DNA from: Thermoplasmata archaeon
Lineage (GTDB): Archaea > Thermoplasmatota > Thermoplasmata > Lutacidiplasmatales > UBA184
NCBI GenBank assembly: GCA_022750335.1
Contig: JAKIVX010000010.1
Location: 1-56,458 of the forward strand
Direction of reading: 5' to 3'
DNA: 56,458 nucleotides
Both the position numbers and the translations under genes were made by a program. Shown here piece after piece: positions 1-56,458 of this stretch; position 1 is the first letter of the stretch; every line of letters begins with the position of its first letter. The notes beneath the pieces were generated by a model. It did no database searches, was not told where the DNA came from, and was given only the letters and a program-made list of their open reading frames with translations.

Positions 1-174
1 CGATAGTGCCGCGCATCCTGGGGAGGAAATCATCGAGCGAGTCCCGGCGGGCCCGTAACCCACCTCGGTACCTCCGCATGGCCGGCCGAACCGCCCGGGA
101 ACGTAATCGGTGCGGCGGGGGAGCGTCCAGGGTTCCCAAGGGTGATATAAGTCATGTTCCATGTTCCATGGAGC
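1..174. other. Left-edge stretch without a convincing gene
   Basis: I see no coding sequence here that I can support; the short open frames look like GC-rich shadows. The last 35 bases carry the vapB promoter described separately. Confidence 0.5.
144..150 (+). promoter_or_regulatory. TATA box of vapBC
   Basis: GATATAA is centred 28 bases before the ATG at 175. That is the archaeal TATA-to-start spacing of a leaderless transcript, so it favours ATG 175 over the upstream ATG at 154. Confidence 0.5.
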
Positions 175-176
175 AT
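161..176. promoter_or_regulatory. Palindrome over the vapB start, candidate autoregulatory operator
   Basis: ATGTTCCATGGAGCAT is a 16-base dyad with one mismatched pair, preceded by a further copy of CATGTTC. It lies between the TATA box and the vapB start codon, where VapBC complexes commonly bind their own promoter. Operator function is inferred from position and symmetry only. Confidence 0.4.
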
Positions 177-411
177 GAGGCTGGTTCAAACCGCCGTGGC
201 CGATGATGAGTACCGATTGCTGCGAGAGCGAGCGAGCAAGGAGAGGAAAAGCATGAAGCAGGTCGCCCGCGAGGCGCTGCGGGCCCACCTGCTGCCGGAC
301 CGCGTAAATCCGGAAGATCCGATCTTCCGGGCGTTTCCCCTCATTCGACGAAAAGGCCGCCGAACGACTGGGTCGGTCAATCACGACCGTATGCTCTACT
401 CACGGCCATGA
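175..411 (+). CDS. vapB: VapB-type antitoxin
   Basis: This 78-residue protein looks like the antitoxin of a type II VapBC pair, which would bind and neutralise the ribonuclease encoded next. The N-terminal half (about residues 3-42) has the strand plus two-helix pattern of a ribbon-helix-helix DNA-binding domain, with the basic helix ERASKERKSMKQVAREAL. The C-terminal half is basic and less ordered, as expected for a toxin-wrapping tail. The stop overlaps the vapC start as ATGA (408-411), so the two are translationally coupled. The start at 175 is chosen because a TATA box lies 28 bases upstream; an in-frame ATG at 154 would add seven residues. The VapB call rests strongly on the vapC neighbour, because antitoxin sequences diverge fast. 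Confidence 0.7.
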   Translation: MRLVQTAVADDEYRLLRERASKERKSMKQVAREALRAHLLPDRVNPEDPIFRAFPLIRRKGRRTTGSVNHDRMLYSRP

Positions 412-824
412 TCTTCGTCGACTCCGGGGCCTGGATCGCGTTGCTCGACCAGCGGGACCAATTCCACGATCGGTCCGTTCGATTCCAGGGGGAACTTCGC
501 CGTGGCGCGCACGGCCGACTCGTGACCACCGACTATGTGCTCGACGAGGCGGTCACCTATCTTCGACTTCATGCCACGGGCGATGCGGTCCGGGAATTTC
601 GTCGAATCTTGGAGGAGAGTGAGAGTGTCCAAGTGGTATGGACTCCGCCCGACCGGTTTTGGGAGGCATGGAATCGGCTCCAGGAACGCAACGACAAGCG
701 TTGGAGCCTCACCGATTGTCTCAGCTTCGTGACGATGGAGGCACTCGGAATCAGGTCCGCCTTCGGGTTCGACTCCGACTTCCGTCAGGCGGGGTTCGAC
801 CTCCTGCCAACCACCGCGGGTTGA
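408..824 (+). CDS. vapC: VapC-type PIN-domain toxin ribonuclease
   Basis: A 138-residue single PIN-domain protein, the usual VapC length. The metal-binding acidic residues are in place: D5 in MIFVDSGAWIALL, E47 in YVLDEAVTYLR, D103 in SLTDCLSF and D122/D124 in GFDSDF. VapC proteins are Mg-dependent endoribonucleases, mostly cutting tRNA or rRNA, and are held inactive by VapB. It overlaps vapB by four bases. A tRNA 3'-end fragment begins 14 bases after the stop, which may mark an integration boundary. The RNA target cannot be read from the sequence. Confidence 0.88.
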   Translation: MIFVDSGAWIALLDQRDQFHDRSVRFQGELRRGAHGRLVTTDYVLDEAVTYLRLHATGDAVREFRRILEESESVQVVWTPPDRFWEAWNRLQERNDKRWSLTDCLSFVTMEALGIRSAFGFDSDFRQAGFDLLPTTAG

Positions 825-838
825 CGCGCGGGAATAGA

Positions 839-859
839 GTTCGAATCCCGACGGGCCCA
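839..859 (+). repeat. tRNA 3'-end fragment (possible att site)
   Basis: GTTCGAATCCCGACGGGCCCA matches the 3' end of a tRNA: G53-TTCGAAT loop, 3' strand of the T-stem (CCCGA), 3' strand of an acceptor stem (CGGGCCC) and discriminator A. The 5' T-stem strand does not pair properly and no D-arm, anticodon arm or acceptor 5' strand lies upstream, so it is not a complete gene. Such fragments are left by elements that integrate into tRNA genes, and it sits just after vapBC. The acceptor half equals that of the CAT tRNA at 11034, but the T-arm differs, so it was not copied from that gene. Confidence 0.45.
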
Positions 860-982
860 TCCTCACTCTCCGGGACGAACGGCTTCCGCCGCCCTCCACG
901 CGCCCCCGTTCTGGGGGGGAAGTTCGGACGTCGGCGGGGCAAGGTAATCCGCATCTCCATCCCTCGGGGCTCGAGGGAGCCG

Positions 983-1918
983 ATGGCGACGAAGGTGAGG
1001 GAAGTCGAGCGGAGGTTCGCGGGCGCCGAGACGATGGAGGGTGCGGGCGTGAAGCTCCGACGCATGTTCGGGAACTCCGAAGTCCCCCTTCTCGACCCGT
1101 TCCTGTTGCTGGACAACTTCGGATCCACGAACCCGGCGGATTACGTGGCCGGGTTCCCGTGGCATCCCCACCGCGGCCTCGAGACGGTGACCTACATGAT
1201 GAGCGGCCGGACCGAACACGAGGATTCCCTCGGGAACAAGGGCGTCATCGACTCGGGAGATGTCCAGTGGATGAGCGCGGGGAGCGGGATCATGCACCAG
1301 GAGATGCCGCGCCGGACGGAGGGGTTGCTTTCGGGGTTCCAATTGTGGGTCAACCTCCCCCGAGGACGGAAGATGGAAACGCCGGCCTACCGCGGGGTGA
1401 CGGCCGCGGAGATCCCGACCCTCAAGGAAGAGGACGGGCGGGTCGTGAACGTCATCGCGGGAGAATACCACACGGTGGAAGGGCCGGTACGACACATTCC
1501 CGTGGACCCCCTCTACCTCGACGTACGGCTGCCTCCGAACGCGGCTTTCGAACAGGAGGTGCCGCGGGGCCACACGGCGTTCGCTCAGGTGGTGGAGGGT
1601 TCGGGGACGTTCGACCCGGTCGGCGTCCCGGCGATCGACGAGGACCAGAAGCGCCTCTACACCTCCAAGATGCCTCCCTCGAACGAGGCTACGACGGGAA
1701 AGGGGGAGACCATCCTCTACGGCGACGGCGACCGCGTCAAGATCGCGAGCGGGTCGAAAGGCCTCCGGTTCCTCCTGGTCTCGGGCAAGCCCCTCCACGA
1801 ACCGGTCGCGTGGTACGGGCCGATCGTGATGAACACTCGCGAAGAGATCACCCAGGCCTTCTCGGAGTTGCGCCGCGGCGACTTCATCAAGTCGAAACAG
1901 GTTCTCAACGAGGTCTAA
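983..1918 (+). CDS. Pirin family cupin protein
   Basis: A 311-residue bicupin of the pirin family. The single metal site is complete: H61 and H63 in WHPHRGLETVTY, then H105 and E107 in SGIMHQE. The N-terminal cupin (about 30-130) carries the metal site and the C-terminal cupin (about 180-290) lacks it, as in other pirins. Bacterial and human pirins bind Fe(II) and some show quercetinase activity in vitro; the role in archaea is unknown. I start at ATG 983, preceded by a GAGGGAG sequence; the frame stays open upstream but that part does not resemble pirin. The gene stands alone, convergent with the response regulator that follows. Confidence 0.88.
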   Translation: MATKVREVERRFAGAETMEGAGVKLRRMFGNSEVPLLDPFLLLDNFGSTNPADYVAGFPWHPHRGLETVTYMMSGRTEHEDSLGNKGVIDSGDVQWMSAGSGIMHQEMPRRTEGLLSGFQLWVNLPRGRKMETPAYRGVTAAEIPTLKEEDGRVVNVIAGEYHTVEGPVRHIPVDPLYLDVRLPPNAAFEQEVPRGHTAFAQVVEGSGTFDPVGVPAIDEDQKRLYTSKMPPSNEATTGKGETILYGDGDRVKIASGSKGLRFLLVSGKPLHEPVAWYGPIVMNTREEITQAFSELRRGDFIKSKQVLNEV

Positions 1919-1972
1919 AGGGCCGGTCGTCGCAGCGACCTCGCGTCGTGCGAGGGCCTTCCGGTCCGTCGA

Positions 1973-3031
1973 TCAGTGGTGGTCGCGGTTCGCGCCGGTG
2001 CGCCGTCCGGGGAACGCGAGGTTTCCGGAATCCCCCGTGGGGGGGAGGAAGGTCGCGTCCCGCAAGAGGCGAGCTCCGGCCTCCCCCCGCGAGGTGAGGC
2101 GGTACGATTCGCCCTCGTGTCGGGCGAGACCCGCCTCGACCAGCTTGCGCAGGTGGAAGGACATCTTCGGAGAATCGTCGAGGCCGGCGGCCTGCATCGC
2201 CTCCCCGAACGAGGCGGGACCCTCCGAGAGGCGGAGGAGCGCCTTGCGCCGGATCGGGTTCGCGAGGGCTTCGAGGGTGGCGTGGGTCTCTTCGGCGGAG
2301 ACCGCGCTTCCGAGGGCGACCGCCGCCGCCGGGGGGACCCGTCGCGGGTTGAACCCGACCCGCAAGGGACCGTGACCGGAGAGGTCCGTGCGCAATCGGT
2401 CGAGAACGCCCACGATGTCCTCGAGCCGGTGATGTTCGAGGAGCCGCTCGCCGTTGGCCAGGACGACCGCGGTGCTCGGGTGCTCGTCGAGGTAAGCCTC
2501 GGTTCGGTCTGCGAGCCGGTGGGGGTTCTCCGGGTCCAGGGGTTCGACGTGCAGGTGCGGTTCGTCGGGGACCCGCTCTTCCGTGAAGAAGAGCACCTCA
2601 TGGCGTCCTCCGGCGGCGAGGGCACGAGCCTCCCGGAGCGGGTCCCGGTAGGCTTCCGGAGGCGACTCGAATTCCCGCTCCTGGGCGACCAGCTGGAGCG
2701 TCTCCCGGACCTGGTCGATCCGGAACGGTTTTCGGAGGTAGTCGAACGCGCCGAGCTTCATCGCCTCGAGCGCCGTCTCGACGGTCGCGTACCCGGTGAC
2801 CATGACCACGAGCGTGCGGGGCCAGCGTTTGCGGACCTCGCGCAGGAGCTCCAGCCCGCCCTGGCGTGGCATCTTCAGGTCGGTCAGGACGACATCGACC
2901 TCGTCCTGCTCGAGGGCTTCGAGGGCCTTCACGACCGAGGGGGCGGGGGCGACCGTGTGCCCGTCGTCTCGAAGGAGGTCGGACAGCTCATCGCGGAAGA
3001 CCGTGTCGTCGTCCACAACCAGAATTCGCAC
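1973..3031 (-). CDS. Response regulator: receiver, DUF835-like, ArsR-type HTH
   Basis: This 352-residue protein has three parts. Residues 1-120 are a CheY-like receiver with D7-D9, phosphoacceptor D51 (VVLTDLKMP) and a conserved K in YLRKPF. Residues about 150-260 resemble DUF835, an archaeal signalling-associated domain of unknown function. Residues about 265-345 are an ArsR-like winged helix (LEALANPIRRKALLRLSEG). It should be the output partner of the histidine kinase encoded just upstream (3289-4746) and is one of the less common archaeal regulators with its own DNA-binding domain. The GTG at 3031 is chosen because a TTAA element sits about 27 bases upstream (leaderless) and the receiver begins immediately after it. 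The 257-base gap and own promoter suggest expression separate from the kinase. Confidence 0.8.
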   Translation of the reverse strand: MRILVVDDDTVFRDELSDLLRDDGHTVAPAPSVVKALEALEQDEVDVVLTDLKMPRQGGLELLREVRKRWPRTLVVMVTGYATVETALEAMKLGAFDYLRKPFRIDQVRETLQLVAQEREFESPPEAYRDPLREARALAAGGRHEVLFFTEERVPDEPHLHVEPLDPENPHRLADRTEAYLDEHPSTAVVLANGERLLEHHRLEDIVGVLDRLRTDLSGHGPLRVGFNPRRVPPAAAVALGSAVSAEETHATLEALANPIRRKALLRLSEGPASFGEAMQAAGLDDSPKMSFHLRKLVEAGLARHEGESYRLTSRGEAGARLLRDATFLPPTGDSGNLAFPGRRTGANRDHH

Positions 3032-3054
3032 GGCGGCTCCACGACGTTCCGCGG

Positions 3055-3065
3055 GGTTAATGGTT
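3055..3065 (-). promoter_or_regulatory. Promoter element of the response regulator
   Basis: On the minus strand CCATTAACCCC is centred about 27 bases before the GTG at 3031, fitting a leaderless start. The same 11-mer occurs upstream of hemA (about 22483-22493). Confidence 0.4.
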
Positions 3066-3288
3066 TTCCTGAGGTGGTGCGGGGGCCCGACGAGTGAGGT
3101 CATTCGGGCAGCTGGAACGGGTCGAGCCGCTGTCGGCGGGGGGAAGCCAGCGAGCCGTTACCCCGGGGCGTCGGGGAGGAACCACACGCCAGCTTAGTTT
3201 TCCTTCGAACGAGTCGCAAGGCCGGAGTTAGTTCGATGGTCGGGGCCCTCGGGTGGACACATCCGAGGACCGGTGTGGGGGAACCCGC

Positions 3289-4746
3289 TCAGGCAGCCGA
3301 AATCGTTGTTTCGAGAATCGGCAACGACACCAAGAACCCGGCGCCGGCCCCGGGCACGTTCCGGGCCGTGATCGACCCGTGGTGGGACTGGACGATGCCG
3401 TGGCAGATGGCGAGGCCGAGGCCCGTCCCCGCTCCCTCCGCCTTCGTCGTGTAGAACGGTTCGAAGATGTGGGGGAGAGCCTCCCCCGATATCCCCGGGC
3501 CGTGGTCCACGATCTCGATCTCCGCCCGGGTGCCCTGGCGCCGCACAGAGATCCGGAGGGTTCCCCTCCCCTCCATCGCATCGTAGGCGTTGTTGAGGAT
3601 GTTCGTCAGCACCTGCATGAGCTGCCCACGATCCCCCGTGATCGGCACCGGACCGGCCGGATACACCTCCGTGATTTCCACATCGGCCGACTGCTTGCCC
3701 TTCAGGAAGTTGACGGAGTCCTTCGCGACGGCCACGAGGTCGAGCTGGTCGACGTGCGGTTCCTCCCGACGGGCGAAGTCGAGGAGGCTCCGCACGATGC
3801 GGGCAGCGACGTCGACCTGTTGGGTCATCGTCTCGAGGCGTGCCGCGACCCACGGGTCCGCGTTCCGCCGTCGAATGCTCTCCGCGACGAGCATCACGTT
3901 CGCGAGCGGCGTGTTGATCTCGTGCGCCACTCCCGCGGCGAGCTGGCCGACCGAGGCGAGCTTGTCCGCGTGCGCGGCCCGGAGCTCCCAGCCGCGCTGT
4001 TCGGAGAGGTCGACGGCCACGCCGAGGTAGTGGCTCACCTCCCCGGTCCCGATCCGGATCGCGGTGATGCTCAGGAGCACCGGCCGCTCCCGGCCCTTCC
4101 GGTCCCGGTTCAAGATCTCCCCGGACCAGTAGCCCCGCTGCGGGTCCCGCAGGTCCGCCCACATCTTCTCGTAGACGTCGGGCGGGGTGTGTTTGCTCCG
4201 GACCAGGTTGGGTTTCCGACCAATGCACTCCGCGCGGGAGTACCCATAGATCCGTTCGAACGCCGGATTCACATCGACCATGACTCCCTTGGAGTCGGTG
4301 AGTTGCATCGCATTCGTCGAGGAGCGGAACGACTCGTAGAAAAGCCGCGACCGGCGCTCCTCCTCGACCCTCTCGGTGACGTCCCGGATCATGAGGACGG
4401 CCTGCGCCGACACACCGGGACGCGGAGGGAAGGGCCGCACGTCCACGTCCAGGAAGACTCCACCGGGGGCGTGACGGTACCGCGCCCGGACCGAGCGAAA
4501 GCTCGCGGGAGTCCCCGACCGAAGGGCGGCGTCCACCGCCGCACCGATTTCGCTCGACCAACTTCCGCTCTCCTCCAGGATCTGATGATAGTTCTGGCCG
4601 ACGATTCCCGGGTCCCGCCCGGACAGTTCGAAGTATGCCGGGTTCGCCCAGGTGATTGCGCCGGGCGCTGTGATGACCGCGAGACCGATCGGAAGGTTCA
4701 GGAAGGCGGCGACGGAGAGTTCGCCCTCGATCGAACCGGGTTCCAC
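3289..4746 (-). CDS. PAS-PAS sensor histidine kinase
   Basis: A 485-residue, apparently soluble kinase with no membrane segment. Residues about 10-125 and 135-250 are two PAS domains; the second begins FRSSTNAMQLTDSKGVMVDV and ends DLSEQ. A dimerisation/phosphoacceptor domain follows with H275 in AAGVAHEINTPL, then a HATPase domain with N-box NILNNAYDAM, G1 box DHGPGI and G2 box GTGLGLA. It should autophosphorylate at H275 and pass phosphate to D51 of the downstream regulator. Without a transmembrane sensor the signal is probably cytosolic (redox, ligand or oxygen), but no heme or flavin ligand residue is obvious. The GTG start follows GGGAGGGAG. Confidence 0.9.
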   Translation of the reverse strand: MEPGSIEGELSVAAFLNLPIGLAVITAPGAITWANPAYFELSGRDPGIVGQNYHQILEESGSWSSEIGAAVDAALRSGTPASFRSVRARYRHAPGGVFLDVDVRPFPPRPGVSAQAVLMIRDVTERVEEERRSRLFYESFRSSTNAMQLTDSKGVMVDVNPAFERIYGYSRAECIGRKPNLVRSKHTPPDVYEKMWADLRDPQRGYWSGEILNRDRKGRERPVLLSITAIRIGTGEVSHYLGVAVDLSEQRGWELRAAHADKLASVGQLAAGVAHEINTPLANVMLVAESIRRRNADPWVAARLETMTQQVDVAARIVRSLLDFARREEPHVDQLDLVAVAKDSVNFLKGKQSADVEITEVYPAGPVPITGDRGQLMQVLTNILNNAYDAMEGRGTLRISVRRQGTRAEIEIVDHGPGISGEALPHIFEPFYTTKAEGAGTGLGLAICHGIVQSHHGSITARNVPGAGAGFLVSLPILETTISAA

Positions 4747-4887
4747 GACACTCCCTCCCGGACGGTGAATCGTCGTCGGCTCATCTCGCTGTTGGCCCTC
4801 GGACCTACGGGTCGGCCCCCCTCAGGCGAGGGACGCCGGTGGGAGAGACGCAGATCGATTCCTCGTCAAGCCGAGATGACCTTCGGA

Positions 4888-4893
4888 TTATAG
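4888..4893 (+). promoter_or_regulatory. TATA element before the receiver-like gene
   Basis: TTATAG is centred about 28 bases before ATG 4919, consistent with a leaderless transcript starting at that codon. Confidence 0.35.
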
Positions 4894-4918
4894 TTCGTGC
4901 GGACGCTTGGAACAGCGC

Positions 4919-5302
4919 ATGGAGCGACCGGGGGTCTTGGTGGTCGGCGAAACCCCGAGCCTGGGGCGTTCGATCGCCGACCTGCTGGAGTCCGGGGCAG
5001 TTCCGGCGCACTATGTCCTCGACCTCGCGAGCGAGGAACCGCTCGCCGACCTGGCCGGTCGGTATCGCGTGGTCGTTGCAGCCTGCAACGGTCCGTACTG
5101 CGCGACCGCGCGCCAATGGGCCCGAGGTGAGCTCTCGAACGTCGAACTGGTCGTGGTGGGAGCCCGCGACCCGGGGGTAATTGGGGGAGCTCGCCTCCAC
5201 TTGGTGGAGCTCCCGCTGCTCCCGGCGAAATTTCTCGCGATGGTGCGGGATCTCCTTGAGACGCCGACGACCCGGATCGGCTCCGGCGCACGAGTACCCT
5301 GA
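4919..5302 (+). CDS. Small receiver-like (pseudo-receiver) protein, hypothetical
   Basis: A 127-residue protein I do not recognise by family. Its layout follows a receiver fold: a first strand RPGVLVVGE followed by a helix (LGRSIADLLES), a strand RYRVVVAACNG where the phosphoacceptor Asp would sit, a strand VELVVVGA, a short LPLLPAKF resembling the K-P turn, and a last helix LAMVRDLLE. The acidic pair after strand 1 and the phosphorylatable Asp are missing, so it would be a pseudo-receiver if the fold is right. It lies divergent to the histidine kinase, which makes a link to that system possible. A TTG at 4907 could add four residues; ATG 4919 fits the TATA spacing better. Confidence 0.55.
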   Translation: MERPGVLVVGETPSLGRSIADLLESGAVPAHYVLDLASEEPLADLAGRYRVVVAACNGPYCATARQWARGELSNVELVVVGARDPGVIGGARLHLVELPLLPAKFLAMVRDLLETPTTRIGSGARVP

Positions 5303-5343
5303 ACGGCTCGCTCCGCTTGGGGGTTCGCGCGCCCGTCGGGGAC

Positions 5344-5949
5344 CTATGCCCGGAGACGCGCCCGCGGTCCCTCGGACTCGTACGGAAGGATCTCGGTCCT
5401 CGGTTCACGGGTAATGTCCAGGGAGACCTGTTCGAGGCCGTCGCGCATCACGACGGAACACGGAAAGCCGGCCCCGACGAAGACGTCGATCATCGAGCTG
5501 TTCTCGGGTAGGACAATCGCGTCGAAGAACTGTACGCCCACGTTCCGCGCGTGTCGCGCGAGGTGGAGCAGCAACAGGGTCGCGACCCCCACTCCCTGGT
5601 GATCATCCGCGACTAGGAACGCGACCTCGGCGCGCGTCGGCTCGGAGTCGGCACTGATGTACTCCCCGTGGGCCAGGATGGTGCCCGGGTGGGGTTGGTC
5701 CGTTTCGACCAGGAGGGAGAGCCGTTGCCGCGCGGCGGAAGGGAGAAGGATCTCGGCGGCGGCGGTCTCGGGGCCGACCGGCCGCAAGAACCGGAGCGAG
5801 AGCGAGTCCTTCGATAAGTGTCTGAGAAATTCGAAGATCCGATCGCGGTCGGTCGACTGCACCGGTAGGAGCTGGACGACCGTACCGTCCCGAAGCCGGC
5901 CCGATTTCCCGTCGACCGTCATCCTGGCGCTCGACGTGGGTGTACTCAT
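5344..5949 (-). CDS. GNAT family N-acetyltransferase
   Basis: A 201-residue GNAT protein. It opens with LRDGTVVQLLPVQSTDRDRI and FLRHLSKDSLSLRFL, a pattern shared with Pat-type protein acetyltransferases and the GNAT part of some acyl-CoA synthetases. Motif A (AEVAFLVADDHQGVGVATLLL) is the acetyl-CoA pyrophosphate loop, with Q-G-V-G-V-A in place of the usual Q/R-x-x-G-x-G/A. Substrate is unknown; protein lysine acetylation is a reasonable guess from the N-terminal pattern. ATG 5949 is used because GTGAGG lies about 7 bases upstream; a GTG at 5970 is the alternative. It is divergent to the permease at 6112. Confidence 0.75.
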   Translation of the reverse strand: MSTPTSSARMTVDGKSGRLRDGTVVQLLPVQSTDRDRIFEFLRHLSKDSLSLRFLRPVGPETAAAEILLPSAARQRLSLLVETDQPHPGTILAHGEYISADSEPTRAEVAFLVADDHQGVGVATLLLLHLARHARNVGVQFFDAIVLPENSSMIDVFVGAGFPCSVVMRDGLEQVSLDITREPRTEILPYESEGPRARLRA

Positions 5950-6111
5950 GGAGAGCCTCACTTCTTTCACGCGGAGCGCCTACTTAGACCGAGAGTAGAA
6001 TGCAATTCACTTCGAGAGGCCGCTCCCGCGGGCCCGTCCCCGGGGGGAGTGAATCCTGTTCCACTTCTCTCTCGACTAGTGAACCGACTTCGTTCGGCAA
6101 CGAGGTAGGGC

Positions 6112-7968
6112 GTGTCGGCCAGTTCCCCGAAGCTCAAGCGCGAGGTCGGGATGCTCGGCCTCACCTCGATCACGGTGGGTGGGATCATCGGATCGGGGAT
6201 CTTCGCCCTCGCGGCGACGATGGGCTCGACGGCCGGACCGGCGGCCCTCATCGCGCTGATCCTCCTGGGCGGGATCGTCATCCTCCTGGCCCTCCCGTAC
6301 GCGGAGTTATCGTCGACCTACCCCATCACCGGGGGGCCGTACTCACTCCCCCGCCGCGCCCTCGGCGACTTTGGGGGGTTCCTCATCGGTTGGGGGTACT
6401 TCCTGTACGCTTTCATCGGAACGGCGGCGATCATCGACGTGTTCGTCGAGTACCTCGGCACCTACGTCGGGGGTCTCACGACCACGGCCACGAACTCCTA
6501 CGGGGCCATCAGCATCACCCCCCTTGGGGTCGGGGTTGGTCTCGTGTTCCTCGCCCTCTTCACCCTGCTCAACATCGCCGGGGTGAAGTGGGGGTCGGCC
6601 TTCGCCATCGTCACAACCTTCTCGAAGATCATCCCCCTGGTCCTGTTCGGGGTCATCGGTCTTCTGTTCCTGCGGGTGGGGAATTTCACGGCCTTCGGAT
6701 TGACCCCGTTCGGGTGGACCGGCGTCGCGTTCGCGATGTCCCTCGGGTTCTTCGCGTTCACCGGCTTTGAGGCGGCCTCGATTCCAGCGGAGGAGGTCCG
6801 GAACCCGAAGCGAACCCTCCCGCGGGCCACTATCCTCAGCGTCGGGATCGTGACCGCGATCTACGCGCTGGTCGCTGTGGCGTTCCTCGGGGGCCTCCAC
6901 TGGTTCGCCGTCGGCGTGACCCCCGGCGACTGGGGCGCGACCGGTGGGCTTCTTCTCAACAACGTCGCGGACGGGTGGGGCCTTCCCCTGCTCGGGACGA
7001 TCGTGGTCGTCGGAGCCATCGTCTCGACCCTTGGGGCAGGTGGCGACTGGGTGTTGCTCCAAGGACGGATGCCGTACGCGATGGCGAAGGACCATCTCTT
7101 CTTCAAGTCGCTCGCGAAGGTCAGTCCCCGATTCGGGACACCGGTCGTCGCGTTGGTCTTCGCCAGCGTGCTGACCGGGGTCATCTTGGTCGCCTTGCCG
7201 AGCTTCCCCGAGGTGGCGCTCGTGGCGTCCATCACCACGCTCCTTCCGTACGGCGCGGCAGCCCTCGCCCTCCTCGTGCTCCGGCGGACCGACCCGAACA
7301 CCGAGCGACCGTACCGCCTCCCGTATGCCACGATCCTCACGCCGCTGGCGTTCATCTTCGCCACTGTACTCATCTACTGGGCTTCCTGGCCGTGGACGCT
7401 CCTCGGCGTCTTCCTCATGCTCGTGGGAGTGCCACTCTACTTCCTCTTCACCAAACCCGCGTTCCGAGTCTGGACCAAGGTGACCGAGCTGCTCGGGGCG
7501 GTCGGGGGGCTCGCGGCGGTTGCCCTCTATCTCATCTACCTCGCCCCGACCGGTGGGATCCTGCTCGGGGTGGCGGCAGCCCCCTTGATCGGCACGACCC
7601 TCCTCTTCGTGGGGATCCCGGCGTACTTCGTGACGCTCCTGCTCCGACGCTCGACCTATCCCGAGTCAAAGGCCATCCTGTGGATCGTGACCTATCTCGG
7701 CGGACTGGGACTCATCTCGTACTTGGGGGACCAGTTCTTCATCTACGACAACTTCCTCCAGCCGTCCCAGGGGTACCCGATCACGGTGCAGCCAATCGGG
7801 ATCATCACCACCCCGTACGACCTGGTCGTCCTCGTCGCGTTTGCGCTCGCGATGTTCTTCTGGGGGTTCTACTCCGCCGTGCCGCGCGGCCGCGCGCGCC
7901 CAGAACTCGCTTCCGATCGGTCGCCGGGAACCCCGGCCGAAACCCTCCCGACGGTGGGGACGCCCTAG
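6112..7968 (+). CDS. APC superfamily amino acid permease
   Basis: A 618-residue polytopic membrane protein with at least 12 hydrophobic segments. The N-terminal TM1 motif VGGIIGSGIFALAA is the substrate-backbone-binding signature of the APC family, and FFAFTGFEAASIPAEEVRNP is the TM6-TM7 loop typical of amino acid permeases. The C-terminal third (after about residue 440) has extra hydrophobic segments, making the protein longer than usual. It sits 27 bases before the arginine deiminase gene and is probably in the same transcript, so arginine uptake or arginine/ornithine exchange is the likely role; the sequence alone does not fix the substrate. The GTG start is the first one before the conserved KREVGMLGL region. 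Confidence 0.85.
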   Translation: MSASSPKLKREVGMLGLTSITVGGIIGSGIFALAATMGSTAGPAALIALILLGGIVILLALPYAELSSTYPITGGPYSLPRRALGDFGGFLIGWGYFLYAFIGTAAIIDVFVEYLGTYVGGLTTTATNSYGAISITPLGVGVGLVFLALFTLLNIAGVKWGSAFAIVTTFSKIIPLVLFGVIGLLFLRVGNFTAFGLTPFGWTGVAFAMSLGFFAFTGFEAASIPAEEVRNPKRTLPRATILSVGIVTAIYALVAVAFLGGLHWFAVGVTPGDWGATGGLLLNNVADGWGLPLLGTIVVVGAIVSTLGAGGDWVLLQGRMPYAMAKDHLFFKSLAKVSPRFGTPVVALVFASVLTGVILVALPSFPEVALVASITTLLPYGAAALALLVLRRTDPNTERPYRLPYATILTPLAFIFATVLIYWASWPWTLLGVFLMLVGVPLYFLFTKPAFRVWTKVTELLGAVGGLAAVALYLIYLAPTGGILLGVAAAPLIGTTLLFVGIPAYFVTLLLRRSTYPESKAILWIVTYLGGLGLISYLGDQFFIYDNFLQPSQGYPITVQPIGIITTPYDLVVLVAFALAMFFWGFYSAVPRGRARPELASDRSPGTPAETLPTVGTP

Positions 7969-7995
7969 GGCAGAGTTGTACGGCGGCGGATATCG

Positions 7996-9300
7996 ATGAC
8001 GAACCGGGCGCGCGCGGAATGGAACCCGCTCCGAGAGGTCCTCATCCACCGACCGGGCATCGAGATGTTCTTCGGGCTGATGGAGCCGTACTCGTTCCTG
8101 TACGAGCGCGCGTTCAGCATCGATGAAGCGGTCTACGAACACACCCTGCTCGAACACGCCCTCACGGAGGCCGGCATCACCGTCCATCGGCTGAAGCGAT
8201 TCGCCGTCGAGGTCAACCAGCTCCATCCCGAGCTCGCCGACCGCGTGCGGCGGCACGCCGACCGTCTCGTCCAGTACACCGGTCCCAAGGAAATGGTCGC
8301 CCGTTCCCGGGCCGCCCTCCGGCGCAACCTCCGGGAGTTCGACGCCGAGACGCTCTTCAACATCCTGCTGCTCCGGCCCTCGGTCCGGTTGGAACGGCAC
8401 CCCGGCGAGCGGGTGATCTTGCCGAAGGTCGAGCTCGATTGCCCGCTCGCCAACCTCTACTTCATGCGGGACCAGCAGGCCCTGAGCGCCCGCGGGTTCA
8501 TCCTCGGGCGGATGTCCAAGCCCCAGCGGCGCAACGAGCCCTTCCTCACGGGAACGCTCCTTCGTTCCTCCGGTGCGACCATCGCGGGGGAGGTGCGAGC
8601 GCCCGGCACGTTCGAGGGAGGTGACTTCATGCCCCTCGGTCGTTTCGCGCTGCTCGGCACGGGCGACCGAACCAACGCGAGCGGGGTCCGCCAGATCCTG
8701 GCCATGGATCTGGGGGTCGACGAAGTAGGGGTCGTCCACCAACCTTCGCACCCGGCGATCCCCGACGACGCTCCGGACCCGATGATCGACATGCATCTCG
8801 ATACCTACCTCAACGTCGCCGGCGATGGGATCGCGGTGGGCTCCGACGTCCTCCTGCGTGCGGCCCGCGTCGACGTCTACCGACGGATGGGCGGTGGGCG
8901 CCTCGTCCGGACCCCGAAGACCCGGTCGCTGAGCGAGTACCTGGCCGAAAAGAAATTCGAGGTTCTCCCGCTCTCTTCGCTCGAGCAGATGAGCTACGCC
9001 TCGAACTTCCTGTGCGTGAAGGACCGCAGGATCATCGCGGTCGAGGTGGAGCAGGAACTCGATGGGGTGCTGGCGGGCCTTGCGCTGGCCGCGCGGCGCA
9101 ACCCCTACCGGTACGGCGCGCTCCTGGCCTTGGCCCAACGCGAACGCCGCCAACTCCGCGAGGGCGGGGGATTCTTCCCGCACACGGCAGCCCTTCGGGA
9201 CCGCGGCATCGACGTCGTCCCCTTGAGTCTCCGGGCGATCACGGGGGGGTACGGTGGGGCCCACTGCATGACGTGCGTCCTCCGTCGCTCCGCCACGTGA
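7996..9300 (+). CDS. arcA: Arginine deiminase
   Basis: Hydrolyses L-arginine to citrulline and ammonia, the first step of the arginine deiminase pathway. The 434-residue length fits the family, and the guanidino-modifying signature residues are present: D in NLYFMRDQQ, E in TFEGGDFMP, H in DMHLDTYLNV and the nucleophilic C424 in GGAHCMTC close to the C-terminus. The stop overlaps the carbamate kinase start as GTGA (9297-9300). The permease is directly upstream. An ornithine carbamoyltransferase, needed to link the two enzymes, is not in the window and may be supplied by the biosynthetic gene elsewhere. Confidence 0.92.
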   Translation: MTNRARAEWNPLREVLIHRPGIEMFFGLMEPYSFLYERAFSIDEAVYEHTLLEHALTEAGITVHRLKRFAVEVNQLHPELADRVRRHADRLVQYTGPKEMVARSRAALRRNLREFDAETLFNILLLRPSVRLERHPGERVILPKVELDCPLANLYFMRDQQALSARGFILGRMSKPQRRNEPFLTGTLLRSSGATIAGEVRAPGTFEGGDFMPLGRFALLGTGDRTNASGVRQILAMDLGVDEVGVVHQPSHPAIPDDAPDPMIDMHLDTYLNVAGDGIAVGSDVLLRAARVDVYRRMGGGRLVRTPKTRSLSEYLAEKKFEVLPLSSLEQMSYASNFLCVKDRRIIAVEVEQELDGVLAGLALAARRNPYRYGALLALAQRERRQLREGGGFFPHTAALRDRGIDVVPLSLRAITGGYGGAHCMTCVLRRSAT

Positions 9301-10316
9301 CCGCTCCCCGGTCGACCGCGCGGCATCGGACGGGTCGCTCCGGCCGAGTTCTCCTCGCCCTCGGCGGGAACGCGATCCAACGGGCCCATGACCACGGCAC
9401 CTGGAGGGAGGCCGTTCGACAGATGCGGCGGACCGCCTCGGCACTCGCGGCCGTCGCGACCCCCGACCGGGAGCTCGTGGTGACCCACGGGAACGGCCCT
9501 CAGGTGGGTAGTCTCCTACGAGAAGCGGAACTGGGAGCGGGCGAGGTTCCGGCCCCGCCGCTCTACGTGCTGGGCGCGGAGACCCAGGGGCAGCTCGGCT
9601 TCCTCATCGCCCAAGAACTAGGCGGGGCCCTCAGGCGCGCCCGCTCCGATCGGTCGGTCGTTCCTATCGTGAGTCGGATGGTGGTGTCGGCTCGAGATCC
9701 GGCCTTCCGCTCTCCCTCAAAACCGGTCGGACGCTTTTACTCGGCCTCCGAGGCGCGGAAGCTGCATCGGACCCTCGGATGGACCCTGCGCGAGGACCGG
9801 CAGCGGGGCGGTTGGCGCCGCCTCGTACCGTCGCCCCATCCGATCCGATGGCTCGAGGGAGACGCGGTGCGCTCGATGTTGAACGCTGGCTTCGGCGCCC
9901 GGTGCGTCTTCGTGGTCACCGGCGGAGGAGGGATCCCCGTCGTCCGACGTCGGGGCCGATGGGAGGGAGTGGACGCAGTCATCGACAAGGATCTTGCGGC
10001 CGCACTAGTCGGCCGTCACCTGGGGGTCGACACGCTGGCGATCGTGACGGACGTGCCCGGGGCCGCCCTGGGGTACGGGACCGACGATCTCCGGTGGTTG
10101 GGGCAGGTCAGTCTCGAGGAGCTGACCCGATCCTGGAGGCGGGGTGAATTCGAGGAGGGTAGCATGGGTCCCAAAGTGGAGGCCGGCCTTCGCTTCCTCC
10201 GGTCCGGGGGGCGAAGGTTCCTCATCACCGACATTCGTTCGCTCCCCGAGGCGTTGGCGGGTCGCGCCGGTACCCGGGTCGAAAACGGCCGCCCATCGGT
10301 CGATTACTCCCACTGA
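9297..10316 (+). CDS. arcC: Carbamate kinase
   Basis: Transfers phosphate from carbamoyl phosphate to ADP, giving ATP, ammonia and CO2: the energy-yielding last step of arginine deiminase catabolism. Family motifs include VLLALGGNAIQ at the N-terminus, THGNGPQVGSLL, VDAVIDKDLAAALVG, LAIVTDVPGA and GSMGPKVEAGLRF near the C-terminus. The GTG at 9297 overlaps the arcA stop, giving 339 residues, slightly over the usual 310 because of a basic N-terminal extension before VLLALGG. Some archaeal carbamate kinase-like enzymes work in reverse as carbamoyl phosphate synthetases, but the arcA pairing supports the catabolic role here. Confidence 0.92.
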   Translation: MTAPRSTARHRTGRSGRVLLALGGNAIQRAHDHGTWREAVRQMRRTASALAAVATPDRELVVTHGNGPQVGSLLREAELGAGEVPAPPLYVLGAETQGQLGFLIAQELGGALRRARSDRSVVPIVSRMVVSARDPAFRSPSKPVGRFYSASEARKLHRTLGWTLREDRQRGGWRRLVPSPHPIRWLEGDAVRSMLNAGFGARCVFVVTGGGGIPVVRRRGRWEGVDAVIDKDLAAALVGRHLGVDTLAIVTDVPGAALGYGTDDLRWLGQVSLEELTRSWRRGEFEEGSMGPKVEAGLRFLRSGGRRFLITDIRSLPEALAGRAGTRVENGRPSVDYSH

Positions 10317-10485
10317 ACCCGGGTCCTCGACCTGCCCGGTCTGAGGAGTGGGGCCCGGCGGGGGCTCCTCACTGGCAATCTGTCGATCGGGGTCGGGCTG
10401 AGGGAGAGCCGAGGAGCCCTCCCCCCATGGCCCTTCCATCGAGCCGCGAAGGTTGAAGTAACTCAAGCGGCTCCGGGGGGCGTCG

Positions 10486-10884
10486 ATGGTGAACGAAAAA
10501 CAACCTCCTCGACCCGAGCCGACCGATCTCCTGGCGCCGGCGGATGGGGCCAAACTGGTCGATCGGATTTCGGAAGAGCTCGAACTCCTGGCCCGGAACG
10601 TGGACATCTTGGAGCAACTCTCCGGCCGAACCCCGAAGGGCATCATACGGCTCAGCGAGGCGCTGCACCTGCCGATCCACAAGGTCCGCTACTCCCTCCA
10701 CCTGCTCGAGCGAGAGGGTGTCATCCAGCCGAGTGCGGACGGGGCGGTCGTGACCGACGCCGCGCGGGAGTTCTGGGCCACGCTCGACAAATCCCTCAAT
10801 GAGATGACCCGGCGCGTCGATCACCTCAAGGAACGGGCGTCCGCGCACCGCTCGCCGCCCCCGCCCGGCCGGAAAGGCTATTAG
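10486..10884 (+). CDS. Winged-helix transcriptional regulator
   Basis: A 132-residue protein with one DNA-binding domain. Residues about 35-95 form a winged helix: LSGRTPKGIIRLSEAL, LPIHKVRYSLHLLEREGVI and the wing QPSADGAVVTDAAREF. The last 35 residues contain a short amphipathic helix (DKSLNEMTRRVDHLKERA) that may dimerise. It resembles the short predicted archaeal regulators of the COG3388 kind. No ligand domain is present. It ends 26 bases before the tRNA-Asn gene on the same strand and might share its transcript. Target genes cannot be inferred. Confidence 0.7.
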   Translation: MVNEKQPPRPEPTDLLAPADGAKLVDRISEELELLARNVDILEQLSGRTPKGIIRLSEALHLPIHKVRYSLHLLEREGVIQPSADGAVVTDAAREFWATLDKSLNEMTRRVDHLKERASAHRSPPPPGRKGY

Positions 10885-10910
10885 AGCGATGCCGGCTCGG
10901 ACGCCTTGGT

Positions 10911-11014
10911 GCCGCCGTAGCTCAGCGGTAGAGCGATCGGCTGTTAACCGAAAGGTCAGCGGTTCGAAAGGAAACGGGGCATTCCCCCGGCTCCCCAAAC
11001 TCCGCTCGGCGGCG
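10911..11014 (+). tRNA. tRNA-Asn (GTT) with a predicted 32-nt intron in the T-loop
   Basis: Acceptor strands GCCGCCG (10911-10917) and CGGCGGC (11007-11013) pair perfectly, with discriminator G at 11014 and no encoded CCA. The D-arm is GCTC/GAGC and the anticodon loop CTGTTAA carries GTT at 10943-10945. The T-stem strands AGCGG (10958-10962) and CCGCT (11002-11006) pair perfectly but are separated by 39 bases instead of seven. Removing 10969-11000 restores the consensus loop TTCGAAT, so exons are 10911-10968 and 11001-11014. The junction folds as a relaxed bulge-helix-bulge: 5-bp T-stem, a 4-bp helix TTCG/CCAA with one C-C mismatch, 3-nt bulges AA|A and AC|T, and an inner GGA/TCC helix. This places the intron between positions 59 and 60. 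Confidence 0.85.
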
Positions 11015-11033
11015 CCTCGACGCTCCTCTCCGC

Positions 11034-11109
11034 GGGCCCGTAGCTTAGTCCGGCCTAGAGCGTCCGGCTCATAACCGGTCGATCGGCGGTTCAAATCCGT
11101 CCGGGCCCA
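11034..11109 (+). tRNA. tRNA with CAT anticodon (elongator Met or Ile2)
   Basis: A complete cloverleaf: acceptor GGGCCCG/CGGGCCC, D-arm GCTT/GAGC, anticodon stem closing on loop CTCATAA, T-arm GGCGG TTCAAAT CCGTC, discriminator A, no encoded CCA. The G1-C72 pair argues against initiator tRNA, which in archaea starts A1-U72. Whether the CAT is read as Met or, after agmatidine modification, as Ile2 cannot be settled here; the GGGCCCG acceptor makes Ile2 plausible. It lies 19 bases after tRNA-Asn on the same strand. Confidence 0.9.
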
Positions 11110-11189
11110 ATTCACGGCCGGTCGCACCTAATGTGCTGGAGGTCCCTGCCGCGATCAATCTGTAAGAGGTCTCTGCGGAGGCGAACGGA

Positions 11190-12218
11190 TTGAAGACCAA
11201 GGGAGTTTGCTACGACGTAGGGCGCGAGATGCTGGGACACAATTGGCGGCCCGAGTTCGACCCGAAGGTCGTCCACCGGGAGCTCGAGATCATTCAGACT
11301 GACCTCCACTGCAACACGGTGCGTATCCAGGGATTGGACCTCGATCGGCTCGCGCTCGCTGCGGAGGACGCCTTGGAGCAGGGCCTCGCGGTGTGGTTCT
11401 CCCCAGAAATGTGGGACAGGGGGCCTGAGGAGACACGGACCCACGTCGTCAAGGGCGCAATGCGAGCCGAAGAGCTGCGCGCGCGATGGCCGGATCGCGT
11501 CGTCTTCAGCGTGGGAAGTGAGGTGACTCTCTTCACCCAAGGATTTCTCCCGGGCAACAACGTACTAGAACGATTGGCGCATCCGTCACTCTGGGAGACC
11601 CTGAAGGCGGGGAAACACAATCCTCCACTCAACGCGTTTCTGGGCGCCACGACCGCCCAAGTTCGAGAGGTGTTTCGTGGACCCGTCACCTACGCTTCGG
11701 TCGGGCTCGAAACCGTCGATTGGACCCCGTTCGACTTCGTGGGCGTGGACCTGTACCGCGACAAGCGCACGCGAGAGATGTATCCGAAACTGATCGAGCG
11801 GTACATGGGTTTCGGCAAGCCCGTCGCAAACATGGAGTTCGGCTGTTGCACGTTCAAAGGCGCAGAGGATCTCGGAGGTCGGGGCTGGGACATCGTCGAT
11901 TGGAGCCAGGTGCCCCCTCAGCTCAAGGGCAGTTACGTCTACGACCAGAGGACGCAAGCGCAAGAGGTTGCAGAGTTGCTTCGAATCAATGACGCGGCCG
12001 GCGTGGACTCCGCTTTCGTGTTCACGTTCCAAGATCAGGCCGGACTCGAGGAAGGAAATCGAAAGCAAATCCGGCAATTGCCGTTCGATTTTGACATCGC
12101 CCGGTATGGTCTCGTAAAGACGCATATCGACAGTCAAACCGGGGCCGACTATCCCGACATGCCGTGGGAGCCAAAGGAATCCTTCCGAGCGGTGGCCGAA
12201 TACTACGCGATGCACTGA
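11190..12218 (+). CDS. TIM-barrel glycoside hydrolase-like protein (often labelled abortive infection protein)
   Basis: A 342-residue protein with the layout of a glycoside hydrolase clan A (beta/alpha)8 barrel. It opens KTKGVCYDVGREMLGHNWRP, and two glutamates sit where the acid/base and nucleophile usually fall: E in VFSVGSEVTLF after strand 4 and E in VANMEFGCCTF after strand 7. Similar proteins are annotated in databases as abortive infection proteins, a label with no clear basis. No signal peptide is visible, so it should act in the cytosol. The TTG start follows GGAGG (11176-11180) by about 9 bases. Its codon use looks less GC-rich than its neighbours and it directly follows two tRNA genes, so recent transfer is possible. 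Substrate unknown. Confidence 0.6.
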   Translation: MKTKGVCYDVGREMLGHNWRPEFDPKVVHRELEIIQTDLHCNTVRIQGLDLDRLALAAEDALEQGLAVWFSPEMWDRGPEETRTHVVKGAMRAEELRARWPDRVVFSVGSEVTLFTQGFLPGNNVLERLAHPSLWETLKAGKHNPPLNAFLGATTAQVREVFRGPVTYASVGLETVDWTPFDFVGVDLYRDKRTREMYPKLIERYMGFGKPVANMEFGCCTFKGAEDLGGRGWDIVDWSQVPPQLKGSYVYDQRTQAQEVAELLRINDAAGVDSAFVFTFQDQAGLEEGNRKQIRQLPFDFDIARYGLVKTHIDSQTGADYPDMPWEPKESFRAVAEYYAMH

Positions 12219-12364
12219 GGGCAGTTCCCGAATCGAGAGTGTGGGCGCCCGACGCCGCGTCGCCGGCACGGCCTTGGCCCGAAACCCTGCTGCGGTCTCG
12301 TCTCGCGGTGTGGTACCTTCAGTATACAACGGACCTTCATACCTGATTTGCGGGGTCGGGGACC

Positions 12365-13693
12365 ATGTCATCCCCCAAGCGGCGAATCGGCGAGCAATTG
12401 GGGCTGGGCATGGGCACTTTGGCGGCATTGGCCGTCGTCGCGCTCATGATCTCCGGCCTGTCGACAGCGGCCGGGTACCCCTCGAGCGCGGTCACCGCGT
12501 CGGGCCCCCTCCGTATGTCGGAGACCATGCCAGCGTGGTACGACGGGCACATCGTCCAGACCGTCTACGAACAAGGCTACTTCGTCGGGACCAAAGCAAC
12601 GTACAACTCGACGTACGGTCCCGAACCACTGCAGGGTCAGGCGGCCGTCGGGGTCAACCCCTCGACCTACCCCTCCCCCACGCACAAGGGCGCCACCCTC
12701 TGGGTCCTGGTGCCGTGGTGGGGACCTTCGGGTTCCCCCTACGCCCCTGCCTATGACCCGGCAACCTACGGAATCCAGGAACAGTGCGCCCCGGCCAACA
12801 TCCAGATCTGTTACGACCACCCGGCGACCATCTACGTGCCCGGTCTCGGGGTCGTACCTCTGCCTGGCCATGACCACCTGCTCGGCTTCCAAGCCAGCGG
12901 GACCGACATCTGGTGGAACATCGCGGTGGACCTGATCTACAACCAGAGCGCGTGGCCGACGATGACCGCCCACGGCGCAACGGGCATCACTTCGCTCGCC
13001 AAGCTGCAAGCGGCTCAGCTCGCCGGCACCTCGTCGAACGACCTGCCGACGAACGTATTCCTCAACTTCAAGGTGGTCACGTCGACCCCCTCGACGGTCT
13101 CGGTCCCGGCCTCGCCGCTGCTCCAGGGGCTCGAGATGATGCCCTCGTTCTACGGCGGCCGGGTCGTCCAGACCGTCTATGAGCAGGGCTACTACGTCGG
13201 CACCAACGCGACGTACAACTCCTCGTTCGGGTCGCAACCCCTGTTCGGGGCCGACGCGGTGGGCACTTCCCCCACAACTTACCCAGCGCCCCGCAGCAGC
13301 ATCGAGCCGTTCTACGTCCTGGTGCCCTGGTGGGGTCCGTCCTCGGCTCCGTACGCCCCGGCTTACAACCCCTACGCGTACGGGATCCAGTTGGACTGCG
13401 CGCCCGCGAACGTCCAGGTCTGTTGGGACCACCCCGCCACGATCATCGTGCCGGGTCTCGGGACCGTGCCGCTGCCGGGCCACGACCACTTGATCGGGAC
13501 CAACGCCGGTCACAAGGACATCTGGTGGAACGTGGTCGTCGTCCTCGTGACCAACGCCTCGGCCTGGCCCACGATCTCGGCGTTCGGGGAATCGGGAATC
13601 GTCTCGATCGGTGCCCTGCACCACGCCCAGGCTCATGGTGAAGCGTCGTCGGACCTGCCGACGAATCTGTTCCTCAACTTCTACGTGGTGTAG
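12365..13693 (+). CDS. Secreted protein with two copies of an unrecognised domain
   Basis: A 442-residue protein with an N-terminal signal or anchor (residues about 14-37). The rest is a tandem duplication: residues about 49-239 and 252-442 align along their whole length. Each copy contains IVQTVYEQGY, LVPWWGPS, CAPAN followed seven to eight residues later by C and DHPATI, then VPGLG-VPLPGHDHL, DIWWN and SAWPT, ending DLPTN-FLNF-VV. The two cysteines per copy could form a disulfide, and the invariant DH and HDH histidines could bind a metal. I do not recognise the family. TATA-like sequences (AGTATACAAC at 12321) precede the ATG. A pyrimidine-rich tract (13736-13757) follows the gene. Confidence 0.75.
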   Translation: MSSPKRRIGEQLGLGMGTLAALAVVALMISGLSTAAGYPSSAVTASGPLRMSETMPAWYDGHIVQTVYEQGYFVGTKATYNSTYGPEPLQGQAAVGVNPSTYPSPTHKGATLWVLVPWWGPSGSPYAPAYDPATYGIQEQCAPANIQICYDHPATIYVPGLGVVPLPGHDHLLGFQASGTDIWWNIAVDLIYNQSAWPTMTAHGATGITSLAKLQAAQLAGTSSNDLPTNVFLNFKVVTSTPSTVSVPASPLLQGLEMMPSFYGGRVVQTVYEQGYYVGTNATYNSSFGSQPLFGADAVGTSPTTYPAPRSSIEPFYVLVPWWGPSSAPYAPAYNPYAYGIQLDCAPANVQVCWDHPATIIVPGLGTVPLPGHDHLIGTNAGHKDIWWNVVVVLVTNASAWPTISAFGESGIVSIGALHHAQAHGEASSDLPTNLFLNFYVV

Positions 13694-13884
13694 GGGAACC
13701 GAACGCTCCGGGTCGGCGCGAAACCGACCCGCGCCCAACCCTTTCCTTCTTCTGTTCGATCCACGGACGAGACGGAGTCCGGGGCTGAGCCAAGGTTCAA
13801 CCGATTGGGAGGGTGAGCGACACCGTCGTGGTAGGTGGCCCGTACAACAACTGTTGATATCCCGGCCCCCGGGTCGGGAGCTGG

Positions 13885-14460
13885 GTGGAACCGTTGACGA
13901 CGTTGATCCCCGAGACTACTACGGTGGTGACCGCACCGAACGCCGAACCGGCCCGGTCGGATCCGGGTCGCTCGGCGCATCGGGGGCTCGTCGCGCTCCG
14001 GCTCGCGATCGGGGTGGTCTGGTCCCTCAACCTGATCTTTATCTTCGACCCGAAGAACCAATTCTTCTCGACCTTCGCCTCCACGGCGAGTTCGTACGCG
14101 AGTGTTTCCCTCGGCGGGTCCGGCTTCCCCATTTTCGTCGCTGCGTACCCGACGTTGTTCTCCTTCCTGATCGCCGGCATCACACTCTATCTGGCGATCG
14201 CGTTCCTCTTCGGGATCACGACCCGGGTGGCGTGTGTGGTGGGCGCCGGGTTCGCCCTCGCTCTCCTCTGCTCGCAGTGGGGGGCCACGTTCCTCATCCC
14301 CGGGGGCACCGACGTCGGGCCGATGCCAATCTACCTCGCGGTCTACTTCGCCCTCGCGGTCGGTCACGCAGAGCGCTACTTCTCGGTCGATGCTCTCGCC
14401 ATCGAGGGCCGACTCGGGTGGAGGAATTGGTTCACTGCCCGCGCGGCCTTGCCCGAGTAG
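13885..14460 (+). CDS. DoxX-like integral membrane protein
   Basis: A 191-residue membrane protein with four hydrophobic segments: GLVALRLAIGVVWSLNLIFI, the region near residues 80-110, VACVVGAGFALALLCSQW, and PIYLAVYFALAVG. The RLAIGVVW start of TM1 and the four-helix layout fit the DoxX/DoxD-like family, members of which are linked to quinone or thiosulfate redox chemistry in acidophilic archaea, but many DoxX-like proteins have no known role. The GTG start follows GGGAGC. It is convergent with the heme operon, whose last stop is 14 bases away. A redox link with heme is possible but not shown. Confidence 0.6.
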   Translation: MEPLTTLIPETTTVVTAPNAEPARSDPGRSAHRGLVALRLAIGVVWSLNLIFIFDPKNQFFSTFASTASSYASVSLGGSGFPIFVAAYPTLFSFLIAGITLYLAIAFLFGITTRVACVVGAGFALALLCSQWGATFLIPGGTDVGPMPIYLAVYFALAVGHAERYFSVDALAIEGRLGWRNWFTARAALPE

Positions 14461-14473
14461 AGTTCCGCGGAGA

Positions 14474-15403
14474 TCACTGAACGCTCGGGTCCGGAGCGAC
14501 CCGGTGCGCGAGCGCCTCGACCACCTCATCGGCGTCGTTCGGCATCGGGACCCGATGATACTCGATCCCGTGCTGCTCGGCGAACTCCCGCACCACGACG
14601 TCCAGGTCGTAGAGCACTTCCAAGTGGTCGAAGACGAATCCGAACGAGGCGATCACCGGCGCCGGGGCCCCGCGGGACTTCCAATCCAGCATGACGTCGG
14701 TGATGTCGGGTCCGAGCCAGGCCTCGGTCGTGTTCCCGGCGCTTTGGAACGTGAAGCTCCACCGCGCGAGGCCGGCGGCCCGTGCGATCGCGGCGGAAGT
14801 AGCCTGGAGGATCTCCGGATACGGGTCGCCGAGGTCCCGCATGCGCTGCGGTAGGCTATGGGCCGACAGGAGCACCGGCGCCTCGGCCGTCGTGGAGTGC
14901 GCAAGCTCGGCCCGGATCGTGCGGTTCCAGTACGCGATCCAATTCGGGTCGAGGTGCCAGTCAAGCCGCACGTCGACGTCGATGGGGCTGGCCGAAGCTC
15001 GGATCCCATCGGCGACCCCCTCCTGGTACGGTTCGCTGATCCAGGTCGAGGCGTACGGAGAGAGCGGGACCGCTGTGAGATGCCGGATCCCCGCCTTCGC
15101 CGCCTCGGGAATGACGTCGCGAAGGGCCGGATGGCCGTGCTTCACGCCGAGAAAGACGCGGGTCCCGGGGCGCTCCCGTCCGACGCGGCGCTCGAGCTTG
15201 GTCCGCAGGGAGGCCAGGATCCGGTTCTGGGGCGAGCCGCCGATCAAGTCGTAGCGCCGCACGTACTCGGCGATCATTTCGGACGACGGGGGGCGACCGT
15301 GGAGCACCTCGGCCAGATACTCGGGCAGGTCGGCCGCGCCGTTCGGGCTCCCGTACCCCATCAGTAGGACGGCGTTTGTCTCGGGTCCGTTCGTTTCGTT
15401 CAT
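14474..15403 (-). CDS. hemH: Ferrochelatase, probably coproporphyrin type
   Basis: Inserts Fe2+ into the porphyrin. The 309-residue length fits the monofunctional enzyme. The metal-binding H182 in LLSAHSLP and E262 in FGFVFDHLEVLYDLD match the catalytic pair of the Bacillus enzyme. It is the last gene of the heme operon and overlaps hemE by ATGA. Because chdC/hemQ is in the same operon and no protoporphyrin-specific enzyme is, the substrate is more likely coproporphyrin III (cpfC activity) than protoporphyrin IX; this is inferred from context, not from the protein itself. Confidence 0.92.
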   Translation of the reverse strand: MNETNGPETNAVLLMGYGSPNGAADLPEYLAEVLHGRPPSSEMIAEYVRRYDLIGGSPQNRILASLRTKLERRVGRERPGTRVFLGVKHGHPALRDVIPEAAKAGIRHLTAVPLSPYASTWISEPYQEGVADGIRASASPIDVDVRLDWHLDPNWIAYWNRTIRAELAHSTTAEAPVLLSAHSLPQRMRDLGDPYPEILQATSAAIARAAGLARWSFTFQSAGNTTEAWLGPDITDVMLDWKSRGAPAPVIASFGFVFDHLEVLYDLDVVVREFAEQHGIEYHRVPMPNDADEVVEALAHRVAPDPSVQ

Positions 15404-16440
15404 GCGGTTTTTCGTGCGCGACCGGCCTCGTGGACGAAGTCGACCAGGGCCCGGACGCGGTCGGGGTCGGTCTGAGGGAGGACGCCGTGACCCAAATTGA
15501 AGACGTGCGAACTTCCGTCCGGCACCTCGTCCAGCACCGCGCGCGCCTCGCGGAGCAGCGCCGCCTCGGTTCCGAGGAGGGCCCCCGGGTCGAGGTTCCC
15601 CTGGAGTGCCATGGCGGGACCGATGCGCCGGCGCACGCGGCCGAGCGGTTCCCTCCAGTCCACGCCGAGGGCATCCGCGCCGGTCGTCGCGAGGAGCTCG
15701 ACCAGGTGTGACGAGCCGGTCGAGAAGTAGATGGTCGGCCGGTGGAAGGGCCGGACGGCGTCGAAGATCGTGCGCAAGGGCCCGAGGAGGTGGCGCTCGA
15801 AGGCGGCCGGGCCGAGCGCCCCGGCCCAGGTGTCGAACAGCTGGAGCACCGCCGCCCCGCTCTCCGCCTGGAGCCGCAGGTAGTCGATCGTCATGTCCGT
15901 CAAGCGGCCGAGGAGCAGGTCAAAGGTGCCCGGGTCCCCGTAGATGAGCCGCTTGGTCTCCACGTACTCCCGGGACGGCCCTCCCTCAATGAGGTAAGCC
16001 GCGAGGGTGAACGGTCCGCCCGCGAACCCGATGATCGGGCGCTCCAGTTCCTGCTCCAGGAACCGCTCGATCGCTCGGCCGACGAACGGGACCGAGGCGC
16101 GCGCGTCGAAATCGGTCAGCGCCTCCACGTCCGCACGCGAGCGGATCGGGTGCCGGACGACGGGACCGAGGCCCGGGTCGATCGAGAACTCGACCCCGAG
16201 CCCCGCGAACGGCAGCGAGATGTCCGCGAACACGACCCCGGCGTCGACGTCGTACCGCCGGACCGGCTCGAGGCTGACCTCCGCCGCCAGCTCTGGAGTG
16301 CGCGCGATCTCGAGGATCGGGTGCGCTTCCCGGAGCTTCCGGTAGCCGGGGAGGTGGCGCCCGGCTTGCCGCATGATCCAGATGGGCGTCGTGTCCGTCG
16401 GTTCCCCGCGCAGGGCGCGCACAAGGCGCTCGCGTCTCAT
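15400..16440 (-). CDS. hemE: Uroporphyrinogen III decarboxylase
   Basis: Removes four carboxyl groups from uroporphyrinogen III to give coproporphyrinogen III. A 346-residue protein with the N-terminal signature PIWIMRQAGRHLPGYR (residues 19-34), the catalytic D73 in VVFADISLPF, FAGGPFTLAAYLIEGG, and the C-terminal FNLGHGVLPQTDP. ATGA overlaps join it to hemL upstream and hemH downstream. It commits the pathway to the classical or coproporphyrin branch rather than the siroheme-dependent branch used by most heme-making archaea. Confidence 0.95.
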   Translation of the reverse strand: MRRERLVRALRGEPTDTTPIWIMRQAGRHLPGYRKLREAHPILEIARTPELAAEVSLEPVRRYDVDAGVVFADISLPFAGLGVEFSIDPGLGPVVRHPIRSRADVEALTDFDARASVPFVGRAIERFLEQELERPIIGFAGGPFTLAAYLIEGGPSREYVETKRLIYGDPGTFDLLLGRLTDMTIDYLRLQAESGAAVLQLFDTWAGALGPAAFERHLLGPLRTIFDAVRPFHRPTIYFSTGSSHLVELLATTGADALGVDWREPLGRVRRRIGPAMALQGNLDPGALLGTEAALLREARAVLDEVPDGSSHVFNLGHGVLPQTDPDRVRALVDFVHEAGRARKTA

Positions 16441-17747
16441 CCTCGACCTCGCCCGGCCCGCGCGAAGCCGGCCCGGAAGGCCCCCCGCGCCCGGGCGAGG
16501 TCGGCCGGCCGCATGGCGGCCGAGACGAACGTCGTTTCGAGAGCGGAGGGGGGCAGGTAGACGCCCCTGTCGAGGGCGGCGTGGAAGAATCGGGCGTAGC
16601 GGGTCCGGTCGGTCGCGAGCGCAGTCGGATAGTCCACGACCGGCCCGGGCGTGAAGAAGAGCCCCAACATCGAGCCCATCCGCTGGATGCGGAACCGGTG
16701 GACGTGGGCTTCCTCGGCGAGTCCTAGGAGTTCCTCCTCCAGCGCGGCGCCCGTCGACTCGAGGCGTCGATAGACCGACGGGGTCAGCCGGTCGAGCATC
16801 GCAGCCCCTGCGGCCATCGCTACGGGATGGCCCGACAGCGTGCCGGCTTGATAGACCGGACCCATCGGGGCGACCATCTCCATCACCTTCCGGCGACCCC
16901 CGTAGACGCCCACCGGCATCCCGCCTCCCACGACCTTACCGAGCGTCACCAGGTCCGCGGAGAGTCCGAGGGCGCCGTGGACCGTCCCGCGCCGGAGCCG
17001 GAAGCCGGTGATCACCTCGTCCGCGATCACGAGGGACCCGTGACGGTGCGCGACGGCGGAGACGGCGGGGAGGAACCCCTCCAGCGGGGAAACGACCCCC
17101 ATGTTGCCGGCGACGGGTTCGACGACGACCGCAGCGATGGACCCGCCTTGGCGCTCGAACAGTTCCGAGAGCCCCTCCACGTCGTTGTAGCGTGCGACGA
17201 GGGTCTCCTTCACGATCGACGAAGGAACACCGGCGGAGTCAGGCAGGGAGTGGGTCGCGACTCCGGAGCCGGCCCGGGCGAGCAAGCCGTCCGAGTGCCC
17301 GTGGTAACCGCCTTCGAACTTCACGACCTTGTCGCGGCCGGTGAACCCCCGGGCGACCCGGACCGCGCTCATCACCGCCTCGGTGCCCGAGCTGACGAAC
17401 CGAAGACGCTCGAGCTCGGGTGCGGCCCGACGTATGCGCTCGGCCAGTTCGTGCTCGAGTGGCGACGGGGCGCCGAACGTGAGCCCTCGGCTCGCGCTCT
17501 GGCGCACGGCGGAGACGACCGACGGCGGGGCATTCCCCAGGAGATTCGCTCCCCAGGAGCTGACGAGGTCGAGGTACGGCCGCCCGTCGACGTCTACGAG
17601 GTACGCCCCGCGGCCCCCCGCGAAGAATACGGGCGTCCCACCCACCCCCCGGAACGAGCGGACCGGGCTGTCGACCCCGCCGACCAGGACCCGGGCCGCC
17701 GTACGCCACTCGGCCCGCGAGCGGGGTCCGGGGGCGGTGGGGCTCAC
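16437..17747 (-). CDS. hemL: Glutamate-1-semialdehyde 2,1-aminomutase
   Basis: Converts glutamate-1-semialdehyde to 5-aminolevulinate with pyridoxal phosphate. The 436-residue protein has the class III aminotransferase layout: FVSSGTEAVMSAVRVARG, FEGGYHGHSDGLL, IADEVITGFR with D243, and the PLP lysine K271 in VTLGKVVGGGMPVG. GTGA overlaps chdC upstream and ATGA overlaps hemE downstream. With hemA it forms the C5 route to aminolevulinate. It is placed late in the operon although it acts second. Confidence 0.96.
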   Translation of the reverse strand: MSPTAPGPRSRAEWRTAARVLVGGVDSPVRSFRGVGGTPVFFAGGRGAYLVDVDGRPYLDLVSSWGANLLGNAPPSVVSAVRQSASRGLTFGAPSPLEHELAERIRRAAPELERLRFVSSGTEAVMSAVRVARGFTGRDKVVKFEGGYHGHSDGLLARAGSGVATHSLPDSAGVPSSIVKETLVARYNDVEGLSELFERQGGSIAAVVVEPVAGNMGVVSPLEGFLPAVSAVAHRHGSLVIADEVITGFRLRRGTVHGALGLSADLVTLGKVVGGGMPVGVYGGRRKVMEMVAPMGPVYQAGTLSGHPVAMAAGAAMLDRLTPSVYRRLESTGAALEEELLGLAEEAHVHRFRIQRMGSMLGLFFTPGPVVDYPTALATDRTRYARFFHAALDRGVYLPPSALETTFVSAAMRPADLARARGAFRAGFARAGRGRG

Positions 17748-18484
17748 GGCAGCCCTTCGGCAAGGTCGAGCATGCGGCGCGGGGACGTGAGGATGCAGGT
17801 GAAGATCGGGGTCTCCAGCGCGGTGTACCGACTCGCCTCGGTCGGACGGAGGTCGTTGACGAGATCGAGGAACTCAGCGGGGGTCTCCGCCTCGAAGGAA
17901 AGAATGAACTCCATATTGTCGATCCCGAACGAGTAGCCGGTGTGGATCTGGACCTTCGGGTACTTGTGGCCGATCCGGAAGTGCTCCCCCATGATCCGGC
18001 GTCGCTCCTCGAAGGGGAGGCCGTACCACTCCCGTTTCTTCACGAAGGGGTAGACGAACAGGTACGGCAGGTCGAACGGTCGACGTTGGCCGGTCGCCCC
18101 CTCGCCGCCGTGCGCATGGTCCCCCAGGTACTCGGATCGTCGCGCGAGACCGAGGTAGGAGTAGGCCGTGTCGAGGTATCCTCCGAGCGGGGTGCCGAAG
18201 AGGCGGGCATGGAATTCCTGGATCCCCCGGAGGTCGGGACCGATCGACCACACCAGGAAGTCGGTTCCGGCCTTCAGACCGACCAGCGAGTAGGTTCGCA
18301 CCAGGACGTCGGTCGGCGGATGGTCGAGGACGTCGACGAATCGCTCCTTCGCGACCTTTCGCTGATCGACCGGTAGGTTCCTCCACTCGGGACGGAGGTG
18401 GAAGAAGGTGTACTTCACAAAATCCCGCGGCTCCGCCGTCTCGCCGACGGACTCCCCGGTCGGCCCGGGGGGGTGGGTCGTCAT
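17744..18484 (-). CDS. chdC: Coproheme decarboxylase (HemQ), chlorite dismutase family
   Basis: A 246-residue member of the chlorite dismutase superfamily with HemQ features. It should decarboxylate coproheme to heme b, the last step of the coproporphyrin-dependent pathway. Family markers are LVWSIGPDLRGIQEFHARLF, the catalytic tyrosine region YLFVYPFVKKREWY (Y145), MGEHFRIGHKYP with H168 as the candidate proximal heme ligand, the YSFGIDNMEFILSFE strand and the C-terminal TEASRYTALETPIFT. The start is ATG 18484, overlapping the hemB stop as ATGA; the open frame upstream is a shadow of hemB. Its position inside the heme operon supports HemQ over true chlorite dismutase. Confidence 0.92.
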   Translation of the reverse strand: MTTHPPGPTGESVGETAEPRDFVKYTFFHLRPEWRNLPVDQRKVAKERFVDVLDHPPTDVLVRTYSLVGLKAGTDFLVWSIGPDLRGIQEFHARLFGTPLGGYLDTAYSYLGLARRSEYLGDHAHGGEGATGQRRPFDLPYLFVYPFVKKREWYGLPFEERRRIMGEHFRIGHKYPKVQIHTGYSFGIDNMEFILSFEAETPAEFLDLVNDLRPTEASRYTALETPIFTCILTSPRRMLDLAEGLP

Positions 18485-19500
18485 CGACCCTCCCGAGTCC
18501 GACGGGCAACGTCGCGAGCGAAGTAGGTGACGATCACGTCGGCGCCGGCCCGTCGGATCGCTCCGAGGGTCTCCCGGACCGCCGCGTCCTCGTCGATGAT
18601 CCCGCGGTCCGCCCCGGCCTTCAGGAGGGCATACTCCCCGCTGACCTGGAAGGCCGCCAGCGGGAGGGAGAATCGCTCCCGGGCCCGGGCGAGCAGGTCG
18701 AGGCTGGTGAGGGCCGGTTTCACCATGAGGAGGTCCGCGCCCTCGGCCAGATCCAGGGCCATCTCGCGAAGTGCCTCGCGTCCGTTCCGTGGGTCCATCT
18801 GGTAACTGCGCCGGTCTCCGAACGCCGGGGTCGATCGCTCCACGTCGCGGAACGGTCCGTAGAACGCCGACGCGTGCTTGGTCGAGTACGCCCATAGGAC
18901 GGTCGCTTCGTGCCCGGTCGCGTCGAGGGTGGCCCGGATCCGTCCGACTTGTCCGTCCATCATCGCGCTCGGGGCGACGACGTCGGCCCCCGCCTCTGCA
19001 TGGGCGAGCGCCACTTGGCCCAGCCGCTCGCAGGTGGCGTCGTTCGCGATCTCCCCGTTGCGGACCACACCGCAGTGTCCGTGCGACGTGTAGGCGCAGA
19101 GGCAAACGTCGGTCGCCACTACGAGCCCTGGAGCAGTCCGCTTCAGTGCGCGCACGGCCTCGGGGATCAGGCCGTCGCGGGCCCAAGCCTCCCGCCCATC
19201 CGGGAACTTCTTCCGCGCGAGGCCGAACAAGAGCACGGAACGGATCCCCTCCGCCTCGAGGTCGCGCCCCAGGGCGGCGAGGTTCCCGACCGTGTACTGC
19301 TCGATCCCGGGCATCGAGGGAACAGGCCGGGGTTCCCCCCGACCCGGTCGGACAAAGAGGGGGTAGGTCAGTCGTCGGACCTCGAGGTCGGTCTCCGCCA
19401 CCCACTCGCGCAGCGCCGCGGTCCGCCGGAGCCGTCGCGGGCGGGCGCGGAACGTCCCGGCGGAGTCGTCCTCCGCGTACCGAATCCTACGGCCCGACAT
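18481..19500 (-). CDS. hemB: Porphobilinogen synthase (5-aminolevulinate dehydratase)
   Basis: Condenses two 5-aminolevulinate molecules to porphobilinogen. The 339-residue protein has the zinc-site cysteines C133, C135 and C143 in DVCLCAYTSHGHCG, so it is the Zn-type enzyme, and the two Schiff-base lysines K208 (WAYSTKHASAFYGPF) and K261 (LLMVKPAL). Its ATG overlaps the end of hemD by 14 bases and its stop overlaps chdC by four. Confidence 0.96.
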   Translation of the reverse strand: MSGRRIRYAEDDSAGTFRARPRRLRRTAALREWVAETDLEVRRLTYPLFVRPGRGEPRPVPSMPGIEQYTVGNLAALGRDLEAEGIRSVLLFGLARKKFPDGREAWARDGLIPEAVRALKRTAPGLVVATDVCLCAYTSHGHCGVVRNGEIANDATCERLGQVALAHAEAGADVVAPSAMMDGQVGRIRATLDATGHEATVLWAYSTKHASAFYGPFRDVERSTPAFGDRRSYQMDPRNGREALREMALDLAEGADLLMVKPALTSLDLLARARERFSLPLAAFQVSGEYALLKAGADRGIIDEDAAVRETLGAIRRAGADVIVTYFARDVARRTREGR

Positions 19501-20254
19501 GGTCCAGCTCTCTCAGCAGGCGTCGGGTAAATCGTTGTGTCGTCGTGACCGGCACGACCGACACCCGCCGAACACCGAGGCCGATGGCCGCTCGCCGGGA
19601 TCGCTCGCCCAGGACTACCAGGGTGGCCGTGTCCCGCAAGCGGTTCCACGTCGGGGCCGGGAGCCCGTGGGAGAGGGAGGCCAGGGAGGACGGACTGGTG
19701 GCGACCCATAGCGTGGCGGCGGCCAGACGCCGACGATCCCGAGCCGTCAGAAGGGTCGCCGATGCGACGCGATAGACCACGACGTCGGACACGCGATGTC
19801 CCATTCGGCGAAGCGAGCGCGCCAACCCCGGTCCGGCCCGGTCGGACCGGAAATAGAGGATGGTGCGGGGTTCGGTCCGGCGGAGCGCTCGCGCGAGGGC
19901 CGGCGTCCCCGCCAGGCGCGGCCGTCGGACTACGCGGACTCCGGCCTCTCGCAGGGCAGCGGCCGTGCCCGGGCCGACGGCCCAGAACTCGCAGGACCGG
20001 ACCCTGGGTCCCGAGGTCCGGAGCCATGGAACGACGCCCGCCGCGACGCCGGTCCGGCTGGTCGCCACCACCGTGTCGAACGTCCGGCCTCGCATTATGC
20101 GCGAACGCCAGTGTTCGGGGGGAACCGGCGAGAACTCGAGCGTGGAAATCCGGGCCACGCGCACCCCGGCACGCTCGAGTTGCGTATCGATCCCCGCCAA
20201 TGTGCCGGCGGCCGACAGCAGGGCGATGGTCCGGTTCGGTCGAACGGGCGCCAT
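19487..20254 (-). CDS. hemD: Uroporphyrinogen III synthase
   Basis: Cyclises hydroxymethylbilane with inversion of ring D to give uroporphyrinogen III. HemD sequences are poorly conserved; support comes from the two-domain Rossmann-like layout, ATSRTGVAAGVV, FWAVGPGTAAALREAGVRVV and LYFRSDRAGPGLARSLRRMG, VVVYRV, and the LWVATSPSSLASL segment, all characteristic of the family, plus its place between hemC and hemB. ATG 20254 begins four bases after the hemC stop and gives 255 residues, the normal length. The protein is unusually arginine-rich. Confidence 0.85.
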   Translation of the reverse strand: MAPVRPNRTIALLSAAGTLAGIDTQLERAGVRVARISTLEFSPVPPEHWRSRIMRGRTFDTVVATSRTGVAAGVVPWLRTSGPRVRSCEFWAVGPGTAAALREAGVRVVRRPRLAGTPALARALRRTEPRTILYFRSDRAGPGLARSLRRMGHRVSDVVVYRVASATLLTARDRRRLAAATLWVATSPSSLASLSHGLPAPTWNRLRDTATLVVLGERSRRAAIGLGVRRVSVVPVTTTQRFTRRLLRELDHVGP

Positions 20255-20258
20255 GGCC

Positions 20259-21167
20259 CTACGTCCGCGCGGGCGAGCGGAGCGCGAGCGCCCCCCGCTC
20301 CAGCAGCCCGCGACCCAGCGACTGGCCGATGCCCGCCGCGCGGGCCACGGGTCCGGAGCGGCGGCCCCGCAGGCGGATCGACCCGTCGAGAGTGAGGACC
20401 TCACCGGTCACCGAGAGTGTTCGGCCCCGCAGCGTCGCGAGCGCTGCGAGCGGGACTTGGCAATCCCCTCCGAGCTCGGCGGAGAACGTCCGCTCTGCGT
20501 CGACGCACCAGTGTGTGGGAGCGTGATCGATGTGGCGGACGGCGCGCACGATCGAGGGTTCGTCCGCGCGGGCCAGGACGGCCAGGGCTCCCTGGGCCGG
20601 AGCGGGTAGGAAGCTCGTGGGCGGCAGCACCCGACCGATCTCGGAGGCCCGGCCGAGCCGGGAGATCCCGGCGACAGCTAGAATGGCCGCGTCAATCGTT
20701 CCCGAGCGCACGAGCCCGAGGCGCGTGTCGACGTTCCCCCGGATCTCCACCACCGAAAGGTCCGGGCGCCAACGCAACAGCTGGGCGCGCCGCCGCAGGC
20801 TGCTCGACCCGACCCGGGCACCCGGAGGGAGGCGTTCCGGCCGGAGGTGTCCCCCCACGACCAGACAGTCTCGGGGGTCCGCTCGGGGAGGGCACGCGGC
20901 GAGCACGAAGCGTGGGTCGAGCTCGGCGGGCAGGTCCTTCGCGCTGTGCACGGCGAGGTCGATCGCGCCGGTGGCCAGGGCGCGGTCGATCGCGTCGGTG
21001 TAGTCCGTCGACCCTCCGGGTCCGCGGTTCCGATCCCCGCTCGTATCGATCGGAGTGGGAACGAACCGGCGGGTCGGCATGACCTGGCGGAGGAGTTGGA
21101 GCACGAGGTCGGTCTGGGCTCGGGCGAGGGGGCTTCGCCGGGTGCCGACCCGGACCGGCGTCGTCAC
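20259..21167 (-). CDS. hemC: Hydroxymethylbilane synthase (porphobilinogen deaminase)
   Basis: Polymerises four porphobilinogens into hydroxymethylbilane. A 302-residue protein with the N-terminal GTRRSPLARAQTDLV, the substrate-site DLAVHSAKDLP, the arginine-rich SSSLRRRAQL, the FLPAPAQGALAV loop and C236 in LGGDCQVPL, which carries the dipyrromethane cofactor. The GTG start overlaps the hemA stop as GTGA. Confidence 0.95.
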   Translation of the reverse strand: MTTPVRVGTRRSPLARAQTDLVLQLLRQVMPTRRFVPTPIDTSGDRNRGPGGSTDYTDAIDRALATGAIDLAVHSAKDLPAELDPRFVLAACPPRADPRDCLVVGGHLRPERLPPGARVGSSSLRRRAQLLRWRPDLSVVEIRGNVDTRLGLVRSGTIDAAILAVAGISRLGRASEIGRVLPPTSFLPAPAQGALAVLARADEPSIVRAVRHIDHAPTHWCVDAERTFSAELGGDCQVPLAALATLRGRTLSVTGEVLTLDGSIRLRGRRSGPVARAAGIGQSLGRGLLERGALALRSPART

Positions 21168-22447
21168 GGGTCGTCGGGTTCGGGCCGGAGGAGCTCGAAG
21201 GCGAGCCGCCGCTCCTGGTCGCCGTCCGGTCCCGAGGGAAGCGACCGGATGCGACGCGCCGGTGGTACCAGCAGGCGGGTAACGAGGCGGTGCGTGAGGC
21301 GGTCAATGGCCTGCTCCTGATCCGAGGTGAGGTTCCCCCAGTACCGGCGGGCGTTCGCGAGCTCGGCCTGTCGCACATCTTCCGCGGACCGAAGCCACGC
21401 GTCGACCCACGACCTTTGTAGGTCTCGGTCGAGCTCGTCAGAGAACGTGCGAGCCAACGTCTCCACTCGGGCCTCCTGCTCCACGTCAGACCGGGACGGG
21501 TGCGATCGTGCGTGCAACGAGGCGAGGTCGATGAGCCGGACGTTGGGGAGCCCGCGGACGTCGGGGTCGATGTTGCGCGGCACGCCGAGGTCGACCAGAA
21601 CCAACGGGCGGTCGCGTGGGAGTTGGGCGGCGTCCAGGCACGCGACCCCGGATTTCACCGCCGTGACGACCGCGTCGGCGACCTGCAACTCTTCGGCGAG
21701 TCGCTCCCACGGCACCGGGTGGGCCCCCGTGGCGCGCAGGAACTCCCCCGGCGGGGCCCGGTGATGGAACAGTACCGTCACCTCGGCGGCGGTGGCAAGA
21801 CCTTCCGCCACCTGACGGCCGACCGCCCCCGCGCCGACAATGAGGACCCGGGGGTTCGGTCGATCGATCGTCTCCAACAGCGCCGCGACGGCCACAGAGG
21901 CCACCGATTGCGTCGGGGAACCCGAGGGGGCCACCTGTTCAGCCGCCTCGACCGCCGCCGACAACAGCGCGGACAGGACCGGCCGTGGGTGGCGACCTTG
22001 GACGGATCGCTGGGCCGTGCGTACCTGCTGGCGGACTTCGACCTCTCCGAGCGCAAGGGATTCCCGGCCCGCGGCCACCCGGAAGAGATGGTGGACGAGC
22101 TCCCCGCCACTCCGTACCTGCCACGAATCGGGTGGGCCCGGGAGGATTTCCAGCCACCGCTCGACCTCGGCGGTCGAACGCACCAGGAGGAGGAGCTCGA
22201 CGCGATGACAGGTCGTGAGTAGGGTCGCTTCTTCAGTCCCCTCGAATCCGGCTAACCAGGCCCGGAGCTGGTCCCGGGTGAGCGAGCGCGCCCGAACTTC
22301 CAGCTCGTCGAGCGAGTTGTTTCCGAGGCTCGAGGCGATCCCTGCCAAGAGGAGCGGGGAAGGGACGGGCTCGGCCGCGAGGGGCGTGCTGGCCCGGTCC
22401 GAAACTGCCTCCGTTCTGCTGGGATCTGAGGATGCAATAGCGGTCAA
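21164..22447 (-). CDS. hemA: Glutamyl-tRNA reductase
   Basis: Reduces glutamyl-tRNA(Glu) to glutamate-1-semialdehyde with NADPH, the first committed step. The 427-residue protein has the catalytic cysteine C80 in LLTTCHRVELLL, the LALGEVEVRQQV active-site helix, a Rossmann NADPH motif (VLIVGAGAVGRQVAEGLA) and a C-terminal dimerisation helix region. An N-terminal extension of about 30 residues before PLLLAGIASS is low-complexity. The start is TTG, supported by GAGG six bases upstream and a TATA-like TTAA that leaves a leader of about 16 bases. It is the first gene of the eight-gene operon. Confidence 0.94.
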   Translation of the reverse strand: MTAIASSDPSRTEAVSDRASTPLAAEPVPSPLLLAGIASSLGNNSLDELEVRARSLTRDQLRAWLAGFEGTEEATLLTTCHRVELLLLVRSTAEVERWLEILPGPPDSWQVRSGGELVHHLFRVAAGRESLALGEVEVRQQVRTAQRSVQGRHPRPVLSALLSAAVEAAEQVAPSGSPTQSVASVAVAALLETIDRPNPRVLIVGAGAVGRQVAEGLATAAEVTVLFHHRAPPGEFLRATGAHPVPWERLAEELQVADAVVTAVKSGVACLDAAQLPRDRPLVLVDLGVPRNIDPDVRGLPNVRLIDLASLHARSHPSRSDVEQEARVETLARTFSDELDRDLQRSWVDAWLRSAEDVRQAELANARRYWGNLTSDQEQAIDRLTHRLVTRLLVPPARRIRSLPSGPDGDQERRLAFELLRPEPDDP

Positions 22448-22482
22448 GGGAGGCCTCTGGGCAATCGGAATTGGACCGACCG

Positions 22483-22493
22483 GGGGGTTAATG
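22483..22493 (-). promoter_or_regulatory. Promoter of the heme operon
   Basis: On the minus strand CCATTAACCCC, with the TTAA at 22488-22491, predicts transcription start near 22463, about 16 bases before the hemA TTG. The same 11-mer is used before the response regulator at 3031. No separate operator is obvious. Confidence 0.4.
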
Positions 22494-22585
22494 GCAAGAC
22501 GTACGAACCCCCGGGGCGGAGGACCGTCTTACCGACCTGGCGGTGAGGAGGTCCGCCGCGATCGTCCGCGTTCGACGGGTCCCTG

Positions 22586-23326
22586 TTAGAGGAGCGTCGA
22601 GCCGGTGATCGAGGTGTCGTTGACGAAGCCGTACACGCCCAGACCCCGACCGGTGCCGGCGAGCGACTCGTTGGTGACCAGGATCAGCGCGGACGCGTTC
22701 TCGATCGGAATATTGGACGGTCCCGGAGCCACCGAGGCCCACCCCCCGTCCACCGTGAACGTGAGCAGGTTCGTTCCGCTCGGTGCGGCAAGGACCAGGT
22801 ACCAGAGCGCCCCTGTATCCGGCGGGGCCCCCCCGCACGGGTTCGTGGGCGTCGCATTCGCCACGGCCGACGGGTCGCCGATGGCGTCGCCGTCCCCGAT
22901 CTCGTAGAGCCGCACGTAGACCTCGCCGGACGTGAGCGGTCGGGTAGAGTTGGTCCACGGGATGCGCTCGGTGTACGCCGTCCCTCCCAAGCCGCACGTC
23001 ACCTCACCCGTCGAGGAGGTTCCGAGATGCACGACGATGGTCGGACCCGGGGGCGGGAAGTTGTACGGGGAGGAGCCGAACGGATGATAGGTCGCGACCG
23101 TGAGCAACGCCCCGACCAGGATGACCACGACCAGGAAGACCCCCAGCCGCTCGCGCCGATCGCTCCGGCGCTGGGACTGCGCTTCCCGAAAGGATCGGGC
23201 GCGGCCTCCGAGGCCGCCGGGAGCCGGCGCACCGCCGGTCCGAGGCGGAGCGACCGGGGAGCCGGGGGGACCGGCGGGCGGTGGGGGGCGGGCGGCGGAG
23301 GGGTTACTTGGGTTCGGGGCGCTCAT
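22586..23326 (-). CDS. Membrane-anchored surface protein of the ABC operon
   Basis: A 246-residue protein of no recognised family. Residues 1-60 are a Pro/Gly/Ala-rich cytoplasmic tail ending in a basic stretch (REAQSQRRSDRRERL), followed by one membrane segment GVFLVVVILVGALLTVATY. The remaining 165 residues would lie outside and are rich in N-glycosylation sequons (NST, NES, NAS, NDT). Two cysteines (TCGLGG and NPCGGA) may bond. The start ATG 23326 overlaps the ATPase stop as ATGA, so it is co-translated with the exporter and may be an accessory of it or its cargo. Confidence 0.65.
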   Translation of the reverse strand: MSAPNPSNPSAARPPPPAGPPGSPVAPPRTGGAPAPGGLGGRARSFREAQSQRRSDRRERLGVFLVVVILVGALLTVATYHPFGSSPYNFPPPGPTIVVHLGTSSTGEVTCGLGGTAYTERIPWTNSTRPLTSGEVYVRLYEIGDGDAIGDPSAVANATPTNPCGGAPPDTGALWYLVLAAPSGTNLLTFTVDGGWASVAPGPSNIPIENASALILVTNESLAGTGRGLGVYGFVNDTSITGSTLL

Positions 23327-24252
23327 GCGTTGTCCGCGGTCGGGGGGATCAGTTCGAGGTAGGCGTCCTCGAGGACGAGGGTAGTCGGGGCGAACTGGAC
23401 CACCGGCGCCAGGCCCTGACACCGTTCCAACAGCCGGATCCGGGTCGCATCGCTCCCGTCGAAGGAGATCCTCCACCGGCGCTCGGAGATCGGAGTGACG
23501 GCCCCGCCGACGTCGGCGAGCGCCGTGGCCGACTCGGGGGCGACCGGCCGGGCGAACTCGACATCGACCTGCCGGGAACGGATCCGTCCCGCGACCCGGT
23601 CGACCCGGTCGTCGAGCAGGATGCGGCCCCGATCGAGGAAGACCACCCGGTCGCAGACCTCGGTCACTTCGAGCATCTGGTGCGAGCTCAGCAGCACGAG
23701 GTGATCCCGCTTCAGTCGATTCAGGAGGTGACGGACGAGCACACGCTCGGCCGGGTCGAGTCCGCTGGTCGGTTCGTCCAGGAGCAGCACCGACGGGTCC
23801 CCCATCAACGTGGCGGCGAGGGCCACCCGCTGCCGCTGTCCCTTCGATAGGCCGCCGATGCGCTGGCCGAGCGGCGGGAGGTCGAGGAGCTCGTGGCATC
23901 GGTCGACCTCCCGGTCGACGTCGTCCCGGGTGAGACCCCGGAGCCGGCCGACCGCGTCCAGCGCCTCGAGGACGTTCAGCGTGGGGTACGGCTCTGGGGT
24001 CTCGATGAGGGCCCCGACGTCCCACAGGGCGCCCTTCCGGTCGACCATCGGGTCGACCCCGTTGAGGAAGGCGTGCCCACGGGACGGTCGCAGGAGCCCG
24101 ACGAGCAACTTCAACGTCGTGGTCTTGCCGGCGCCGTTGGGCCCGAGGTAGCCGACCGCGCCCGCGCCATCGAAGCGGAACGAGAGGGAGTCGAGGACCG
24201 GGGGCCCGGTGCGGAAGGATTTGGATAGGGAGGAGACCTCGATCGAACCCAT
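23323..24252 (-). CDS. ABC transporter ATP-binding protein (ABC-2 type)
   Basis: A 309-residue ATPase with Walker A GPNGAGKTT (residues 38-46), signature LSKGQRQRVALAATL, Walker B VLLLDEPTSGLDPAE and switch histidine in LLSSHQMLEVTEVCD. The ALIETPEPYPTLNVLEAL segment after the Q-loop region is typical of ABC-2 exporters of the Nat/Ccm type. A regulatory C-terminal extension of about 85 residues follows. It lies three bases after the permease gene and overlaps the surface protein gene. Substrate unknown; drug, lipid, peptide or glycan export are all possible. Confidence 0.92.
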   Translation of the reverse strand: MGSIEVSSLSKSFRTGPPVLDSLSFRFDGAGAVGYLGPNGAGKTTTLKLLVGLLRPSRGHAFLNGVDPMVDRKGALWDVGALIETPEPYPTLNVLEALDAVGRLRGLTRDDVDREVDRCHELLDLPPLGQRIGGLSKGQRQRVALAATLMGDPSVLLLDEPTSGLDPAERVLVRHLLNRLKRDHLVLLSSHQMLEVTEVCDRVVFLDRGRILLDDRVDRVAGRIRSRQVDVEFARPVAPESATALADVGGAVTPISERRWRISFDGSDATRIRLLERCQGLAPVVQFAPTTLVLEDAYLELIPPTADNA

Positions 24253-24255
24253 GGA

Positions 24256-25179
24256 TCACCCGGTGGACTCCTGGCGCTGGTAGAGGTAGGCGCTGAACGG
24301 CAGGAACACGGCGAGGTACGCGACCATGATGGCCAGCCCTTCGCTCGCGGTGGCCGACCAGATGGTGTAGAACTGGTCCTCGCCGAGCGGGATGAGCTGC
24401 ACGTGGACGAAGTCGGTGTCGAGGATCGCGGCCATCGTCCCGCCCGCATAGCTCAGCGACCACCAGGGCTCGACCCCCGCGAGCTCGACGACTGATTGGA
24501 GGGTGGTGAACCCGACGTAGAGGACGAGGACGGTGATCAGGACGCCCGCGGACGGGGAGCGGACGAAGGCACTCACGCAAAAGGCGACGCTCAACGCGGC
24601 CAGGGTGAAGAGCGCGGCTGCCCCGAGCGATTCGACCAGGGCGCCCCACGGGATCGTTCCGGCCCCGAAGAAGTAGATCGCCCCGATCGTGCCGATGAGA
24701 TAGTAGACCCCGACGATCGCGACGGCGAGGAGCGTCGCCGCCGTGTACCGCCCCGCGAGCAGCACCGACCGTCGGACGGGAAGGACCAGGATGTAGTAGC
24801 CCGCGCCCGTCGAGAAGTCGACGCTCAGCGCGTCCCCCCCGAAGAATGCGGCGGCGAGGACGACCCAGAGCCCGGTATTGGCGAGGAAGTTGCTGAGGTA
24901 TTCGGAGCTGCGGAAGAGTTGCGCCACCCGGACCGCGCCGGTCCCGGCATCGATCTCGAACGCGAGGGTCAGCACCGAGATCAGGACGACGAACCCAAGG
25001 AGCCCCAGGAACCGGTAGGTTCGGACGTAGTGCTCCAGCTGGTTGACCGTGACGACGCGCCACTGTTCGAAGTCCGATACCCGACGTCGGGACGCGGTCC
25101 GGGATTCAGCCGAAACGGATGGGGCCGTTCCCCCTACAGTCGCCACGTGGTCGATCACCGTTGGTCCGCCCGACGCCAT
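24256..25179 (-). CDS. ABC-2 type permease
   Basis: A 307-residue membrane protein with six hydrophobic segments, starting with FLGLLGFVVLISVLTLAFEI and ending with IMVAYLAVFLPFSAYLY. The loop FSTGAGYYILVLPVRRSVLLAGRY (about residues 120-143) is the hallmark of ABC-2 permeases in which the coupling region follows TM2. A soluble N-terminal part of about 45 residues precedes the first helix. It is the first gene of the operon with the ATPase and the surface protein. A TATA box at 25261-25268 predicts a leader of about 60 bases containing a perfect dyad. Confidence 0.85.
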   Translation of the reverse strand: MASGGPTVIDHVATVGGTAPSVSAESRTASRRRVSDFEQWRVVTVNQLEHYVRTYRFLGLLGFVVLISVLTLAFEIDAGTGAVRVAQLFRSSEYLSNFLANTGLWVVLAAAFFGGDALSVDFSTGAGYYILVLPVRRSVLLAGRYTAATLLAVAIVGVYYLIGTIGAIYFFGAGTIPWGALVESLGAAALFTLAALSVAFCVSAFVRSPSAGVLITVLVLYVGFTTLQSVVELAGVEPWWSLSYAGGTMAAILDTDFVHVQLIPLGEDQFYTIWSATASEGLAIMVAYLAVFLPFSAYLYQRQESTG

Positions 25180-25197
25180 CTCTCCCTTCGGACCCCA

Positions 25198-25212
25198 CGA
25201 GGGACTCCCTCG
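25198..25212. promoter_or_regulatory. Perfect dyad in the leader of the ABC operon
   Basis: CGAGGGA-C-TCCCTCG has 7-base arms and a one-base centre. It lies between the predicted TATA box and the permease start codon, where an archaeal repressor would block transcription. Function is inferred from symmetry and position. Confidence 0.35.
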
Positions 25213-25260
25213 AAGTCCGCGCGTGGCCTGGTGGGTGGACAGTCTAGCCGCCCCTCCGGG

Positions 25261-25268
25261 CTTAAATC
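25261..25268 (-). promoter_or_regulatory. TATA box of the ABC operon
   Basis: Read on the minus strand this is GATTTAAG, predicting transcription start near 25238 and a leader of about 60 bases before the permease ATG. Confidence 0.4.
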
Positions 25269-25895
25269 TTGGCTCGTCCCGGTAGGCCCCTCCTATCGAG
25301 AAAACAGACGCTGGGGGGTGTCGGGAGACCCGAATCGGGGCTCCGAGTTCAGGGAAAGATTAACAATACAACCCCAACGTGTTGGAGGTGGGGGACCCTC
25401 ATCGGAGATGATCCATCCCCGCCGACCCGACTCCCGCCTGTTCGGGCGAAAGCCAACAACTACCTGATCGCTGGATTCACGATCCTGATCCTGGTGCTGG
25501 TCGTCCTGTACGTGACGGCCCCCCAGTGGGACGGCGCGTTCCAACCGAACAATCCCCCGCCCTCCGAGTCCTTCGTCTACCTCAGCGCCACCAACTGGAC
25601 GTTCCACGGCCCGTCCGCCTGCTGGCAGGAGCCGCTGTTCGCATTCGGAGGAACCGTCCTTCAGAGCGGCACCTTCGAGGGTTCGGTCTCGCTCCCCTAC
25701 CCCGGAGGGTTGACGGGCCCGAATTGTACGGCCCAATCGGTCCAGGTGGTCACGGCTGGATTCACCTTGGAGGGGTCGAATTGTCCGCTCACAGTCCGAC
25801 CCGGCGAGGACGGGCAACTATTCGTGAACGTAACCGTGCCAGACTCCACGTTCAGCGGGGCGCTCTCGATGTTGGTCACCGTCGTCTCGTCCTGA
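25269..25895 (+). CDS. Membrane-anchored secreted protein, start uncertain
   Basis: The coding part is clear from about 25440: one membrane segment NYLIAGFTILILVLVVLYVTAP, then about 135 extracellular residues with sequons (NWT, NCT, NVT) and three or four cysteines. No family recognised. The only canonical in-frame start is TTG 25269, which would put an unlikely 60-residue tail first. A TATA-like TTAACAATA (25360-25368) and a strong GGAGGTG (25384-25390) point to initiation near 25400; the nearby ATG 25408 is out of frame by one base and its frame stops at 25467. A one-base indel, a non-standard start, or TTG 25269 are the options. It resembles a pilin- or adhesin-like anchored protein only in topology. 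Confidence 0.5.
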   Translation: MARPGRPLLSRKQTLGGVGRPESGLRVQGKINNTTPTCWRWGTLIGDDPSPPTRLPPVRAKANNYLIAGFTILILVLVVLYVTAPQWDGAFQPNNPPPSESFVYLSATNWTFHGPSACWQEPLFAFGGTVLQSGTFEGSVSLPYPGGLTGPNCTAQSVQVVTAGFTLEGSNCPLTVRPGEDGQLFVNVTVPDSTFSGALSMLVTVVSS

Positions 25896-26006
25896 ACGGC
25901 CCCGACTCAACCACCCGCGTTGCAGGAACACCGCGGTCGAAAACGAAGGAGGCGCGCGGGGCCGTGTGGCCCCCCGCGCCCAGAAAAGGTTCGTCGACGG
26001 GAGCCC

Positions 26007-28091
26007 CTAGAACTTCGCGGTCACCGTTCCCGTGCCCGCGATCGTCACGAAGGTGGACCCCAACGTGGGAGTGGTGATCGTCCCCGTGCCGGCCGTATCG
26101 CTCCACGAGGTGAAGAACGGTGTGGTTCCATTCTCCACATTAATCGGGAGGACGGTGCCGACCCAGTACCACCCCGGCGTCGAAGGGCTGGTAGTGCCGC
26201 CGCCTGTGTTCGAGCTCGTGGCGAACGAGACGTACACCTGCTCCGCATAGACGACGGTGGCCACTGTCTGGTAGGGCGCGTCGACGGACGAGCTGTAGGA
26301 GAGCGGCGTATAGAGAGTGCCGCTCGCCGTCCCCGCGATCGATGTCAAGGGACTCCAACTGTAGGAGTTGTACGCGACCCCGGTCACGTTGATCTCATTG
26401 CCGCTACCCGTGTACAAGACGGAGTTGAAGGTGACGCCCCAGGTGGTGTGGGCGACCAGTCCGTACTCGTAGAAGTGGAGCGCCGAGGTCGCCTGCTTCA
26501 TGTTCAGCGTGATCGTTCCCGAGCCCGTCACGGTGAGCGTCGTCGAGGACGAACTGGTGGACCCGATCGTCAGGTTCGACCCGCTTGAGGACCACGAAGC
26601 GAACGTCCACGTTGTGCTGCCGACGGCGGAGATGGCATACGTGTCACCCAACGAATACCAGCCGGTGGAGAACGCGTTGATCGCACCGTTCGCCTGGTAC
26701 GGGTTGATCGCCACGGTGACGTAGGCATACTCGGTGTACACGATCTCGATCGAGGTCGTGGCTCCGAGGGTGTAGTATCCATTGCCCGTGTACGCGGTAC
26801 CGATGTACGCTGGGATGTAAGCCTCCCCGAACACGCCCGCGCTCACGGGCTCGAACGCCTGGTAGGACTCGCCCGCCGTAATCCCCGAGATGGTGAGCGA
26901 CCCAGTGGACGAGGCGTAGTTGATGCTGTTGAAGGTAACCCCCCAACCGGCTCCGGAGGGCAGCCCGACCTCATTGAAGGTCAGCGAGCAAGTCGTGCAC
27001 GTGGTGCCGGACTTGAACGTCGCGGTGATGGTCGTCGAGCCCTTTACGGTCGCGTTCGTCCCGGCGTTCGCCGTGTTGCCGAGCCCAACCTTGGTCTCGT
27101 TGCCGCTCCACTTGCTGAAGACATAGGACGACGTTCCGGCTGCGAGGAGCGGGAAGACCGAGCCGTTAGTGTAGTAGGACGTCCCGCTGGGGGAGACCGT
27201 GCCGGTCGATGTGGGAGTGGCCGTGAAGGTCACCGAGAACTGCTTCACGAAGACGATCTCCTGGCTCGCCTGGGTCGGCAGCGTCAGGTACCCGCTGGCG
27301 GGCTGCGCCGCGTACTGAACGGTGGAACTGATAGTCACGGGAGCGACGCTCCAGGAGTACCCGCCTGCCGGGTGGGCCCCCGTCGTGATCGAGGCGCCGG
27401 TGCCGCTTGACGAGGCGGAGTCGAAGGTGACGCTCCAGGAGGTAGCGGAAGGTAATCCGACCTGATCGAAGGTCTCGGAGGTCGATTTCGACTTGAAGGT
27501 AGCGGTGATGGTGCCCACGCCGCTAATCGCGACCTCGCTCTGCGCGGTCTTCGTGGACGAGAAAGTGAAGTCTCCCTTGGGGGACCCGCTCCACTTAGAG
27601 AACGTGTACCCAGAAGCGGCGGCGGCGGATAGAGCGACTTCCGATCCGGCGTTCTGCCAGCTCGTGCCGGGGTAGGCGGTGCCCGAACCGGACGGGGAGG
27701 CATCGAACGTCGTGTAGTATTGGGTGTGGTACGACATCGTGAAGTTCTCCTGATTTGGCACCGTGAAGTAGGTGTATCCATTGTAGTACGGGACGTACTG
27801 AATATTGCTCGTGCCCGCGATGTCGTAGGTGTAGACGTAACTCGAACCGGCAGCGACTCCGGTAATGGTCATCGTGGAAGCCGTCTGGGTCGGTTCATAG
27901 ACCCCGTCGAAATAAACCGTCCATGACGTTCCGGACGGAATACCTGTTTCCGTAATCTTCACCGTATACGTGGTCGTTGGCGGAGCCGGGTGGGCCACCG
28001 AATTCGCAACCGTCCCGAACATCAGTGCCACGACGACGACCGCCATCAATCCAGCCCAAATTCCCATCTTGCCGATCATTGAGTTCACCAT
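26007..28091 (-). CDS. Modular cell-surface protein with FxExGL and InlB-like repeats
   Basis: A 694-residue secreted protein with an N-terminal signal (residues about 10-33). The body alternates two modules. The first is the Thermoplasmata-type FxExGLPxGTxW module (KITETGIPSGTSWTVYFDG, ETFDQVGLPSATSWSVTFD, TFNEVGLPSGAGWGVTFN, HFYEYGLVAHTTWGVTFN). The second resembles the InlB B-repeat/Flg_new_2 module (VALSAAAASGYTFSKWSG then ITATFK; similar blocks near residues 310-360, 475-535 and 650-694). There is no C-terminal anchor. The protein is Ser/Thr/Tyr-rich and almost free of cysteine. An S-layer-associated or adhesive role is likely. A TATA element sits about 26 bases before the ATG, embedded in an inverted repeat. 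Confidence 0.75.
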   Translation of the reverse strand: MVNSMIGKMGIWAGLMAVVVVALMFGTVANSVAHPAPPTTTYTVKITETGIPSGTSWTVYFDGVYEPTQTASTMTITGVAAGSSYVYTYDIAGTSNIQYVPYYNGYTYFTVPNQENFTMSYHTQYYTTFDASPSGSGTAYPGTSWQNAGSEVALSAAAASGYTFSKWSGSPKGDFTFSSTKTAQSEVAISGVGTITATFKSKSTSETFDQVGLPSATSWSVTFDSASSSGTGASITTGAHPAGGYSWSVAPVTISSTVQYAAQPASGYLTLPTQASQEIVFVKQFSVTFTATPTSTGTVSPSGTSYYTNGSVFPLLAAGTSSYVFSKWSGNETKVGLGNTANAGTNATVKGSTTITATFKSGTTCTTCSLTFNEVGLPSGAGWGVTFNSINYASSTGSLTISGITAGESYQAFEPVSAGVFGEAYIPAYIGTAYTGNGYYTLGATTSIEIVYTEYAYVTVAINPYQANGAINAFSTGWYSLGDTYAISAVGSTTWTFASWSSSGSNLTIGSTSSSSTTLTVTGSGTITLNMKQATSALHFYEYGLVAHTTWGVTFNSVLYTGSGNEINVTGVAYNSYSWSPLTSIAGTASGTLYTPLSYSSSVDAPYQTVATVVYAEQVYVSFATSSNTGGGTTSPSTPGWYWVGTVLPINVENGTTPFFTSWSDTAGTGTITTPTLGSTFVTIAGTGTVTAKF

Positions 28092-28092
28092 T

Positions 28093-28119
28093 GTTATCCG
28101 TCACCCGATGGCGGATAAC
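28093..28119. promoter_or_regulatory. Inverted repeat over the surface-protein promoter
   Basis: GTTATCCG (28093-28100) and CGGATAAC (28112-28119) are perfect 8-base inverted copies 11 bases apart. The distal arm contains the TATA-like element (minus-strand GTTAT) that lies 26 bases before ATG 28091, and the proximal arm abuts the start codon. A dimeric regulator bound here would cover both the TATA box and the start site. Confidence 0.45.
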
Positions 28120-28390
28120 CCCCGTAGGATTCCTGCTACTTGAAGGCCGCCTACTGCGCCGGTACTGCCCGTATCGACTCGTTCCCTCGCAGTCTTTGGA
28201 GGCCGCCGCCGACCATCGCCCGAATCCCCCTTGGGAGCGGTAGGGGGCAGTTTCCAAGGAACTCTCGTGGGCCTATTGAAACTTGAGAGTATCTTGCGAG
28301 AATCAAGCCGCCGCTCCGCTAAATCGAAAGTACTCGCTTCGAACGACCCTGTGCGGAGTGCTAGAATGTATCTGCCCCTCCGAACCGGAG

Positions 28391-28397
28391 TATATAT
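28391..28397 (+). promoter_or_regulatory. TATA box of the glycosyltransferase cluster
   Basis: TATATAT, the strongest TATA box in the window, centred 32 bases before ATG 28426 and 88 before ATG 28482. Confidence 0.55.
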
Positions 28398-28425
28398 CCG
28401 CCCTCCCGGCTGAGGTTTCGAGGGG

Positions 28426-28485
28426 ATGAAACGCCCATCCTCTCGACGCGCGAAAGAAATCGAAAAATTGGGCCCCCCCGAATGA
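28426..28485 (+). CDS. 19-residue leader ORF coupled to the GT2 gene
   Basis: ATG 28426 opens a basic 19-residue frame (MKRPSSRRAKEIEKLGPPE) that ends in a TGA overlapping the next gene's ATG as ATGA (28482-28485). The TATATAT box 32 bases upstream would start the transcript about six bases before this ATG, so ribosomes would meet it first. The stop-start overlap is the same arrangement seen between real genes throughout this window. It may encode a micro-protein, or serve as a leader that delivers ribosomes to the glycosyltransferase. There is no homology support. Confidence 0.4.
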   Translation: MKRPSSRRAKEIEKLGPPE

Positions 28486-29294
28486 AGAGATCCGTCCTGG
28501 TCACCATTCCCGTCCGCAACGAGGCAGCCATGCTGGACGCCTCGGTCCGCCGACTGGTGCACGACTTGGATGCTTCGGGACTCACTTATCGACTGTCGAT
28601 CGCGGAGGACGGCTCCACGGACGGGACTCCGGAGGTCATTCAACGCCTCAAGGCGGAGTTTCCGAAGTTATTGGTAAGTTCCAGCCCCGCACGCCGAGGG
28701 AGGGGCTTGGCGCTGCGCGAATTGTGGTCGGAGGTCGACGCAGAGATCTATGCATTCGTGGACGCGGACCTGCCGGCCGGACCCCCGGCGCTGCTCCAGG
28801 TGATCCGAGAGGTCCAAAACGGAGCCGACGTCGCGACCGGTTCCCGCTACTGCGAGGGCGCCCAGGTTCGGAGACCTCCCCTGCGTCAGATCGTCTCCCG
28901 TGCCTACAACCGATTCGTCCGGATGACCTTCGGGGAGAGCATTCGGGACCATCAGTGTGGCCTGAAAGCGTTCACGCGAGAGGCCAAGACCCGGCTGTTC
29001 GCCATGTCCCGGGAAGACAGCTGGGCTTGGGACACGGAGGTCCTGGTGCTAGCCGAACGGTCGGGCATGAGGGTCGCGGAGGTCCCGGTGGAATGGTCGG
29101 AGTACCGCTGGACGAGAACCCCGATTCGGCGCTTGCTCTCGGACGTCTATCTGCACGGAACGTCGATCCTCCGTTTGAAGAGCGGACTCGAAGAGACCAT
29201 ACGGCTCAACCGTCTCAGTCCTCCGATGGGATCTTCGACCGGATCCGTAGACCTCACGGTCCCAAAGGAAAAGGGAAGTGGTTTCGTCCGGTAG
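28482..29294 (+). CDS. GT2 glycosyltransferase (dolichol-phosphate mannose synthase-like)
   Basis: A 270-residue GT-A fold enzyme without membrane segments. Motifs in order: VLVTIPVRNEAAML, the nucleotide-binding IAEDGSTDGT, RRGRGLALRE, the metal-binding DXD in YAFVDADLPAG, and GLKAFTREA plus WAWDTEVLVLAERSG in the acceptor region. This pattern fits polyprenyl-phosphate sugar synthases, which make dolichyl-phosphate sugars for GT-C enzymes; several GT-C candidates lie downstream. It overlaps the leader ORF by four bases and the next glycosyltransferase gene by 17. Confidence 0.88.
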   Translation: MKRSVLVTIPVRNEAAMLDASVRRLVHDLDASGLTYRLSIAEDGSTDGTPEVIQRLKAEFPKLLVSSSPARRGRGLALRELWSEVDAEIYAFVDADLPAGPPALLQVIREVQNGADVATGSRYCEGAQVRRPPLRQIVSRAYNRFVRMTFGESIRDHQCGLKAFTREAKTRLFAMSREDSWAWDTEVLVLAERSGMRVAEVPVEWSEYRWTRTPIRRLLSDVYLHGTSILRLKSGLEETIRLNRLSPPMGSSTGSVDLTVPKEKGSGFVR

Positions 29295-30372
29295 GTCCCT
29301 CCTCCTCACCAATTATCGGGGCGGCGGGATCGGCGACTTCGGACTGAGCCTCGAGACGCACCTCAAATCGAGACTCGGGGAGTTGGAAACCGAGGAGACC
29401 TCCCTCGACGGTCGGGGGAGCCTTCGTCAGGCCCTCCATTCGGCCACGCACCGGGGGCCGCTCTTCGCCAACCTGGGCCTGACGGCCTGGGGACGGTCGG
29501 GCGTTCGGAATTTCCTCGGCTTCACCGCCGTCGGGGTGCATCAGAGCCTTTCGCCCCCCACCACCGTCATCGTGCACCACGCCATCGAGATCTTCGACCT
29601 CCACGAAACCGGATACGAGGTTTCTCGACTGGTCGAGGCCGGAGCCCATGCGGCCCTGCGTCGCGTTCGGAAATGTGACCTCGTGGTCTTCTCGCCTCGA
29701 CTCTCCGAAATCATGACGGATCGCTACGGTGCTCGGCGCGTGTGGCTCGTCCCCCTCCCGGGCGAGCTGGGGCTGACGCAGGTGACGAGTTTGCCGGCCG
29801 GACCCCCCAAGGTGGTGCACGCCGGGTACTGGGCGCCGTACAAGGGCATTGAACGATTCGTCCAGGTGGCCGAGCGGATGAAAGGACGAGCTGAGTTCCT
29901 GTTGGGCGGACGACCCCATGCCGCTCTGAGCACGGACGACGGCTTCCGCCAGAAAGTGCAGCACTGGACGAAGCAGGCGACCGAGGCCGGCGTACGAATG
30001 ACCGGGTATCTCACCCCGGAGCAGTTGGACCTCGAGTTAACGGGGTCGACGGTGGGCCTCTTGCCCTACACTTCGGTCAGCGGGGCGAGTGCGAGCTTCA
30101 ACCTCTTCGCGGATCGGGGCGTTCCGGTCGTCGCCACGGACCTACCCGAGTTCCGGTACCTCGAAAGCCAAGGCGCCGGCATTCGTGTCGCTTCTCCGAC
30201 CCTAGACGGGTTTACCTCCGCCGTGGAGGGGCTGCTGAACGATCGGGAACAGTGGCTCGAGCTTTCACGCCGGCAGGCGGAATTCGTCCGGAGATTTTCC
30301 TGGGATCAATTCGTCGGTGGCCTTCTCTCCCGCTCCGGGAACGGGGGGTCCTCCCACTCCCGCGGTGAGTGA
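29278..30372 (+). CDS. GT4-like glycosyltransferase
   Basis: A 364-residue GT-B protein. The N-terminal domain starts LLLTNYRGGGIGDFGLSLE; the C-terminal nucleotide-sugar domain shows KVVHAGYWAPYKGIERFVQVAERM, a strand with FLLGGRP, and LLPYTSVSGASASFNLFADRGVPVVATDLPEF, the usual E-x7-E region in a variant form. The GTG start follows AAGGGAA and lies inside the end of the previous gene, so the two are coupled. Donor and acceptor are unknown. Confidence 0.8.
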   Translation: MVSSGRSLLLTNYRGGGIGDFGLSLETHLKSRLGELETEETSLDGRGSLRQALHSATHRGPLFANLGLTAWGRSGVRNFLGFTAVGVHQSLSPPTTVIVHHAIEIFDLHETGYEVSRLVEAGAHAALRRVRKCDLVVFSPRLSEIMTDRYGARRVWLVPLPGELGLTQVTSLPAGPPKVVHAGYWAPYKGIERFVQVAERMKGRAEFLLGGRPHAALSTDDGFRQKVQHWTKQATEAGVRMTGYLTPEQLDLELTGSTVGLLPYTSVSGASASFNLFADRGVPVVATDLPEFRYLESQGAGIRVASPTLDGFTSAVEGLLNDREQWLELSRRQAEFVRRFSWDQFVGGLLSRSGNGGSSHSRGE

Positions 30373-31579
30373 GCCGGCCACGGGGCCTCTGGAGGTGAAC
30401 GTGGCGGAGGTCGAGCGGAATCCCGTGGAACGACGGTTCGTGATGTACGTCCCCAATTCGAACCTCAATCCGTTCCACGCACGATCCCCCTGGCTCATGC
30501 TGCCCCGTTCGTTCCATGAGCTGGGATACCGTTCGACCCTGATCTGTGGGCGGATGTCGGGTGGGCTTCCTCCCCAGGTTCGCGTCGTGGAGACCGGCCT
30601 CGTGGTGAACGACCCGAGGCGCGGAGGGGCCCTCCGATCCTTGGTAGAGCCCTGGCTCGCGTTCGGAGAGATCCGTCGGCAGCAGCCCGACCTCGTGATC
30701 GTCGGCCCCCTGCGCTCCTCCCTCTTCTCGCTCCTCCCCCTGGTCGGCCTTTACCGGCTTCTCCGGCGCCGCGGCCGCTCCTCGCGCACCCGGTTCGTAC
30801 TCAAGGCCGATTGGAATCTCGACCCCACCGGGCTGAGCCCCTTGGAATTCGCGCTCTCGCGGACGCTGCTCGTCGCCTCGACGCACGTCCTGGACCTGGT
30901 CAGCATCGAGACGTCGTGCGGTGTCGGAAGGGCCCAAGCGTTGCCGTTGCTCCGTCGAGAGCGACTGAAGCGGATTCCCTTGGGGTTCCCCCAGGGAACG
31001 ATGGAGCGGGTCCCGTACGAACACGGTCCCCGTGGTCCGGTGATCCTTTGTGTGGCTCGGATCGCCCGGATGAAGGGGCAGGCCATCCTCCTGCAGGCGT
31101 TCGAACAGCTCGCGGCCCAGTTTCCGGAGTGGTCGGTTCGATTGGTCGGGCCCGTGGACGATCCCGCCTACCGCGACGAGCTCCTCGCCTTCGCGGCGGA
31201 GCATGGGCTAGCGAACCGCGTCGTCATAGCGGGCTTCCTCGATCAGGCCGAGGTCGACCGAGAATTCACCCGGGCGTCGGTGTTCTGCCTCCCTTCGATC
31301 CACTCGGAGACCGCGGGCCAGGTGAAGTACGAGGCCACCGGGTTCGGGATCCCCGTCGTCACGACGGACGTGCCCTGCGGCCCGGACGCCATCGAGATGG
31401 GATGGTGGGTCGCGCCCGCCGGAGACGCTTCCGACCTCGCGCGGCAGCTCCGGGGCCTACTGGGCGACGCCTCGGAACGGCAGAGAGTCGCTCATGGAGC
31501 CCAATCGAAACTCCGCTCGTACCGGGAGCTCGCCGAGGCGTATCTCCTCGCCAGCCGGGCGACGACGGTGGAAGTCTAA
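30365..31579 (+). CDS. GT4 family glycosyltransferase
   Basis: About 404 residues, GT-B fold. The C-terminal domain is clearly GT4: VILCVARIARMKGQAILLQAFEQLA, VRLVGPVDD, RVVIAGFLDQAEVDREFTRA and CLPSIHSETAGQVKYEATGFGIPVV, where the two glutamates of the E-x7-E motif are S-E-T and K-Y-E-A. The GTG at 30365 overlaps the previous stop by eight bases; downstream GTG codons near GGAGGTGA (about 30390) are possible alternatives because conservation starts only around VERRFVMYVPNSN. It is the third of three overlapping transferases and probably acts on the same surface glycan. Confidence 0.82.
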   Translation: MSEPATGPLEVNVAEVERNPVERRFVMYVPNSNLNPFHARSPWLMLPRSFHELGYRSTLICGRMSGGLPPQVRVVETGLVVNDPRRGGALRSLVEPWLAFGEIRRQQPDLVIVGPLRSSLFSLLPLVGLYRLLRRRGRSSRTRFVLKADWNLDPTGLSPLEFALSRTLLVASTHVLDLVSIETSCGVGRAQALPLLRRERLKRIPLGFPQGTMERVPYEHGPRGPVILCVARIARMKGQAILLQAFEQLAAQFPEWSVRLVGPVDDPAYRDELLAFAAEHGLANRVVIAGFLDQAEVDREFTRASVFCLPSIHSETAGQVKYEATGFGIPVVTTDVPCGPDAIEMGWWVAPAGDASDLARQLRGLLGDASERQRVAHGAQSKLRSYRELAEAYLLASRATTVEV

Positions 31580-31649
31580 CCTTATGCCCCAGTTCCGAGT
31601 TCGACCCGAGATGAGGCCCCGGCGCGACGGTCGTCGCCCCGACTAGCCC

Positions 31650-34600
31650 ATGGACCTCCCGATCGTTTGGGGTCGCCTTCGGAAGGCGGTCTCCTCCCAC
31701 CCGTTCCTGAGCCAGGTCCTGGTCCTGCTCGCGTTCGACCTCGCGATCCATTGGACGCTCCTCACCCAGTTCAGTGGGTACCTGGCCTGGGGGAATTTCA
31801 ACACGCCCTACACCGCGTCCCAACTGACGAGCGGCCCGGTGCTGTTCTGGAGTCCCTACCAGTACAACGGGAACCCGGTCGGGCTCCCGTTCGGGATCCT
31901 CTCGAACTACGTCGAGGCCTCGGGACCGATCTACCTCCTCGTCTCCGCGTTCGGGCCGACCGGAGGCGCGAAGGTCTACATCGTCCTCTCCACGCTCTTC
32001 GTCGGGGTCGCGGCACTTTTTCTCGCCCGGACGCTCATCGTTCGACCGGTCGGCCAACTCGCCGCCGCGGTGTTCGTGCTTGCCGGACCCGTACAGCTCG
32101 TTCTCTACGGGCAGGGGGACTATCAGGCGTTCATCGCCGAAGGCCTCGTTTTCTTCTCGTTGTACACCCTGTGGCGGGGGGTCCATCACCCCTCCCAACG
32201 CTGGCTCTGGCTGCCCGTCTCGGTATGGCTGTTGATCCTCTCGTTCCAAGTGGTCCAGGCGTTCTTCCTCGGTCTCCTCCTCATCGCCGCCCTCCTGCCG
32301 GTCTACGTCCATGATTGGCGACGCTCCGACCGGCGTGCCGGCGAGGTCGCGGCGGTGATCGGACCTACGGCGGGATCCTCGCGGTGGGCCTTCTGGACGG
32401 GCCGCGCCCTCGACTCCGTACGCCGGGGTGTTGGACGCGGTGGATACGGCCGTGACCTCGGGTCGATGGTCGCCCGATTGCCGGGCCTGATCGCCGTCGG
32501 GGCGATCATCTTCGTGCCCTCGTATGTGACCTTCTACGTCCTCGGGACGGGGGCGACGGCCTACTCTTCGAGCCTCGCGGTTCCGCTCGCGACCTTTTCG
32601 GCGTACAGTCGGAGTCCGGCGGCCCTGATGGTCCTCAACGGGTACTTCAATTTCGGTCCGGTGATGGTGCGCTCCGGGTCGGGCGGGACCCTCGCCCTGG
32701 ACGTATGGACGGCCGTCGTTCTGGGTCTGCTGATTTTGGTTTGGGTCGGCTACCTGTTCACCCGGGACCGACGGTTGGTCTACCTCCTCGCGGTCACGGT
32801 CGCCGCGGCGTTGATCGGCTCGGGCCCTTCGGGACCCTTCGCGGGCCTCACGACATTCCTCTACCTTCAATTCCCGGGCTACGCCGCCCTCAACACTTCC
32901 TACTACTGGGGCTGGTTCGTCATCGGCCCTCTTGACGCCCTGATGCTCGGGCTCCTCATCGAGGGGTTGTTGCGACCCGTGCCCGCTCCGCCGTCGGTCC
33001 CGGCACCGGTGCCGGCGCCCCGTTCGCGACTGCCGAAGGCGATCCGCACCCTTCGGACCCTCCGGAACCGGCCCGCCTGGTCGCCCGCGATGAAGGGCGT
33101 GACGGTCGCCGTGGCGGTCCTCTTGGGCGCGACCATCCTCCTTCCGCTGGCCAACGGAGCCTACTACACCGCCCCCGACGGCATTCACGAGGCGAACTAT
33201 CCGAGCGACTACGCCCAGATCCCCACGTTGTTGAAACAACTCATCGGTGGCAGCTACGCCGGCGTCGCCCTGTTCAACCCCGACCTGAGCTGGCTCACCC
33301 CCAACTCGACCCAGTCGATCCCGAATGCGTTCTTCCTCTATCCCACCGTTCGAACTCCCGGCCTCCCGTTCTACCTCGCCCCCGACCTGCAGTCGAACGC
33401 CTACTTCTACTGGCTCTACGACCAGTTCTATTCGAACGAGACCCGCTACGCGGCCCAACTGTTCGCTCTCGCCGGGGTGGAATATTTCCTCGTGTTCTAC
33501 GGGACCCAGTCGGCGTCCTTCTACCCGAATTTCCTTCCGTTCTCCGAGGGGAAGAACGCGAGCCAGTTGATGCAGTTCCAGGAGCAGGTCGTGCCCGTAG
33601 TCCAGGAGCGATCGTTCGCCATCTATCGCGACCTCGCGTTCAACGGGGTCGCACTGGCGGATTCAAACTTCTCGCTCGTCGCGGGGCCGGGGTACGACGA
33701 GTTGAACGCGTTGGCCTACGCGGGTATCGACCTCGAGAACCAGTCCTGGTTGTTCCCGGGCGACCTCCCGTCGAACGGCTGTTCGGCCGAGTTGGGGCGC
33801 GTTGATCGGGTCTACACCTCGAGTCTCAACGCGCTCATCGGAGTGGCGCTCGAGTGCGACCACGTTTCCGTGGCGAGCCCGGTGGCCGAGACGATCCCCT
33901 CCGGCAACCCGCGACAGGTGTGGGTGCCCTCTTCGAACGTCCTGGGCGTGCCCGTGCTGGAGTCCTCGCCGGCGACCCTCGCGGCGACCGACGGGATCTC
34001 CACTACGATCCACATTCCCCTCACCGCGAACGGGTGCGCGGGGAACTGTCGGATCTGGCTGCCCGTCCGATTCCAGGGGGATGGGGGCACCCTGACGTTC
34101 GACTGGGGATCCGCCTCCTGGACCGTGGCCACCGCGACCGGGATGTCCGGAGCGAACAACACGATGGTGTGGATCGCGCTGCCGTTTCCGGTCACCGGTC
34201 CGGGTTCGCTCACCATCACGGCGCGCGGGGGATGGAACGCGGTCGGCTCGATCTACGTCTTCGCGGGCGGTTCAGCGTCCCAGTACTTTTCCCCCCTCGA
34301 TTGGCTGAACAGCACGTTCGCGCGAACCACGGTCGTCCAGGCGAGCCTCGCCTCCCAATTCAACCTGACCCCGGTCAATGGGCGCTTCGGCCTGCTCGAG
34401 TACTTCGGTTTCCCCGCCCCGGAAGCCAACAACGCCATTCCCGCCAACCAAGGCGTCCAGGCGATCGACGCGGGGGGCGTACCGAAGACCTTCCATTTCC
34501 CGATGGTCGAACCCCTCGGGCCGGGGTCGGTGGCGTTGCTCGTCCGTTCCGCGGTGGCCGGATATGTGAACGTGACGCTCGGGAGCGGTGCCCCGACCGA

Positions 34601-35561
34601 ACTCTTCGGATTCGATCCCGGGGCGAACCTGTCGAACCTCAACCCGTGGCAAGTGATCCTCATTCCGTGGAACCAATCCGAATCGGACCTCGGGTCGGGG
34701 GTGACCCTCAGCGTGCTGAGCGGCTCACTGTGGCTCGCCGAGGTGTGGTTCGAGCCGCAGTCGATCCTCGGCGCCTCGCCGCCCGCGCCGGCCGCCCACC
34801 CCTCGCTGGGCCCGGACACTCTCGCTCCCGCGGCGGACACCGTCGTCTCCAGCTGGTCTTACCACGTCGACCCGTCCGGATTCATCTCGCTCTCCCTCAA
34901 TGGCACCTTCGGGCCGGCCCCCACGTTCGGCCAGAGCCTCCTGACCCTCAGTTTCTCGACGTCGGTCGCACCGGGGTACGCGCTCGCACTCACCGCGAAC
35001 GTGACGCCGGGGCTGTGGGTTTCGGCGAACGGCGCGGCCATCGGCGCCACCCCGGCTGGGGACTTCACGAACTTCGGAGCGCTTTTGCAGAACGCAGCCG
35101 GCCTGCACTCGAACGTCCTGACGTTCTCGGTCGCAGCGTACCGGGACTTTCCCGAGGCGGGCACCACGTTTTCCATCACGGCCCGTTTCGCCTACGTCGA
35201 GTTGCCTCTCGTCTGGAACATCACGGATTTCGCCGCCGGTCCTCCCCTTCCCGTTTCGGCGACCTCCTCCGGCTACCAGGTGACCACCGACGGAGTGCCT
35301 CTGGTCCTGCTGCGGGTGGCCGTCTATCCCGGCCTGTTACCGGACCAGGGCGCGAACCTGGGCCCGTCGCTGGGGTCGCTGGACACGCTCGTCTGGAATC
35401 CGTCGAACGCGACGGCGGTCTCCGTCACCCCGACGTCGATCGGGGCCTTCTACATCGGGGCGGGTGCTTCCTTGCTGGCCACGGTCGGTTGGTTCGCGGT
35501 CGAGCTGTGGGTCCGTCGGCGACGTGCTCGGACCTCTCGCAAGATCGGTCCGAGCACCTGA
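31650..35561 (+). CDS. Giant GT-C-like membrane protein with large extracellular domain (AftD/YfhO-like)
   Basis: A 1303-residue membrane protein. Residues 1 to about 515 hold about a dozen hydrophobic helices, starting SQVLVLLAFDLAIHWTLLTQF, with a first outer loop LAWGNFNTPYTASQ and FWSPYQYNGNPVG. Residues about 515-1270 form a long outside region with beta-sandwich character, many W and G residues and sequons, possibly carbohydrate-binding modules. A final helix (FYIGAGASLLATVGWFAVEL) and a basic tail RRRRARTSRK end it. The plan matches large GT-C arabinofuranosyltransferases such as AftD and YfhO-like proteins, which use polyprenyl-phosphate sugars outside the membrane. Enzyme activity is inferred from architecture and neighbours, with no verified catalytic Asp. 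Confidence 0.7.
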   Translation: MDLPIVWGRLRKAVSSHPFLSQVLVLLAFDLAIHWTLLTQFSGYLAWGNFNTPYTASQLTSGPVLFWSPYQYNGNPVGLPFGILSNYVEASGPIYLLVSAFGPTGGAKVYIVLSTLFVGVAALFLARTLIVRPVGQLAAAVFVLAGPVQLVLYGQGDYQAFIAEGLVFFSLYTLWRGVHHPSQRWLWLPVSVWLLILSFQVVQAFFLGLLLIAALLPVYVHDWRRSDRRAGEVAAVIGPTAGSSRWAFWTGRALDSVRRGVGRGGYGRDLGSMVARLPGLIAVGAIIFVPSYVTFYVLGTGATAYSSSLAVPLATFSAYSRSPAALMVLNGYFNFGPVMVRSGSGGTLALDVWTAVVLGLLILVWVGYLFTRDRRLVYLLAVTVAAALIGSGPSGPFAGLTTFLYLQFPGYAALNTSYYWGWFVIGPLDALMLGLLIEGLLRPVPAPPSVPAPVPAPRSRLPKAIRTLRTLRNRPAWSPAMKGVTVAVAVLLGATILLPLANGAYYTAPDGIHEANYPSDYAQIPTLLKQLIGGSYAGVALFNPDLSWLTPNSTQSIPNAFFLYPTVRTPGLPFYLAPDLQSNAYFYWLYDQFYSNETRYAAQLFALAGVEYFLVFYGTQSASFYPNFLPFSEGKNASQLMQFQEQVVPVVQERSFAIYRDLAFNGVALADSNFSLVAGPGYDELNALAYAGIDLENQSWLFPGDLPSNGCSAELGRVDRVYTSSLNALIGVALECDHVSVASPVAETIPSGNPRQVWVPSSNVLGVPVLESSPATLAATDGISTTIHIPLTANGCAGNCRIWLPVRFQGDGGTLTFDWGSASWTVATATGMSGANNTMVWIALPFPVTGPGSLTITARGGWNAVGSIYVFAGGSASQYFSPLDWLNSTFARTTVVQASLASQFNLTPVNGRFGLLEYFGFPAPEANNAIPANQGVQAIDAGGVPKTFHFPMVEPLGPGSVALLVRSAVAGYVNVTLGSGAPTELFGFDPGANLSNLNPWQVILIPWNQSESDLGSGVTLSVLSGSLWLAEVWFEPQSILGASPPAPAAHPSLGPDTLAPAADTVVSSWSYHVDPSGFISLSLNGTFGPAPTFGQSLLTLSFSTSVAPGYALALTANVTPGLWVSANGAAIGATPAGDFTNFGALLQNAAGLHSNVLTFSVAAYRDFPEAGTTFSITARFAYVELPLVWNITDFAAGPPLPVSATSSGYQVTTDGVPLVLLRVAVYPGLLPDQGANLGPSLGSLDTLVWNPSNATAVSVTPTSIGAFYIGAGASLLATVGWFAVELWVRRRRARTSRKIGPST

Positions 35562-35585
35562 GGTCGACCGGGTCGCGGGCCGGGC

Positions 35586-36686
35586 TCACGCGCGAAGGGC
35601 GTTGAGGTACACTTCCCGGTACATGGATCGTACGCGGGAGGGTTCGAACTGGCGCAGCCGTACGAGGCCGGCGGACCGGAGCTGCGCGGACCGATCCGGC
35701 GAACCCACGACGCGACGGAGGGTCTCCACGACCTCGGCGGGGCCCGCGCTGGAAGGAACCCACGCGGCGGCGTCGCCGAGCACCTCGGGCGCCGGGGGGT
35801 TCGCGAGCGCGACGACCGGCGTCTCCGACGCCAGCGCTTCCAGGAGCGGGATTCCGAACCCTTCCCGATGGGAAAGGTGGAGATACGCGTCGGCCGCGTC
35901 GAAGTAGAGCGCGTACTGGTCGGAGGGAACGACCCCTTCGTTGCGTACCCGGAGGGGAGTTCCGGCGAGCGGGTACCCCACCTTGACCAGCAGGTACTCG
36001 GGCGGAAGGATGGAAGCGACCCTACGAAGCAGCGCGTGGTTCTTGTACGCGGCCCCGCTGCCAACCGAGAGCACCAGCTTGCGGTCGAGGGGGAGACCGA
36101 GGAGGGTTCGGGCCTCGGTCGGCGATCGGGGTCGGAAGCGTTCCTGGTCCATCCAGTGGGGGATCGCGATCGAGTCGAGACCCGTCCACGCGAGGAGCCG
36201 AGAACGCGTGTAGTCGCTCACCGAGACGATCTGCCGGCACCGCCGGAGAAAATGCGGCATCCGCAACCAGTCGACCAGGGAGTACCCCTCCACGAGGAGA
36301 AGCTGGGGGCGTGAGCTCAGGAAAGTGCCCCACGTTCGCAACCCAAAATCGTGGACCGTAGCGATCGGTCGGTCGAGACGGGTCGCCAGGTCGTAGCTGG
36401 CTCCGCACAAATGGACGAGCGCTTTCGTCCCCTCGAGATTTCGCGCGAGAGCCCGTTCGTTGCGTCCCCGAGCTTGGACCGCCCCGAATCGGGAACGAGC
36501 GAATGCCTGGCCCGGAAGGGAGCGGTGCGGAAGGGACTCCGGGAACCGAAAATAGTGAAGGTTGCGGACCTCGATCCCTGGAAAGGACTCGCGTAGGAGT
36601 TCGTAGAGCCGCGTCACGTAGACCCCGACCCCGCTGAGCGGGTGTTGGTCGGTGACCAGGATCACCGGCGCGCTCGATGTCTCCAA
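35586..36686 (-). CDS. GT4 family glycosyltransferase
   Basis: A 366-residue GT-B enzyme. The N-terminal domain begins VILVTDQHPLSGVGVYVTRLYELL and contains IATVHDFGLRTWG and IVSVSDYTRSRLL. The C-terminal domain has KLVLSVGSGAAYKNHALLRRV and AYLHLSHREGFGIPLLEALASETPVV with the complete E-x7-E motif (E in HREGFG and E in LLEALA). It resembles mannosyltransferases of the WbaZ/PimB kind, though donor specificity is uncertain. The TTG start follows GGGAGTG. It is convergent with the 1303-residue protein, only 24 bases apart. Confidence 0.85.
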   Translation of the reverse strand: METSSAPVILVTDQHPLSGVGVYVTRLYELLRESFPGIEVRNLHYFRFPESLPHRSLPGQAFARSRFGAVQARGRNERALARNLEGTKALVHLCGASYDLATRLDRPIATVHDFGLRTWGTFLSSRPQLLLVEGYSLVDWLRMPHFLRRCRQIVSVSDYTRSRLLAWTGLDSIAIPHWMDQERFRPRSPTEARTLLGLPLDRKLVLSVGSGAAYKNHALLRRVASILPPEYLLVKVGYPLAGTPLRVRNEGVVPSDQYALYFDAADAYLHLSHREGFGIPLLEALASETPVVALANPPAPEVLGDAAAWVPSSAGPAEVVETLRRVVGSPDRSAQLRSAGLVRLRQFEPSRVRSMYREVYLNALRA

Positions 36687-36826
36687 GATTCACTCCCTCC
36701 TCCGGTCCGGCACGGCCGTCCCCGTCCGCGCTCCCTTCTCCTTCACCCCCGAGAATATCATCTCTCTCCTCGGAGCACCTCCCTAGGCGCCGGGGCCGGT
36801 GCACGGAAAGAACGGCCCGCCAGCCC

Positions 36827-36832
36827 TTTTAA
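36827..36832 (+). promoter_or_regulatory. TATA box of the PQQ-propeller protein
   Basis: TTTTAA is centred 26 bases before GTG 36856, which fixes that codon as the likely leaderless start in place of the GTG at 36799. Confidence 0.5.
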
Positions 36833-36855
36833 CCCGGGGTCGGGGTCCCGCGAAG

Positions 36856-39222
36856 GTGCCGTCCGATCCGAGGTCGTTCGGGGTCCCGTCGCACCCGGCG
36901 ACCGTTCGAAGTTCGGACGCTCGCCGGACGATCCTCCTGTCGGTTGCGCTGGCCCTCCTGTTCCTGGTCCCCGCGGTCCCGACAGGGTCCGCATCGGCCC
37001 ATCCCTCTCTCTCGGTGAGGCCCTCCGTTTCATCGGTCCTCGTCGCCCCGGGGGTCGACTTCCCGACCTTCCTCGGGAACATCGAACGGACCTCCTCCTC
37101 CTCCGAGCGTTTCGTCGGGCCCTCCAACGCTTCCTCCCTCCACCCCCTCTGGAACTTCTACGCTGGAGGCGAAGGCCTGCAGTCCCAGCCGGTCGAGCAG
37201 AACGGCATCACGTACGTCGGTGGAAGGACGGGCTACGAGTACGCCTTGGACGCGATCAACGGAACGGTGCTGTGGCAAACGTATCTCGGCCAGGACTCGA
37301 ACGACTCCGGTTGCTACGGCGGCCTCGGGGTGACGTCCACCGCGACGGTGGCCGGCGCCGACCTCTACGTGGACGGGGGGTCTCCTTACCTCTACGACCT
37401 CAACTCCACGACCGGGGCGATCGAGTGGCGGGCGCTGATCGGGGGTTCGGACAATTCCGGCTACTACGACTGGTCGAGTCCGCTGATCTATGACGGGAGC
37501 GCCTACATCGGAGTCTCGAGCGATTGCGACCAACCACTGGTCGGCGCAGGGTTGGCGGAGTACTCCCTTTCCACCCACGCGCTCGTCGCCTCCTTCAACT
37601 CCAGCGTGCCCGAGTTGAACGGCTCGAGCATCTGGGGATCCCCCTCGATCGACACCGCGACCAACACGATCTTCGTAACGACCGGAAATGCGTACACCGG
37701 ATACCAATCGAATTACAGCGAGTCCGTCATCGCCCTGAACGCCTCCACTCTCGCGGTGCGGGCGACTTGGCAGCTTCCCCCGCAGGCCGTGACCGTGGAC
37801 GGGGACTTCGGAGTGACGCCGACGCTCTTCACGCCGTCCTCCGGCGTTCCCATGGTGACGGCCGCGAACAAGAACGGCGTCCTCTACGCGTTCGACCAAT
37901 CGAACCTGACCCTCGTGTGGAACCGGACGATCTGTTGTCAGAACCACACCCAGATCGAACACATCTCGACGGCCTGGGGCGGAGGATACGTCTACGCGGT
38001 CGGCGCGCTGACCACGATCGGGAGCGTCGTGTACAACAGTTCGGTCTGGGAGATCGACCCACTCACGGGGGCCACCATGTGGGTCCGTGGGTTCTCCCAA
38101 ACGTCGGAGGACGGCTACGCGGCCCCGTTGTGGGTCAACCAACTCCTCATCGTCCCGGACCAAGGGACGCTGCTCGTGCTCAACGCGAACAATGGGGCCA
38201 CTCTCTACCAGGACACCGTCCCCGGAACGTTCGAAGCACCGGCCTCCGTCTCCCGCGGCGAGATCTTCGCAGCCTCCGACAACGCCCACGTGTACGCGTT
38301 TGACCTCGCGCTCAATTCGAGCGCTTCGCAATCCCGGCCGGTCGGAGCGGCCCCGCTAACGGATTCGTTCGGGGTGACCCCGTCCGGCGGGATCCCTCCG
38401 TACAGCTACGCTTGGACGTTTGGAGATGGCCAAGCCTCGAACCTGTCCCATCCGAGCCACACCTACGCCGCGGTCGGTTCCTACAACGTGACCGTTTCGG
38501 TCCAGGACTTGGCGGGCAACGTCTCCGTCAGCCGTCTGGTCGTGACGGTCAAGCCCGGCGTCGACGTCACGTTCGGGTCCGCTGGGATTCCGCCGGGGAC
38601 CAATTGGTCTGTCACCCTGGACGGGGCAGTCCTGTCCTCGACCGGGGCCGATATCCTCTTCGTCGAGCCGAACGGGTCGTATCCCTACGAAGTCGTCTCC
38701 CTCCCCGGCTACTCGGCGTCGCCGAGCTCCGGTACCGTCAACGTGAGCGGGGTACCGCTCCTCGTGGCCATCGACTTTTCCAACCTTTCGAAATATGCGG
38801 TGACCTTCACCGAGACCGGTTTGAGCGCGGGCTCGAACTGGTCCGTCACGATCAACGGATCCGAACACTGGTCGACGACGACCACAATCCTGGTCGACCT
38901 CGGGGATGGGGTGTACGCATTCAGCGTCGGATCGGTTACGAAATGGGCCGCCAGCCCCGGCGACGGCATCGTGACCGTCGAGGGAGGGTCCGTCCATCAA
39001 TCGATTTCCTTCTCCACCGTGTCGACGTGCCAGCCAAATTGTGGTGGCCCACCGATCCAGGGCTGGACTCTCTCCGACGACGTCGGGTACCTGCTCCTTG
39101 GAGTCCTCGTTCTGGTGGGGGTCTCGGTGATGCTATGGTCCCGCCGGAGGCGGAAAGCACCCCCAACGCTCGACGGTGCGGTGTCGCCGAGTGGCACCGG
39201 CCTTGGCCCTCCCCCGCCGTAG
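36856..39222 (+). CDS. Surface protein: PQQ-like propeller, PKD, two FxExGL modules, C-terminal anchor
   Basis: A 788-residue exported protein. After a signal segment (about residues 24-46, ILLSVALALLFLVPAVP), residues about 60-490 are a beta-propeller with PQQ-like blades (YALDAINGTVLWQTYLG, YDLNSTTGAIEWRALIGG, YAFDQSNLTLVWNR, WEIDPLTGATMWVRGF, LVLNANNGATLYQDTV). A PKD domain follows (IPPYSYAWTFGDGQAS to SYNVTVSVQDLAG), then two modules, VTFGSAGIPPGTNWSVTLDG and VTFTETGLSAGSNWSVTING. A C-terminal helix (DVGYLLLGVLVLVGVSVMLW) and RRRRK tail anchor it in the membrane. There are many N-glycosylation sequons. The role is likely structural or binding at the cell surface; dehydrogenase residues were not identified. 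Confidence 0.82.
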   Translation: MPSDPRSFGVPSHPATVRSSDARRTILLSVALALLFLVPAVPTGSASAHPSLSVRPSVSSVLVAPGVDFPTFLGNIERTSSSSERFVGPSNASSLHPLWNFYAGGEGLQSQPVEQNGITYVGGRTGYEYALDAINGTVLWQTYLGQDSNDSGCYGGLGVTSTATVAGADLYVDGGSPYLYDLNSTTGAIEWRALIGGSDNSGYYDWSSPLIYDGSAYIGVSSDCDQPLVGAGLAEYSLSTHALVASFNSSVPELNGSSIWGSPSIDTATNTIFVTTGNAYTGYQSNYSESVIALNASTLAVRATWQLPPQAVTVDGDFGVTPTLFTPSSGVPMVTAANKNGVLYAFDQSNLTLVWNRTICCQNHTQIEHISTAWGGGYVYAVGALTTIGSVVYNSSVWEIDPLTGATMWVRGFSQTSEDGYAAPLWVNQLLIVPDQGTLLVLNANNGATLYQDTVPGTFEAPASVSRGEIFAASDNAHVYAFDLALNSSASQSRPVGAAPLTDSFGVTPSGGIPPYSYAWTFGDGQASNLSHPSHTYAAVGSYNVTVSVQDLAGNVSVSRLVVTVKPGVDVTFGSAGIPPGTNWSVTLDGAVLSSTGADILFVEPNGSYPYEVVSLPGYSASPSSGTVNVSGVPLLVAIDFSNLSKYAVTFTETGLSAGSNWSVTINGSEHWSTTTTILVDLGDGVYAFSVGSVTKWAASPGDGIVTVEGGSVHQSISFSTVSTCQPNCGGPPIQGWTLSDDVGYLLLGVLVLVGVSVMLWSRRRRKAPPTLDGAVSPSGTGLGPPPP

Positions 39223-39261
39223 TCGGATGCGGGCCAGATCGCTCCGCGCGGGTGTGGTCAG

Positions 39262-40722
39262 CTACCCGTCATGCACGGGGGATGCTCCGGGCGTCGTTCG
39301 TCCGAAGAGGTATCGGCCAAGCTGGACGAACCAGGGCGCGGTCCGGTCACTTCGAGCGAGGACCACGTAGGCGAGCTGGGCCAACGTGATCGTGACCAGG
39401 ACGGCCAGCAGATCCAAGGACCACAGGCGGAGCGGATCCCAGAACGGAGCGTTGTTCGCCGTGTAGGCCCAGGCTTGGTATTGGGGCCCGAGCGGGGAGA
39501 GGAACGGCATGAGGAGCGTGTTGTTGATCAAGAGAAAGCCGAGCGCCAATCCCGTGAGCGTGGCGAACAGCTCGGCGCGTTCCCGGTGGAACACCATCAC
39601 GTCCACGAGGAGCGGCGCGAACAGGTAGAGCATGTACTGCTCGTTCAATCCCCAGCGGAGAAGCAGGAAGACGGTGACGATCCCGACGATCGCGTCCACC
39701 TCCCCGCCGAGCGCTCGGCCCTCGACGTGTTTCGCGGCGAACCATCCCGCAGCGACGACCCCCGGGATCCACAGCAACTCGAAGAGCGTCGTGGCGAACG
39801 GGAGATTTCCCACGAACGCAGCGGGGCCGAACGGACTGACGAGCCGGGCCCAGTTCATCCCGCCGCCGATCCCCCCGGACTCCGACGCGACCAGCCCACC
39901 GACGCCGGTGAGGTTCCAACGGAGCGCCCAGAACACAAGGCCGCTCAGGATCAGCGGCACGAGAAGGGCGACGACCACCCACAGCCGGTCCCGTCCCCGG
40001 CGGCGAAAGATTTCGAAGGGGAGGAACATCGCCGTCACCCACTTGACAAAAATTCCGAGCCCGTAGCTCAAGTTCTTGCGGGAGGGTTCGACCACCAGCA
40101 GGGAAGCGAGTACCACGACGACCGCGATCGAGTCAAACTGCCCCCACACCGCCGAGATCAGGATCGCGTAGGGAAAGATCGACCAGAACGCGGCCGCCCG
40201 GAGCGCGAGGCCACGATCGCTGCTGCCTCGGTACACGATCTGGTACAGGAGTCCGGCCGTGGCCACGTCCGCCAGGATCGGGCCCTGCTTCAGGAGGAAG
40301 TAGTAGACGAACCGGTTTCCTCCGCCAATGGCTACGTAAGTCTGGTACGCCCCCCCGGTGTACAGCGACCAAAACGGAAGGTACGCCGCCGCCGTAAGAT
40401 TCCGATTGAAGTACGCGATACTAAGCCCGGGGACGGGGGGCCAGAAGGAAGAGTAGGGGTCGGTGCCGTGACCGACCACATACCCCGTACGAATCCAAAC
40501 CTCGAAATCGTACGGCTGTCCGGTCCAGAAGGAGAATGCCTCCCGCACGAGAAGTCCGACGAGCAACACGAGCGCGAGCGGCTTCATGCCGAGCCGGCGT
40601 GTCGTGCTTCCCACGAGCGGGGCGGGCTCGATCACGGGGGGTGTCCGTGGACTCGCAGGTTGGGCGGGCAGGTGAGTCCCGATTGGGTCCAAGCGTCGAG
40701 GCGGTGATAAGCACCGGTACAC
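39262..40722 (-). CDS. GT-C type glycosyltransferase, multi-pass membrane protein
   Basis: A 486-residue protein with about ten membrane helices. The first outer loop WTGQPYDFEVWIRTGYVVGHGTDPYS contains an aspartate where GT-C enzymes keep their catalytic acid, and FVKWVTAMFLPFEIF and RWGLNEQYMLYLFAPLLVDV are further conserved blocks. Such enzymes use polyprenyl-phosphate sugars on the outer face. It is a close paralog of the gene at 42306-43694, sharing these blocks in the same order. The GTG start gives a 45-residue Pro-rich tail; ATG 40587 (MKPLALVLL) would start directly at the first helix and is a good alternative. Confidence 0.75.
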   Translation of the reverse strand: MYRCLSPPRRLDPIGTHLPAQPASPRTPPVIEPAPLVGSTTRRLGMKPLALVLLVGLLVREAFSFWTGQPYDFEVWIRTGYVVGHGTDPYSSFWPPVPGLSIAYFNRNLTAAAYLPFWSLYTGGAYQTYVAIGGGNRFVYYFLLKQGPILADVATAGLLYQIVYRGSSDRGLALRAAAFWSIFPYAILISAVWGQFDSIAVVVVLASLLVVEPSRKNLSYGLGIFVKWVTAMFLPFEIFRRRGRDRLWVVVALLVPLILSGLVFWALRWNLTGVGGLVASESGGIGGGMNWARLVSPFGPAAFVGNLPFATTLFELLWIPGVVAAGWFAAKHVEGRALGGEVDAIVGIVTVFLLLRWGLNEQYMLYLFAPLLVDVMVFHRERAELFATLTGLALGFLLINNTLLMPFLSPLGPQYQAWAYTANNAPFWDPLRLWSLDLLAVLVTITLAQLAYVVLARSDRTAPWFVQLGRYLFGRTTPGASPVHDG

Positions 40723-41143
40723 GGCCCGACTTCAGACCCCACCGAGCTCCATCGCCTTCCCGAACCCGTATCGTGGCGGTACCTCGGCGAGCCCGTTCAA
40801 ATCCGCGACCTGGGCGGTCTCAAGGTTTTCCAGGACGACGGGGCGCTCCCAACCCCCTCATCCGAAAGTTCCCTCGCCCTTCGGTGGTGGGGATTTACGA
40901 TCAGCCTCGAGTCCGGCCTAGGCCCGTATGCACGGGACAAAGTCGAGATGGCAGCCCCACTAGACCCCGCCCGCCTCCTTCCAGCGAATCCTGGCGGCGC
41001 ACAGAGCGCAGATCATCGATTTGCGCCGGGATCCGGTCCGCGAAGTTCGGATGGTCACCATGTTGAACTTCGCCACCACCGGGGGCCAAGCGCGCCGTCT
41101 ACCGGGTGAGTCGCCCCTGGGACGGGGCGGTGGTAGGCCGAAT
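40723..41143. other. Intergenic region before the GT-C gene
   Basis: About 420 bases without a gene I can support. A 33-codon minus-strand frame (40960-41061) with one CxxC motif is present but has no convincing promoter or ribosome site. No repeat or stable hairpin stood out. Confidence 0.4.
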
Positions 41144-42289
41144 TCAGGCCCCGCGGCGGGAGATGATGCTCTCGAACAGTGCGATCCACTGCGGGAGGAC
41201 CACCGACCAGGAGAATCGTTGGACTCGCTCGACGCCGGCCCGAGCGAATCGGGCCCGAAGGGGCGCGTCCGTTGCGAGCCGCACAAAGGCGGCCGTCAGA
41301 GCCTCAGAATCGTTGGGCGAGCATAGGAGCGCGTTCTCACCTTCGGCCACGACCTCGGGAATCCCGCCGACTCGAGACGCCACGATGGGAAGTCCGGCGG
41401 CCATCGCCTCGGTGAGAACAATCCCGTATGGCTCAAAGAGCGAAGGGAGAACGAAGAGATCGGCCCGCGCATATTCCTGCAATAGTTCGGCGCGTGGCAG
41501 GGGCCCGGTCACGGTGACCCGGTCTTCCACGCCGAGCTTGCGGGCGAGCGCCTCGACGGGCGACTTGCCTCCCCAATCCGGACCGACGAGCCGGAGCCGC
41601 AGCCCAAGTTCCGACGGCACGCCGGCCAGTCCGCGGACGAGCGGTTCGAGACCCTTCTGTTCGATCGAGAGACGGCCTACGAACAGGAGGGTGGGCCCTC
41701 CCTCGGACCGGGGCCGTTCGGGCCATCCTGAGAATTCGGAAAGGTCGATGCCGTCGGGAATCAGTGCGAGGTGGCTCGGGTCGACCCCCAAGGAGCGCAA
41801 TACCCCCTCCTCGAGGTGAGTCTGTACTACGACGCGATCGGCGGCGCGCAGGGTGAGACTCGCGACCGCGCGGGCGTACGCCCGTGACCCGGAGGTACCG
41901 CGCCCGGCGTCCGCGTGCGTCTCGATCACGAGAGGGATGGGCCGCAGGCGGCGTGCGAACGAAGCGAACCAGGTCGGCGAGACCCCGAACGCGTGCGCGT
42001 GTATCACGTCGGCCCGGACCGTGAGCAGGTCGAGGGCCATTCCCGGAGCGACGATCCCGAGGCCGTGCGGGGCAGGAATGGTTCGGAACGCCCGGTGACG
42101 CCGGACCGGAAAGATCTCTTCGGGCTGCGGAGTCGAAAGTCGAGTGAACGGTCGTTCCCGAGCGAGGTCGGTGGTCACAATTTGAACCGAGTGACCACGT
42201 GCATGCAGGCGATGGGCGATCGCGTCCACATGGATCTCTACCCCGCCGAGCGCCGGTGGGTAGCGCTGTGTTACCTCCACGACCCGCAT
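41144..42289 (-). CDS. GT4 family glycosyltransferase
   Basis: A 381-residue GT-B enzyme of the common GT4 type. N-terminal: VVEVTQRYPPALGGVEIHVDAIA and VIHAHAFGVSPTWFA. C-terminal: LLFVGRLSIEQKGLEPLVRGLAG, RVTVTGPLPRAELLQEYARAD and VLPSLFEPYGIVLTEAMAAGLPIVAS, with both glutamates of E-x7-E present, then GGIPEVVAEGENALL. It starts 16 bases after the stop of the upstream GT-C gene (42306-43694) and is probably in one transcript with it. Likely adds a hexose to a lipid-linked surface glycan; specificity unknown. Confidence 0.9.
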   Translation of the reverse strand: MRVVEVTQRYPPALGGVEIHVDAIAHRLHARGHSVQIVTTDLARERPFTRLSTPQPEEIFPVRRHRAFRTIPAPHGLGIVAPGMALDLLTVRADVIHAHAFGVSPTWFASFARRLRPIPLVIETHADAGRGTSGSRAYARAVASLTLRAADRVVVQTHLEEGVLRSLGVDPSHLALIPDGIDLSEFSGWPERPRSEGGPTLLFVGRLSIEQKGLEPLVRGLAGVPSELGLRLRLVGPDWGGKSPVEALARKLGVEDRVTVTGPLPRAELLQEYARADLFVLPSLFEPYGIVLTEAMAAGLPIVASRVGGIPEVVAEGENALLCSPNDSEALTAAFVRLATDAPLRARFARAGVERVQRFSWSVVLPQWIALFESIISRRGA

Positions 42290-42305
42290 GAGTAGAATGC
42301 GTCGC

Positions 42306-43694
42306 CTAGTTTTTGGCGGCCGCAGCTCCGAGCGGCGGCGGCGGGCTCGTTCTCGAGGGCCAAAGGTAGAACAACCAGGGCTTCGGATTCGGATCGTCGC
42401 GCACCAGGAGCCATACCAATTGCGCCAGGGCGACCGTCACGAGAACCGAGAGGATGTCCAGAAGGTCGTAGCGGATCTGGCCGCCGACCGGTGAGAGGTC
42501 GAATGCTTGCACGATCGTGAACGCTTGGGGGTCCGCTGGGGCCGCGAACCAAATCCCGAACATGTTGTTGATCAGAAGGAACGCGGAGGCCACCCCCACC
42601 AGGTAGTAGAGGAATCGACGGCGCTGGGGATGGAGAGTATAGACGTCGGCCACCAACAGCGCGAACGGGTAGAGGAAGTACTGCTCATTGAGGCCCCACC
42701 GGACGAGTAGGAAGGCAGCCATGATGAGTAGGAGAGCGCGCAGCTCTTGGCCGGGGGAGCCGGTTCGGACCCACCGGGCGGCAACCCAACCGGCGAGCAC
42801 GCACGCCGGGATCCATAGGTCGTTGAGGGCCGTGTAAAGGAAAGGGATTGGACGGAGGGGATTGGAGATGACTGCGAGACCGAACAGGCGGGCGTAATTC
42901 ATCCCACCGCCCCCACCCCCCGCTTCCGAGGTCGAGGTGGCAACGACCCCACCGAACCCCCATCCCGCCACCACGAACGCGAGTACGGTCAGCGCCGCGG
43001 CGAGCGGAAGGGCAACGAGCGGCCACAGACGTCGCCAGCCCCTTTGGCGGAACAGTTCGAACGGGAGAAAGATCGCCGTGATCCACTTGATGAAGACACC
43101 GAGCCCCCAAGCGATGCTCCGCGTGGCCGCTCGGGCTTCCGCCAGAAGGAGTACCGCGAGGAGCAAGGCGTTCGTGACCGGGTCGAGCTGCCCCCAGATG
43201 GACCCGATGACGATGTCGTAGGGGAAAAACGACCAGAACGCGAGCGCCCCGACCGCCGCACGGAGGTCACCCGTTTCGCGAAGCACAAAGCGGTAGAGCA
43301 ACCACGCTGTCGCGATGTCCCCGGCAATGGGGCCCTGCTTCAGGAGGAAGTAGAGGAAGAACCGGTTCTGTCCCCCGATGTGCTCCCAGACCAGGTAAGT
43401 ACCCCCGAAGAGGTCGGGCCAGAACGGCAGGTAGGCGGCCGAGGGAAGGTCCTGGGAGGTGTAGCCGAAGCTGACCCCTGGGACTGGAGGCCAGGGTTGG
43501 GTGTAGGGATTGGCCCCGTGGGCGACCACGTACCCTGTGCGGATCCATATCTCAAAGTCGTAGGGGTGTCCCGTCCAGAACGAGAACGCCTCTCGAATCA
43601 AGAGCCCCAGGAGGAGGATCGTACCCGCCGTGGGCAGGGGCCGGTGGCAGAACCTCGTGAGCGTTCGCCCCACGCTACCTCTCCCCCCCACCAC
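42306..43694 (-). CDS. GT-C type glycosyltransferase, paralog of 39262-40722
   Basis: A 462-residue multi-pass membrane protein with about ten helices. The outer loop WTGHPYDFEIWIRTGYVVAHGANPYTQPWPPVPG is nearly the same as in the paralog and holds the candidate catalytic aspartate (YDFEIW). Other shared blocks are LYFLLKQGPIAGDIATA, FIKWITAIFLPFELF, GGMNYARLF, RWGLNEQYFLYPFALLVADV and FLLINNMFG. The pair flanks the GT4 gene at 41144, suggesting duplication inside a glycan locus followed by a change of acceptor or linkage. Confidence 0.75.
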   Translation of the reverse strand: MVGGRGSVGRTLTRFCHRPLPTAGTILLLGLLIREAFSFWTGHPYDFEIWIRTGYVVAHGANPYTQPWPPVPGVSFGYTSQDLPSAAYLPFWPDLFGGTYLVWEHIGGQNRFFLYFLLKQGPIAGDIATAWLLYRFVLRETGDLRAAVGALAFWSFFPYDIVIGSIWGQLDPVTNALLLAVLLLAEARAATRSIAWGLGVFIKWITAIFLPFELFRQRGWRRLWPLVALPLAAALTVLAFVVAGWGFGGVVATSTSEAGGGGGGMNYARLFGLAVISNPLRPIPFLYTALNDLWIPACVLAGWVAARWVRTGSPGQELRALLLIMAAFLLVRWGLNEQYFLYPFALLVADVYTLHPQRRRFLYYLVGVASAFLLINNMFGIWFAAPADPQAFTIVQAFDLSPVGGQIRYDLLDILSVLVTVALAQLVWLLVRDDPNPKPWLFYLWPSRTSPPPPLGAAAAKN

Positions 43695-43806
43695 CCTGTT
43701 CCGTCCAAAGGCTCGTCGCCGTCGGCGGGCGCGAGGCGCCCGGGGGCCGAGGCGCGACGGCTAGGGGTATTTGGCGAACTCCCGGCTGTGTACATCCGGT
43801 GCGAAC

Positions 43807-44808
43807 GTGGCAACCGGGACGATTCTAGGACCGGGATCTCCCCCGTCTGAGGTTCCCGGTGAGCCCGGCCCAGTCGACTCGAGCATTCGAACGAGCGCGG
43901 TGGTGTTTGCGTATGAAGAGGAAGCTGCGCTCCGGCGGTGCCTCCCCGCCCTCCTCCAAAGTTCGGTCGACGAAATCCTCGTCATGTACGGCGGAGATGA
44001 TGGCTCGCAGAGTTACCTCGAGTCGCTGCGGGACCCGCGCCTCCGTCTCGAGCGCGAAGCCTCGCGGGCCGGTAAGTGGAGGGCCTATAACCGGGCGATC
44101 GAGCGCGCCCGAGGCGACATCGTTTTCCTCATCTCGGGGGACATCTCCTTCCGGCCCTCGGTCCTCGACCTCCTGCGATCCCGATTCACCCCGGAGGTCG
44201 GAGTCGTCTTCCCCCGCGTCGTTCCGACGAATGTGCAAAACACGGTGAGTCAACTCGGGAACGCACTGTGGGACCTGCACGACCGACAGATCCTCGCCTG
44301 CTCCCGAGCCGGCCTCCCGATCCACGGTGGCGAACTCCAGGCTGTACGCCGCTCGCTTCTCGAGCCCATCGAGGGCGTTATCAACGAGGACGCCTATCTG
44401 TGCCTTCGCGCCCTCGAACGCGGCTACCGAGTAATGTACGACCGCGAGGCCGTCGTCTACAACACGGTTCCCGAGACCTTTTCCGACCTGCTCCGCCAAC
44501 GGCGGCGGGTGAACTATGGCCACCGCCAGCTATCTGCCGGGGGACGTGACCCATCGACGCTCGACCGGCTCATTTGGGTGCGGCCCGACCTGTGCCTGGG
44601 TGTGCTGGGCCGGGCGGTCGCCGATCGGCCCAAGAATGCCGTCCGGATTCCGCTCTTGGCCGCGGTCGAACTCGTCGCCTTGGTCCGGGGAAACCGCGAT
44701 TTCGCACGTGGAATCGACCACGGGCGATGGTCCCTGATTCGGTCGGGGAAGGGAGGTGCGTTTGCCGTCCCACCCGGAGAGCCGACGCACCGACTTTCGG
44801 ACGACTGA
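43807..44808 (+). CDS. GT2 family glycosyltransferase
   Basis: About 333 residues. A GT-A domain begins SAVVFAYEEEAALRRCLPALL. The usual D-D-G-S-x-D motif is replaced by VMYGGDDGSQSYLE; FLISGDISFRPSVL stands where the DXD is expected, and INEDAYLCLRALERGYRV is the acceptor-side ED motif. The C-terminus has the LLRQRRRVNYGHRQL block, a form of the (Q/R)xxRW motif of processive GT2 enzymes, but there is no clear membrane domain. GTG 43807 is chosen because a TATTT element near 43768 suggests transcription from about 43794; TTG 43771 is the longer alternative. Confidence 0.75.
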   Translation: MATGTILGPGSPPSEVPGEPGPVDSSIRTSAVVFAYEEEAALRRCLPALLQSSVDEILVMYGGDDGSQSYLESLRDPRLRLEREASRAGKWRAYNRAIERARGDIVFLISGDISFRPSVLDLLRSRFTPEVGVVFPRVVPTNVQNTVSQLGNALWDLHDRQILACSRAGLPIHGGELQAVRRSLLEPIEGVINEDAYLCLRALERGYRVMYDREAVVYNTVPETFSDLLRQRRRVNYGHRQLSAGGRDPSTLDRLIWVRPDLCLGVLGRAVADRPKNAVRIPLLAAVELVALVRGNRDFARGIDHGRWSLIRSGKGGAFAVPPGEPTHRLSDD

Positions 44809-44847
44809 GAATTTGGGGAAAAGGTTGGACCGGACCGACCGGCGCGT

Positions 44848-45294
44848 CTATCCGCAGCCGCAACCGCCGGAGCCGCATCCACAGCCCCCCGCGCTCTCCT
44901 CGTGGCCACCGTGGCCGGTCGAGGGAGCGTCGGAGGCGGTGATCTTGAATCCGGAAGCATTGAGCTCGGTGACGTAGTCGATCCGCGCGCCGTTCAACAG
45001 CTCGGCGCTCAGGTCGTCGACGACGATCTTGAACCCGTTCTCGGAGATGATCTGATCTCCGTTGCGAACTTGGTCGAAGGCCATCGCGAACGCGGGGCCG
45101 CCATGACCGCCGCCACTGCCGCATCCGCAGCCTCCGCCCTCCGATCCCGAGCCGCAGCCACCACCGCAGCCGCCGCCTCCACCGGACTGGACGAAAACGC
45201 GGACCGCTGTGCCGGCCTTCTGGCTCTTGATGAGGTCCCGGACCTGGTCCTGCGCTTCTTTCGACACTTCCAATTTTATCGAACTATCCGTCAT
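44848..45294 (-). CDS. A-type Fe-S carrier (HesB/IscA-like) with Gly/Cys-rich insertion and tail
   Basis: A 148-residue relative of IscA/ErpA. The core is recognisable: KLEVSKEAQDQVRDLI, VRVFVQSGG, then PAFAMAFDQVRNGDQIIS, GFKIVVDDLSAELLNGARIDYV and ASGFKI. Between the first conserved Cys position and PAFAMAFD lies an insertion of about 24 residues (about 43-66) made almost only of Gly, Ser and four Cys, with one His. The tail repeats the theme (GGCGCGSGGCGCG). In all there are eight cysteines against three in the canonical protein. Extra cluster or metal binding (Fe, Zn or Cu) is likely. GGAGG lies nine bases before the ATG and TATAAA at 45343-45348 would give its own promoter. Confidence 0.8.
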   Translation of the reverse strand: MTDSSIKLEVSKEAQDQVRDLIKSQKAGTAVRVFVQSGGGGGCGGGCGSGSEGGGCGCGSGGGHGGPAFAMAFDQVRNGDQIISENGFKIVVDDLSAELLNGARIDYVTELNASGFKITASDAPSTGHGGHEESAGGCGCGSGGCGCG

Positions 45295-45342
45295 ACCAGG
45301 GGCCCTCCTTGGACAACCCCAAATTGCACACGCCGACGCATG

Positions 45343-45348
45343 TATAAA
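45343..45348 (-). promoter_or_regulatory. TATA box of the Gly/Cys-rich A-type carrier
   Basis: Minus-strand TTTATA predicts transcription from about 45319, a leader of about 25 bases containing GGAGG (45304-45308). Confidence 0.4.
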
Positions 45349-45379
45349 GACCCGGTTGCGGGCGGGTGGGTTGCGGAAA

Positions 45380-45712
45380 CTAGGCGGAGAAGGACTTCCC
45401 GCAGGAGCAGGATTCTTTCGCGTTCGGGTTGTAGATCTTGAACCCGGAGGCTTCCAGGCCGAGCAGGAAATCGACCTTCACTCCCTGGAGGAGGGGCGCA
45501 CTGGCCTTGTCGACCACGACCGTCAGTTGGGGGTCCTGGAAGGCGACCTCGTCTCCCGTCTCTTGCTTGTCGAACGACATGCCGTAGGTAAGGCCGGAGC
45601 AACCGCCCCCCTGGACGAACAGACGCAGGGCCGCGCCGGGGGCGGCGTGCTGCTTCTCCATGATCTTGACGACCTGGTCCCGCGCCGCGGGAGTAACTTC
45701 GATGAGCCCCAT
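45380..45712 (-). CDS. A-type iron-sulfur cluster carrier (IscA/ErpA/HesB family)
   Basis: A 110-residue canonical A-type carrier with all three ligand cysteines: C38 in QGGGCSGLTYG and C102/C104 in KESCSCGKSF. It would receive Fe-S clusters from a scaffold and deliver them to target enzymes. It lies upstream of the Gly/Cys-rich relative on the same strand, 85 bases apart. A TTTTACT element about 35 bases upstream may be its promoter. Nearby Fe-S clients could include the Cas4-like nuclease at 47695, but that is only proximity. Confidence 0.92.
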   Translation of the reverse strand: MGLIEVTPAARDQVVKIMEKQHAAPGAALRLFVQGGGCSGLTYGMSFDKQETGDEVAFQDPQLTVVVDKASAPLLQGVKVDFLLGLEASGFKIYNPNAKESCSCGKSFSA

Positions 45713-45796
45713 GAGATTCTCGACCCAACTAGGCCCCGAATCCAGTAAAAGACTTGCTGACGCGGTGGAAACCGTATCACGGCCCTCCCCCGGGGC

Positions 45797-45803
45797 TTAT
45801 TTA
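45797..45803 (+). promoter_or_regulatory. TATA box of the glutamine amidotransferase gene
   Basis: TTATTTA is centred 27 bases before ATG 45827, fitting a leaderless transcript. Confidence 0.5.
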
Positions 45804-45826
45804 CGGGGTCGGGGTGGGCGGGGGCC

Positions 45827-46696
45827 ATGTGTCGACTTTTGGGAATGCTGGCGGCCGAACCTCAGAGCGCGGAGCACTGGTTGGTCCGATCCGACCGTTC
45901 CCTCCTAGCCCAATCCAACGCCTCGCCCGAGACCGCCCAGAAGGACGGCTGGGGCGTCGGATGGTTTGACGAGCACGGACGCTCCCGCGTGGAGCGGGGC
46001 ACCGGAGGGGCGTTCGAGGACGGGGAGCGGGAGCGGTTCGTCCGAACAGCGGCGGTCGCGAACGGTACTCTGGTCCTCGGTCACCTGCGTCATGCGAGTA
46101 ACCCTCTGAACCTGACCCGGGAGCAGCTCATCGGGGCCCTCAACTCCCAACCGTTTGACACCCATACCTCCCTCTTCGTCCACAACGGGGCCATCCCGTT
46201 CCCGAACGAGACCCGTCCCTTCCTCGGAGTCCATGAGAAGGAAGTGAAAGGCGTCAACGACAGCGAGGTCCTGTTCCACCTCATCCAGCGCCACAACCAG
46301 GAGATGAACGACCCGCATCGCGCGTATGTTCGCGCGGTCGAAGACCTCATCCGGATCTGGGTGGCCGTGGGCCGGCCCCTCGAAGCCCCCTATTCCGGGC
46401 TCAATGTCCTCTACTCCACGAGCCCGAACGAACTGTGGGCGTTCTGCCTCGCGCGGGGGGACCACGGTTGCGGCCTCCTGGATACGGGGCGTCCGTACTA
46501 CGAGATGACCTACCACGACGAGCCCCACCGCCTGATCGTCGGCAGCGAACCGTTCGACGGGATGCCCGGGGGGTACTGGAAGCCTCTTCCCTCGGGCACC
46601 TACCTCCACGCGAGGAAGGTCGCCGAGCGCGTCGTGGTCGAAGTCGCTCCGCTCCCGGAATTCACCTTACCCACCCCATCGCTCGCACACGCGTAG
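45827..46696 (+). CDS. Type-2 (Ntn) glutamine amidotransferase, YafJ/EgtC-like
   Basis: A 289-residue class II amidotransferase domain without a synthetase partner. Cys2, exposed when Met1 is removed, is the nucleophile (MCRLLGMLAA). Other family signs are QKDGWGVGWFDEHG, VLGHLRHASNPL, LFVHNGAIPFPNE, VNDSEVLFHLI and the late LIVGSEPFDG. It hydrolyses a gamma-glutamyl amide, either glutamine or a gamma-glutamyl metabolite as in EgtC; the substrate is not evident. A leaderless promoter lies just upstream, so it is transcribed apart from the divergent Fe-S carrier. Confidence 0.88.
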   Translation: MCRLLGMLAAEPQSAEHWLVRSDRSLLAQSNASPETAQKDGWGVGWFDEHGRSRVERGTGGAFEDGERERFVRTAAVANGTLVLGHLRHASNPLNLTREQLIGALNSQPFDTHTSLFVHNGAIPFPNETRPFLGVHEKEVKGVNDSEVLFHLIQRHNQEMNDPHRAYVRAVEDLIRIWVAVGRPLEAPYSGLNVLYSTSPNELWAFCLARGDHGCGLLDTGRPYYEMTYHDEPHRLIVGSEPFDGMPGGYWKPLPSGTYLHARKVAERVVVEVAPLPEFTLPTPSLAHA

Positions 46697-46728
46697 TTTA
46701 GCTTCCTCCCGCGGTCGAGGAGCCGATC

Positions 46729-47628
46729 GTGCCGAGCGAGATGCTCTCCGGCCCCGACCTGGGTGGAGGCTACCTCCACCAGTTGACCCTCGACCGAAAC
46801 GGGGAAGCGACCACCTATACCTACCACGCGCAGGAGGGAGGCCAGGACGCGGGGGGTCCGCCGATCGGCTCCCTCGACAGACTCGGTTTCGCTCACCCGG
46901 CCGACGCGTGCCAGTTCGGAGGCCCCCGATGCTGGCATCGTCGCTTCCTCCTTCCGTTCACCGACCTGCCCAAGGTGCGTCTCGCGTACAACCGGTTCCG
47001 GTTCGTCCTCGAGACGATGCTGAACCAGGTCCATGGGGGCGCTCCCGTCGGGATCGACGCCGCGCTAGCCGAACTGGTCCGGCGTATCGGCCCGACGTTG
47101 AGGACCGAAGGAATAGAGTGGTTCATCGGCGGCTCGACCGCCTCGCGCCTCTTGGGAGCGACGCTCTCACCGAACGATATCGACCTCGGAACTACCCGGG
47201 CGGGCGTGGACCGGATCGCCCAGCTGATCCCGGAGTATCTTATCGAGCCGCTCGCGCCGACGGACTGGCCCCCGCACGGGATCGTTCGAGGGGCCCGCGC
47301 GTTCGTCGGTACGTTCCGAGACGGTGCGAGAGTGGAGTGGTCCGTTCCGATCGAACCGAACTCGGCGGTCCGCTCGGACGAGTGGGGGGAGGGTCCCACC
47401 GGGGTTCGGACGCTCGAGGTCCTGCTGGAAGGGATCACGTTGCGAGTGAGCCGCCCCGAGTATGGCCTCGTCCGGAGTGCCGAGCACCGCGCGACCGCCC
47501 GCGTGACGGCGGTCACCGAGCTCATCCGAAAGGTCGGGCCGGACCTCGAGCTGCTACGCCGCGTTCTCGCGACCTCCTCCCTCGGGTCGGCGGAGCGCGA
47601 CGCGCTCGTACGGTCGGTCGAGGTATAA
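46729..47628 (+). CDS. Nucleotidyltransferase-fold protein, hypothetical
   Basis: A 299-residue protein in two parts. Residues about 55-105 hold GFAHPADACQFGGPRCWHRRF and an amphipathic helix. Residues about 115-290 look like a nucleotidyltransferase: FIGGSTASRLLG (the G-G/S motif, residues 133-136) followed by NDIDLGT with D150 and D152 as the metal-binding pair, and GTFRDGARVEWSV as a possible third carboxylate strand. This resembles the MNT/AbiEii-like superfamily and could transfer a nucleotide to protein, RNA or a small molecule. GTG 46729 follows GAGGAG; ATG 46741 is possible. It lies 32 bases after the amidotransferase gene, perhaps with its own TATA (46695-46703). Confidence 0.6.
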   Translation: MPSEMLSGPDLGGGYLHQLTLDRNGEATTYTYHAQEGGQDAGGPPIGSLDRLGFAHPADACQFGGPRCWHRRFLLPFTDLPKVRLAYNRFRFVLETMLNQVHGGAPVGIDAALAELVRRIGPTLRTEGIEWFIGGSTASRLLGATLSPNDIDLGTTRAGVDRIAQLIPEYLIEPLAPTDWPPHGIVRGARAFVGTFRDGARVEWSVPIEPNSAVRSDEWGEGPTGVRTLEVLLEGITLRVSRPEYGLVRSAEHRATARVTAVTELIRKVGPDLELLRRVLATSSLGSAERDALVRSVEV

Positions 47629-47694
47629 CCCGGGCACGAACGACGTGCCGGTCGAGCCCTAGCTTCATAGCCCCCTCCGGCCGAGCGAGCCCCG

Positions 47695-48495
47695 ATGCTC
47701 GCACCCCAGACGACGCCGGTGACCGAGGCGCTTACGCCGCATGACCTCGTGACCTACTTCCGCTGCCCGCACGAGATGGAACTCTCTCGGGCGAACCACC
47801 ACCGACAACCGGATGGAGCGCTCGGCAACATCCGAACTCCTGAGCACGTCGTGCCCCTCCGGCACTCACCCCTCTTTGCCCCTCCCCTCGGCCACCTCAT
47901 CGTCAACGAGGGCCGGCTCGACCTCACGGAGAAGGACATCCTCGTCTACGAGGACTCCGGCGAGGACGACCTCCCGGTGCTGTTCCCTCCGGAACGGGTC
48001 CGTCCCGATATCCGATTCTCGGGTCCCCGCTCCACGCTCGCCGACCCCGAGCTCGGGCTGCGCGGACGGCCGGACCTCATCATCCAGCGCGCGGACGGCT
48101 CGCTCGTACCGGTCGAGTACAAGGAGACGCACCTTTTCGTGGGGTACCACGAGGCGCACGGACGGATGTTCGACACCGTCCAGGTCGTGGCGGAGTGCCG
48201 GCTCGTCGAGGCGGCGTTCGGAAAGAAAGTCCCCTACGGGATCGTCCTTTACGGCGACCAGGCGGGCAACGGTCAGCGCGAAGGCTGGGTCCGGATCCCG
48301 TACGGGGAAGCGGAGCAGAGCTGGCTCCGGGTGGCCCTGCGCCAGATCCGTGAGGACGCGGAGCGCGCCCCCGTCCCCGCCGAGCGCAACTGCGGCGGCT
48401 GCGAGCCGAACGCAGAGGGGTTGTGCAAGTTCGCGGCGGCCCGGTACGAGGGCCCGCACCACCACCAGACGTTCTTCACGAGCCGGCGGACGTAG
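47695..48495 (+). CDS. Cas4/RecB-like PD-(D/E)XK nuclease with Fe-S cysteines
   Basis: A 266-residue protein with a Cas4/AddB-type Fe-S nuclease layout. C24 (YFRCPHEMEL) lies near the N-terminus and C233, C236 and C244 (NCGGCEPNAEGLCKF) near the C-terminus, the four-cysteine arrangement that holds a 4Fe-4S cluster. Nuclease residues are D127 (RGRPDLII), E141 and K143 (VPVEYKE) and Q163 (TVQVVAEC). Such enzymes are exonucleases in CRISPR adaptation or DNA repair. No CRISPR array or cas gene is in the window, so it is a stand-alone form. A TTCATA element 27 bases before the ATG suggests a leaderless transcript. Confidence 0.8.
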   Translation: MLAPQTTPVTEALTPHDLVTYFRCPHEMELSRANHHRQPDGALGNIRTPEHVVPLRHSPLFAPPLGHLIVNEGRLDLTEKDILVYEDSGEDDLPVLFPPERVRPDIRFSGPRSTLADPELGLRGRPDLIIQRADGSLVPVEYKETHLFVGYHEAHGRMFDTVQVVAECRLVEAAFGKKVPYGIVLYGDQAGNGQREGWVRIPYGEAEQSWLRVALRQIREDAERAPVPAERNCGGCEPNAEGLCKFAAARYEGPHHHQTFFTSRRT

Positions 48496-48535
48496 CGGTC
48501 CCATCGCGTCCGAACCGGCCCGCGCGGGCGTCCGT

Positions 48536-50596
48536 CTATATGTATTCTTGCGCGGCGCCGGGGCCGAGCGTGCCGTACGCCTCGAAGCGGAACGACTGCT
48601 TGATGATGTTCGCGATCGGGAAGAACGGGATCCAGAGCCAGACGTCCTTCCGTCCGATCTTGGCGAGATAGTAGCCGATCGGGATCGCCCGGATCAGGAT
48701 CGCGACCAGGAAGAGCGCCGCGGTGAACGCGAGCGCCGGAACCCCGAGGACGACGATCAGGACCGCGAGGTAGAGGTAGACCAGGCTGCGGACCCCGGAG
48801 CGCATCAGCAGCAGGAACCAGAAGAACACCGACATGCCACAGTACTCCGGCGTCGGACCGAAGAGCGAAACGTAGTGCTGGCCGTTGGCCATCAGGATGC
48901 CCCGGCCCCAGCGGACCCGCTGCTTGCGCAGCGCGTCGTAATCCTTCGGTACGTCCTCGAAGGCGAGCGAGCCGAACTCGATCCGGATCCGGTAGCCGAG
49001 CCGCTGGACCCGCATCGCGATCTCGGTGTCCTCGCCGTTCCACGGTACCCACCCGCCCAGTTCGACGAGGTCCGTGCGGCGGAAGGCCGAGAACAGGCCG
49101 TCGATGACTTCGGCGGAGCGGGTGCCCATGTTCGCCGGGCGGAGCAGGTAGTGCATCCACGCGACCTCGAGCGCCCGTAGCTTTCGCGTCCACCCTCCGC
49201 GCTGGTAGGGGTGCAGGGCGCCCTGGACCCCGCCGACCGTGGGGTCGGCGAAGTGGCGCATCATCTCTCCAAACCCTGGCGTCTCGGAGAGGTGGGTGTC
49301 GGCGTCGATCCGGAGGACGATCTCGTGCCGGGCGAGCGCGAGGGCGCCGTTGAGTGCGTTGGATTTTCCGCCGTGCGGCAGGTCGACCACGGACCCGGTC
49401 GCGTGCTGGAGCTTCGCGATCGCCGCCCGGGCCAGCTCGAGGGTCCGGTCGGTGGAGCCGTCGCACCCGACGATGATCTCGACGGGACCCGGATAGTGTC
49501 CGACCGCCTTGTCGGCGGCGGCCACCGTCTCCGTGATCCACTCCTCCTCGTTGTAGGCCGGCATTACGATCGAGACCGATGGGTGGTACGCGGAGAGCGG
49601 CGGGAGGTGGCTCCGCCGCACGTCGCGGGCATAGAGCGGATGCGCGATCGCCCCGAACAGGGTGAGGGCGAGCAGCGGAACGAGCAGGAGGAGCGTGAAG
49701 GGAAGCAGGATCCCGCCCACGTTCAACAGCTCGGAAACCGTGACGACGAGCACGAGGGAGACGAGGACGGAAAGAAGGCCGGTCGCGACGAAGAGCCGGA
49801 TCGCCCCCTTGTCACGGGGGAATCGGGCTGGCAGAAGTTGCGGCTTCGGGAGGTAGGTCGCGCAGAACGTGAGCATGACCATGAACAGGCCGCCCGTAAG
49901 TGTCCGGACGAGGAGGCCGAAGTCGCGGACCTCGCGCCCCGGCACCGTGAAGAGGAGGGCATCAAAGAAAACCTCCATCGCGACGTAGAACAGGATCAAC
50001 CCGAGCGCGAAGGCGCGGCGCTTAGCCGAGTGGTGCGGGCGACCGAAGAGGAGACCGCTCGCCGCGACGAACGCGATCATCGCGGCGAGGTACATCGGGA
50101 AGATGTAGTCCGGCACGTCCAACGCGAACGCCCCCACCGTGTAGATGCCGGGCCAACGGAGGGGCCAGTAGAGGAACACCCCGGCGAGCGCCACGAGGTG
50201 GTCGTAGTGGTTGAAAATCTGGCCGTAGTAGTACAGCAGGAGGAAGGCCACGGCCGCGAAGATCGCGACCAGCGCGATCACGAACGCACGGGCCCGGGGG
50301 AGAGGGAGCGACGGCGCTTCTCCGGCGCCCTCCATCGGGATCTCCACGACCCCCTCCTTCCGGTAGACGCGCACCATGGCCACCGCCTCGGTGGGGGGCG
50401 CTGGGCTCTCCGGCGCAGGGGCCTCTTCCCAAGGCCAACGCGCGGACATCCGGACCGTGCCGGGGCCGTCCGTGGTCGGTCGCTCGGAGAGCCAGGTCAC
50501 ACCGAGAAAGACGAGGACCCCGAACACGAGACCGCAGAAGATCGCTCCGAGCGGGAGGTTGTAGTCACGCCCGAACTTGGAGAGAGGACCGAGCAC
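48536..50596 (-). CDS. Membrane-embedded processive GT2 glycosyltransferase
   Basis: A 686-residue protein with about ten membrane helices around a cytosolic GT-A domain (about residues 340-560): SVSIVMPAYNEEEWI, IIVGCDGSTDRT, LRIDADTHLS (DXD), GLFSAFRRTDLVELGG with WNGEDTEIAMR (acceptor ED) and KQRVRWGRG (the Q/R-x-x-R-W motif). This is the plan of cellulose, hyaluronan and chitin synthase-like enzymes, so it may extrude a polysaccharide. The first canonical start is GTG 50596, but the same frame stays open upstream through a hydrophobic stretch to a CTG overlapping the previous stop as CTGA (50725-50728), so the true N-terminus may be 44 residues longer. Confidence 0.82.
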   Translation of the reverse strand: MLGPLSKFGRDYNLPLGAIFCGLVFGVLVFLGVTWLSERPTTDGPGTVRMSARWPWEEAPAPESPAPPTEAVAMVRVYRKEGVVEIPMEGAGEAPSLPLPRARAFVIALVAIFAAVAFLLLYYYGQIFNHYDHLVALAGVFLYWPLRWPGIYTVGAFALDVPDYIFPMYLAAMIAFVAASGLLFGRPHHSAKRRAFALGLILFYVAMEVFFDALLFTVPGREVRDFGLLVRTLTGGLFMVMLTFCATYLPKPQLLPARFPRDKGAIRLFVATGLLSVLVSLVLVVTVSELLNVGGILLPFTLLLLVPLLALTLFGAIAHPLYARDVRRSHLPPLSAYHPSVSIVMPAYNEEEWITETVAAADKAVGHYPGPVEIIVGCDGSTDRTLELARAAIAKLQHATGSVVDLPHGGKSNALNGALALARHEIVLRIDADTHLSETPGFGEMMRHFADPTVGGVQGALHPYQRGGWTRKLRALEVAWMHYLLRPANMGTRSAEVIDGLFSAFRRTDLVELGGWVPWNGEDTEIAMRVQRLGYRIRIEFGSLAFEDVPKDYDALRKQRVRWGRGILMANGQHYVSLFGPTPEYCGMSVFFWFLLLMRSGVRSLVYLYLAVLIVVLGVPALAFTAALFLVAILIRAIPIGYYLAKIGRKDVWLWIPFFPIANIIKQSFRFEAYGTLGPGAAQEYI

Positions 50597-50724
50597 GGGC
50601 GCGAGCCAGAGCGTGAAGGCGTGTTCGACCCCGGCGAGCCAAGTGAGGAAGGCTTGGAACCACGTGGGCCAGGAGGTTCGCGCGACGCCCGACGCACCGG
50701 CGCTTCCGCCGGCGAGGGCGCCCG

Positions 50725-53700
50725 TCAGAGGGGCGCTCCCGTCCTGGGCGAGGCTCCCGTCCGTAGCCTCCGGATCGCTCCGAGGAGCGCGAACATGGCC
50801 ATTCCCGAAACCGCCACGGCGGAAGCGGCTCCGGCGGCCGGGAGCACGAGGGTCCAGAACGGAGGGGTCGGTCCCCGACCGATCAGGAGGATGGAGATCG
50901 CGATGTTGACGGTGTGGCCATTGACCGACACGTTACCGCCGTCGGGACTGGCGTAGTAGCCGCTCGGCGACGTGAGGCTGAACGTGTAGATCCCGTGGGG
51001 GTAGTAGTGGTCGTCCTGGTAGGTGCTGTTGGGGATCTGGAACGTGAAGGAGGAGAGGGCGTCCGAATAGTTGAAACTCGCCAGCCGGATGGACACGGCA
51101 TCTCCTCCCGGAAGGCCGGAGAGGGTGAACGTGACGGCGAACGTGGCTCGGACGAAGTGCACGAAGATCGTCTCATTGGATCCGGCTACTACGAGGTTTC
51201 CGATTCGCGGGTTCGCGACGTAGTCCTGGCCCCCCGTGATGACGAACGGGTCGGTCCCGTTGGTGTAGTTCGTGTGGATCCAGCCCGGGTGACTCAGGTT
51301 GGATACGTTGGTCTGGCCGTGAATTTCCACCGACCAGGTCACGTTCTTCCCAAGACCGGTCTCCTCCCACAGGACCAGGTAGCCCGGGACGAACGTCACA
51401 GTGATCGTCTCGGACGCGTTTGCGACCGTGAAGTAGAGCGGGGAGGTCACCCGCCAGCTGATCGTGCTGTTCCCGACCGCGTACGCCCGGAATCCGTACG
51501 ACCCGTTGACCTCCGCGAGGGGGATGGACGACGGGGCGAGGTCCGACCCTGAGAGGGTCTCCGATCCCAGCCGTGTGGTGACGTCCCAGCGCACCCCGGA
51601 GGGCAGACCGGTTTCGTGAAAAGCGACCGCGTAGAGCTTCTCGAAGACGATCGTGAACGTCGTGTTGGAGTTGGTGACCGGGACGAACCCGAACCCGGGC
51701 GTTCCCTCGATGTAGAAACCGGGGATCGCGCCGACCTCGAATCCCCAACTGCCGTCTGGTTGGGTGAAGGTCATCGCGGTGGTGCTCGTGGAATTCCGGG
51801 CCGGTCCGCTGACCCCGAAGATCTCGACCGACCAATTCGTTCCGGAAGGAAGCCCTACTTCGTTGAAGACTACCGTGTAAAGGAAGTCAAAGACGATCGG
51901 GACCGACTGGTCGGCGTTCGATACGTTGACGGATCCGAACCCCGGCCCATTCTCTAGATGGTATCCGGTGATGTTTCCGACGCGGTACCCCCAGGGACTG
52001 TCGTGGGCATTGTAGATACTATCGACCTCGAAGAAGGTCTTGGCCGCGGCGCTTGAATTGATCGAGACCGGGCCGTCGACACCGGTCACGGTGAGATTCC
52101 AGGGAGTTCCCGCAGCCAGTCCGGACTCGTCGAAGACGACTGAATACAGGAACTCAAAAGTGACCGGGACCACCATATCGGTGTCCGTGACATTCACGGA
52201 CCCGTAGTTGAACAATTCGTTGACGTGGTAACCCGGACTGGAGGATTGGTAGGCCCAGACGCCGAAGATCTCGTAGAAGACTTTCGAGTTCGAACTCGAG
52301 TTGCTCCAGAAGCTCCCATTGACGCCGGTCACCTCGAGCGACCAGTTCGTCCCGGTGGGCAGCCCGTTCTGCTCGAACGTGACCGAGTAGATCTTCTCAA
52401 AGGTGACCTGGACCACGAGGTTGGGACCGTTCACGTAGATCGATCCGTAGTTCAGGGACTCATTCACGTGGTAGCCGGCCGCTCCGGCGGCGTACCCCCA
52501 GGTTCCGTTGATTTCGAAGAAGGTCTTCGCGCTCGCACTCGAGTTGATCCACGCGCTCCCGTTGACACCGAGCACCCCGAGGGACCAAGCCGTCCCCGGC
52601 GCCAGCCCCGTCTCCTGGAAGGATACCGAGTAGAACCGGTCGTAGATCACCGGCACGACGATCGTACCGGTCCCCGTCACATGCACCGACCCGAACCCAG
52701 AGACGTTTTGATCGAGGTGATAGCCCGTGATGTTCGGAACTTGGTAGCTCCAGTTGCCGTTGATCTCGGAGAACGTCACCATGCTCTGGGTGGTCGGGAC
52801 GTCGAGACCGCGCAGCGTCACGAACCACGGGGTGCCCGTCGTGAGGCCCTGCTCGGCGAAGACGATCGTGGAGACGTTGGCGAGGAAAATGGCCTGCTCA
52901 TCGATCGGCCCGGTCGGCAGGAGGGTGGCCGTGAAGTTGTATCCTCCGAAACTGCCGGAGCCCTCTCCCGACCAGCCGTTGAACGCATATCCCGTCCGCG
53001 GAGCGGCGTTCAGGATGAGAGGTTGCGACGCGTTCCACCACGAGGGGGGAGGCTCGGACCCGCCCCCGCTGACCACCGAGCCGTACGTGTCGTTCCAAGT
53101 GACGTTGATCGCCCATTGCAGATTATAGGGCACCCGGACACCCAGCAGTGCGGCGCCCACCGTGACGGTCGCGGGGGCAAACGGCTCGCGTCGCTCCTTG
53201 GGGTCCGTCCCGTTGGCGGGCAGCGGCAGGGGGGTCCCGGAAGTCGAGTAGTCCCCCGGCAGCAAGAGGAGCGTCAAGTTGGTCGAATTCGAAGCGGTGT
53301 GGGTGCCGTTGACATCGAGAAACCAATGGGGCGTCGTGCTCGTCCAGCCCAGGGTGAGGCCGGACTCGGTGAACTCCACCGGGTACGCGGGCGAGTTGTA
53401 GGTCTCGAAGAGGGCCAACGACTGGGGTGGGAGCGTGAAGCTGGCGGGGAGGCCGTTGGGATAGTAGCGAGGCACCGGGGCCGCCGTGCTCGGGATCGAG
53501 CTGTTGTACGTGAGGGTCATGTCCTTGCCCCCCACGCTCGGCTTCACCGTCGCGACCACCGAGATGTTCGTCCCGTTCCACGTCCAGACCTCCACCGGAG
53601 ACCCCGAAGCGAACGCCGCCGGCTGCACCGAGGTCTTGAGGGAGGTGTTGGACCCGTTGATGAACGCGGTGCTAAACGAGAGGCTGTTGTTCACGTCGGT

Positions 53701-55089
53701 GTTCACCACCAGGAGGTCCCGTCGATCGCTGTCGTTCTGGTCGACCGTGGCGACCGCCGAGGCGTTCACTCCCTTGGAGACGTCGACGGGGAACGCGTCG
53801 TTGCCGAGGTGACTCAGGATGTCGCTGTACGTGACGTACGACGGTTGGACGACCCCGGTCAGGTTGAACCACGAGTTGTTCGAATCGGAAACGGTCGCGA
53901 AGACGTCGGCGGTGGCGAGGGCCGTGGGAGACAGGCTCAACATTTCGGTAGCGAGGACAGCATAGCCAAGGGCCCCTGGGAACATTGACGAGTAGGGGCC
54001 GTACGGGTCGTGGGAGAGAGCGGTGCCGACCTCCGTGTCGAAGATCGGAATGTGGCAACCGAGGGGCGCGCAATCGGCGGCCACGGTCGACTCCGCGGAG
54101 AGGATCCGGGACCGGAGCGCCGTGGTCTTGTTGACCAGACCCTCGTAGAACTGGCCCACCGGGGGACCCCCGGTGGAATTGTTCCCGAGAGTGAGATCGA
54201 CGCCATCCGGGTAAATGTGGATCGCGATACCGGAGATCTCGTTTCCGGTCGCGTTGATGACGGCATCGATCCAGGAACTGACCCCTCCGTTCCCCTTACC
54301 GGCCCCGGGGAGACCGATGATCCTCGGAAGGTAGGACGCGTTCGCCTGGTCCATGGAGGTGATGTAGGTCTTGACCTCCTGGGCGTACTCGACCGGCGTC
54401 ACGTTCGTAAATTGGGTGAGACTCGTGTGACCCCACGCCTGTCCCCACCACATCCAGAGCTCGGGCTCGTTCCCGATCTCCCAGTAGGCGGGGGTGAAGT
54501 CCAGTCCGGGGATGCTGACGTTGGTTTCCCTCCCGTTCGCGTCCCAGACCGGGCCGACGTAGGTCCGGTTGACGGTGTACTCCACGATATCCCGGGCGAT
54601 CGAGGGGTTGTCAATCTGCCCGGGGACCTGAAAGATCGCTTGGCAGTTGATCGAGCGGCACCAGGCGACGAACTGGCTCTCGTCCGTCAGGGCGGACCGC
54701 GGCGGGTTGTTGATCGGGTTGAAGTGATTGAAGATGAGGCCTGAGGGGCTGCGGTTGGTCGCATTGAAGTTCGCCAGCGGGTCGAACCAGTCGCCGGTGT
54801 CTCCTCCCGGCCACACGATGGTTCGTGCGGGCGTCGCATTCACGAGTGTCGCCTCATTGGGAATGAGGAGCCCCCGTGCGGTGACGGTAGAACCCCACAG
54901 GATCGGTGAGGTGATGTTGCCGGCTTCCAGGGTCAGGCGGGCGGTGACGTCCGGTGAGGCCGTAAGGGCCCCGCTCGGGGCCCCGGAACCGCCCGAACCG
55001 TACCCTCCACTGGCCACGGCACCGGGTAGGGTGAGTAGGAGGACGGTGGCGACCGAAAGAGGAATCGAGAGTGAAAAGAGCCGTCTCAT
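50725..55089 (-). CDS. Giant surface protein: glycoside hydrolase domain, FxExGL modules, C-terminal anchor
   Basis: A 1454-residue exported protein. Signal peptide residues 4-27 are followed by a glycoside hydrolase clan A-like barrel (about 55-450) with acid/base E208 in YWEIGNEPELW and nucleophile E353 in IPIFDTEVGTAL, then a beta-sandwich (to about 570) as in GH39/51/79-type enzymes. Next come an InlB-like block (APRTGYAFNGWSGEG) and nine FxExGL-type modules (for example VSFQETGLAPGTAWSLGV, VTFEQNGLPTGTNWSLEV, VVFNEVGLPSGTNWSVEI). A C-terminal helix and basic tail (GAIRRLRTG) anchor it. There are dozens of N-glycosylation sequons. ATG 55089 has GAGG seven bases upstream and a TAATAG box (55125-55131). 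A surface glycan-cleaving enzyme or adhesin is likely. Confidence 0.82.
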   Translation of the reverse strand: MRRLFSLSIPLSVATVLLLTLPGAVASGGYGSGGSGAPSGALTASPDVTARLTLEAGNITSPILWGSTVTARGLLIPNEATLVNATPARTIVWPGGDTGDWFDPLANFNATNRSPSGLIFNHFNPINNPPRSALTDESQFVAWCRSINCQAIFQVPGQIDNPSIARDIVEYTVNRTYVGPVWDANGRETNVSIPGLDFTPAYWEIGNEPELWMWWGQAWGHTSLTQFTNVTPVEYAQEVKTYITSMDQANASYLPRIIGLPGAGKGNGGVSSWIDAVINATGNEISGIAIHIYPDGVDLTLGNNSTGGPPVGQFYEGLVNKTTALRSRILSAESTVAADCAPLGCHIPIFDTEVGTALSHDPYGPYSSMFPGALGYAVLATEMLSLSPTALATADVFATVSDSNNSWFNLTGVVQPSYVTYSDILSHLGNDAFPVDVSKGVNASAVATVDQNDSDRRDLLVVNTDVNNSLSFSTAFINGSNTSLKTSVQPAAFASGSPVEVWTWNGTNISVVATVKPSVGGKDMTLTYNSSIPSTAAPVPRYYPNGLPASFTLPPQSLALFETYNSPAYPVEFTESGLTLGWTSTTPHWFLDVNGTHTASNSTNLTLLLLPGDYSTSGTPLPLPANGTDPKERREPFAPATVTVGAALLGVRVPYNLQWAINVTWNDTYGSVVSGGGSEPPPSWWNASQPLILNAAPRTGYAFNGWSGEGSGSFGGYNFTATLLPTGPIDEQAIFLANVSTIVFAEQGLTTGTPWFVTLRGLDVPTTQSMVTFSEINGNWSYQVPNITGYHLDQNVSGFGSVHVTGTGTIVVPVIYDRFYSVSFQETGLAPGTAWSLGVLGVNGSAWINSSASAKTFFEINGTWGYAAGAAGYHVNESLNYGSIYVNGPNLVVQVTFEKIYSVTFEQNGLPTGTNWSLEVTGVNGSFWSNSSSNSKVFYEIFGVWAYQSSSPGYHVNELFNYGSVNVTDTDMVVPVTFEFLYSVVFDESGLAAGTPWNLTVTGVDGPVSINSSAAAKTFFEVDSIYNAHDSPWGYRVGNITGYHLENGPGFGSVNVSNADQSVPIVFDFLYTVVFNEVGLPSGTNWSVEIFGVSGPARNSTSTTAMTFTQPDGSWGFEVGAIPGFYIEGTPGFGFVPVTNSNTTFTIVFEKLYAVAFHETGLPSGVRWDVTTRLGSETLSGSDLAPSSIPLAEVNGSYGFRAYAVGNSTISWRVTSPLYFTVANASETITVTFVPGYLVLWEETGLGKNVTWSVEIHGQTNVSNLSHPGWIHTNYTNGTDPFVITGGQDYVANPRIGNLVVAGSNETIFVHFVRATFAVTFTLSGLPGGDAVSIRLASFNYSDALSSFTFQIPNSTYQDDHYYPHGIYTFSLTSPSGYYASPDGGNVSVNGHTVNIAISILLIGRGPTPPFWTLVLPAAGAASAVAVSGMAMFALLGAIRRLRTGASPRTGAPL

Positions 55090-55124
55090 GGGGTCGCCTC
55101 GGGGGCGCAGCCTGTACAACTAGA

Positions 55125-55131
55125 CTATTAG
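55125..55131 (-). promoter_or_regulatory. TATA box of the giant GH surface protein
   Basis: Minus-strand CTAATAG predicts transcription from about 55102, leaving a 13-base leader with GAGG before ATG 55089. Confidence 0.4.
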
Positions 55132-55277
55132 GCCTTCCGATTCGGTCGCCCGCTTCGCGTCATTCTGAGAGCCCCCGCGGGGGGTTCCAGGTCGCCCGGG
55201 CGGTGAGGACTTTGCCCTCCAATATAGCGGGTCGCGAACAGCTGCGCGGCGTGCCCCGCCGACGCCTTCCGGAGTGT

Positions 55278-56458
55278 TCAGTTCGCACTTTTCATCGTGC
55301 GGCGTCGAATCGCACTCAAGACCAGGAACGTGCCGGCGGCGGCCAGGCTCAGGAAGATCGCAGCTGACGCCGCCGACATCAACAGCGCCGTCACCGGAGC
55401 AGGCCCCGGCCCGATGGGGAGGATGGCGATCGCGATCACAACGGCGTGGCCATTGACCGACACGTTGCCCCCGCCGGGGGAGGCATAGAACCCGCTGGGA
55501 GCCACCACGTCGAACGTGTACGTCCGGGTAGGTTCGTAGGTGCCATTGAGGTAGGTGCTGTTCGCGATCTGGAAGGTGAACGAGGAGAGGGGGGTCGACT
55601 GGTTGAAATCCGAGAGCCGGATTTGGACCTGCTCGCCGCTGGGTAGACCGGTGACCTCGAACGTTACTCCGAACGTCGCGCGCACGAACTGCACGCCCAC
55701 CATCGCACCGCTTCCGGCAATGTCCAGCGTTCCGGACCCAGGGATCGGGACGTAATCCTGCGCACCGAAGACCGTGTAGGGATACGATCCGTTGAGGAGC
55801 TGGTCGGTGACCCAGCCGCCAGAGCTCGACAGCTCGGTCCTCCCGGCAAGGAGGACCGACCAGTTGAGTCCGGGCCCCAGTCCGGTTTCGTTCCAGATGA
55901 CGCGATTCTCCGGGATGAAATCCACGGCCACTGAAAGATTCGCCCCCGCGACGGTGAAGAACAGCGGTGAGGCGAGGATGTACCCCCCGGTAGACCCTGT
56001 GCTGAATCCGTAGGCCGCGGAGAGCTCCGCGAAGGGGATCGGTCCCGGCGTGGTCCCGTATTCCGTTACTCCGCGCACCGCCACCCACCACTCCTGGTGG
56101 GCGGGTAGTCCGGCCTCCGTGAACGTGACGGCGTACGGCGTCCCGGGAGGGTCGAGCGGGGTGTAGTTCACGGGAAGGATGATTGCGGCACTCCCGACGA
56201 CCAGGGTCTTTTGCCACCAGGCACCCTGTCCGGGCGTGATCAACTGGTAGCCGGTGACGTTGCCGGCCTGTTCGGCCCAGCTGCCCGGGATCTCGTAGAA
56301 ATCGATCGTCCCGGTCGTCGCGCTCTGCTCGACCCCGCGCACGGTCACGCTCCACAGAGTCCCCGGCGCAAGGCCGACCTCCGCGAAGGTGACCGCGGTG
56401 GCCGGTAGGAAGTCCGCGCTCTCCTCGACGGGGCCCGTCGGGAGGAGGTTGGCGACGA
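55278..56458 (-). CDS. Second giant FxExGL surface protein, 5' end beyond the window
   Basis: The frame is open to the window edge, so only the last 393 residues are seen. It is a paralog of the preceding protein: the edge sequence LLPTGPVEES corresponds to LLPTGPIDEQ there, and the ends match in order (GNVSVNGHAVVIAIAIL against GNVSVNGHTVNIAISIL, then a membrane helix and SAIRRRTMK). Modules seen include VTFAEVGLAPGTLWSVTV, VTFTEAGLPAHQEWWVAV, VIWNETGLGPGLNWSVLL and VTFEVTGLPSGEQVQIRL. The missing part may include another glycoside hydrolase domain. It lies 188 bases upstream of the first copy on the same strand. Confidence 0.8.
   Translation of the reverse strand, partial: VANLLPTGPVEESADFLPATAVTFAEVGLAPGTLWSVTVRGVEQSATTGTIDFYEIPGSWAEQAGNVTGYQLITPGQGAWWQKTLVVGSAAIILPVNYTPLDPPGTPYAVTFTEAGLPAHQEWWVAVRGVTEYGTTPGPIPFAELSAAYGFSTGSTGGYILASPLFFTVAGANLSVAVDFIPENRVIWNETGLGPGLNWSVLLAGRTELSSSGGWVTDQLLNGSYPYTVFGAQDYVPIPGSGTLDIAGSGAMVGVQFVRATFGVTFEVTGLPSGEQVQIRLSDFNQSTPLSSFTFQIANSTYLNGTYEPTRTYTFDVVAPSGFYASPGGGNVSVNGHAVVIAIAILPIGPGPAPVTALLMSAASAAIFLSLAAAGTFLVLSAIRRRTMKSAN

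What the first reader, a model, noticed from the sequence alone, without database searches (positions are those of the whole stretch)
10911..11014. tRNA-Asn with a non-canonical intron in the T-loop
The acceptor and T-stems pair perfectly only if 32 bases (10969-11000) are removed, which restores the exact TTCGAAT loop. The splice junction folds as a relaxed bulge-helix-bulge with one mismatch. Introns between positions 59 and 60 are known mainly from Thermoproteota and nanosized archaea whose splicing endonuclease has broad specificity. If the host is a Thermoplasmatota archaeon, it implies a broad-specificity endonuclease or a relaxed substrate. Standard tRNA scans are likely to miss the gene.
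Basis: partly seen in the sequence, partly recalled or inferred. Interest (0 to 1): 0.75.

Follow-up and report, generated by a model that had tools for sequence, protein, structure and literature searches.

The report
T-loop intron in archaeal tRNA-Asn gene
The only tRNA for asparagine found in this soil archaeon is interrupted by a 32-base intron in an unusual place, and its relatives carry the same kind of intron in many other tRNAs, although their splicing enzyme is of a type thought to handle only ordinary introns.

Summary
Window 10911-11014 is tRNA-Asn(GTT) with a 32-nt intron (10969-11000) at position 59/60. Of 30 same-genus genomes whose Asn locus I read (window's included), 29 carry an insert there; the thirtieth is cut by a contig end. 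Exons average 97% identity to the window, 32-nt introns 51%, yet the bulge-helix-bulge is kept: 9 of 10 intron-stem pairs show changes on both sides. No second tRNA-Asn was found in the window's genome (72% complete) or in a 100%-complete relative. The host is a Thermoplasmatota archaeon close to Ca. Lutacidiplasmatales. It is one case of a larger pattern: 9 of 36 tRNA hits in this genome and 13 of 42 in the complete relative have 59/60 introns. The endonuclease is one fused alpha'-type gene without the CSL or ASL loop that the literature ties to broad specificity; RtcB is present. Excision is not shown: no RNA data. Such introns are a known kind, with a few euryarchaeal precedents; their accumulation beside a loop-less alpha' enzyme I did not find in the listings and passages seen.

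The parts
10911..10968 (+). tRNA-Asn(GTT) exon 1, positions 1-59; anticodon GTT at 10943-10945
   Evidence: sequence; both exons together average 97.4% identity, minimum 93.1%, over 20 distinct relatives with a 32-nt intron
10969..11000 (+). 32-nt intron at position 59/60 (T-loop)
   Evidence: removal restores a 7-nt TTCGAAT T-loop and a 12 of 12 paired T-stem and acceptor; ARAGORN calls tRNA-Asn only without it
11001..11014 (+). tRNA-Asn exon 2: position 60, T-stem 3' strand, acceptor 3' strand, discriminator G
   Evidence: sequence
10958..10962 (+). BHB outer helix h = T-stem 5' strand, pairs with 11002-11006
   Evidence: 5 of 5 pairs, invariant in 34 sequences
10963..10966 (+). BHB central helix, exon side (TTCG), pairs with 10995-10998 (CCAA) with one C-C mismatch
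10967..10969 (+). 5' bulge AAA; predicted cut 10968|10969
   Evidence: 3-nt bulge register
10970..10994 (+). intron hairpin h': 10970-10972 with 10992-10994 and 10975-10979 with 10985-10989
   Evidence: pairing; 9 of 10 pairs of this helix show changes on both sides among 34 sequences
10999..11001 (+). 3' bulge ACT; predicted cut 11000|11001
   Evidence: 3-nt bulge register
11034..11109 (+). intact tRNA-Met(CAT) directly downstream; the Asn-Met order is kept in G029 and G037

Best explanation
This is the working tRNA-Asn gene of the organism. Its transcript is matured by protein-dependent splicing: the T-stem, the first four T-loop bases and the 3' end of the intron form a bulge-helix-bulge, the fused alpha'-type EndA (presumably a homodimer) cuts after 10968 and after 11000, and RtcB joins the exons to give a normal TTCGAAT T-loop. 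The intron was inherited within this genus and belongs to a lineage-wide load of T-loop and D-loop introns. Shown by sequence: gene structure, BHB covariation, orthology, the presence of EndA and RtcB genes, no second tRNA-Asn found in two genomes surveyed. Inferred: expression, the cuts and the ligation.
For: Perfect cloverleaf only without the insert. Insert present in 29 of 30 same-genus genomes read, window's included, the thirtieth truncated; exons 97% and 32-nt introns 51% identical on average. Compensatory changes in the intron stem: covariation score 0.319 against at most 0.113 when slid and 0.110 in shuffles; 72 cells changed on both sides against 21.5 in shuffles; the weakest measure, further pair types, is 27 against 23.4, reached by 8 of 500 shuffles. 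Exon base 57 and its intron partner change together (G-C 54, A-U 10, G-U 1, A-C 3; Fisher p about 1e-8 on 68 of 97 sequences; the other 29 have other combinations and were left out). No other Asn among 36 hits in G000 or 42 in G029. One EndA gene holding both PF01974 matches in one open frame in 25 of 25 genomes checked, catalytic Y-H-K invariant in 6 aligned sequences; RtcB in 6 of 6. The homodimeric enzyme of another Thermoplasmatota archaeon, Ferroplasma, cleaves a minimal BHB at 30 C and, in fission yeast, removes a BHB intron with a 2-nt 5' bulge put into a 7-nt hairpin loop of a mRNA (PMC8707768, results section read).
Against: No RNA data. The window's central helix has a C-C mismatch, common among its relatives (that pair is not formed in 26 of 34). 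Where exon base 57 is A, the intron partner is most often G (24 of 39), which does not pair. The window's genome is only 72% complete. Two same-genus drafts (G014, G022) have two Asn matches each; of the second copies, the G022 one spans the whole query with its insert and the G014 one is cut by a contig end (not fetched). The unspliced RNA does not fold into the cloverleaf plus BHB as its minimum-energy structure, but nor does the spliced one into a cloverleaf. The orthologues are not independent observations.
Confidence: 0.92

Rival explanations
1. The gene is a disrupted pseudogene or an assembly error, and a normal tRNA-Asn lies elsewhere in the genome.
For: The window's genome is a 72%-complete draft, so a second copy could be missing.
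Against: The same place is interrupted in 29 of 30 same-genus genomes read, window's included, with near-constant exons and compensating introns; a 100%-complete relative has only this Asn gene among 42 tRNA hits.
Confidence: 0.03
2. The intron is real but is removed by a broad-specificity endonuclease of the (alpha-beta)2 or epsilon2 kind that was missed.
For: The literature links non-canonical introns with CSL/ASL-bearing enzymes (PMC12397907, PMC4033280, passages seen). Only the PF01974 model was used to look for further subunits.
Against: 25 of 25 genomes checked have two PF01974 matches, both in one open frame, among them one 100%-complete genome. In the 24 of 25 proteins that I could extract, the segment between YG and LSL has one length, without an insertion; the graft of 3p1y and the loop of 4fz2 appear as extra residues in the profile alignments.
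Confidence: 0.05
3. The insert is not spliced; the mature tRNA keeps a 39-nt T-loop arm.
For: No RNA evidence was available here; some organelle tRNAs have odd T arms (recalled).
Against: Exon/intron contrast, the kept BHB and the covariation of exon base 57 with the intron; EndA and RtcB are present.
Confidence: 0.02

Closest known systems
Non-canonical BHB tRNA introns of Thermoproteales (Pyrobaculum, Thermofilum) and other Thermoproteota
   Same: Small intron outside the anticodon loop, BHB or relaxed BHB at the junction; position 59/60 is also the joining point of permuted tRNAs in Thermofilum pendens (PMC3218864, passage seen)
   Different: Those hosts have two-gene (alpha-beta)2 endonucleases; here a single fused alpha' gene without CSL; here the introns found concentrate at 59/60
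Non-canonical introns in three thermophilic euryarchaeal methanogens (PMC3218864); multiple-intron tRNAs in Methanopyrus and Methanothermobacter (PMC4033280; passages seen)
   Same: Euryarchaeal precedents for introns outside 37/38
   Different: Given there as exceptions; Methanopyrus is listed with an (alpha-beta)2 enzyme; here 9 and 13 such introns in single genomes of another phylum
Intron-rich tRNAs of Asgard archaea (Atabeyarchaeia, Freyarchaeia; PMC11291895, passages seen)
   Same: Many tRNA introns at non-canonical positions in wetland-soil archaea
   Different: Another phylum, 92-95% of tRNA genes with introns; the passages seen do not discuss the endonuclease type
Korarchaeum cryptofilum alpha2-type enzyme with non-canonical introns (PMC4033280, passage seen)
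   Same: Single-gene endonuclease together with non-canonical introns, there called the only such archaeon
   Different: The Korarchaeum enzyme is described as having the specific loop; the enzyme here lacks it
Ferroplasma acidarmanus EndA (PMC8707768, results section)
   Same: Thermoplasmatota single-gene, homodimeric enzyme; acts on BHBs in a hairpin loop outside a tRNA
   Different: 288 residues against about 354 here; natural T-loop introns are not reported in the section read

Membership tests
Archaeal BHB-spliced tRNA intron | Removal restores a complete cloverleaf with invariant T-loop | tested here: met
   (pairing and ARAGORN; minimum-energy folding is uninformative)
Archaeal BHB-spliced tRNA intron | BHB or relaxed BHB at the junction (3-nt bulge, 4-bp helix, 3-nt bulge) | tested here: met
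   One C-C mismatch in the window; 36 of 97 T-loop-insert tRNAs have 4 of 4 pairs, 51 have 3, 10 have 2
Archaeal BHB-spliced tRNA intron | Structure kept by compensating changes | tested here: met
Archaeal BHB-spliced tRNA intron | EndA and RtcB encoded by the host | tested here: met
Archaeal BHB-spliced tRNA intron | Excision and ligation seen in RNA | not testable with these tools
   no RNA reads available
alpha'2-type splicing endonuclease | Two fused tRNA_int_endo domains in one gene, one complete catalytic triad | tested here: met
   Y292, H300, K331 invariant in 6 aligned sequences; best solved folds 5x89 (Methanopyrus fused subunits) and 2gjw (Archaeoglobus)
alpha'2-type splicing endonuclease | Homodimer in solution; activity restricted to canonical BHB | not testable with these tools
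   needs purified protein
Broad-specificity (alpha-beta)2 or epsilon2 endonuclease | CSL or ASL insertion with lysine next to the active site | tested here: not met
   no insertion between YG and LSL relative to Archaeoglobus in G000 nor in the 24 of 25 proteins extracted; 3p1y has 10 and 4fz2 has 4 extra residues at that place in the profile alignments
Broad-specificity (alpha-beta)2 endonuclease | Separate second subunit gene | tested here: not met
   two PF01974 matches per genome, both in one open frame, 25 of 25 genomes; the window's genome is 72% complete, G029 100%
Self-splicing (group I or II) intron | Rfam-recognisable ribozyme core | tested here: not met
   no such family in the window at gathering score; 32 nt is too short

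The most novel reading that the evidence does not exclude
In this soil lineage of Thermoplasmatota about a quarter to a third of the tRNA genes carry an intron at exactly 59/60, and the fused, loop-less alpha' endonuclease removes them, so CSL/ASL loops are not needed for a rich non-canonical intron repertoire: nearly canonical BHB geometry at any loop is enough. Because the intron pairs with T-loop bases 54-57 and splits the T-arm, a common integration site of archaeal elements (recalled), the position may also delay T-loop modification until splicing or block integration.
Probability: 0.6. Interest if true: 0.7.

Novelty: new variant of a known kind. Interest (0 to 1): 0.55.

Why it matters
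Reviews state that alpha4 and alpha2-type euryarchaeal endonucleases cut only canonical BHBs, and tie non-canonical introns to other enzyme types or to CSL/ASL-like loops (PMC4033280, PMC4090602, passages seen). A Thermoplasmatota lineage with nine and thirteen 59/60 introns in the two genomes surveyed in full, and a loop-less single-gene enzyme, makes that rule directly testable with one purified protein and synthetic pre-tRNAs. It also matters for annotation: ARAGORN calls only 3 of the 13 such genes of G029 and Rfam's tRNA model fits the window's gene only in part, so an essential tRNA such as Asn can look absent.

Tried and rejected
Pseudogene or assembly error: rejected by 29 of 30 same-genus genomes read and by the complete relative. 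Second tRNA-Asn: none among 36 hits in G000 at E up to 10 or 42 in G029. Hidden second endonuclease: none by PF01974. Recent copying of introns between tRNAs of one genome: no signal; mean local score 12.7 within a genome against 12.5 between genomes for different isotypes, 16.1 for orthologous isotypes (9 introns of G000 and 13 of G029). RNA folding of the precursor and of the spliced form did not return the cloverleaf as the minimum-energy structure, so it says little. Anticodons printed by the script are misread and were not used; anticodons named here were read from the loop by eye or given by ARAGORN. The script's 74-nt insert for L233 (really a tRNA-Arg-GCG with a D-loop insert) and its long inserts for L267, L284 and L299 are misparses and were not counted. 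Literature: searches; the listings and the passages that I saw of nine papers show no report of such introns in Thermoplasmatota. Most listed papers I did not open. Marck and Grosjean 2003 is not held; Sugahara 2008 was not looked up.

Limits: the named-genome pattern scan asks for A or G after TTCRAA, so it selects for inserts and gives no frequency; 80 of its 100 stretches are listed with titles. Of the 37 genomes of the window's genus (own included), 30 Asn loci were read; G020 and G028 had matches that I did not fetch, second matches in G014 and G022 were not fetched, and G017, G023, G030, G033 and G035 had no match covering the gene's body. Of 20 stretches fetched from other genera of the order and class, 10 proved to be tRNA-Asn and the rest other tRNAs. 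For G033 I read 16 of 38 tRNA hits, for G037 16 fetched stretches plus its Asn locus out of 44 hits, for G051 the 6 weak hits and its Asn of 45, for G044 one weak hit and one tRNA-Lys of 45, for G047 two of 47.

Full report
What is there. Window 10911-11014 reads as tRNA-Asn with anticodon GTT at 10943-10945. The acceptor (GCCGCCG/CGGCGGC) and T-stem (AGCGG/CCGCT) pair completely only if 32 nt, 10969-11000, are taken out, which leaves the T-loop TTCGAAT. ARAGORN finds nothing there in the unspliced sequence and calls tRNA-Asn(gtt) in the spliced one; neighbouring cut registers give the same call, so the exact cut rests on the BHB. Rfam's tRNA model fits only 10911-10964. An intact tRNA-Met follows at 11034-11109, and the Asn-Met order is kept in G029 (contig C10) and in G037 of another family (C66:86735-86907).

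BHB anatomy. Outer helix = T-stem; central helix 10963-10966 (UUCG) with 10995-10998 (CCAA), one C-C mismatch; 3-nt bulges AAA (10967-10969) and ACU (10999-11001); intron hairpin 10970-10972/10992-10994 and 10975-10979/10985-10989. Over 97 distinct T-loop-insert tRNAs collected from all loci then held (several isotypes, a few from other phyla, related sequences not independent), the central helix averages 3.27 of 4 pairs (36 with 4, 51 with 3, 10 with 2) and falls to 2.45 or less when slid; the first three pairs of the hairpin form in 257 of 291 cells against at most 157 when slid. Some other inserts have a perfect central helix, for example Gln and Gly (CGAA) in the window's own genome. Where exon base 57 is G the intron partner is C in 54 and U in 1; where it is A the partner is U in 10 and C in 3; Fisher p about 1e-8 on these 68 of 97; the remaining 29 are mostly A with G (24), which does not pair.

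Conservation. A search of 61 genomes with the window's gene and reading of 30 same-genus loci, the window's included, gave an insert at 59/60 in 29; the thirtieth (G004) ends at the contig edge. Insert lengths are 31 to 35 nt, 23 of 29 being 32. Against the window, 20 distinct sequences with 32-nt inserts have exons 97.4% identical on average (minimum 93.1%) and introns 51.1% (34-78%). On a 34-sequence gapless alignment, 9 of 10 hairpin pairs have changes on both sides, covariation is 0.319 against 0.042-0.113 when slid and 0.110 in shuffles, 72 cells are changed on both sides against 21.5 in shuffles, and further pair types are 27 against 23.4 (8 of 500 shuffles reach it). The central C-G pair is not formed in 26 of 34, so the window's mismatch is shared by many relatives. 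Two drafts (G014, G022) have a second Asn match; the G022 one spans the query, insert included, and the G014 one is cut by a contig end.

Host. A named record with the identical 104-nt gene is contig JAKIVW010000008 of isolate AcS1-45, 28,554 bases, the same length as G005:C140; AcS1-45 and SubAcS10-22 are in Table 1 of the paper that defines Ca. Lutacidiplasmatales in Thermoplasmatota (PMC9287336, passages seen). The term 'intron' does not occur in that paper's main text.

A lineage-wide pattern. In the window's genome, 9 of 36 tRNA hits (E up to 10) have a 59/60 insert: Asn, Arg-TCT, Ala-GGC, Glu-CTC, Gln-CTG, Ser-GGA, Arg-TCG, Gly-TCC and Asp-GTC; iMet and Arg-GCG have D-loop inserts (read by eye). 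In G029, 100% complete, 13 of 42 hits have one: those nine plus Ser-GCT, Ser-CGA, Lys-TTT and His-GTG, Lys-TTT with a D-loop insert too (by eye). In G033, 10 of the 16 hits that I read (of 38) have one, all in the G029 set; Ser-CGA is uninterrupted there. Outside the genus, 10 of the 20 stretches fetched by tRNA-Asn similarity proved to be tRNA-Asn, and 0 of these 10 has a T-loop insert; 4 (G037, G039, G053, G055) have an insert in the anticodon loop, consistent with 37/38. G037, of the same order, has T-loop inserts in Ala-CGC and Arg-CCG, and Lys-TTT with D- and T-loop inserts by eye. Further out in the class, tRNA-Lys-CTT has a T-loop insert in G047, G049 and G058 but not in G038, G044, G050, G052 or G059; in G051 none of the six weak hits read has one. 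So T-loop introns in Lys look older or recurrent, and the Asn intron looks specific to the window's family among the genomes looked at; no formal ancestral reconstruction was done.

The splicing enzymes. One endonuclease gene, with both PF01974 matches in one open frame, was found in 25 of 25 genomes checked (in G051 the second match is below the family cut-off). Its catalytic Y292, H300 and K331 are invariant in 6 aligned sequences. The segment between YG and LSL, where 3p1y (the chimeric Archaeoglobus enzyme of broad specificity) has 10 extra residues and 4fz2 (ARMAN-2) 4 in the profile alignments, has no insertion in G000 nor in the 24 of 25 proteins that I extracted (G038 was not extracted). 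A predicted model (mean pLDDT 88.9) matches the fused Methanopyrus and the Archaeoglobus enzymes best. RtcB was found in 6 of 6 genomes checked. NCBIfam's endA model is passed.

Meaning. Reviews hold that alpha4 and alpha2-type euryarchaeal enzymes process only canonical BHBs, and name Korarchaeum as the only alpha2 archaeon with non-canonical introns (PMC4033280, PMC4090602, passages); a 2025 structure paper ties broad specificity to ASL/CSL and describes the Archaeoglobus enzyme as limited to canonical BHBs (PMC12397907, passages). On the other hand, three thermophilic euryarchaeal methanogens are noted to have introns at non-canonical positions (PMC3218864, passage), and the Ferroplasma enzyme acts on a BHB intron with a 2-nt bulge put into a 7-nt hairpin loop (PMC8707768, results section). 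A canonical BHB at an unusual position is not the same as a relaxed BHB. The simplest reading is that the loop-less enzyme recognises the BHB wherever it lies and tolerates small departures, so that intron position alone is a poor guide to enzyme type. The steps from pre-tRNA to mature tRNA are inferred, not shown.

Novelty. What I did not find, in the listings of searches of an open-access library and in passages of nine papers, is their accumulation in Thermoplasmatota with a loop-less alpha' enzyme. The library lacks most subscription papers, so this is a weak negative.

Noticed in passing
G000:C25:20288-20390 (L019/L072) and G000:C6:151-219 with upstream bases (L064): D-loop introns in initiator tRNA-Met and in tRNA-Arg-GCG; in iMet the pairing CAGG/CCTG with AAA bulges looks like a perfect BHB (by eye).
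   Followed up: partly
G029 L243, G033 L289, G037 L271, G047 L304, G043 L250: tRNA-Lys-TTT with two non-canonical introns, one in the D-loop and one in the T-loop, in several families of the class (mostly read by eye).
   Followed up: partly
L095, L127, L131, L143, L107, L117, L124: T-loop inserts in tRNA-Asn of records titled Asgard, Heimdallarchaeota, Hodarchaeum, Bathyarchaeota and Aenigmatarchaeota, from 15 to 76 nt.
   Followed up: no
L245 and L247 (G037, G039): The sister family has its tRNA-Asn intron in the anticodon loop (consistent with 37/38), in G037 next to the same tRNA-Met, so intron position changed between families at one locus.
   Followed up: partly
window 10936-10952: The first pair of the anticodon stem (27-43) is an A-A mismatch, also seen in many relatives.
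   Followed up: no
window 7996-9300 and 9012-10316, + strand: ORFs with overlapping coordinates that match arginine deiminase (PF02274, E 8e-35) and amino acid kinase (PF00696, E 1e-18) upstream of the tRNA genes, possibly an arginine-degradation cluster.
   Followed up: no
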